A stretch of 32,331 bases of DNA from Natrinema thermotolerans DSM 11552 (lineage in GTDB: Archaea > Halobacteriota > Halobacteria > Halobacteriales > Natrialbaceae): the NCBI GenBank assembly GCA_000337115.1, contig AOIR01000063.1:31287-63617 (forward strand), written 5' to 3'. How positions within the stretch are numbered: the stretch's first letter is position 1; the number at the start of each line of letters is the position of its first letter. The translations under genes were made by a program, and so were the position numbers. Of this stretch, positions 1-32,331 are shown in pieces. Below the pieces are notes generated by a model. The model had not been told where the DNA came from. It worked only from the letters and a program-made list of their open reading frames with translations, and searched no databases.

Positions 1-576
1 GGAGAGAACATCGGCGACCATGAGCTGATGGACCACCAGTATTGTCTCTACGACTCACTGTTGCACGTTCCGCTGGTCGCTCACGGCGGTCCGTTCACCG
101 GCCGCGGAGTCAACGAAGATCTGGTGCAACTTACGGACATCGCCCCCACGCTCCTCTCAGAGCTGAACATCGAGAGTCCGGCATTCCACGAGCAGACGCA
201 GGCGACCGAAATCTTCAACGCCGAGCGAGAGTCAGTAATTGCCGAATACATCGCTCCACAGCCCTCGCGTGAATCCATTGAGAAACGGGTTGGCGACCCG
301 GACAACGTGATGGACACGTACGACCGGTCACTGCGGGCGATTCGGACCCAGACGTTCAAATATATTCGCGGGTCGGATGGTTCCACAGAACTGTACAACA
401 TTGCTGACGACCCGCACGAACAACACAATGTGTCCGCCGAACATCCGGATGTCTCTGAAGAGATGAGCAATGAACTCGATACTTGGGAGCAGTCCTTCAC
501 CGCGATGGAGGTGAACGACGACAACGATGTCGACGAATCAACGCAGGAACGGTTGGAAGATTTAGGCTACATCTGA
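1..576 (+). CDS. Sulfatase/alkaline-phosphatase-fold enzyme, C-terminal part (5' end outside window)
   Basis: The reading frame is open from base 1, so this is the last 191 residues of a longer protein whose catalytic N-terminus lies upstream. It begins with GENIGDHELMDHQYCLYDSL, the metal-binding DH segment and following helix typical of the sulfatase family, then HVPLVAHGG and DLVQLTDIAPTLL, the usual strand and DIxPTLL motif. The tail RLEDLGYI is the characteristic end of haloarchaeal sulfatase-like proteins. Family members hydrolyse or transfer sulfate or phosphate esters; the nucleophile is not in the window, so the reaction cannot be set. Neighbours are glycosyltransferases, which suggests a role in modifying a surface glycan. 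Its stop overlaps the end of the convergent glycosyltransferase gene by 10 bp. Confidence 0.88.
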   Translation, partial: GENIGDHELMDHQYCLYDSLLHVPLVAHGGPFTGRGVNEDLVQLTDIAPTLLSELNIESPAFHEQTQATEIFNAERESVIAEYIAPQPSRESIEKRVGDPDNVMDTYDRSLRAIRTQTFKYIRGSDGSTELYNIADDPHEQHNVSAEHPDVSEEMSNELDTWEQSFTAMEVNDDNDVDESTQERLEDLGYI

Positions 577-1703
577 TCAGCGAGCGCCGAGAAAACAGCA
601 TTCGCCTCGTCTTTGAACTTCTCGAACGTATGAGCCTCCGCTACGTCGCGGCCGTTCTCTGCGAGAGGTCGAAGCGCCTCCGGGTTAGATAGTGCGCCAT
701 CTAAGACGTTCGCTAATTCCTTCGAATTATCGGGCTCGAACAAGAACCCATTCGAGCCATCCGTGACGTAGTCCCTGATCCCATACGTGTCAGAACCAAC
801 TACAGGTGTTCCCGAAGCTAAGGCCTCAAGCCCGGTCGTCATGTAGCCTTCCATGAGCGAGGGGACTACGAACAGAAGCGAGTCACAATATAAGTGTTGT
901 TTTTCATCCTCGTCCACATAGCCGTGAAATTCGACGTTCTCGATGTCTCGCTCATCCACTAGTTGCCGGATCGACTCTTCGCGGTTTCCCGTACCGGCAA
1001 TCGAGAGTGTGTAATCGTCGTACTTCTCTCCAACATCAGCCCATGCTTCGATTAGGCACCGTACGTTCTTCCTCGGTGTAATTCTACCTAGGTAGAGAAT
1101 CCGCTTCGAATCTGGATCGAAAGTGTACTGGAAGTCCGAGATATCGATGCAGGGATTCAGAACGTATCCATCATCGATTCTCGTATTGTTTGTCATTCGT
1201 GTTTTCGTACTCTCACTGGCGCAGACCATCGCCGGACTGTTCATATACGGAAGAAATCGGTCAATCAGATTCACGATAGTCCCCTTGATTGGACCGTTGA
1301 ACGTCCACGCTTCGTTGAAGAAGGCAGTATGCATGAAAATTGCATTCGTTGAGTCGCTGGATAAGAAATGGGCGGGATAGTACGGGATGTGGGAAATATC
1401 ATCAAGGATTATATCTGGTTCTGTCTCCCTGAGTACCTCCCGGAATTTTCTAACGCCTCTTATCGATCCAGCTAGACGGCTAACTGAAGTGTCTGGATTA
1501 GAATACAGAAACGTATGATAGGTGCAGGAGTCTCCTAAAACCGTCTCTGTTATCTCTCTTTCAGGTTTCGGGCAAAGGACATTCACATTCCAGCCCTCTT
1601 CAGAAAGAACTCTCGCAATATTACCCATTAGCCGACCCGCTCCGCCGGACGGAGATTGATGGAGGGACCGAGCAGACCTAATCAAAACTGATGTGTTTTC
1701 CAT
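567..1703 (-). CDS. GT4-family glycosyltransferase
   Basis: A 378-residue GT-B fold enzyme expected to move a sugar from a nucleotide-sugar donor to a lipid-linked glycan on the cytoplasmic face. The N-terminal Rossmann half carries SPSGGAGRLMGNIARVL (glycine-rich acceptor-side loop). The C-terminal donor half has RILYLGRITPRKNV, then EGYMTTGLEALASGTPVV, where the two Glu are seven residues apart (EX7E), followed by GIRDYVTDGSNGFLF. I chose the ATG at 1703 rather than an in-frame TTG at 1712. An A+T-rich box near 1728-1737 (TATTATG on this strand) lies at promoter distance. Codon use is A+T-rich like the rest of the island. The donor sugar cannot be read from the sequence. Confidence 0.9.
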   Translation of the reverse strand: MENTSVLIRSARSLHQSPSGGAGRLMGNIARVLSEEGWNVNVLCPKPEREITETVLGDSCTYHTFLYSNPDTSVSRLAGSIRGVRKFREVLRETEPDIILDDISHIPYYPAHFLSSDSTNAIFMHTAFFNEAWTFNGPIKGTIVNLIDRFLPYMNSPAMVCASESTKTRMTNNTRIDDGYVLNPCIDISDFQYTFDPDSKRILYLGRITPRKNVRCLIEAWADVGEKYDDYTLSIAGTGNREESIRQLVDERDIENVEFHGYVDEDEKQHLYCDSLLFVVPSLMEGYMTTGLEALASGTPVVGSDTYGIRDYVTDGSNGFLFEPDNSKELANVLDGALSNPEALRPLAENGRDVAEAHTFEKFKDEANAVFSALADQM

Positions 1704-2176
1704 CGGTCGCAATTACATCAGCATAGACATAATATTGATGGAAAATGGTTGTACCGGTCTTAGGCTTGAAGTGTGAACTTTTGACGGAAGTGTAGTGCCA
1801 ATATTTTGAATACTACCACGGGGAGATTCGCCTCATAATTCCCCACATAGTGTGGAGATACAGGCCAGATCTGGATCTTCTCAGACACCGTTCAAATTAC
1901 ATCAAACATATTATACAATTTCGTCCAGAGTCACGGATGGAAACAGATTCAGATTGACATCAATGATAGCAGCACTTTTAAAGATTGGTCCAGAGGAATG
2001 ACGGACATCGTCCCCACTGTACCATGGAACCCCGAGATCGGAACAAGGATCGTCGCCGGTACAATTCAGAACCCCGGTGGAATCAAGAATAGGGAGAAGG
2101 TTACCCGGACGGAACTGCACGAAATAATAGGTATGCTAAAACTCTAATCAATCAGTCCTAACCACTCCAGAACTCT
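1704..2176. other. 473-bp A+T-rich gap with an unidentified gene fragment
   Basis: No intact gene is convincing here. On the + strand the frame from 1851 (just after a TAG at 1848) to a TAA at 2145-2147 is open for 98 codons and looks protein-like (contains FVQSHGWKQIQIDIND and GTRIVAGTIQNPGG), but its first ATG is at codon 50 and there is no GTG or TTG earlier, so it would be the 3' end of a lost gene. On the - strand 1911-2120 is open for 69 codons over the same bases. I recognise neither. The segment lies between the glycosyltransferase promoter and the 3' end of a sulfatase-like pseudogene, a plausible scar of gene loss. Confidence 0.4.
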
Positions 2177-3610
2177 TCACTTGTAGCCAAGTGCTTTGAG
2201 TCGCGCAGAGACTTCACCAACCTCTTGCGAATCATCCCCGTTCATAAGCCAATCTTGTTGGGGATTAGACAACTCAGCAGGAGATACATCGATTTGGTCA
2301 CGTCCCGATGGACGAATCTGATAAGTCACAGTTGAAATTTGTGACGAACGCCAAGAGCAGGAATGCACAGTCTGGATCTCCCCCTCAATAACACCGATTT
2401 TCCGTACTCCGAACTCATCCACTAGGTCGGCCTCATAATCCTACTGCCGTTTCTCTATTTCCCACGTTGGACCGTCAACGCTTGTTACTACATCAATATC
2501 TTTCCACACATCTAGGAATTTACCCAAGTCTGTGATTTTGCCGGCAAGATTTCTCTCAACTGCTTCTGCGAGTCCGATTAAGCTAGTCGGAACTTTAAAA
2601 CCAGTACTCTCGACAGACCACTGTTCGGGAAATGAAAGGAAAACGGGGACACAGATACCGTGGGGGTGGAGAGAGGTGTGATGACCAACCATATCCTCTG
2701 CGCCAAACATCTGTCCGTGATCTCCCATAATCACCACTAATGCATCATTTAAGCGCTCTTCGTGTTGTTCAAACCAATCAGAGATTAGGCTATCAACGTA
2801 TGCTACTTGGGATTGATAGACATCATGCATCCTGGACTGCACGGCATCCCGTGATTCAAAGTCGTCTTGAGCGTCTCTAGATAAGGGTTCGCCAAGGATG
2901 TATTCCATATTCTGGTTTGCATCCGCAAGTGCTATCGATTCCTCAGGAGATACATCCAAATTGAGGCGTCTCGCTCCTTGTTCAGGCGGTGCATAGTGGG
3001 GATTGTGTGTATCCAACAAATTCATCATTGCGAATAGCTGGTCGTGGTCTGCCATATGTGTAGAAAGATGCGAGATCAGCTGCTCTCCGTGATGAGGGTA
3101 TTCTGTAGGCGGTTTAGATCGGAGATGCTCGTAGGTCCCGTATATGGAATTTATCCCATTTTTCACAATAGAATCACTCTTCAAGACTCCCGAGAGAAGA
3201 GTGATCGCTGCTCAAGGTGAAAGGTCAGAGATATCGCCTGCAGGGGAGTAAGTTGTCGGGAACTTCTTGAAGTGGACATCCTCGTCAATCAGATCACACC
3301 CCACGTTAAATCCTGTCCCACTTCCAAAAATAGGGTTCTCACTTACCAGTACCGTTGTATAATCATTTTTCTGAGCTACCTTTGGGACAGAAACGTCGTT
3401 CTCTGAAAGAGAGTCGCCTCGTCGCACAGCATTATGCTCATACGCAGGCACAGCTGAATACAGAGTTGCATGGGCAGGAAGAGTCCAAGTCCCGCTTGAG
3501 TAGCAATTTAACGTTGAAATATCCGACCCCCCCTCAACGCCTGTCATCAGTTCCGCATCTGCCGAGCGTAAACAATCCGGGATGAGAATAAAGACTTCGG
3601 GGTGGTTCAT
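2177..3610 (-). pseudogene. Sulfatase/alkaline-phosphatase-fold gene broken by two in-frame stop codons
   Basis: Three open segments (3610-3212, 3184-2441 and 2422-2177) are in the same frame and together give a normal-length family member of 477 codons before the final stop. They are separated only by a TGA at 3212-3214 (after DISDLSP) and a TAG at 2441-2443 (after WEIEKRQ); no frameshift is needed. The first part has the metal-ligand start PDCLRSAD and the nucleophile-site segment GTWTLPAHATLYS, with Thr rather than Cys or Ser. The middle has VVIMGDHGQMFG and GHHTSLHPHG. The tail ends RLKALGYK. Both stops are one transition from sense codons (CGA and CAG), so decay looks recent. A TATA-like box (AATAAAATATAT on this strand, about 3640-3650) is still present upstream. 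The role would have been ester hydrolysis or transfer on glycans, by context. Confidence 0.85.
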
Positions 3611-3730
3611 ACAGCGATTACCTCAGGCATCCATCAACATATATTTTATTACTGTTGTGTTCTTCCCATATTCTACTGACAGGTACTGTTATTCCCTTAG
3701 CGGAATATTAATTACGAACACGGCGCTCGT
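3611..3730. promoter_or_regulatory. Divergent promoter region
   Basis: A short A+T-rich spacer between the leftward sulfatase-like pseudogene and the rightward membrane-protein gene. A TATA-like GGAATATTAATTAC at 3702-3714 lies about 20-28 bases before the ATG at 3731, implying a leaderless or very short-leader transcript, as is usual in haloarchaea. A second A+T-rich box near 3640-3650 is at matching distance from the ATG at 3610 on the other strand. Motif reading only; no transcript data. Confidence 0.45.
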
Positions 3731-5536
3731 ATGTGTATGAATCGTGTTGAACGTGGGGCAATAGCGGCAGGCGCAGTCAGCGTTAGTGCTGCCGCGATTG
3801 GAGCAGTCTCCTTCACGAAGCCCTCAGGCTACACGCCAAGTTTCTACGGCCTTGTCCCAGCTTGGATTTGGACCGCGCTCGTTCTTTCAATCGTAGCTGG
3901 TCTCGTACTTCTTGCCCGTGGTGCATTTTCTGAGCAGCCCTCATTGTTCGCGCGTGGTATTCTCATTATTGGCACTTCATATAGCATCCTGTACTTTCTC
4001 CCGCAAGCAGTCGGTTTCGAATTCTGGGCGTTTTCACGAGCTGACGCCCTGATGCACTTCTCCTACTCTGAACACATAATTTTGACAGGATCAAATCCGA
4101 CGAGGAATATGTATCCGGGGACACATTACATCATCTCGCAGGCCGCACTTGTCACGGGTCTTCCAGTCGAAGTTTTCCAGCCTACTTTAATGTACCTCGT
4201 TACTAGTGTATTTATCATTGGCTGTGCGCTCTTCGGACGTGTTCTCGGTGGGCGATACGTGGGGAAATTCGTTTTCATCGCGGCGGTTCCTCTCGTTCTT
4301 GGGAAATATATGCAGCACTTGATGCCGTGGTTTATCGCGTTTTCTCTACTTCCAATCATCCTGTTCATCGCTGAATCCTTACGGAACGGCCGGTTTGCAG
4401 ACTCGAACAAAGTGGCGGCATCGCTCTGTGCATTCGTCCTGTTATTCGGTATCGTGTTCATCCATCCGATGTCCGCTGGCTTCGTCTTAGTCTTGATCGG
4501 ATGTGGCTTCATCGCTACCACGGCCTACAATCAGCGTACAGGACGTTCCAAACCTCACTATCGTGTAATGTGGGGACTATTGGTCGCCGTTCCGCTTGGG
4601 ATCTGGTATTTCTCGACAGCGACGTTTAGCCGATTAGTTCAGCAGACAGCGCTGTCGCTTGTAGCAACCTCACCTGGTGGGGCCGCTAAGGCCGGGGAAG
4701 CGAGTGGATCAGGCTACACAACCTTGCAACTCGCCCAGCGGTACATTGTTGGCGAGTATGGGGTACTCATATTATATCTCGCAACAGGCGGCTTGCTTTC
4801 GTTTTGGGTTGGGTATAAGTTCCTTCAGGGACGGGATATCAGATTCAGCGAGACAATGGCATGTGCCGTCTATGTCGTTGGGGGTTCCATCGGTACAATC
4901 TTCTTAGCATTCCGCGCGATAATCACCGAGTTCTACCGAATGAACCAACTGACGCTCTTTGGTGCGATTCTCTTACTCGGTCTCGGAATGGCAGCACTAC
5001 ATGCATTTGATGAAATATCTCTTTCGGGTGTATCGCTCAACTCCGTAGCAGCAGGGGCTCTTGTAGTGGTTGTCATCACAGCGGGTAGTCTTGCGGTGTT
5101 CACTGTCTATGACGAGCGGCGGCACGTCAATCAAGCCGAACTCAAAGGAATTGAACACCACATGACGTATGGAAACTACGAACTTAATACATGGTCAATG
5201 AGAATTACGGGAGTTGAATCAGAGTATACCGTTAATACGCAACGTATTGAGCAGATTCCGTGGGAAAACCGTCCATTCCACGACTTACAGGCTGACAACG
5301 AACTACCAGACGATCTCGGTTACGCAACAAACGATTCTGTGTCGAGTCTATTCGATAAAAGGGGGTACATTGTCATTTCGGAGCGAAATCAAGACTGGGT
5401 TGCCGTCGAGCCACCAAACCGCTACCAGTATGTGCGATATATCTCCGAGGCTGAAATGGAACAACTTCGAGCCGATAGAGCAGCCAGTCAAGTCTATAAC
5501 AATGGCGGTTCATGGATATGGTGGGTCAGGTCATAA
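3731..5536 (+). CDS. Polytopic membrane protein, GT-C-glycosyltransferase-like
   Basis: A 601-residue protein with roughly a dozen hydrophobic segments over residues 1-455 and a hydrophilic tail of about 145 residues that probably faces outside. The early loop FWAFSRADALMHFSYSEHII has the acidic residue and aromatic context seen in the first external loop of lipid-phosphate-sugar-using GT-C enzymes, followed by NPTRNMYPGTHYI. I infer, without a firm family match, that it transfers a sugar from a lipid carrier or polymerises a glycan at the outer face. The tail holds several Trp/Tyr and ends GGSWIWWVRS. A start at the second Met (3737) is also possible. It stands alone, with GT2 convergent downstream. 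Alternative: a non-catalytic surface-polysaccharide membrane protein. Confidence 0.7.
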   Translation: MCMNRVERGAIAAGAVSVSAAAIGAVSFTKPSGYTPSFYGLVPAWIWTALVLSIVAGLVLLARGAFSEQPSLFARGILIIGTSYSILYFLPQAVGFEFWAFSRADALMHFSYSEHIILTGSNPTRNMYPGTHYIISQAALVTGLPVEVFQPTLMYLVTSVFIIGCALFGRVLGGRYVGKFVFIAAVPLVLGKYMQHLMPWFIAFSLLPIILFIAESLRNGRFADSNKVAASLCAFVLLFGIVFIHPMSAGFVLVLIGCGFIATTAYNQRTGRSKPHYRVMWGLLVAVPLGIWYFSTATFSRLVQQTALSLVATSPGGAAKAGEASGSGYTTLQLAQRYIVGEYGVLILYLATGGLLSFWVGYKFLQGRDIRFSETMACAVYVVGGSIGTIFLAFRAIITEFYRMNQLTLFGAILLLGLGMAALHAFDEISLSGVSLNSVAAGALVVVVITAGSLAVFTVYDERRHVNQAELKGIEHHMTYGNYELNTWSMRITGVESEYTVNTQRIEQIPWENRPFHDLQADNELPDDLGYATNDSVSSLFDKRGYIVISERNQDWVAVEPPNRYQYVRYISEAEMEQLRADRAASQVYNNGGSWIWWVRS

Positions 5537-5588
5537 GCATGACCAACTCCTCGTATTTATTTATGGCCCAATATCACTTACGATAGAA
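5537..5588. other. Convergent intergenic spacer
   Basis: A 52-bp A+T-rich spacer between two converging genes. It contains T-rich stretches on both strands (for example TCGTATTTATTTATGG) that could end transcription in either direction; no strong hairpin is visible. Confidence 0.35.
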
Positions 5589-6506
5589 TTAATTAAATAG
5601 ATCAAAACACTTCCGCCGAATTTTACCACCGACGCTGAATGCTCTGGGGCCGATAAGAGCTAATAAAAGGTACAATATGCGGTGAGATGTGGGTTCGCGT
5701 TTCAAAGAGCGAAAATAGTACTTTATAGATTCTTTATGATCGCCACGCTTAATCGCTGCCCAACCTCGGATTTCATCCCACCGAGCTAGAAAAGCTTGGT
5801 GGATGCGTGGATAGTTTGTTATTTCTCCCCTATATTTTTCCAGTATATCTCCCCTCATATTGGCGTGTCTTTGGGTGTCTGATATATTATCACCATGTAC
5901 AATTCGTTTGACCAGCGGTTCATCTATATATTCAAATTTATATTTTTTTGCGAGACGAATACTCAAGTCCCAGTCAACGCCGCTAACTAAGTCTGGATCG
6001 AATCCGCCTACATCCTCAAAACAGGCCTTCCTAATCATATGACCAGAATGTGGATTAAGTTTCCATCTCGACAATACTTCTGGATAGATGTCACCTCGTC
6101 TTTTCGGGTTAAATTGTTGTACTATAGTTCCATTGTCAACAACTACACCTCCAGTATAAACAACTGCATATTCCGTACCTAATTGTTCCATTAGGTCGAC
6201 TTGCTTTTCGACTTTCTCAGAATTCCACCTATCATCATCGTCAAGAATACAGATATATTTCCCCTCAGCAAATTTAGCACCTCTATTTCGACTATAGGAG
6301 ATACCACGATTGCACTCATTATGTAAGATGTTTACGTCAGACCGTTTCTCATATACGCTTAATTCAGAACGTGTACTGTCCGTTGAGCCGTCATTGACGA
6401 CAATAACTTCAAGATTATCGTAAGTCTGGTTAAGAGCCGTCTCAACTGCGCCTTTAATAAACTCTGATCGGTTATATGTGGGTATGACAACACTTACACC
6501 AGCCAT
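5589..6506 (-). CDS. GT2-family (GT-A) glycosyltransferase
   Basis: A 305-residue inverting glycosyltransferase of the GT-A fold. It starts VSVVIPTYNRSEFIKGAVE (nucleotide-binding strand), has VNDGSTDSTR at about residues 38-46, and the metal-binding acidic cluster ILDDDDRW at 87-94. GGFDPDLVSGVDWDLSIRLAKK is the usual acceptor-side ED/WD region. There are no membrane spans, so it works as a soluble or peripheral enzyme on the cytoplasmic side, using a nucleotide sugar to extend a lipid-linked glycan. The ATG at 6504-6506 follows an A+T-rich stretch just left of an IS remnant. The 5' flank of the gene was probably shortened by that insertion. Codon use is strongly A+T-biased, typical of this island and unlike the genes after 14,000. 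Confidence 0.9.
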   Translation of the reverse strand: MAGVSVVIPTYNRSEFIKGAVETALNQTYDNLEVIVVNDGSTDSTRSELSVYEKRSDVNILHNECNRGISYSRNRGAKFAEGKYICILDDDDRWNSEKVEKQVDLMEQLGTEYAVVYTGGVVVDNGTIVQQFNPKRRGDIYPEVLSRWKLNPHSGHMIRKACFEDVGGFDPDLVSGVDWDLSIRLAKKYKFEYIDEPLVKRIVHGDNISDTQRHANMRGDILEKYRGEITNYPRIHQAFLARWDEIRGWAAIKRGDHKESIKYYFRSLKREPTSHRILYLLLALIGPRAFSVGGKIRRKCFDLFN

Positions 6507-6556
6507 TCTATGGATTGTTCTTCTTCAGCAGCATATATTTTTTGGGTCTAGGGATT

Positions 6557-7256
6557 GTGTTTAGTTTGTAGCATTCCGCCAGACGGCGAAGGCTTGGAGC
6601 CACGATCCTGCGGTTGATGGGTTAGCGTGGCTGAAACAGTTTGAGAACGAAGAGGCACGGCGTTTTATCTCTCAAAAGATACGTTCGACAGCATTCCGAT
6701 TTCCGTGTTTTTCGTATCGAAATCGGAGTCCGTGTCGATGGAGTGCTGTCTGGAGATGCTAGACGCCATCGACAAGAAACACGGCGTCTTCGACATCGTG
6801 CTTCTCCGGAGTTCTTGCAGAAACCGTTCAGTCAATGCGGTTGTAGACGTCGAGAACAGCCGTATATGGAGAATTCTATTCGTTTCGGGATCGACTGTAG
6901 CGTACAGCCAATACCGGTGATCATCGATTTGAATCACGGTCTCGTCGAGCGCAACGTGATTCGGAGTCGCGTCAGTTGCTAGCTGTAGATCGGCTTTCTG
7001 CACCCAATCATGAATGTCCATGCCAAACGGCCTTTCGCGATCGTTCGACACCGAACTTTTCGAGTTCTCGAACGGTATTCGAAAGCGATAATCCAGCAAG
7101 ATGGAATCGAATACCGAGTTCCAGTAGCTGACGCGGTGTCCGCTCTCGCTCCACAAAGCTCAAATCGATCCAGTCGCTACGCTCGCTGAGGCGGTCGATT
7201 TTTGGCATGGACACCACAAAATCATGCCGCCTCACTTTTCAACCTTAACTAAACAC
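6557..7256 (-). mobile_element. IS6-type insertion sequence remnant, 700 bp
   Basis: The element is bounded by a perfect 10-bp inverted repeat, GTGTTTAGTT at 6557-6566 and its complement AACTAAACAC at 7247-7256, giving a 700-bp unit, the usual size for haloarchaeal IS6-type elements. It encloses one transposase reading frame, now broken. The 8-bp flanks (TAGGGATT left, GGCAGACG right) do not match, so no target-site duplication is visible. Its right edge abuts the middle of a different IS6-type transposase, whose first part is missing. Confidence 0.75.
6561..7208 (-). pseudogene. IS6-type (DDE) transposase, degenerate
   Basis: The N-terminal part (7208 to about 7027) reads MPKIDRL, then GIRFHLAGLSLSNTVRELEK and VERSRKAV, the HTH region of haloarchaeal IS6 transposases. 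The catalytic part continues in another frame with HDWVQKADLQ, ALDETVIQIDDHRYWLYATV and VDPETNRILHIRLFS (first catalytic Asp in DET). The frames are separated by a 13-bp insertion at about 7013-7025. A 1-bp loss near 6815 shifts EKHDVEDAVFLVDGV out of frame; a TAG follows, and a later CGA to TGA change interrupts NAVERIF-REIKRR. The end is TNATAA-like at 6561-6563. With two frameshifts and two stops the protein cannot be made, so the copy is dead unless acted on in trans. Confidence 0.82.
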
Positions 7257-7710
7257 GGCAGACGAGACTGTGATCCAACTGAATACTGAGCAGTATTGTC
7301 TGTACGCCGTCCTCAGAACGCTTTGCGTTCTAATGGGCTGCGAAAATCGCAAAGCAATTTTCGAACGCAGTTGACCCCGAGACAAACGAATTGCACCATA
7401 CAAAGCTTGAACCGACAACAACGAAGGTTCTCGCTCATTCGTTTCTTACGGAACTTTCCGAGAGACACGACGTCTCCGACGCCGTGTTTCTCGTCGATGA
7501 ATCGCATTCGTTACAAGATGCATGTCAGCGTCATGGCTTCGATTTCAGATACGAGAAACATGGAAATCGGAATGCTGTTGAACGTGTCTTTCGAGAGATA
7601 AAACGACGAACTCTCCGTTTCTCAAACTGCTTTAGCAATGCCGAAGCAGAAACTGCTGACGACTGGCTCAGATCGTTCAGCTTCGCATGAAATCAGCTTA
7701 TCTGAACACT
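7257..7710 (+). pseudogene. Second IS6-type transposase, 5'-truncated and interrupted
   Basis: The frame starts abruptly at the edge of the preceding IS with ADETVIQLNTEQYCLYA, i.e. at the first catalytic Asp, so the HTH half is gone. After a 58-bp insertion it resumes VDPETNELHHTKLEPTTTKV, then RHDVSDAVFLVDESHSLQD (second Asp) and GNRNAVERVFREIKRR (catalytic Glu). The last codons FAWNQLI are cut by a TGG to TGA change at 7688-7690. It belongs to the same superfamily as the neighbour but is clearly a different sequence and lies on the opposite strand. The right end of the element is probably near 7710 (GAACACTACC), judged only from position after the ancestral stop. Confidence 0.8.
7310..7367. 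repeat. 58-bp double-hairpin insertion inside the transposase remnant
   Basis: Removing 7310-7367 restores the transposase codons for Tyr-Ala-Ala-Val-Asp-Pro, so these 58 bp are an insertion. They contain two adjacent hairpins with 3-nt loops: AGAACGC-TTT-GCGTTCT at 7315-7331 (perfect 7-bp stem) and CGAAAATCGC-AAA-GCAATTTTCG at 7341-7363 (10-bp stem with one mismatch), separated by AATGGGCTG. There is no coding capacity. The layout resembles a small palindromic non-autonomous element (MITE/REP/PATE-like); which transposase mobilises it cannot be said from one copy. Confidence 0.6.
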
Positions 7711-7748
7711 ACCCCATCAGTAGTACTAAACTATACAGTGTACCAATA

Positions 7749-9017
7749 TCAGTTATATCTCTCTGCGGACCCAACGTGGTCGCTAACAAGTTGAGCTGAT
7801 TGACTGGACTCATTTTGAACAGTTGGAAGTTCTGACCGAATTGTTTTGGTAATAGAGGTGCGGTTGGAGAGAGCGTCGTCAACAATTTGATGAAGAGATT
7901 CTTCATCCACATCATTGATATCGATCATATAGTCTAGTAGGCCGAACTGTTCCATCAATCCTTTAGTTTTGAATTGATACTGGATTGCTACAACCGGGGT
8001 TTCTGCCATCATAGCTAAAATGTTAGAATGCATCCGCATTCCGATGTGTAAGTCCATCTGTTCATAAATCTCAACCAGATCTTGCGGCGTATATTCACCG
8101 GTAAGAATCTGTACTTCGTCCCGTTGTCCATGTTCCATATGATTAACAACTTGTCCCGCGATAAGCCGATCATCGTTATGGTATCCTGCTAAGCTGGTAC
8201 AGGTTGAAGCAAATACGACGTTTGCGTTCTTTTCTTTGACTAACCAGTCCGCAATATCTGCAATAGTCTGAGCGTAGTCATCGACACTCATGCCCGCATC
8301 GGTATGACTCCACTCTCTAACAGAGATACTTACCGTAAAAACATTTTTGTTAGGAAGTGTATCTGACGCACTCAAGGTATCCAAAAGTGATTCTCTATCT
8401 GTTTGGGGACTTATTGAAAATGCAGCGTCTGCTGTGAAATAAGCTGGAGTGGATACACCCAAGTCTTCTACTATCTCTTTTGACTTTTGATCACGTGTGA
8501 TGATCAGATTAGTTTTGTCAAGGACTGATTTTGTCATCCGCCGGTACGGCTGGCGATCAAACGGCCCAAGCGTCTGGGCGTATATAACAATAGGCGTGTT
8601 TAATTGGCTGAGGAAATAATGTTCCCAAAGAACCCCCACCTTCTCTGGAAAGTAAACGTCAGTCAAGAATTGCCCTCCTGTGGAAATAACCAAGTCAGCA
8701 TCAAGATATGGTTGTATGTTCCCTTTATTCTTAATATAGTCAAACCCGGGTGGAACCATACCCCGGTTGAAAAATGGGCTGGTCAAAGATAGATATGCTC
8801 GTGCGGCGTTCTTTTTTGATAACCCCCATCGAAATCCTGCTAGCACCTGTGATTCCGCATCGATTCCATGAACTAATTCAGCAGCTTGCGGATTTTCCGT
8901 CATCACTGTTATATCAGCGTCAGGATACACCTCTTCTAACGATTGATAGACACCTTCAAGAATCGCGGCATCCCCGCGATTCGACGCACAATAGTAGTCC
9001 GTTATTAGAATATTCAT
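7749..9017 (-). CDS. Polysaccharide pyruvyl transferase family protein (WcaK/CsaB-like)
   Basis: A 422-residue cytoplasmic protein. The start MNILITDYYCASNRGDAAIL carries the N-x-GD motif of the PF04230 family. ADLVISTGGQFLTD, NTPIVIYAQTLGPF, NLIITRDQKSKEIVEDLGV and the late MRMHSNILAMMAETPVVAIQY with the conserved H and GLMEQFGL are the other family landmarks. Members of this family transfer pyruvate from phosphoenolpyruvate as a ketal onto a sugar of a surface polysaccharide or lipid-linked glycan; some are glycosyltransferase-like, so pyruvylation is family knowledge and not proven here. It lies 88 bp downstream of the sulfatase-like gene on the same strand, in line with the flippase, and is probably co-expressed with them. 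Confidence 0.88.
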   Translation of the reverse strand: MNILITDYYCASNRGDAAILEGVYQSLEEVYPDADITVMTENPQAAELVHGIDAESQVLAGFRWGLSKKNAARAYLSLTSPFFNRGMVPPGFDYIKNKGNIQPYLDADLVISTGGQFLTDVYFPEKVGVLWEHYFLSQLNTPIVIYAQTLGPFDRQPYRRMTKSVLDKTNLIITRDQKSKEIVEDLGVSTPAYFTADAAFSISPQTDRESLLDTLSASDTLPNKNVFTVSISVREWSHTDAGMSVDDYAQTIADIADWLVKEKNANVVFASTCTSLAGYHNDDRLIAGQVVNHMEHGQRDEVQILTGEYTPQDLVEIYEQMDLHIGMRMHSNILAMMAETPVVAIQYQFKTKGLMEQFGLLDYMIDINDVDEESLHQIVDDALSNRTSITKTIRSELPTVQNESSQSAQLVSDHVGSAERYN

Positions 9018-9105
9018 AGTTGACCTTCTATATGGATCTTCTTGATAGTACTGTTTTTAACAAGCTATAACACAACCATATTCCCAGCAATTAAGAGAAC
9101 ATCAA

Positions 9106-10410
9106 TTATGCATACCCGAGAGCTTCCAACCGGCGTTGGATTGAGTCAGGTGTATTTGTTTGATCTGACTGAATTGGCTTTCGGTCAATCGATCCAATAA
9201 TACTTTCGATTGAATATTCCGCTTCATTAATAGACCATTCTCCCTTCACCTGTAAATCATCCTGAGTCTCAAACGCGTACCCATGGGGACCGATGATACC
9301 ATCTAGAGGCTGGTTGTAACTTTCGAAATATTGAGAAATCCCCTGATTCGAGAATTTTTCGCGCCGGCCCTCAGATAAACCGTGATACTCAACAAGATGA
9401 GTATCCGAACTAATGTCATCTAGTAATGACTCACCACGGGAATCAATTTTAACATCGGCTATATCCGCAATCGTTGCATGGACATCAACGAGACTGACCG
9501 GTTTTTTAACCACTTCGTTACGGATATCGTGGCCCGATATAACGAGTGGAATATGTGTTAGTTCTGGATACAATCCGTATGTGTGTGTCCACAATCCGTG
9601 TTCCCCAAGAAGTTCACCATGGTCAGATAAGGTGATCACGTAGTCGTAGTCAGCAAGCAGACTGGCGTGGAATTCACGATACTTATCTGAAAGGTATTTT
9701 GCACAGTCGTTATATGCGGTCTGTATTTCATCACGAACTTTGATATCTGAAGCTACTCCGTTCTCAAACTCCGGGTTGACTTTCCGATCTACTGTCTGGT
9801 AGTCACTAGGAGGATGATACGGTGCATGCATATCCATGATGTTCGCCAGTAAGAAATCATCATCATAGATATCTAAAGACTCAACTCGATTTTGAACGGC
9901 AGCAATCGAGGAATTGTTTCCTTTTACTAATTTATAACCTTCTCGTAGCGAACGGACTGTATTATACCTTGGATAAAAACAGTGTGCGATAGCCGAAGCG
10001 TATTTCGCTATTCCAGACCAGTTCGTAGCCGAATTGAATTCGGACCAGTCTACGACATCCTCCGGAACTGGGTTAACATTCTGTATATTTGGTCCATATC
10101 GCTCATCAAAACCCCGTTCCCATCCATCCCAGACAAATATTTGGAGATTTGTTGTAGCTATTCTGGTATGGTACCCAGCCTCAGACAGAACCTCAGAAAT
10201 CATAGGATAATCACTATCTATAGATCGTGATTTCACGGTTGTCCCAACTTCTGTTGGATAGTGCCCAGTAAAAAGAGAGGCATGTGCAGATCCAGTCCAA
10301 TGAGAAGTGGACCAAGCATTTGTGAACTGTAGTCCGTCAAGCCAGTCAAAGTGTTCCAAGAAGGTATCATACCGGAGTGTATCCAAGACAATTACTGCGA
10401 TACTCGGCAT
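9106..10410 (-). CDS. Sulfatase/alkaline-phosphatase-fold enzyme, Thr at the nucleophile site
   Basis: An intact 434-residue family member. MPSIAVIVLDTLRYDTF supplies the first metal ligands (DTLRYD). STSHWTGSAHASLFTGHYP is the active-site helix: at the nucleophile position it has Thr followed by Gly-Ser, not the C/S-x-P-x-R of true formylglycine sulfatases. VITLSDHGELLGEHGLWTH gives the DHG metal ligands, HIPLVISG and SLVDVHATIADIA follow, and the tail is RRLEALGYA. Thr at this site is typical of phospho-transferases and phosphodiesterases of the superfamily, so the automatic name sulfatase may mislead. I placed the start at the ATG at 10410, since the longer frame to 10464 would need TTG. 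It lies between flippase and pyruvyl transferase genes, consistent with glycan tailoring. Confidence 0.85.
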   Translation of the reverse strand: MPSIAVIVLDTLRYDTFLEHFDWLDGLQFTNAWSTSHWTGSAHASLFTGHYPTEVGTTVKSRSIDSDYPMISEVLSEAGYHTRIATTNLQIFVWDGWERGFDERYGPNIQNVNPVPEDVVDWSEFNSATNWSGIAKYASAIAHCFYPRYNTVRSLREGYKLVKGNNSSIAAVQNRVESLDIYDDDFLLANIMDMHAPYHPPSDYQTVDRKVNPEFENGVASDIKVRDEIQTAYNDCAKYLSDKYREFHASLLADYDYVITLSDHGELLGEHGLWTHTYGLYPELTHIPLVISGHDIRNEVVKKPVSLVDVHATIADIADVKIDSRGESLLDDISSDTHLVEYHGLSEGRREKFSNQGISQYFESYNQPLDGIIGPHGYAFETQDDLQVKGEWSINEAEYSIESIIGSIDRKPIQSDQTNTPDSIQRRLEALGYA

Positions 10411-10492
10411 ATCGCAGTCTAACAGTCTGAATACATATATAGGTAATGCTGCAAAAGTATACAAGAGAGTTATTGAGAATATAACATTCTGA

Positions 10493-11983
10493 TTAAATTG
10501 TATCTCGTATGAGTCTATACAGATGGAGGAATTCGTAGCTAGTTAACTTCTCAACTGTAATCATAAACACGACATATGTCACCATTCCGGTTAGTATTAG
10601 AGATACCAACTCAATTATTCCAGGTGAAAGATTATCGTCTAGCACCCATACCACAGAGAACATACTTAAACTCCCAATGAGGGGGTAAATAACGATTGAA
10701 AGTAATTGTTTTATGTTTGCTTCAATTATAGATAATATGAGATATAGATGTATGGAGAGCGATATTATAGTACTCCCAATTATAGCTAAAGCGACACCAA
10801 CAACACCGAATGATTCTACAGCAGGAAAAATCAATAAAGCAATAGCTAATACCTTTATCAATTGAACATATACTCCAAGTTCGGGGCGTCCGACAGATTT
10901 GAAAACTGAACCCCCGACCGCACCGAAGGCCCTCGATCCACCCCAAATGGACAATACCTGCATAAGAGGGACTACTGGCTTCCACTGTTCACCAAGAACC
11001 ACATAGACAAATTGTGAGGAGACGGCTGCGATGCCCGCTGCCATCGGAAATGCAATAATGACTGAAAGTTGTACGGTTCGAAGGTATCCCTCACGGAGAC
11101 CCTCTACGTTATTTTGAATCTTTGAAAAGGCAGGAAAGGAAACTTGGGAAATGACATGTGTGACCTCAGTCGCAGGCGCATTCGAAAACCGATATGCCAT
11201 CTGATAAAAACCAAGAGATACGGCAGTAAAATACCATCCAACAAACGCGTCATCCCCCTGTCCGTATAAAAAGACCAAAATTGAAGATGCAAACATCCAC
11301 TTCCCAAAACCGAACATTTCCTTTCCATACGCGAGATTGAAGTCGATATTGGGGCGGTATTCGTGAATACTGTAGGAAATCGCAAACTTCACGAAATTCA
11401 TCGCGACAATGCCAACCACCAGAGCCCAAACGCTACGGAAGACAAGTGCGATAACGACAGCGACGGTGAGATCCACTAACCGACCCCCAACTTGATATAC
11501 GAATTCCTTGTGGAAGTTGAGGTTCTTTTGGAAGTACATCACCGCCGGGTTCTGTAAACTCAAAATCAATGGGGATATACCAACGGCACGAATAATCGGC
11601 TCTGCTTGCGGTTCGCCGAAAAACACCGCGAGGTATGGGGCTGCGAGAAACGCAACGACTGCGATTCCGAACCCACGGATAATCTTCATTACCCAAGCAG
11701 TGTTGAGGTACGCGTCTACATCGTCGTCTTCGTGCTGTATCAGCGCCTCATCAAACCCGAGCTTCGAGAACTGCCGAAGTGCTGCAATCGCAAGCAACGC
11801 GATTCCGAGAAGGCCGAATGCCGCCGGTGAAAGCAATCTGGCGAGAATGACGACCTTCAGGAGTTGTAAGATACGGTCAGCGACGTTGATTCCAGCCACC
11901 CAGATACCGCTCTGTATGGCCTGTTCCGCTGTTGACCCGCCCGCAGTAAGACGGTCGTAAACAGTTTGAAGTCGGTCAATCAC
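10493..11983 (-). CDS. Wzx-type flippase (MOP/oligosaccharide exporter superfamily)
   Basis: A 496-residue integral membrane protein with about 12-14 spans. The N-terminal signature GIWVAGINVADRILQLLKVV, LARLLSPAAFGLLGIALLAI and KLGFDEALIQ is that of the lipopolysaccharide/teichuronate exporter branch. Arg and Lys in the first and later spans (NFHKEFVYQVGG, FGFGKWMFASS) are typical substrate-cavity charges. It is expected to flip a lipid-linked oligosaccharide from the cytoplasmic to the outer face, so glycosyltransferases of the cluster feed it. Start is GTG at 11983; an ATG four bases earlier is out of frame and closes at once. It heads the leftward set flippase - sulfatase-like - pyruvyl transferase; the spacing to the next ATG is 82 bp. 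Confidence 0.92.
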   Translation of the reverse strand: MIDRLQTVYDRLTAGGSTAEQAIQSGIWVAGINVADRILQLLKVVILARLLSPAAFGLLGIALLAIAALRQFSKLGFDEALIQHEDDDVDAYLNTAWVMKIIRGFGIAVVAFLAAPYLAVFFGEPQAEPIIRAVGISPLILSLQNPAVMYFQKNLNFHKEFVYQVGGRLVDLTVAVVIALVFRSVWALVVGIVAMNFVKFAISYSIHEYRPNIDFNLAYGKEMFGFGKWMFASSILVFLYGQGDDAFVGWYFTAVSLGFYQMAYRFSNAPATEVTHVISQVSFPAFSKIQNNVEGLREGYLRTVQLSVIIAFPMAAGIAAVSSQFVYVVLGEQWKPVVPLMQVLSIWGGSRAFGAVGGSVFKSVGRPELGVYVQLIKVLAIALLIFPAVESFGVVGVALAIIGSTIISLSIHLYLILSIIEANIKQLLSIVIYPLIGSLSMFSVVWVLDDNLSPGIIELVSLILTGMVTYVVFMITVEKLTSYEFLHLYRLIRDTI

Positions 11984-12292
11984 TCATAACAGCGTTCTTT
12001 GTCCGTTATCAAATAATCCTCGTTTTATCATCAACCACTGCCCAATAAGAGTTTGAAGCGATCTGCCAATGAATCGCGCGAACGACAGAGCGCATCAAGA
12101 GGACACGTGGCGGCTTACCAGTTCGGTCAACGGAGCCTGCTGTAGGAAGTTAGACCCTTAATTAGAGTTTCTGGTCTCTTAGAACGTGTAGTTAGCTATG
12201 CCATCAACGCTTGCTAAGATAGCAAAGTACAAACGCGAACATGAAGAAGGTCACTTTCAATAGATGAGCGCACCCAGTTAAACAGAGCCAGC
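11984..12292. other. Divergent intergenic region with a 21-codon ORF
   Basis: A 309-bp spacer between flippase (-) and GT4 (+) that must hold both promoters. A short + strand ORF at 12198-12263 encodes MPSTLAKIAKYKREHEEGHF plus one residue; it could be a leader peptide or the stub of a lost gene, and I do not recognise it. An A+T-rich AGACCCTTAATTAGAG lies at about 12147-12162. No repeat is evident. Confidence 0.35.
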
Positions 12293-13480
12293 ATGAATAT
12301 TGTCTATTACCTCGGTCCCTTCCCCAAACTCTCGGAAAGTTTCGTACTCAACGAGATTTACGAGTTGGAACAAAACGGGCACAATGTCGCAGTTTGCGCG
12401 TTAAAAAAACCTGACGAAACCATCGTCCATGAAGAATTCAATGAACTGGATATTCCAATCAACTATATCCGAACACCCTCTTTCGCAGATGTGACAGAAC
12501 TTTTCTCAACGAAAGCACTACATCCTCGTATTCTCAAGAACATATTCTATCATGCCCCACTGAAGCACCACGCCGCAAATCTGTTTCGGGCTAAAGAATG
12601 CATCAAATTTATTAATTCACTTGGTTGGGATCCAGATCATTTCCATTCACATTTTGCAGGTCTTTCGAAGTTTGGAGCGGAATACGCATCTGAATATTAT
12701 CAGGTCCCATTTACCATTACGACGCATGCATTTGATCTCTACAAGGAACCGGTCGGGACATACACGAGTACTCTACTCCAACAAGCCAATAGAATTGTCA
12801 CGATATCTGAGTATAACAAAAGCCATATCAAAGAACAGTTCGCACCGGACACGCCAATCGATATTGTCCGGGCTGGGATCAGACCCGAAAAATTCGCGCC
12901 AACGAAAGGAACGGAGCCAAACAGGGTCTTGACAATCTCCCGGCTCGTAGAAAAGAAAGGGCACCCATACGCGCTTGAAGCAGTCAAGATCGCAACTGAA
13001 GAGATTCCTGAACTCGAGTATCATATCATTGGATCCGGTGACCTGAAATCAAATCTCGTTCAAAAGGTTGAACAGTTAGGAATTGATGAGAATGTAGTCT
13101 TTCTTGATAACGTCAGCGACCAGCGGTTAGTTACTGAACTTGACGAAGCTCGTTGCTTTTTATTACCCTGTGTGATTGCGGAGTCAGGTGATCGAGACGG
13201 AATCCCAGTCGCGTTGATGGAAGCAATGGCGATGAAAACACCGCCAGTCTCCACGACCGTCTCGGGAATTCCCGAGTTGGTTGATCACAAACAAAACGGC
13301 CTCTTGACTGAACCGCGAAACCCAGAAGCGACAAGCGAGGCGATAGTTTCGTTACTCGAAGCCGGTTCAGAGTGGACAGCATATGCAGAGCGCGCACGTG
13401 AGAAAGTAGCTGCTGAGTTCAATATTAAGAAGGAAGCGGAGGAACTCGAAGCGACCTTCCGCTCGACGCAGTATAAGTGA
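12293..13480 (+). CDS. GT4-family glycosyltransferase, WcaL/AmsK-like
   Basis: A 395-residue GT-B enzyme. The N-terminus IVYYLGPFPKLSESFVLNEI is the signature of the colanic-acid/amylovoran-type branch (PKLSETFI), and HFHSHFAGLSKFGAEYA with PFTITTHAFDLY is the acceptor-domain core. The donor domain has VLTISRLVEKKGHPYALEAV, YHIIGSGDLKSNL, ESGDRDGIPVALMEAMAMK and VSGIPELVDHKQNGLL, with D-x7-E in place of the usual first Glu, as is common in this branch. No membrane segment; it acts at the cytoplasmic face, retaining mechanism by family. It stands alone in its direction, followed by a transposase relic at the island edge. Donor and acceptor are unknown. Confidence 0.9.
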   Translation: MNIVYYLGPFPKLSESFVLNEIYELEQNGHNVAVCALKKPDETIVHEEFNELDIPINYIRTPSFADVTELFSTKALHPRILKNIFYHAPLKHHAANLFRAKECIKFINSLGWDPDHFHSHFAGLSKFGAEYASEYYQVPFTITTHAFDLYKEPVGTYTSTLLQQANRIVTISEYNKSHIKEQFAPDTPIDIVRAGIRPEKFAPTKGTEPNRVLTISRLVEKKGHPYALEAVKIATEEIPELEYHIIGSGDLKSNLVQKVEQLGIDENVVFLDNVSDQRLVTELDEARCFLLPCVIAESGDRDGIPVALMEAMAMKTPPVSTTVSGIPELVDHKQNGLLTEPRNPEATSEAIVSLLEAGSEWTAYAERAREKVAAEFNIKKEAEELEATFRSTQYK

Positions 13481-13519
13481 GAGAACGTCGAGACCTCAGA
13501 AAAGAATCGAGAATCACGT

Positions 13520-13960
13520 CTAGTTCTGAATCTTCTTGACCGGCGCCTTTCTATCGAAAGCATGATGCGATCTTTGGTAGTTGTAATAATGAACGAATTG
13601 TTTAATTCACTCGCGGTCGCTCGCCCGACTGCCCACCATGAATTGTGAAAGCGACTAACATGCATCTTGAGTGTGTGAAACCACTTTTCCATAAAGTATT
13701 AGTCAGTATAATTGACCTGGCTACTCTGTCTAACTCGGGAGAGGGTAGCCTGATAGCCAAATTGATCAACAAGAAACTCAGCACCGGTGAAATTGTGTTT
13801 TTCGTGGAGATTCTGCAAAAATGCAGTCGCTGGATCAGTGACGAGTCGACTAAACAACATGATCGCGACAGCAGGTTCAGCGATAGCGCCCCGTCGCGTT
13901 CGCACAGCGTCGCCGTCGGCAGGTCTAGGACGCTGTTAACCGATGAACCCCGGAACCCCG
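13520..13960 (-). pseudogene. DDE transposase relic (haloarchaeal IS6-like)
   Basis: Pieces of one transposase can be followed from right to left. RTRRGAIAEPAVAIMLFSRL and EKHNFTGAEFLVDQFGY (second catalytic Asp region) run to SSQVNYTD, where a TAA now sits. MEKWFHTLKMHVSRFHNSW with the catalytic-Glu region follows, and after a small frame change KQFVHYYNYQRSHHAFDR continues to a TAG at 13520-13522. The HTH half is missing. It is a third, distinct transposase family member in the window and is too damaged to act. It marks the right edge of the A+T-rich island. Exact element ends and inverted repeats were not found, so the limits are those of recognisable protein similarity. Confidence 0.68.
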
Positions 13961-14069
13961 TTCCAGACCGTTCCGTGAGAGTGTTCAACGCCTAATTCAG
14001 TGAGACGTGAAGCCTTATCTGGACATTTTTTAGGAGTAAACTTGGCTAGGGCAAACGCAACCTGCGCCG
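13961..14069. other. Island/core junction spacer
   Basis: A short non-coding stretch between the transposase relic and the 3' end of the aglF-like gene. It includes ACATTTTTTAGGAGTAAACT. Base composition changes from A+T-rich to G+C-rich over this part. No attachment-site repeat or tRNA end was seen. Confidence 0.35.
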
Positions 14070-14822
14070 CTAGGATTCGACTGACGTTTTTGAATTGTCC
14101 TCTTGACCTTCACTCTTAGCCAACCGCTTCTCTGCTTCCTCTCGATCCTCGGGATACCCGACGTCGATCCGCCATCCTTCCAACCCAATCGCATCGATCG
14201 TCCGCCCTGACTGAATCAGCAGATCGATAGCCTCGCTGATTTCGTACTCTCCCCGATTCGACGGCTGCACCAGATGACACGCGTGGAAAATCGCCGGCGT
14301 AAAGGTATAGAACCCGGTCATCACCAAGTTAGACGGCGGGTCGTCGGGCTTCTCGACCACGTCGGTAATCTCGCCGAATTTATTCGTATCACAGACCCCG
14401 TACCGGTCGGCCTCGTCCCACGGGACTTCCTCGACCAGGAACGCCGCATCCGCCCGATCCTCCCGCTGGCGACGCACGACGTCCTCGAGGTTCGCCTGAA
14501 ACACGTTGTCGCCGAGCATCAGCATGAAGTCGTCATCAACGTACTCCTCCACGGTCAACAGCGCATGAGCTAGGCCCTGCTGCTCGCGCTGGTGGCTGTA
14601 CGTGATCGGGACGCCCTCGTACGCGTCGCCGTAGTGGTCGATGATCTTCTCCTTGAGGTAGCCCACGACGACGATCAGCTCGTCGGCACCCAGCGACACC
14701 AGTTGATCGAGACAGTGGGTGAGGATCGGCTTCCCGTCGACTTCGACCATCCCCTTGGGCTTGTCCTCGGTGAGCGGCCGAAGCCGCGTCCCTTCGCCGG
14801 CGGCGAGTACGACAGCTTTCAT
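14070..14822 (-). CDS. aglF: Sugar-1-phosphate nucleotidyltransferase, AglF-like
   Basis: A 250-residue nucleotidyltransferase (GT-A-like fold) that makes an NDP-sugar from a sugar-1-phosphate and NTP. MKAVVLAAGEGTRLRPLTED and KPKGMVEVDGKPI hold the nucleotide-binding loop and catalytic Arg/Lys (GEGTRLRP at 9-16, Lys23). LMLGDNVFQ has the metal-binding Asp, and VEKPDDPPSNLVMTGFY and GWRIDVGYPED close the active site. It matches in size and motifs the haloarchaeal AglF family, which in Haloferax volcanii is a glucose-1-phosphate uridylyltransferase for N-glycan assembly. The divergent UDP-glucose dehydrogenase next door is its logical partner. The C-terminal tail is short and Lys/Glu-rich. Ortholog status is inferred from motifs and context only. 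Confidence 0.85.
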   Translation of the reverse strand: MKAVVLAAGEGTRLRPLTEDKPKGMVEVDGKPILTHCLDQLVSLGADELIVVVGYLKEKIIDHYGDAYEGVPITYSHQREQQGLAHALLTVEEYVDDDFMLMLGDNVFQANLEDVVRRQREDRADAAFLVEEVPWDEADRYGVCDTNKFGEITDVVEKPDDPPSNLVMTGFYTFTPAIFHACHLVQPSNRGEYEISEAIDLLIQSGRTIDAIGLEGWRIDVGYPEDREEAEKRLAKSEGQEDNSKTSVES

Positions 14823-14947
14823 GTGTCGCTACTCCATGGCGTCACCATATGGTTTTTCCGGCTCTCGGAGCCCGGATCAAAAGGGAACGTGATGCGAACG
14901 CGCCGGCGACCGCAAGACCGATTTGTCGAGCGTGGTCTGCGTAGGGT
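14823..14947. promoter_or_regulatory. Divergent aglF/aglM promoter region
   Basis: A 125-bp spacer from which both sugar-nucleotide genes start. A 10-bp palindrome ACCATATGGT at 14844-14853 lies about 22-31 bases before the aglF-like ATG and is a candidate TATA box or operator. The side facing the dehydrogenase has no clear TATA-like box. A shared control of UDP-glucose synthesis and oxidation would be sensible, but that is inference. Confidence 0.4.
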
Positions 14948-16234
14948 ATGGACATCTCGGTCATCGGAAGCGGCTACGTCGGGACCACGCTCGCGGCCTG
15001 TCTCGCGGACATCGGACACGAGGTGACGGCGATCGATATCGACGAGGAAATCGTCAGAACGCTCAACGACGGCCGGGCGCCGATCGAGGAACCCGGCCTC
15101 GAGGCCCTCCTCGCGACCCACGCCGGGGACCGCCTCACGGCCACCACGTCCTACGACGCCGTCCCCGACTCGGACGTGACCTTCCTGGCGGTCGGCACGC
15201 CGTCGAACGATGACGGGAGCATCGATCTGGGCCCCCTCGAGGCGGCCGCGGAAGCGACGGGGAACGCCCTCGCGGATATCGATGACCGCCACCTCGTCGT
15301 CGTCAAGAGTACGGTGACGCCGCCGAGTCTCGAGCGCATCCAGGCGGCGCTCGAGCGCGGTGCCGGGGCCGCTGCCGAACATATCGAGATGGGCATGAAC
15401 CCGGAGTTCCTCCGCGAGGGGACCGCCGTCGACGACTTCCGCCACCCCGACAAAGTCGTCATCGGCGCGAACGCCGACTGGGCGACGGACCGACTGAATG
15501 CGGTGTTCGACCCGCTTCTTGAGGACCATTCGGCACCGGTCGTCGAAACCGATCCGGAGACGGCGGCGATGATCAAGTACGCGAACAACGCCTTCCTCGC
15601 GACGAAGATCAGCCTGGTCAACGACCTCGGCAACGTCTGTAAGGAGTTCGGCCTCGACGCCTACGAGGTGATGGAGGCGGTCGGGCTCGACGACCGGATC
15701 TCCGAGCAATTCCTCCGCAGCGGCGTCGGCTGGGGCGGCTCCTGTTTCCCGAAGGACGTCGACGCCGTCCGGGCCGCCGCGCGAGACGCCGGCTACGACC
15801 CCGCCGTCCTCGAGGCCGCCGTCGAGGTGAACGAGCGCCAGCCCGAACGGTTGGTCGACCGGCTAAAGCAACACGTCGACCTCGAGGGCGCGCAGATTGC
15901 GGTCCTCGGCCTCGCGTTCAAGCCCCAGACCGACGACATCAGGAACTCCAGGTCGATTCCGGTGATCGAACTGCTCCGGGACCACGGCGCGGAGATCGTC
16001 GCGTACGACCCGGTCGCGAACGAGCCCATGCGGGAGCGAATCCCGGCGATCGAGTACGCCACGACCGCGAAGGCTGCACTGAGCGACAGTGACGGCGCGG
16101 TCGTCGTGACTGACTGGGACGAGTTCGCGGCGCTCGACGACGCGTTCGACGAGATGGCGAATCCCGTCGTCGTCGACGGCCGCCGAATCATCGAGCGTCG
16201 GGACGGAATCACGTACGACGGACTGACGTGGTAG
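14948..16234 (+). CDS. aglM: UDP-glucose 6-dehydrogenase, AglM-like
   Basis: A 428-residue NAD-dependent enzyme that oxidises UDP-glucose twice to UDP-glucuronate. It begins MDISVIGSGYVGTTLAACLA (Rossmann GxGYVG at 7-12). TFLAVGTPSNDDGSIDLG, VVKSTVTPP and GMNPEFLREGTAVDDF are the substrate and NAD contacts. KYANNAFLATKISLVNDL carries the conserved Lys and Asn, and GWGGSCFPKD (264-270 region) has the catalytic Cys266. VLGLAFKPQTDDIRNSRS opens the C-terminal UDP-binding domain. Length and motifs are complete. In Haloferax volcanii AglM works with AglF to give hexuronic acids for the S-layer N-glycan; the divergent pairing here supports the same role. Strong G+C codon bias marks it as resident genome and not island. 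Confidence 0.95.
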   Translation: MDISVIGSGYVGTTLAACLADIGHEVTAIDIDEEIVRTLNDGRAPIEEPGLEALLATHAGDRLTATTSYDAVPDSDVTFLAVGTPSNDDGSIDLGPLEAAAEATGNALADIDDRHLVVVKSTVTPPSLERIQAALERGAGAAAEHIEMGMNPEFLREGTAVDDFRHPDKVVIGANADWATDRLNAVFDPLLEDHSAPVVETDPETAAMIKYANNAFLATKISLVNDLGNVCKEFGLDAYEVMEAVGLDDRISEQFLRSGVGWGGSCFPKDVDAVRAAARDAGYDPAVLEAAVEVNERQPERLVDRLKQHVDLEGAQIAVLGLAFKPQTDDIRNSRSIPVIELLRDHGAEIVAYDPVANEPMRERIPAIEYATTAKAALSDSDGAVVVTDWDEFAALDDAFDEMANPVVVDGRRIIERRDGITYDGLTW

Positions 16235-16431
16235 CTGAGCGAGTCACCGAGAAATACACTGCCGAAGGGTCCCGTATATGTGTAGGGACCGGACTACTAG
16301 ACGGGCGAATCCACCACCTGAAACCGCTCTCTAAGAGATACACGTGATCATTCGGAGTACTATGGATTTCTCTAGAACCCAACGTACATTACATAGGAAA
16401 CGACTTCTTCGATAGATAGACTATCCGATCT
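16235..16431. other. Intergenic spacer with a 6-bp stem hairpin
   Basis: Between aglM and the next + strand gene. GGTCCC at 16268-16273 pairs with GGGACC at 16285-16290 around an 11-nt loop, a possible weak terminator or RNA structure. An A+T-rich stretch near 16375-16430 precedes the next start and probably holds its promoter, so the two genes need not be one operon. Confidence 0.35.
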
Positions 16432-17415
16432 ATGGACGCGATCGTACTCGCAGGCGGCTACGCCACGCGACTCTGGCCGATCACCCGCCACCGACCCAAG
16501 ATGTTCCTCCCGGTCGCCGACACGACCGTTATCGACGGGGTTCTCGAGGACCTCGAGACCGACGACCGAATCGACGACGTCTACGTCTCGACGAACGAGC
16601 GCTTTGCGGACGAGTTCGAGGCCCACCTCGAGACCAACGACTACCGCAAACCGCAACTGTCGATCGAAGACACGACCGACGAGGACGAGAAGTTCGGCGT
16701 CATCGGCGCGCTCGCTCAGCTCGTTGACCGGGAGAACCTCACGGACGACACGATCGTGATCGCGGGCGACAACCTCCTCAGCTTCGACGTGAGCGAGTTC
16801 GTCGACTGCTTCCGCCGACGAGAAACCCCGACGCTTGCCGCCTACGACGTCGGCGACTACGACCGCGCGACGTCGTACGGCGTCCTCGAACTCGACGACG
16901 ACGGCCGCGAGATCGTCGCCTTCGAGGAGAAGCCCGACGACCCGCCGAGTACGCTCGTGTCGGTCGCCTGCTACGGGTTCCGTGCGGATGACCTCGAGTT
17001 GCTCGAGACGTACCTGGCCGGGGAGAACAACCCCGACGAGCCGGGCTGGTTCGTCCAGTGGCTCGTCGACCGGGAGCGCGTCGACGCGTTCACGTTCGAC
17101 GGCGCCTGGTTCGACATCGGGACGCCCGAGAGCTACCTCGATGCCGTGGCCTGGCAGTTCGACGGCGACAGCGCGATCCACCCCGACGCGTCGCTCGAGG
17201 GGACGACAGTCGGGGCGAACGTCCACGTCATGGAGGGTGCCCACGTTACCGACGCGACCCTCCGTGATTGCGTCGTCTTCCCCGACGCCACGATCACCGG
17301 CGGCACGGTTGAGCGAGCGATAATCGGGACGGGTGCCGAACTCCGCGGGACCGGAATAGAATCGGCGATACTCGGCCCGGAGATGTCGCTCACTGAACCA
17401 CCGTCGAGCGGGTAA
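16432..17415 (+). CDS. Sugar nucleotidyltransferase with left-handed beta-helix tail
   Basis: A 327-residue two-domain protein. Residues 1-235 are the nucleotidyltransferase domain: MDAIVLAGGYATRLWPITRH with PKMFLPVADTTVID (catalytic loop and Lys), IVIAGDNLLSFDVSEF (metal Asp), VAFEEKPDDPPSTLVSVACY and FDGAWFDIGTPESYLDAV. From about 245 hexapeptide-like repeats (HPDASLEGTTVGANVHV, HVTDATLRDCVVFPDA) form a short beta-helix. It makes an NDP-sugar, often dTDP- or UDP-glucose type in this family; substrate is not decided by the sequence. Unlike the AglF-like enzyme it retains the C-terminal helix and a different LWPITRH loop, so it is a paralog with perhaps another sugar. It lies between aglM and the epimerase. 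Confidence 0.88.
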   Translation: MDAIVLAGGYATRLWPITRHRPKMFLPVADTTVIDGVLEDLETDDRIDDVYVSTNERFADEFEAHLETNDYRKPQLSIEDTTDEDEKFGVIGALAQLVDRENLTDDTIVIAGDNLLSFDVSEFVDCFRRRETPTLAAYDVGDYDRATSYGVLELDDDGREIVAFEEKPDDPPSTLVSVACYGFRADDLELLETYLAGENNPDEPGWFVQWLVDRERVDAFTFDGAWFDIGTPESYLDAVAWQFDGDSAIHPDASLEGTTVGANVHVMEGAHVTDATLRDCVVFPDATITGGTVERAIIGTGAELRGTGIESAILGPEMSLTEPPSSG

Positions 17416-17572
17416 CGTACAGTCCAGAGCGTTCAATCGCGACCGTGGCCCCGCGGCCGCGACACAGCTCTGATTACTGCGGATAGATCACCGACTAGTA
17501 CACTAGTGGGAAGCAGCACCATACCTGTCGCGAAGTCGAACCGTTTACCCTCCCCGCTGCTCCCGCCTTCGT

Positions 17573-18508
17573 ATGGAAAACGAACGGATTCTCGTCACCG
17601 GTGGCGCGGGCTTCATCGGATCGCACCTGACTGATCGGCTCCTCGAGGCCGACAACGACGTGACTATCGTCGACGACCTGTCGAACGGCCGCGCGGAGTG
17701 GGTTCCCGAGGGTGCGACGCTCGTCGAACGGGACCTCACCGACGACGACGCCCTCGAGGGCGTTCTCACGAGCGATTTCGACCGCGTCTTTCATCTCGCG
17801 GCCTCGAAGGCCGTCAACACCGACAGTCCGCGTGAACAGTTCGAGGCGAACACGCAGATGACCTACAACGTCCTCGAGACGATGGACGAGGTTGGCGTCA
17901 CGGACCTCGCCTATACGTCGACGTCGACGGTCTATGGCGAGGCACCGCGGCCGACGCCCGAGGATTACGCGCCGCTCGAGCCGATCAGTGTCTACGGGGC
18001 AAGCAAACTCGCGGACGAGGGACTCTGTTCGACCTACGCGCACTCTCACGACCTGACCGTCCGTACGTTCCGGTTTGCGAACATCGTCGGCGCGCGGCTG
18101 CGCGGCGCCGTTGTCCCCGATTTCATCGAGAAGCTACGGGCCGACCCCGAGACGCTCACCATCCTCGGTGATGGCCGCCAAGAGAAGTCCTACATGCACG
18201 TCGACGATTGCATCGATGCGATGCTACACGTCTGTGAACACGCCGACGGCCCGCTGGCGACCTACAACCTCGGAACGCGGACGACGACGTCCGTGACTCG
18301 CATCGCCGACATCGTCAGCGAAGAACTGGACCTCGAGCCCGAGTACGAGTACACCGGCGGCGATCGCGGCTGGACCGGCGACGTGCCGAAGATGCGCCTT
18401 TCGATCGAGAAACTCGATGCCCTCGGGTGGGAACCGACCCACGAGAGCGATCGGGCCGTCCGTGAGGCGACGCGGAAACTGTGCGCGGAGTTCGGTCTGC
18501 GGGACTGA
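17573..18508 (+). CDS. NAD-dependent epimerase/dehydratase, GalE-like
   Basis: A 311-residue extended short-chain dehydrogenase acting on a nucleotide-sugar. ILVTGGAGFIGSHLTDRLLE is the NAD-binding glycine motif (10-16), TIVDDLSNGR binds the adenosine, and VFHLAASKAV follows. The catalytic set is the Ser in YTSTSTVYGE (about 115-122) and Y141-x3-K145 in VYGASKLADE. FRFANIVGARLRGAVVPDFI and GRQEKSYMHVDDCIDAML are substrate-domain motifs. UDP-glucose 4-epimerase activity is the closest guess, but other NDP-sugar epimerases or dehydratases fit equally. The ATG at 17573 is preceded by a G+C-rich spacer of 157 bp from the nucleotidyltransferase. It fits the nucleotide-sugar supply role of this block. 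Confidence 0.88.
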   Translation: MENERILVTGGAGFIGSHLTDRLLEADNDVTIVDDLSNGRAEWVPEGATLVERDLTDDDALEGVLTSDFDRVFHLAASKAVNTDSPREQFEANTQMTYNVLETMDEVGVTDLAYTSTSTVYGEAPRPTPEDYAPLEPISVYGASKLADEGLCSTYAHSHDLTVRTFRFANIVGARLRGAVVPDFIEKLRADPETLTILGDGRQEKSYMHVDDCIDAMLHVCEHADGPLATYNLGTRTTTSVTRIADIVSEELDLEPEYEYTGGDRGWTGDVPKMRLSIEKLDALGWEPTHESDRAVREATRKLCAEFGLRD

Positions 18509-18912
18509 TCTCACGACCGCCGAAGCGCTTCGAGCGAGCCGACTCAAGGTCGAGCCCCGAGCCTTTCCGTGGGTTCGTCGGACGCTCCCACACGGCCATC
18601 GGTCCGGTGGCCTCGAACGGGTGCGTGGGTCGCGGTCGGCTGGCTCACACAGCCCGATACCTGCCGTCGCCGTTTCCGAACGGCCGGACGGACCGACTGT
18701 CCCAACAGAACGCGAGCCAGCCTCCCGGACTGATGGAGCGTCTCGGACCGCTCGAGTACCGACGAGTAAGACTCAGAGCCTGCCGCCCGATAGCAGCCGT
18801 CCCCCGCGTCCGAGCGTCACTAGTAACGGTGCAGGTGAACCGCCTCACGGCTGCCGGTTTCGTCCTCGGTGGCAGAGGGTTTATTATGGTGTGAGAGAAC
18901 AGCTTACGTGAT
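18509..18912. other. 404-bp intergenic region, no gene recognised
   Basis: G+C-rich DNA with open frames in both directions that show no family resemblance and look like composition shadows. The only readable signal is at its right end: TTTATTAT at 18880-18887, a TATA-like box 25-32 bases before the zinc-finger gene start, implying a very short leader. Confidence 0.4.
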
Positions 18913-19077
18913 ATGCAACAGCAGGAACATGAAGCCGCCGAGAACTCGCCGGTCGACGCACTCGAGGGAACGAACTGTACGTTCTGCGACGACGGGGAAC
19001 TCGTTCGAGGGGATTACAAGGGGAACACGGCCGTCATCTGCGATTCGTGTGAGACACCCGGCGCGCAATTCTGGTAA
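18913..19077 (+). CDS. Zinc-finger micro-protein, 54 residues
   Basis: A small acidic protein with two CxxC knuckles: NCTFCDDGELVRGDYKGN (Cys22, Cys25) and VICDSCETPGAQFW (Cys43, Cys46). The four Cys would bind one zinc in a ribbon/knuckle fold. The sequence resembles a conserved haloarchaeal micro-protein family (HVO_A0556-like by memory), of unknown molecular function. Haloarchaeal proteins of this size class have been linked to regulation of metabolism, motility or biofilm, but nothing here sets a role. The start is fixed by a TATA-like box at 18880-18887 and the ORF is single-cistron. A T-rich stretch just after the stop fits a terminator. A longer ORF in another frame overlaps it and is rejected. 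Confidence 0.85.
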   Translation: MQQQEHEAAENSPVDALEGTNCTFCDDGELVRGDYKGNTAVICDSCETPGAQFW

Positions 19078-19086
19078 TACCGGCCG

Positions 19087-19095
19087 TTTTCTTTT
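19087..19095 (+). terminator. T-rich terminator candidate after the zinc-finger gene
   Basis: TTTTCTTTT ten bases after the stop codon, preceded by CCGGCCG. Archaeal termination commonly uses such T-runs without a strong hairpin. Confidence 0.45.
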
Positions 19096-19119
19096 CTGGA
19101 CGAAAGACAGACGCTGCCG

Positions 19120-19297
19120 ATTCGATAACCGCACGGAAGTTGGCACCGACATCGAGCCCGAATACGCGCAACTCCCGTTCCCGAAGACGTCTACGTCCAC
19201 GAGACCTGTGCCGACTCGAGCAAGATGTACAGAGACCGGCTGGGAGCCGGACATCGATCTCGAGGAGGGCATCGAGCGGGTCTGCGAGCCCTACTAG
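19120..19297 (+). pseudogene. C-terminal relic of an NAD-dependent epimerase/dehydratase
   Basis: Three pieces in shifting frames give one recognisable sugar-epimerase tail: VGTDIEPEYAQLPFP, then after a one-base loss near 19186 EDVYVHETCADSSKMY, then after a one-base gain near 19233 TGWEPDIDLEEGIERVCEPY with a TAG at 19295-19297. The two shifts cancel, so the end is again in the first frame. The pattern TGWEP-DLEEGI is the usual end of UDP-sugar epimerases and dehydratases. All N-terminal and catalytic parts are absent. It is not part of the intact epimerase upstream, which has its own tail. A T-run GATTTTTC at 19311-19318 follows. Identity rests on motif resemblance only. Confidence 0.6.
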
Positions 19298-19384
19298 TCG
19301 CAGCCGGCCGGATTTTTCTAGCGGGACTAGATCGTGCCGCCAGCTACTAGTGGTTTGTTCGAAGAGAACGGGAGCGAACGATCG

Positions 19385-20656
19385 TTACCGGTTGATCGCG
19401 CTCAGGAAAAAGGACGAGAACACGGTCTGGAGGCCGATGACGATCGCCGTGAACGCGATGAGCGACCCCATCGTGAACTCGAGCGACGCGAACCCGTTCG
19501 TGACCCACTGGTAGACCAGCGCGGCCGCGTAGAGCCCACCGACGCCGAACAGCACGAGTCCGGCCGTCGCGCCGTGTTCGAGAGACAGCGACGTCGTTAC
19601 GCGCTCGGTGATCGGATCGGTCGGTTTCTGGATGGGATCGCTCGCGACGGTCGCGAAGACGCCGAGACTGCCGACCTGATAGCCGACGATCGTCAGTAGG
19701 CTGCCGGCAATCATCGAATGGGTTCCGAGAGTCACGCCGCCAATCGACACACTGGTGTAGGCGATTCCCATCACGGCCAGCCCGGCGAGACCGAGCAGGA
19801 GTCCCGGGACCGAGAACAGGTAGCCGGGGGCGTTTACGAGCATGAACCGGACGTGCCGCCAGCCGTCGCTGAAACTGTCGAGAGTCTCTTCGCCCTCGCG
19901 TTCGTGGTAGACGATCGGCGTCTCCACGATGTCGAGGTCCTTCGCGCCAGCCTCCATGATCATCTCCGACGCGAACTCCATCCCGGTCGTCTCGAGGTCC
20001 ATCGTCTCGTAGGCCTCCCGCGTGAAGATCCGGAAGCCGCTGTGGGCGTCGCTCACACCCGCGCCGTAGAAGGCGTTCAGGAACTTGGTCAACAGCGGGT
20101 TCCCGACGTACTGGTGGAGCGACGGCATCGCGCCGGGCTTGATCTCGCCCTCGAGCCGGCTCCCCATCACCATGTCGGCGCCTTGCTCCTGAAGGTGAGC
20201 CAGCAGGCGCGGGATCTGTTCGAAGTCGTACGTCGTGTCGGCGTCGCCCATGACGATGTACTCGCCGCGAGCGCGATCGAACGCGTACCGGTAGGCGTAG
20301 CCGTAGCCGGGTTGGTCGGGTTCGTAGACGATCGCGCCCAGATCCCGCCCGATCTCGGGCGTTCGATCGGTCGAACTGTCGCTGAGAATGATCTCGGCGG
20401 TCATGCCGAGGTCGTTGATCGCCGTTTTCGCGCGATCGATACACTCGGCGATGCCCGCCTCCTCGTTGAGCGTCGGCATAACGATGCTCAGGGCCGGCGT
20501 CTGCTCGCTGTCGGGGCCGAGGAGGAGTTCGTCGGCCTCGTGGTCGCCCCCACGCTCGTAGCGGCCCGGGTCTGGCTCAGAGTCGGCGTCCAGTCGCTGC
20601 TGTGTCGACTCCTGTGCCGACGAGTGCTGCTGTTCGCTCTCTTTTGATGTACTCAT
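19385..20656 (-). CDS. Membrane-anchored GT2 glycosyltransferase, dolichol-phosphate sugar transferase type
   Basis: A 423-residue protein in three parts. Residues 1-52 are a hydrophilic, Gln/Glu/Asp-rich tail. Residues 53-300 are a GT-A domain: LSIVMPTLNEEAGIAECI, AEIILSDSSTDRTPEIG, GEYIVMGDADTTYDFEQIP (metal-binding DAD) and GVSDAHSGFRIFTREAYE, the DPM1/DPG-like acceptor region. Residues 300-423 contain four hydrophobic spans. Such enzymes charge dolichol phosphate with a sugar from a nucleotide-sugar at the cytoplasmic face. AglD- or AglJ-type functions are possible but not distinguishable here, so no symbol is given. The position beside aglF/aglM-like genes supports a role in lipid-linked glycan synthesis. 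The last codon is next to the epimerase relic, convergent with it. Confidence 0.9.
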   Translation of the reverse strand: MSTSKESEQQHSSAQESTQQRLDADSEPDPGRYERGGDHEADELLLGPDSEQTPALSIVMPTLNEEAGIAECIDRAKTAINDLGMTAEIILSDSSTDRTPEIGRDLGAIVYEPDQPGYGYAYRYAFDRARGEYIVMGDADTTYDFEQIPRLLAHLQEQGADMVMGSRLEGEIKPGAMPSLHQYVGNPLLTKFLNAFYGAGVSDAHSGFRIFTREAYETMDLETTGMEFASEMIMEAGAKDLDIVETPIVYHEREGEETLDSFSDGWRHVRFMLVNAPGYLFSVPGLLLGLAGLAVMGIAYTSVSIGGVTLGTHSMIAGSLLTIVGYQVGSLGVFATVASDPIQKPTDPITERVTTSLSLEHGATAGLVLFGVGGLYAAALVYQWVTNGFASLEFTMGSLIAFTAIVIGLQTVFSSFFLSAINR

Positions 20657-20979
20657 AGTAGTCGTCTCTCACAGTCGGAAACCGGTCGGGTAGTCACGTT
20701 CATATCAGGTATTTCTGTCGGCCCCCATATCTGTTGGTGATACGCTATACTGGAAACTCCAGAATAAACGTTCGGTATTATAGTAGCTGTGAAAGTCACT
20801 GCGCACCCGATCGCGGGACAGCGTTGCGATCGGTGTGTGAATCGTTGCAGGAGCGCCGATAGGTGAACGGACCGCCATTGCTAGAGCGGAGATGACATCT
20901 ATCGTATCTATTTTAAATCTGATTCGCCGCGAGAGAGTCACGGAGCGAACGAGAAACGCCAAACTGCAGTCCGGAGCGA
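20657..20979. other. 323-bp intergenic region, no gene recognised
   Basis: A spacer between two leftward genes, locally more A+T-rich. It carries several A+T-rich boxes (for example AGGTATTTC near 20706 and GTATTATAGTAG near 20776) that can serve the GT2 promoter. An 85-codon leftward frame (20705-20962) shows no family features and is dismissed. TCTATTTTAAATC near 20912-20924 may be part of the terminator of the DUF1616 gene. Confidence 0.35.
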
Positions 20980-22086
20980 TTAGCCACCACTCGGAGCGCT
21001 CGAGTTCGTCGCCTCAGCGACGTCGACCCAGAGGTGGACGGAGTACTCGGTGTCGTTCATCGACGGCTCGGCCGGCACGTCACCGCCGGGGAAGAGCAGC
21101 CAGACGATACGCTGCTCCTCGCCGACCATCGTCGGCTCGAGGTCGTACTCGTGGTGCCAGCTCTCGTTGTGTGCGATCGTCGTACTGAACCGGTCGAGTT
21201 CGCGCTGCTCGCGGACGACGGTGTCGTTGACCGTCGCGTTCCCGTCGCCCGTCTCGTTGCCGATCACCTCGACGTCTTGCTCGAGGACCACCACCGTATA
21301 GTCCGTCGTCTCGTGTTCGTGGTTGTCGATCCCGACGATCAGTTCCTGACTCTCCCCCTGCGTGAACTCCGTGGGATAGTCGTCGGCGACCAGGTCGCCG
21401 TCGTCGTCCTCGGTCAACAGGTAGATCGCCGAGAACTGCTCGCCGTCGGGCGGGACGAGAACGGCGTAGCCGACGCTGCCGGCGGCGAGGAGAACCGACA
21501 GCACGAGCAGGACGTTCAGTGCGGCGTCGGCGCGCGTGTCGGGCTCGAGCAACTCCGCGCGGCCGGCGGCGTACCACTCGCGGTAGGGGACCCGAAAGCG
21601 GTCCTCGGCCGGCAGCTCCCAGCGGCGGGTGGCAGCTATGGCCGTCGACGCGAGCGTAAAGCCGCTGACCGCCACCGCGATCGGAACGAGGCGAATCCCC
21701 CAGGGGGTAAAATTCAGTACGAGCCCGATGAGGGGGACGATCGCGATACTTAGGCCGAACGAGAGCGCGACGCGCTCGATGCCGTCGATCCCGTCCCGAG
21801 AGGCGAGTGAGTCGGACCAGCCGTCCGAGTCCGCCGTCTCGTCTCCGTCCGTATCAGGAGCCGTTTCCTCGCCGGCCTCGGGAAACAGCGCTGCGATGAA
21901 CGCGTATCCCGGAGCGAAGAGAACGAAGACGAGTCCGAGCGCCACGCGCAGCGGCGTCTCCCGAATGATCGGGGCGAACACGGCCACGTTCGTCGCGACG
22001 ACGAACGCGGCAACCGCAGCGAGATCGGCCGGCAACTGCCTGATCGGCCGCGGGATGAGAAGCCACATCGACCGGGAAGCGACCAT
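20980..22086 (-). CDS. DUF1616 membrane protein with extracellular domain
   Basis: A 368-residue protein. RPIRQLPADLAAVAAFVVAT and PLRVALGLVFVLFAPGYAFI are the family hallmark (FxPGY after the second span). Two more spans (VALSFGLSIAIVPLIGLVL and LVPIAVAVSGFTLASTAI) precede a soluble loop rich in Arg and Glu. A fifth span (ALNVLLVLSVLLAAGSVGYA) then leads to an outside domain of about 145 residues with a beta-sandwich-like pattern. That domain has sequons NET, NAT, NDT, NES, NDT and NSS, so it may be a glycoprotein. Function of the family is unknown; it is often near surface-glycan and exosortase-like genes. It follows the two-HTH regulator by 73 bp on the same strand. Confidence 0.85.
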   Translation of the reverse strand: MVASRSMWLLIPRPIRQLPADLAAVAAFVVATNVAVFAPIIRETPLRVALGLVFVLFAPGYAFIAALFPEAGEETAPDTDGDETADSDGWSDSLASRDGIDGIERVALSFGLSIAIVPLIGLVLNFTPWGIRLVPIAVAVSGFTLASTAIAATRRWELPAEDRFRVPYREWYAAGRAELLEPDTRADAALNVLLVLSVLLAAGSVGYAVLVPPDGEQFSAIYLLTEDDDGDLVADDYPTEFTQGESQELIVGIDNHEHETTDYTVVVLEQDVEVIGNETGDGNATVNDTVVREQRELDRFSTTIAHNESWHHEYDLEPTMVGEEQRIVWLLFPGGDVPAEPSMNDTEYSVHLWVDVAEATNSSAPSGG

Positions 22087-22159
22087 TCACCCGCTAGTAT
22101 CGGGGACGGCGGTAAAAACGGTCCGAAAACACCCCGCCGATGGCCGTCTCGATCCGCGG

Positions 22160-23170
22160 CTAGCGGTCGCTCGAGTCGAGCGACACGTTCGCCCGCGTGT
22201 CCGCTTCGAGGATTCGCTCTACCACCTGTACTTCCTCATCGGCCGAAATCTGCTCGGACTCGAAACACGCACGGAGGACCTTCCGTGCGAGGTCCGGATC
22301 GACCGACCGGGACGTGCCCATCCGTTGCTCGAGCGACTCGATGCGGGCCGTGAGCGTGCCGAGACACTCCGCGAGATCCGTGTCCGATCGGCCGCTCGCG
22401 CTCGCTCGAGTCGGGGGAGTCGCGTCCCGGTCCTCGCGGTCGGTGCCGTCCGAAGCGTCGTCGTCTCGTTTCTCGGACGGCAGGGCGTTCCCCGCGGACG
22501 GTTCCGCAGTCTCGAACGCCGCGTCCACATCGGTGTTACCGCCATCACCGAGTGCCGGGTCGGCCGGATCCGGTTCCGATCGACGTCCGTCAGCGACGCC
22601 TTTTGGATCGTGGTCGGCTGACGAGTCACCGGGTGTGGAGTCGTCCGCGTCGGTCTCGACCTTCTCGAAAAACAGCTCGACGAATGCCTGCCTGTCGCTC
22701 CAGTCGAATCCGTCGATGCCGTTGACCCGCTGGCTGATGGTCGCACTGGTGACACCGAGGCGCTCGGCGAGTTCGGCCTGTGTCGCGTCCGGTCGCTCGC
22801 GGATTTCCCGCAGGGTCTCCCGCTGTTTTTCGGTGACCTCGGTCAGGCCATCGAACTCGGTCGAATCGCCGCTCATAGCTTCGTCATCGGACGTCTCGTT
22901 CGCGTCTGTCGTCGAGCCGGAATCAGTGTCTGCCGCCGCTGCCGTATCGGTTCCCGAGGCTGGGTCATCCCCTGCGGGATCGCCGTACTCGGAAAGCACC
23001 TGTTCGACCAGCGATGTCGTTGCACCGGTAACATCATCGGCGATTTCTTCCATCGATGCCCCCGGGCGCGATTCCGCGACCGAGAGAATTCGCTTGTGGA
23101 CGACCGCTCGCGGGTGATGCCGGTTTCGTTCGTTCCCTTTTGGGGTGTTCGGTGTTCGTGTATCACTCAT
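22160..23170 (-). CDS. DNA-binding regulator with two HTH segments and acidic linkers
   Basis: A 336-residue protein. Residues about 20-65 form a winged-HTH-like segment (HKRILSVAESRPGASMEEIA with VTGATTSLVEQVLSEYG). A Ser/Asp/Thr-rich linker follows. Residues about 112-170 are a classic HTH: EKQRETLREIRERPDATQAE, LAERLGVTSATISQRVNGI and DWSDRQAFVELFFEKVE. A second long acidic linker leads to a C-terminal helical segment (LGTLTARIESLEQRM and LARKVLRACFESEQISADEE) that could dimerise. It is likely a transcription factor of haloarchaeal type; targets are unknown. Its placement just upstream of DUF1616 and downstream of the DUF4129 gene makes these candidate targets. No metal- or ligand-binding motif is visible. 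Confidence 0.78.
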   Translation of the reverse strand: MSDTRTPNTPKGNERNRHHPRAVVHKRILSVAESRPGASMEEIADDVTGATTSLVEQVLSEYGDPAGDDPASGTDTAAAADTDSGSTTDANETSDDEAMSGDSTEFDGLTEVTEKQRETLREIRERPDATQAELAERLGVTSATISQRVNGIDGFDWSDRQAFVELFFEKVETDADDSTPGDSSADHDPKGVADGRRSEPDPADPALGDGGNTDVDAAFETAEPSAGNALPSEKRDDDASDGTDREDRDATPPTRASASGRSDTDLAECLGTLTARIESLEQRMGTSRSVDPDLARKVLRACFESEQISADEEVQVVERILEADTRANVSLDSSDR

Positions 23171-23283
23171 ACGCCCCCTCCGGTTTCACGGGGTTGTTCT
23201 CCCCCATCCGTTGTCATATACCTTTTTGCACTGCGACAATAAACTTAATCAAGCATGTAAGTCTTTTCCTAGTAGCTGACCGT
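23171..23283 (-). promoter_or_regulatory. Promoter region of the two-HTH regulator
   Basis: A locally A+T-rich 113-bp spacer. On this strand AAGTTTATTGTCG and AAAAAGGTATATGAC (about 23213-23250) are TATA-like; transcription from either would give a leader of a few tens of bases, containing GGATGGGGGAGAAC. This separates the regulator from the upstream DUF4129 gene. Confidence 0.4.
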
Positions 23284-25374
23284 CTAGTCATCGGCAGAGA
23301 TGTTCTCGTCCGACGACTCGCCGAGACCGCACAATCGGCGCGCCTTCTCGAGGATAGCCGCCGACTCCGTCTCCGGAACGGTGTCGGAGTCGAAGACAGC
23401 ACGTTCGTATCCCTGAGTGACGGCGCGAAGCAAGTCCGTCTCCGCCGCATCGGCACCGCGGTATGTGTGATAGAACTCCCAGTGAGTCAGCGACTCCTGC
23501 CCGTCGATCCGAGACGCCAGCGCACGGCGAGCGGCGGCGTAACTCGTTCGTGCAGCGTCGTCCGGTCGACCGGCCGCGAGTTGCTCGGCCGCCCGCTCGA
23601 GCAGGGGTTCTACCGGATTCGTTGCGGACCCGGTCGATCGATCGGCGGGTGCCCGTTCTCCGGCGACGGTCCCCTGATCGCCCGCCGAACTATCAGGCGA
23701 CGCGCCCTCGTCCGAGCGACGGATCCACCAGAGGCCGACCCCGGCCGCAATGACCGCGGCGAAGCCGAGCGCAAGCAGGGCTGGCGTCGGAATCCGTGAT
23801 GTCGAGCCATCGATTGCCACAGTGGTTTCGGCCCTGGTCGCCTCGAGGTTCGACCCATCACCTGTGTAAACCGCGGCGACTGTCACGTCGCCGCCGCTCG
23901 AACTCGGAGCGGACACCGTCGTCCCGAACGAGCCGCCGGCCGCGGTCGTGACGGTATCGACGGTCGACCCGTCGATCCGGATCCGTATGGACTCCCCTCG
24001 AACACCGTCCCCGTCGACGGTGGCGAACGACCCATTGACCGTGACCTCCTGCCCGCTGGCCGACGTTTCGTCTATCGCGATCGTACTCCGCGTCTCGCGA
24101 ACTGTCACGGTCGTCGTCGTAACCGTTCCGGCGAGTGCTTGCTCCTCGAAAGGAAGCCGAACGCTTAGTTCTCGGTCCCCGTCTTCGACAGCCGCCGGAA
24201 TCGGGCTCGACGAACCGAACACCCCGTTTCTGACTGATGCCGTCTCGAGCCGTTGGCCGCCGAGGGAAACCCAAACCGGGACGCTATCGACCGGCTGACC
24301 GTCGACTATCAACTCACCCGTAACGGTGTGTCGTTCGCCGTACGCCACCTCGCTCGGCGTCTCCTCCAGTACGAGCGTCGGTTCGACCTGCTCGATCGAG
24401 ACGTCGACTGTCGTTTCGTTGCCCAGATAGATCGACTGGGTGTCGGGAACGTACTCGATGTCGAGTTCGTCGGTCGAGAGCGACTCGTCGGTCGGGCGGT
24501 ACTCGAGGGTGAACCCGCCGTCCGCGTCGGTCGTGACCCGTTCGGTGTGGTTGCCGATATCGAGTCTAACCTCTTCGTTCGCGATCGGACTCCCGTCGAG
24601 CGTCCGCAGCTCCCCAGTTGCGACCAGCGGGTCGCGGAACGAGATCGTCTCGCGCTCGGTCGTAAGAGACAGGACCGTCTCCTCGAACTCCAGTTCGCGA
24701 ACGACGGCCTGTTCGGACTCGATTTCGTCAGTGACGTTTTCGATCGCGGCGTCCGGCTCGGAGAGGTCAGTCCCCGTCTCCGTCTCGATGTCGGCATACC
24801 CCTCGCGAACGGAGCCCCCGAGCGACTCGATCTCGTCGGCCAGCGACTCGAGTTCGCGGGCGAGTTCGCGGGCGCGCTCCTCGTTACCGTCCTGTCGAGC
24901 CGCGTCGTACTCCGCTTTGGTGGCGCGATACTCCTGGACGGCTTCGGCCAACCGCGCCTGTTGCTCACCGGTCTCCTCGAACGTCTCTTCGTTGCTCTCC
25001 CCGTCGGTCTGGCCGGCGACGTCGACGTACTGCTCGAGCCGGTCGCGGTACTCGTCACCGACGTATTCGCTCGCGAGTTCGTACTCGCCCTCGCTCAACT
25101 GGATCGCGCTCTCACCGAGTTGAGACGACAGGCGATTCGACAGCCAGCGTTCGACGCCCTCGAGGTCGCCGTCCTCGGAATACTCATCGGGGTTTTGATG
25201 CGATGGCGTCTCGTTTCGTTCCTCGGCCGAATCGTTTTGCTGGACCGCGACGCGCTGCTGCATATCACCGTCCGAAACGGCAGTGGCCGCGCCCATTGGA
25301 ACGACTCCGCCGATAATCACCAGAACGGTGACGGAAAGAGCCAGCACGAGGGCGCGACTGCCGACAGTGTTCAC
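23284..25374 (-). CDS. Exported DUF4129 protein with coiled coil and Ig-like repeats
   Basis: A 696-residue surface protein with one membrane anchor. A signal peptide covers about 1-30 (ALVLALSVTVLVIIGGVVPM). An acidic segment and a coiled coil at about 120-190 (ARLAEAVQEYRATKAEYDAA with ARELARELESLADEIESLGG) follow. Residues about 225-525 hold three beta-sandwich, Ig-like repeats (for example VATGELRTLDGSPIANEEV, VTGELIVDGQPVDSVPVWV, VNGSFATVDGDGVRGESI). A span at 529-551 and a cytoplasmic DUF4129 domain at about 585-685 (SYAAARRALASRI, LTHWEFYHTYRG) end it. DUF4129 proteins accompany MoxR and DUF58 genes, often fused to transglutaminase; here Ig-like repeats take that place. Start is GTG at 25374. 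Function is unknown; it may link surface and MoxR chaperone action. Confidence 0.82.
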   Translation of the reverse strand: MNTVGSRALVLALSVTVLVIIGGVVPMGAATAVSDGDMQQRVAVQQNDSAEERNETPSHQNPDEYSEDGDLEGVERWLSNRLSSQLGESAIQLSEGEYELASEYVGDEYRDRLEQYVDVAGQTDGESNEETFEETGEQQARLAEAVQEYRATKAEYDAARQDGNEERARELARELESLADEIESLGGSVREGYADIETETGTDLSEPDAAIENVTDEIESEQAVVRELEFEETVLSLTTERETISFRDPLVATGELRTLDGSPIANEEVRLDIGNHTERVTTDADGGFTLEYRPTDESLSTDELDIEYVPDTQSIYLGNETTVDVSIEQVEPTLVLEETPSEVAYGERHTVTGELIVDGQPVDSVPVWVSLGGQRLETASVRNGVFGSSSPIPAAVEDGDRELSVRLPFEEQALAGTVTTTTVTVRETRSTIAIDETSASGQEVTVNGSFATVDGDGVRGESIRIRIDGSTVDTVTTAAGGSFGTTVSAPSSSGGDVTVAAVYTGDGSNLEATRAETTVAIDGSTSRIPTPALLALGFAAVIAAGVGLWWIRRSDEGASPDSSAGDQGTVAGERAPADRSTGSATNPVEPLLERAAEQLAAGRPDDAARTSYAAARRALASRIDGQESLTHWEFYHTYRGADAAETDLLRAVTQGYERAVFDSDTVPETESAAILEKARRLCGLGESSDENISADD

Positions 25375-25493
25375 GGCCGATCAGTTCGCAACGCATCCCA
25401 ATAAGGTATTCTCTCTCGAGAGGGCGAGCTGTTTGGAGCGTCTCGGCTGGCGGAATCAGTACTTTCAACTCGCTCAGCGAAATCTGTCGAGAT
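25375..25493. promoter_or_regulatory. Divergent promoter region, DUF4129 / DUF58
   Basis: A 119-bp spacer from which the leftward DUF4129 gene and the rightward DUF58 operon start. AATAAGGTATTCTC at 25402-25415 is the best TATA-like box for the leftward gene; GTACTTTCAACT near 25459-25470 is a weaker one for the rightward gene. TCTCTCGAGAGGG contains the palindrome CTCTCGAGAG. Shared control of the two halves of the cluster is plausible. Confidence 0.4.
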
Positions 25494-26993
25494 ATGCATC
25501 CCACGCGCCGGGGCTGGACGGTCGCCGCACTGGCCGTCGTGCTCGCCGTCCTCGCGGTGGTGTTCGCACGCCCGGTCGTCCTCGGCGGCGCAGTCCTCGT
25601 CGGTGCGTGGCTGCTAACCCAGCAGTATCGCTTCCTTCGCGATCTCGAACAAACGACCGACACTCTGTCGATCGTGCAATCGCCCGCACAGACGACCGTC
25701 CACACCGAAAGTGAGATCCCGGTTACGCTCACCGCGACGCGCGAGACCGAGACGGCGTTGACCCTCGAGATCACCGCCGGACTCCCAGTCGGGGCGAGGA
25801 CGACCGAACCGATCTCGGTGACTCTCGAGCCCGGTACCGAACGAACGGACCGGACGCGGACGGTCACCTGGCCCGTCGCCGGTCGCCACGCGTTCGATGC
25901 CGCCACCGTTACGGCGACGGACGGGCTGTTCCGTGAGACGATCACGACGGGGCCGACACCGACGGTGACGGTCGAACCGCCTACCCCCAGAACGCTTCAC
26001 GTCGGCGAGGGCGGCGATCGTATCGCTGCCTCGTACGGCACTCACGGGACCGAGCGGTCGGGGTCGGGGATCGAACTGGCCGAACTGCGCGAGTACGTTC
26101 CGGGCGATACCGGAAAGCAAATCGCCTGGAAAGCGACCGCCCGGTACGGCACGCCGTACGTCCGCGAGTACGAGGCTGAAACCGACCGGCGGACCCTCCT
26201 CGTCGTCGACCACCGCGCAGCGCTCGGTACCGGCGCACGGACCGAGACCAAACTCGATTCGCTCCGTGAGGTCGCGCTGTCGATCGCGGGAACCGCACGC
26301 CGTCTCAACGACCCGCTCGGACTGGTGACGGTCGGTGACGAGGGGATCACGGGCCGAACCGGACTGGCGTCGCCAGCGGTTACCCACGGGACGATTCGTC
26401 GCCAACTGCTCGACCTCGAGCCGACAGCGACGAGTGAGCCGCCCGCGACAGCCGTCTCCGGTCGCGACGGGCTCTCGTCACCGCCCCGCCCTGCGGACAG
26501 GTCGCCGTCACGGATTCGTGGGCAGAAGCCGAACGCGGCTTCCCCCGCGGACGCCCAGCAGTCGTTCGGCGATCTCGAGAAGGGGGACGATGCGTTTTCG
26601 CGGACGCTTCGCCCGTTCTATGCCGATCGGCAGGTGTACCGCGAGCAAGCGAGCGAGGATCCGTTGTACGACGCCGTCCGAACGGGCGTGACGAACGCAC
26701 AGGGGCGGCTGTGGACCGTCATCTGCACGGACGATTCGCGGCCGGCGGAACTCCGCGAGACGGTATCGTTCGCACGGCGGCGAGGCAACGTTATGGTCTT
26801 GCTCGCGCCGACGGTCCTGTATGAACCCGGCGGACTGGCGGACATCGAACGCGCCTACGACAGATACGTCTCGTTCGAGGAGTTTCGACGCGAACTCGCG
26901 ACGTTCGATAACGTGACGGCTCTCGAGGTGGGACCAGCAGATCGACTGGCAGCGATTCTCGACGCAGGGCGATCAACTGGGGGGCGCGCATGA
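25494..26993 (+). CDS. DUF58 membrane-associated protein
   Basis: A 499-residue protein. Two spans lie in residues 8-42 (VAALAVVLAVLAVVF and VVLGGAVLVGAWLL type). An outer beta-rich segment covers about 55-165. The DUF58 core starts near 195: ELREYVPGDTGKQIAWKATA followed by YGTPYVREYEAETDRRTLLV, where PGD, I-WKATA and the following VVD are the family signature of a von-Willebrand-A-like fold. DUF58 proteins work with MoxR AAA+ ATPases, probably in maturation or assembly of envelope or metal-dependent proteins; the exact role is unknown. The low-complexity Ser/Pro/Ala linker near 318-365 is unusual. Its stop overlaps the next start (ATGA), so the + strand genes form one operon. Confidence 0.88.
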   Translation: MHPTRRGWTVAALAVVLAVLAVVFARPVVLGGAVLVGAWLLTQQYRFLRDLEQTTDTLSIVQSPAQTTVHTESEIPVTLTATRETETALTLEITAGLPVGARTTEPISVTLEPGTERTDRTRTVTWPVAGRHAFDAATVTATDGLFRETITTGPTPTVTVEPPTPRTLHVGEGGDRIAASYGTHGTERSGSGIELAELREYVPGDTGKQIAWKATARYGTPYVREYEAETDRRTLLVVDHRAALGTGARTETKLDSLREVALSIAGTARRLNDPLGLVTVGDEGITGRTGLASPAVTHGTIRRQLLDLEPTATSEPPATAVSGRDGLSSPPRPADRSPSRIRGQKPNAASPADAQQSFGDLEKGDDAFSRTLRPFYADRQVYREQASEDPLYDAVRTGVTNAQGRLWTVICTDDSRPAELRETVSFARRRGNVMVLLAPTVLYEPGGLADIERAYDRYVSFEEFRRELATFDNVTALEVGPADRLAAILDAGRSTGGRA

Positions 26994-27544
26994 GCGTTCG
27001 GATCGACACGCGACCGGCAGCAAGCGGCCGCGACTGGGTGAGCGGCGCCGCGCTCGGAGCTATCATCGTCGGATTTGGCATCGTCTCGGGCCCGATCGGT
27101 ATCCTCGCGGGGACAGCGACCGCGCTCGTCGGCTACCTGTTCGGGGCACCGTACGCGTTCGCGCTCGGCCACGTCGCACTCGCCGCGATCGCCCCGATCG
27201 GGATCGATCCGATCTCGATCGTCGTCGTCGAAGCCGCGTTCGTCGCCGTTTTGCTCGCCCCACTCCGACGGACGACGAACCCGATCACCCTCGTTGGCGT
27301 CGCACTCGCGAGTACGCTCGTGATCGCAGGCATCGCGTGGCTCGTCGCCGACTCGCAGTCGACCGCTCTCGCGGCGCTGACGGTACTCGGTTGCCTCGCG
27401 ATCGCCGCGTATGCCCTGCACCGACTCGAGGTCGTTCGCCTCGGGCTCGTTCCCGCCGACAACGGACGAAACCGGTCGACGACCGACGAATCGATTCCCG
27501 AACCCGTCGGGACGGACACCCAGCGACAGACCGAGGATGACTGA
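26990..27544 (+). CDS. Small polytopic membrane protein of the DUF58 operon
   Basis: A 184-residue protein that is mostly hydrophobic, with about five to six spans (for example LGAIIVGFGIVSGPIGILAG, ALVGYLFGAPYAFALGHVAL, LVGVALASTLVIAGIAWLV) and a hydrophilic, acidic tail from about 155. The start overlaps the DUF58 stop by 4 bp, and the next gene starts 3 bp after its stop, so translational coupling is likely. It matches the type of haloarchaeal protein named DUF7519 in such operons (recalled, not searched). No catalytic motif; a structural or docking partner of DUF58 is the simplest idea. Confidence 0.75.
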   Translation: MSVRIDTRPAASGRDWVSGAALGAIIVGFGIVSGPIGILAGTATALVGYLFGAPYAFALGHVALAAIAPIGIDPISIVVVEAAFVAVLLAPLRRTTNPITLVGVALASTLVIAGIAWLVADSQSTALAALTVLGCLAIAAYALHRLEVVRLGLVPADNGRNRSTTDESIPEPVGTDTQRQTEDD

Positions 27545-27547
27545 GCT

Positions 27548-28474
27548 ATGAGTGATGCCGACAGGACCGAGATGGACGCTGATCGAGCCGATGAAGACGA
27601 TGGGGACCGACTCGAACTCGCAGCGCGAGCGGAACTCCTCGAAGCCGAAAACGAGCGACTGCGATCCGAGTACGCTCGCGCCCGCCACTCACAATACCGT
27701 CGTACTGCGGCGGGATTAGCGCTCGTCGGGGTTCTCGCAGGCCTCGCCGGTCTCCTCTTCCCCGACGCCCGTGATGTCCTCTTTGCGCTCGCTGCGGTGG
27801 GTCTGTTCGGTGGCGTCCTCACCTACTACGTGACCCCCGAGACGTTCGTCGCCGCGGGCGTCGGTGAACGGATCTACGCTGCGATGGCAACGAACGAGGC
27901 AGCGATCGCCGCGGAACTCGGTCTGGCTGACGACCGCATCTACCTCCCGACCGGCAGCGCCGAAGGGATGCGTCTGTACGTCCCCCAAGGAACGCCCGGC
28001 GAGTTGCCCGATATCGCCGAACGCAGCGGGCCGATCGTGACCGAGCCCGATCATCGCGGCCTCGTCCTCGAGCCGACCGGGGCAGCGCTGTTCGAGTCGT
28101 TCGAGCGGGCACTCTCCGGCGAACTCGCGACTGCGCCCGAACCGCTCGCGACGCAGTTGACGGACGGGCTCGTCGAGCAGTTCGAACTCGCGGACAGTGC
28201 CAAATCGGACGTCGACGCCGCAAGCGGACGCGTCACCGTCGCAATCGTCGACAGCGCGTTCGGTGCAGTCGATCGGTTCGACCACCCCATCGCCTCGTTT
28301 CTCGCAGTCGGTTTCGGGACCGGTCTCGAGCGACCGATCCGAGTCGAAGTCGCGGCCGGCGACGATCGGTCGGACTGGCTGGTCACCTGCCGGTGGGATT
28401 TCGGTACTGACGAACGGCAACTGGCGGAGACGACTAACCGCGAGGCCGGCGTGCGTGAGGACAGTCGCGAGTAG
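27548..28474 (+). CDS. Membrane protein with N-terminal coiled coil, DUF58 operon
   Basis: A 308-residue protein. Residues 1-50 are acidic and helical (ARAELLEAENERLRSEYARA). Two spans lie at about 56-98 (AAGLALVGVLAGLAGLLFP and VLFALAAVGLFGGVLTYYV). The rest is a soluble domain (ERIYAAMATNEAAIAAELGL, LYVPQGTPGELPDIA, PLATQLTDGLVEQFELAD) of mixed alpha/beta pattern. It resembles haloarchaeal proteins named DUF7502 in MoxR clusters (recalled, not searched). Function unknown. It is the last gene of the + strand operon and ends 6 bp before the convergent MoxR gene end, leaving practically no terminator space. Confidence 0.75.
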   Translation: MSDADRTEMDADRADEDDGDRLELAARAELLEAENERLRSEYARARHSQYRRTAAGLALVGVLAGLAGLLFPDARDVLFALAAVGLFGGVLTYYVTPETFVAAGVGERIYAAMATNEAAIAAELGLADDRIYLPTGSAEGMRLYVPQGTPGELPDIAERSGPIVTEPDHRGLVLEPTGAALFESFERALSGELATAPEPLATQLTDGLVEQFELADSAKSDVDAASGRVTVAIVDSAFGAVDRFDHPIASFLAVGFGTGLERPIRVEVAAGDDRSDWLVTCRWDFGTDERQLAETTNREAGVREDSRE

Positions 28475-28480
28475 CAGGCT

Positions 28481-29512
28481 TTACTCGACGTTGCCACCGT
28501 CGCTCGCTGCAGCCGAATCGAACGTCCGACCCGTATCGGCGCTCGGGGGCTCGATCGCGTCGACGATGTCCGCGACGACCGCGACGGGATCGACGTCGCT
28601 CAAGTCCGCATCAGTATTCAACACGAGTCGGTGGCGTAACACCGGCTCGGCCATCGATTTCACGTCGTCGGGGATCGCGTAGTCACGCCCGCGAATCGCG
28701 GCCCGTGCTTTGGCACCGTTGAGAAACGCGAGTGTCGCACGCGGCGAGGCACCGTGAGCGACATCGGCGTGGTCTCGAGTCGCGGCGACCAGATCGAGTG
28801 CGTACTCCTTGACGGCCGGCGCGACGTGGACCGTCTGAACGGTTTCGCGGGCAGCGACGAGCTGCTTGGGATCGACGACTTGGTCGACTTCCTCGGGGCC
28901 GAGATCCGGGTTCTCGTCGAACCGATCGAGGAGTTCGCGCTCGTCCGACCGACTCGGAAGGTCAAGCGTCAGTTTGAACTGGAAGCGATCGCGTTGCGCT
29001 TCCGGAAGCTGAAAGACGCCTTCCGATTCGATCGGGTTCTGGGTCGCGACGACCATGAACGGGTCCGGCAACGCGAGCGTCTCGCCCTCGATCGTCACGC
29101 GTCGCTCTTGCATCGCCTCGAGCAGCGCGCTCTGAGTCTTCGGCGTCGCGCGATTGATCTCGTCAGCGACGACGAGATTGGCGAAGACGGGGCCGCGCTG
29201 GAGTTCGAACGACTCCGCACCCTGTCGATAGATGTGCGTCCCCGTGATGTCGGCAGGGAGGGTATCCGGCGTCATCTGGATCCGGTTGAAATCGAGCCCG
29301 GACGTCCGCGCGAAGAGGTTCGCAAGCGTCGTCTTGGCGATTCCGGGCACGCCCTCGAGCAGGATGTGGCCGCGGGTCAGGAGGGCGATCGTCAGGTACT
29401 CGACGCCGTCGTTGTTCCCGATGAGGACGCGGCCGATTTCGGCCTGCAGCTTCTCGTAGACGGCCTCGGGATCGCCGCTCGTCCCGTCGGCCGGATCGGT
29501 GGTGCCGCTCAT
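28481..29512 (-). CDS. MoxR-family AAA+ ATPase
   Basis: A 343-residue AAA+ protein. Walker A is GVPGIAKT (54-61) within ILLEGVPGIAKTTLANLFAR. Walker B is LVVADEIN (113-120) with RATPKTQSALLEAMQERRV. Sensor 1 is VVATQNP (Asn159), and the arginine finger lies in PEAQRDRFQFKL. The C-terminal lid has the sensor-2 region (GASPRATLAFLNGAKARAAI). MoxR proteins act as chaperone-like ATPases for maturation of partners; DUF58 and DUF4129 proteins encoded nearby are the expected partners. It overlaps the upstream DUF4350 gene (ATGA at 29509-29512), which shows coupling. Length is normal. No unusual residues. Confidence 0.95.
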   Translation of the reverse strand: MSGTTDPADGTSGDPEAVYEKLQAEIGRVLIGNNDGVEYLTIALLTRGHILLEGVPGIAKTTLANLFARTSGLDFNRIQMTPDTLPADITGTHIYRQGAESFELQRGPVFANLVVADEINRATPKTQSALLEAMQERRVTIEGETLALPDPFMVVATQNPIESEGVFQLPEAQRDRFQFKLTLDLPSRSDERELLDRFDENPDLGPEEVDQVVDPKQLVAARETVQTVHVAPAVKEYALDLVAATRDHADVAHGASPRATLAFLNGAKARAAIRGRDYAIPDDVKSMAEPVLRHRLVLNTDADLSDVDPVAVVADIVDAIEPPSADTGRTFDSAAASDGGNVE

Positions 29513-30633
29513 TCGTCTGTGTTATCTTCCGAACGCGGATGGTTAAGGGCTGTTATCACGCGCTGAACCCGTTCCTCGTCCCACTCGGGATAGCGCCGAC
29601 GGAGGTATTCGGCCCGCTCGGTGTCGGACAGACCGGGAGCCCCGGACGTGCTGTCACGGTCATCCGAAGGCTGCGATTGCATCGGCAACCGGGATCGGAC
29701 GGTCTCGAGCGGGGAGCGAGTCCGGGACCGGGAGAGGAGCCCCACGAGCCCGATACTGAGAGCCCCGACGAGCAACTGTAACAGCGGCGAGTTTCGGATC
29801 GTCAGCAATGTGGCAGTCAGCGGCGGGACCGCAGCGTCGTGGGACCGGTCGATGATCACGTGATCGGCGTCGGCGTATAAGCCGCGCACGAACGCGGTGT
29901 TGTCGGGTTCGTCGTACATCGCGTTGATACTGATGCTCGGATCACCGACGACAACGACCTGGCCCTCGCTCACGTTCTCGACCGTTGCGACCGGATACGA
30001 GCGGAGATCGTCCTGCTCGTCCAGATCGTCATCTTCGGGTCCGAGATAGGCGAACTCACTGGTTCCGACGAGTACAGTCGCGTTTCCGGGCTCGACTGCC
30101 GTCGCGTAGTTAAGCGTCAACTGATCGACGCCGGTCGTGGACCGGTGATCCGTGACGTTCGTCGCGACCGGCATCGTCGGCCCGCGGAAGTGGTTACGTT
30201 CGTCCCGCAAGAGCTGGCCGTCGGCCCGCGCCTCGGCACCGACCGTGGACAACAGCGCGTTCCCCGAGTCGCCGAAGTTCTCGAGGACGACGAGCGTCCC
30301 ACCGTCGGCGACGAACTCGCGGACGCGCTCGGCGTCGGCCCCGTCGTAGCGTTCGTCCGGCGCGATCACGAACGCGACCGTGTCGTTGGCCGGCACGCGG
30401 TCGTACTGTGCGGTGTCGCGGACGAGATGACGCTCGACGGTCGAGTCGGTCTCGACGTCCTGGCGGAAATCGGACGAGCCGTCCCAGGACGGATTATAGG
30501 GGCCGAACGCAGTCGACGATGTCGCGGCGGCGGTGCCGAGCGCGACGACGACGGTGACAGCGAGTGCGAGCAGGAGAACGCGCGGCCACTCGACGCCGTC
30601 CCCGTCGCCGAGGACGCCACCGTGCCAGCTCAT
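29509..30633 (-). CDS. DUF4350 membrane protein
   Basis: A 374-residue protein from the ATG at 30633; an in-frame GTG at 30666 would add 11 residues. A first span (VLLLALAVTVVVALGTAAAT) is followed by an outer domain with GPYNPSWDGSSDFRQDVE, TVAFVIAPDERYDGADAERV and FVADGGTLVVLENFGDSGNA, the class-I-glutaminase-like fold expected of DUF4350. A second span (LLQLLVGALSIGLVGLLSRS) leads to a cytoplasmic tail ending EYLRRRYPEWDEERVQRVI. Related proteins occur with MoxR and DUF4129. Its role is unknown; it may bind a small ligand or a surface partner. It lies 58 bp after the small membrane protein gene and overlaps moxR by 4 bp. Confidence 0.82.
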   Translation of the reverse strand: MSWHGGVLGDGDGVEWPRVLLLALAVTVVVALGTAAATSSTAFGPYNPSWDGSSDFRQDVETDSTVERHLVRDTAQYDRVPANDTVAFVIAPDERYDGADAERVREFVADGGTLVVLENFGDSGNALLSTVGAEARADGQLLRDERNHFRGPTMPVATNVTDHRSTTGVDQLTLNYATAVEPGNATVLVGTSEFAYLGPEDDDLDEQDDLRSYPVATVENVSEGQVVVVGDPSISINAMYDEPDNTAFVRGLYADADHVIIDRSHDAAVPPLTATLLTIRNSPLLQLLVGALSIGLVGLLSRSRTRSPLETVRSRLPMQSQPSDDRDSTSGAPGLSDTERAEYLRRRYPEWDEERVQRVITALNHPRSEDNTDE

Positions 30634-30691
30634 CGTGATACCCCCGGACGGTAAGTGATCGACCACTCTCGAGAGCGGATGCGTTGCTGGG

Positions 30692-30973
30692 TCATACGGG
30701 AATGACCTCCGGCGGAAGAATCTCGAGGATCCGCCGTACGACGATGATCGCGAAGCCGACGAGTCCGACCGCGATGAGCCACCGGAGCCGGCGTCGCCAC
30801 GTCGGCGTGACGTTGAACGGGGCCGTCAGCTCCGTGACGACGAGGAACCCGATCAGCGAGCAGACGAACACCAGTTCGTACGAGAGCGCGTTCAGGAGGG
30901 CGAGGACGAGGACCGTCCCGACCATCCACGCGACGTTCCCGCGAACGAACTGCATCCGACGCTGCGTTGGCAT
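30692..30973 (-). CDS. Small membrane protein, 93 residues
   Basis: The first gene of the leftward MoxR operon. It has a basic N-terminus (MPTQRRMQFVRGN), two hydrophobic stretches close together (VAWMVGTVLVLALLNAL and VFVCSLIGFLVVTELTAPF), a short loop with PTWRRRLR, and a third span (WLIAVGLVGFAIIVVRRI). I do not recognise a named family with confidence. The positive-inside rule puts the N-terminus and the Arg loop in the cytoplasm. Context says it belongs to the MoxR/DUF4350 set; it may be an adaptor. Confidence 0.7.
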   Translation of the reverse strand: MPTQRRMQFVRGNVAWMVGTVLVLALLNALSYELVFVCSLIGFLVVTELTAPFNVTPTWRRRLRWLIAVGLVGFAIIVVRRILEILPPEVIPV

Positions 30974-31338
30974 CTACGTCAACGAGCCACCGCAGGGTAC
31001 CTAAACGTAGCGCACTCTCGACGATTCGACCGCGCTGCCCTCCGTCGCGAACTCGAGATACCTCTTCGATTGGACTGGTTTCAATGGGACTCGCGGTGAG
31101 AGTTGATCATATTAGAAAGACGCATACTCCCAACCCGGTAATCACGAGCCTGTTCACTGTTTTCAGATATCATTATTGACTGTTTTGACTACTATCATTC
31201 GGCCAATAATAAGATCCGTTTTCAGTTCAAAGGCGCAGATAGCGGGGGAGAAAGATCCGGTCGTTACCGACGGAATCCGTTCCGACTTCGAGACAGTCGA
31301 ACCCTCGCTGCAACTGAGATCGTTCCGCGTAAAGTCAA
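30974..31338. other. 365-bp intergenic region between the MoxR operon and the TnpB element
   Basis: The leftward operon promoter should lie in the first 60 bases. An A+T-rich stretch at about 31110-31215 has no recognisable gene; short + strand frames there look like noise. GACTGTTTTGACTACTATC and related T-rich patches may be old IS target sequence. The IS1341-type right end begins at 31339. Confidence 0.35.
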
Positions 31339-31340
31339 TG

Positions 31341-31480
31341 ACATCCTCCCCGGCGTGAACGCCGGGGTTTCCCGAGCGTTGGGATATTATGGTTCGCGAG
31401 ACACCTGCTCTTGTGGGGCTACTTGCCCCGTGGATTTGTCGAACAGGCGCACCGCTGGCTGTGCCATCCAGCCGTTATCC
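31341..31480 (-). ncRNA. Candidate omega/re-RNA at the TnpB 3' end
   Basis: In IS1341-type elements the guide RNA scaffold overlaps the tnpB 3' end and stops at the element's right end. Here a perfect 8-bp stem, CCCCGGCG at 31348-31355 and CGCCGGGG at 31360-31367, with a 4-nt loop (TTCA on this strand), lies between the tnpB stop at 31387 and the right end at 31339. The 5' limit is a guess inside the tnpB coding end. The guide would be the flanking DNA just left of 31339. Known for the family; not shown for this copy. Confidence 0.55.
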
Positions 31481-32331
31481 CTATCTCCCCCGTCACAGGC
31501 GAGATTCGGGAGTACCTTCTGTCGGATGTTCTCTGCCCCGTTCACGTCGGCGTTGGCGACCAGCCCACACGCCTCGCAGACGTACAGCCCACGCTCGACG
31601 CGCTGGCTGTCGTCGGTGGTTCCGCAAGACGCACACGACTTCGAGGTATCGCGTTCGTCCACGCGCTCAACTCTGATGCCACGCTCGGAGGCTTTGTATT
31701 CCAGCATCTCGACGAAGCGGTCGAACGCCCACCCGTGTAGGTCCAGATTGCCGTGGTCGCTCCAGTCGGTTCCCTCGCGGATGTCCGAGAGGTCGCCCAC
31801 GGCAATCGTCCCGACGTTTCGGGCGGCACACTCATCTACCATATCCGCTGACACAGCGTGTAAGAAGTGGTCACGTCTGCCCCGGCGCTTGCGGTCCAAT
31901 CGGTGCGCTCTGTGGGAGTCGCTATCGTCGCACTTCGCTCGCTCTTTCTGGAAGTAGTAGTCGTCCTCTTTGAGTGCGCCACCGGGGTACAGCAGGGCTT
32001 CGTCTCCGACCGCGATGGCGGCGAAGTTGCAGATGCCGAGGTCGATGCCCGCCACCCGGTCGCCGGGTGGCTCCGGGTCGCCAGTTTCGACGCGACAGAC
32101 GATGTGTAACTCCCATTCATCGCCGGTCCAGACCGCCCGGACCTGCTGGACGTTTTGTACGTCCACGTTCGGGTCAGCGGCGTACTCACAGAGTACGAAG
32201 TCGGACCACGAGTCTTTGAGATTCGCCCCCTTTGAGAGTCGAATCCTGTTGTGGTCGGGGTCGTGCTTGAAGCCGTCCTCTTTGAACGTGACCGTCGAGC
32301 GCGGGTGGTCGACGCCGTGCTTGCGGTAGCC
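31387..32331 (-). CDS. tnpB: TnpB RNA-guided nuclease family protein, 5' end outside window
   Basis: The frame is open to the window edge (314 residues visible, first ones YRKHGVDHPRSTVTFKEDGF). A 259-residue frame starting at a GTG at 32166 is only an internal part. The RuvC-I motif is GDRVAGIDLGICNFAAIA (Asp at 32041-32043). At RuvC-II, GTIAVGDLSDIREG has Gly at 31795-31797 where the family usually has Glu (xEDL). The zinc ribbon is KSCASCGTTDD with YVCEACGLVA, four Cys in CxxC pairs. RuvC-III NADVNGAENI keeps its Asp (31546-31548). TnpB guides cleavage of DNA with its omega-RNA and aids transposon retention. The Gly may mean loss of cleavage or a rearranged active site. A short tail past the RuvC-III motif ends DKSTGQVAPQEQ. 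Confidence 0.88.
   Translation of the reverse strand, partial: GYRKHGVDHPRSTVTFKEDGFKHDPDHNRIRLSKGANLKDSWSDFVLCEYAADPNVDVQNVQQVRAVWTGDEWELHIVCRVETGDPEPPGDRVAGIDLGICNFAAIAVGDEALLYPGGALKEDDYYFQKERAKCDDSDSHRAHRLDRKRRGRRDHFLHAVSADMVDECAARNVGTIAVGDLSDIREGTDWSDHGNLDLHGWAFDRFVEMLEYKASERGIRVERVDERDTSKSCASCGTTDDSQRVERGLYVCEACGLVANADVNGAENIRQKVLPNLACDGGDRDNGWMAQPAVRLFDKSTGQVAPQEQVSREP

Follow-up and report, generated by a model that had tools for sequence, protein, structure and literature searches.

RAYTs are the presumed movers of REP elements. A separate group, the CGTC-tagged REPs, has been described from five bacterial phyla only and includes RPE-4 and RPE-6 of Rickettsia and dRS3 of Neisseria; its members are defined by a terminal unpaired CGTC (or TGTC/CCTC), mostly form head-to-head dimers and lack a repeat-flanked transposase gene, and their hairpins have an 8-9 bp stem that starts with A-T pairs, a loop of 4-5 nt and a CCA-like tail (Di Nocera et al., 2013; PMC3733652). 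Among haloarchaea, the SMR-A repeats of Haloquadratum walsbyi (HqIRS42/43/55) are about 110 bp long, with prominent terminal inverted repeats and a mobilisation that is unexplained, and the PATEs share near-terminal palindromes with IS605-type transposons and have a target oligonucleotide of 4-6 bp at their left (PMC3119063). The movement of both the CGTC-type REPs and the Haloquadratum SMR repeats is an open question in the papers describing them (PMC3733652; PMC3119063). Archaeal Y1 proteins have been reported as being of the IS200 type only (PMC6006769).

The window considered here is a stretch of 32,331 nucleotides from Natrinema thermotolerans DSM 11552, in which a 58-bp double-hairpin element (7310-7367, plus strand) reads TCCTC-AGAACGC(TTT)GCGTTCT-AATGGGCTG-CGAAAATCGC(AAA)GCAATTTTCG-AACG. 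Hairpin 1 (AGAACGC-TTT-GCGTTCT, 7315-7331; defined by sequence and by pair counts over 37 copies) is followed by the 9-nt spacer AATGGGCTG (7332-7340), for which the family alignment A1 has GATGGGCTG or GATGGGCCG, then by hairpin 2 (CGAAAATCGC-AAA-GCAATTTTCG, 7341-7363; defined by sequence and covariation) and by the right-end tail AACG (7364-7367), whose reverse complement is CGTT; sister copies end in GACG, which corresponds to CGTC. The target dinucleotide CG lies immediately to the left (7308-7309) and the same CG closes the element at 7366-7367, leaving the boundary ambiguous by 2 bp; all of these features are on the plus strand. The coordinates and two-hairpin anatomy given in the first-pass annotation were thus correct as read from the sequence. 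The complementary TTT and AAA loops to which it drew attention are present in the window copy, but they are not conserved: loops vary freely among copies, their complementarity here is incidental, and a kissing interaction between them was rejected given the differences from copy to copy. One C.A mismatch interrupts hairpin 2 in the window, and this hairpin is perfectly paired in a relative (locus L037) that has its copy at the same site. The covariance model R1 assigns the window copy to the family with a score of 60.4 bits (E 2e-16), a value that is not independent of the model, as this copy is part of the alignment from which R1 was built; the folding of the 81-nt stretch by itself is unremarkable (z -1.45).

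The element interrupts a remnant of an IS6-family transposase gene, the left part of which (7264-7309, plus strand) reads ..DETVIQLNTEQYCLYA and the right part of which (7368-7690, plus strand) has residues, encoded by 7391-7690, that match NF033587 transpos_IS6 (E 5.1e-21). Excision of the element restores the transposase frame, giving TAC GCC GCA GTT GAC, or YA|AVDP at the junction, and a transposase that reads ..EQYCLYA|AVDPETNEL... A second, inverted remnant of an IS6-family transposase (6665-7156, minus strand; NF033587, E 5.7e-19) lies about 400 bp away and carries no element; the joined flanks align with it without a gap at the junction (minus strand, near 6898). The proposal that these 58 bp are an insertion is borne out both by the restored codons and by this empty site, and the possibility that they are native sequence in all copies of the insertion sequence is answered by other copies without the insert. 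The two remnants, in inverted orientation, adjoin each other (6560-7700) and are flanked by a glycosyltransferase-like gene (5589-6506, minus strand) and a polysaccharide pyruvyl transferase-like gene (7749-9017, minus strand), both named from a reading of the sequence.

An initial look at the host genome gave a similar left half on contig C62, in a context with the same two-hairpin plan, and a weak one on C59. Across the host family, the pattern of hairpin 1 has 119 matches in 53 of 125 genomes, and the reversed pattern has none. The upstream CGTCC and hairpin 2, which are outside the search pattern, recur at almost every haloarchaeal pattern match, and bacterial matches to the pattern are without either. 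With R1, the host genome yields two strong copies and several weaker ones, and matches are present in 261/292 haloarchaeal genomes and 75/77 genera, where copy numbers per genome are lower bounds since only the best candidates were scored. In a phylum-wide sample the model matched 38 of 43 haloarchaeal genomes versus none of 204 others. Named plasmids of Natrinema, Haloterrigena, Haloferax, Natronomonas and others carry the element, the match being mostly unannotated; the phage records searched gave no match, and an Rfam search at element loci returned none either, apart from one sub-threshold HgcC hit (L015). The element has no coding capacity. We consider it very probable that the 58 bp belong to a haloarchaea-wide family of non-autonomous mobile mini-elements with two imperfect hairpins and outward-facing termini of the CGTC/CGTT type.

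The members of this family follow the plan CG|TCCTCAGAAC-hairpin1-GTTCTGATGGGC-hairpin2-(A/G)ACG and are mostly 52-60 bp long. Hairpin 1 extends in the family to CC-TCAGAAC..GTTCTGA-(T bulge)-GG, a single bulged T separating the two parts of the stem. The left end is CGTCCT in 92/108 copies; half of the CGTC tag is part of the target, and pairing of its CC with GG is possible; read on the other strand, the right end is CGTT or CGTC, the former being commoner, and the two ends are only partly inverted (TCCTC../..GACG). Over 37 different copies, 92.4% of the cells of the two-hairpin structure are paired, compared with 30-40% in slid controls, and changes on both sides of a pair number 82 versus 27.3 (sd 3.8) in shuffles. 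Both hairpins are kept by compensatory changes and the structure is constrained. Hairpin 2 and the tip of hairpin 1 hold most of the variation; the lower hairpin-1 stem hardly varies, in part because the first collection was gathered by the hairpin-1 pattern, which inflates conservation within it. A single genome has two IS6-type genes 1 kb apart (L210) with an element at the same site in each (1773-1830 and 2800-2857), and the hairpin-1 loops of these two copies are exactly inverted, GGCTATGCC versus GGCATAGCC; family members may often differ by such inversions.

For 84/126 distinct copies there is an empty-site homologue, which runs across the junction and has no insert; most of these alignments are exact and gapless, with a minority of weaker ones. 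CG stands at the left of 113/126 copies, at the right end of 123/126 and on both sides of 112/126. The left pair is CA in two copies (L158, L192), for which the empty homologue has CG, indicating that this CA decayed after insertion. Clustering of the flanks gave about 54 distinct sites, with 27 copies in one cluster; copies within one IS site may share descent from a single insertion, and the copies are therefore not all independent. Insertion is precise; the sites, which are unrelated to one another and number in the dozens, almost always adjoin a CG. The search for further copies at unrelated loci with empty sites, suggested in the first-pass annotation as evidence of mobility, thus found many, and its description of a compact palindromic element, possibly mobile, REP/PATE-like and not tied to a known transposase, holds; the conserved tetranucleotide that it envisaged to the left of each copy did not materialise, only the dinucleotide CG being conserved. 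One copy is an element inside another element (L019), and the same inner element is carried by L138, where both flanks are TG and not CG. Stems of at least 7 bp were present at 15/54 sites and at 71/540 control CG positions (rank test, p 0.075); this signal is weak and a general preference for palindromes is not claimed.

Frequent hosts are themselves mobile: IS6 genes, IS3-like elements (identified from C-terminal sequence only), TnpB genes and the palindrome at the left end of IS200/IS605 transposons. Insertions into near-terminal palindromes of this kind are present in L019, L020, L033, L296 and others, and an intact IS200/IS605 left end in the Natrinema genome of the window, CCCGCCGTTCACGGCG|GGCGTGAATCG (L300), is the empty form of the site that is filled in L020, L296 and others. 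Within the left-end palindrome of L296 (908-1018) two elements of opposite orientation stand back to back; together they span about 111 bp and contain inverted repeats, which recalls SMR-A. The 58-bp copies in IS6 genes are out of frame. The reading frames of several TnpB genes stay open through one or two elements (L291 1681-3042, L084, L133, L135, L293), and these proteins may thus be functional despite the inserts. In one genome (G154) the element is carried by a dispersed repeat, TTTATAAATAG..CCTCCAAAGCCCCAGTCGCGAGG.., that is some 300-450 bp long and occurs at least 18 times (L273-L290); the element's high copy number there was rejected as a sign of recent transposition, since the copies ride inside the larger repeat. 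The same repeat contains a different double-hairpin insert, TCGCCCGAAAATC..GGGATGACGAGAGAGC..CTCGAACCA, which some copies of the repeat have and others lack; its empty site reads TG|CG, without duplication.

Conserved cellular genes are also hosts. The copy on contig C62 sits in the gene for fibrillarin (FlpA; NF003278), where it adds 18 residues, DVQQTESAAAHQNSESSED, with boundaries ambiguous by one D; this insert is found in the host and one sister species (2/29 congeners) and is absent in 27/29. In-frame copies were confirmed likewise in TrpB (TIGR00263) and Kae1-Bud32 (NF007174), and another lies in a MinD-like ATPase whose match to TIGR01969 is below the cut-off of that model; judged by sequence, an ABC ATPase, a UvrD-like helicase, a histidine kinase and several TnpB proteins are likely further in-frame hosts. 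Among copies spanned by a long open reading frame 20/31 have a length that is a multiple of three, as against 22/95 of the rest (Fisher p 4.9e-5), and almost every conserved gene reads its copy on the same strand and in the same frame, yielding ..AAHQN..SED. Selection for a soluble linker that does no harm would produce this bias in length and frame: the in-gene copies that survive would mainly be those divisible by three in length and read so as to give the soluble, acidic peptide. Conserved archaeal proteins, fibrillarin, Kae1-Bud32 and TrpB among them, have in this way repeatedly gained 18-20 residues from mobile DNA.

How the element moves can be addressed with less assurance. Our best guess, tentatively held, is that a Y1/HUH-type nuclease acting in trans, which might be the TnpA of IS200/IS605 or an unrecognised enzyme, recognises the element in the form of a folded single DNA strand; it would make its left cut at CG^T and its right cut at (A/G)ACG^ and rejoin the element at another CG, and the CG would then be both the retained target and the last two bases of the element. 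This reading is favoured by the resemblance to REPs, by the T bulge of the hairpin, by the constant bases at the ends and by the insertions into hairpins at IS200/IS605 ends. Counting against it, Y1_Tnp was undetected in several element-rich genomes (G025, G043, G048, G094, G128, G021). The domain is present in 8/20 of the listed element-free genomes versus 193/272 (p 0.01), a difference that may merely reflect a poorer mobilome. No gene consistently flanked by elements was found among the closely spaced copies examined (L210, L291-L293, L296-L298). A REPtron was rejected for these loci, as the paired copies resolved there had inserted into an IS6 gene, a TnpB gene and IS200/IS605 left-end sequence, the second copy in L293, upstream of TnpA, being outside the resolved set.

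A DDE or other double-strand transposase could instead be moving a tiny MITE with partly inverted CGTC ends and a 2-bp duplication of the CG target. The partial inversion of the ends (TCCTC../..GACG) fits this, as does CG on both sides of 112/126 copies, and the nested copy at a TG site (L138) has TG at both flanks as a duplication would give; yet the inverted identity amounts to just a few bases, no transposon bearing these ends was found near copies in the loci examined and among the subset of IS ends searched, and the unrelated double-hairpin insert of L273-L290 has a clean TG|CG empty site without duplication. Moreover, the two stems differ in sequence and each is nevertheless kept by compensatory changes, for which a transposase binding terminal inverted repeats has no need, and we regard such a MITE as rather unlikely. 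Slightly less probable still is a terminal-only PATE, that is, an IS200/IS605 (IS1341) transposon with its core deleted, reduced to two end palindromes and moved by IS605 TnpA: mobile-looking ones of 52 bp have been described in Haloquadratum (PMC3119063), and a size of 52-60 bp with no inverted repeats and no clear target duplication would suit one, whereas the left-end palindromes of L299 and L300 differ from the element and are its targets rather than its ends, its two hairpins are different from each other, and its target is conserved only as CG.

The presence or absence of the element could also reflect precise loss, with no present mobility, of an old structured sequence that hitch-hikes in insertion sequences and larger repeats. 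One IS site is indeed shared across genera, with 27 copies in a cluster, and at least 18 copies in G154 lie inside a larger dispersed repeat; about 54 site clusters with empty homologues inside and outside insertion sequences, together with the FlpA insertion in just 2/29 congeners and those in several other conserved genes, make this quite improbable. We give least credence, very little indeed, to an element acting at the level of RNA, intron-like or bypassed by the ribosome, and so removed or skipped at expression. Reading frames are precisely restored on its removal, its hairpins are strong and RNA-capable, and the 58-bp copies in IS6 genes are out of frame; the copies in conserved genes, however, are multiples of three, open in one favoured frame and thus most simply translated, and both hairpins are local, with no pairing of start and end into an archaeal bulge-helix-bulge on inspection of the alignment. 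An archaeal intron was rejected on the same ground, the ends of the element not pairing with each other. Because the family is so clear, with a CG target, dozens of empty sites and a strong structure, and has tractable hosts such as Haloferax, the movement of CGTC-type REPs and SMR repeats becomes testable, and the covariance model R1 could serve genome annotation.

Set beside the described systems, the family has the following in common with the CGTC-tagged REPs: paired hairpins with outward CGTC-type termini, a head-to-head dimer plan in the aligned copies, heterodimeric stems, variable loops, in-frame copies in genes and no known dedicated transposase; some REP families, too, are inserted in palindromes. 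It differs from them in that stem 1 starts with T-A and then C-G, loops are often 3 nt, TGGGC follows stem 1 and CGTT outnumbers CGTC at the right end. Like SMR-A it is haloarchaeal and transposase-free, has no clear target duplication and is inserted in near-terminal palindromes of IS605-type transposons, but it is 52-60 bp long with partly inverted ends, a separation made by description and not by sequence; an inverted tandem of two elements, as in L296, would approach SMR-A in size at about 111 bp with inverted repeats. With PATEs and terminal-only IS605 derivatives it has in common that it is short, palindromic, haloarchaeal and free of inverted terminal repeats. It is, however, no PATE in the published sense, for where tested its hairpins show no link to IS605 transposon ends: the IS200/IS605 left ends of the few transposons tested (L299, L300) do not match R1, and the target is CG rather than a tetra- or pentanucleotide. 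The GTAG REPs and their RAYTs (REPtrons) likewise feature hairpins with a short terminal tag, often as dimers and thought to be cut as single strands, whereas here neither end has GTAG and the paired loci examined have no RAYT-type arrangement. The Rickettsia palindromic elements are similarly mobile palindromes tolerated in frame inside conserved genes; they differ in host domain and sequence, and the haloarchaeal family is also very common in insertion sequences. We therefore assign the family to none of the CGTC-tagged REPs, SMR-A or PATEs, and treat it as an archaeal variant of REP/RPE-type elements. On balance we lean towards seeing in it a haloarchaea-wide class, undescribed in the open-access literature, of mobile hairpin pairs compatible with protein coding, which targets CG and the palindromes of insertion sequences and whose in-gene copies encode one recurrent acidic peptide: an archaeal counterpart of the CGTC REPs and RPEs.
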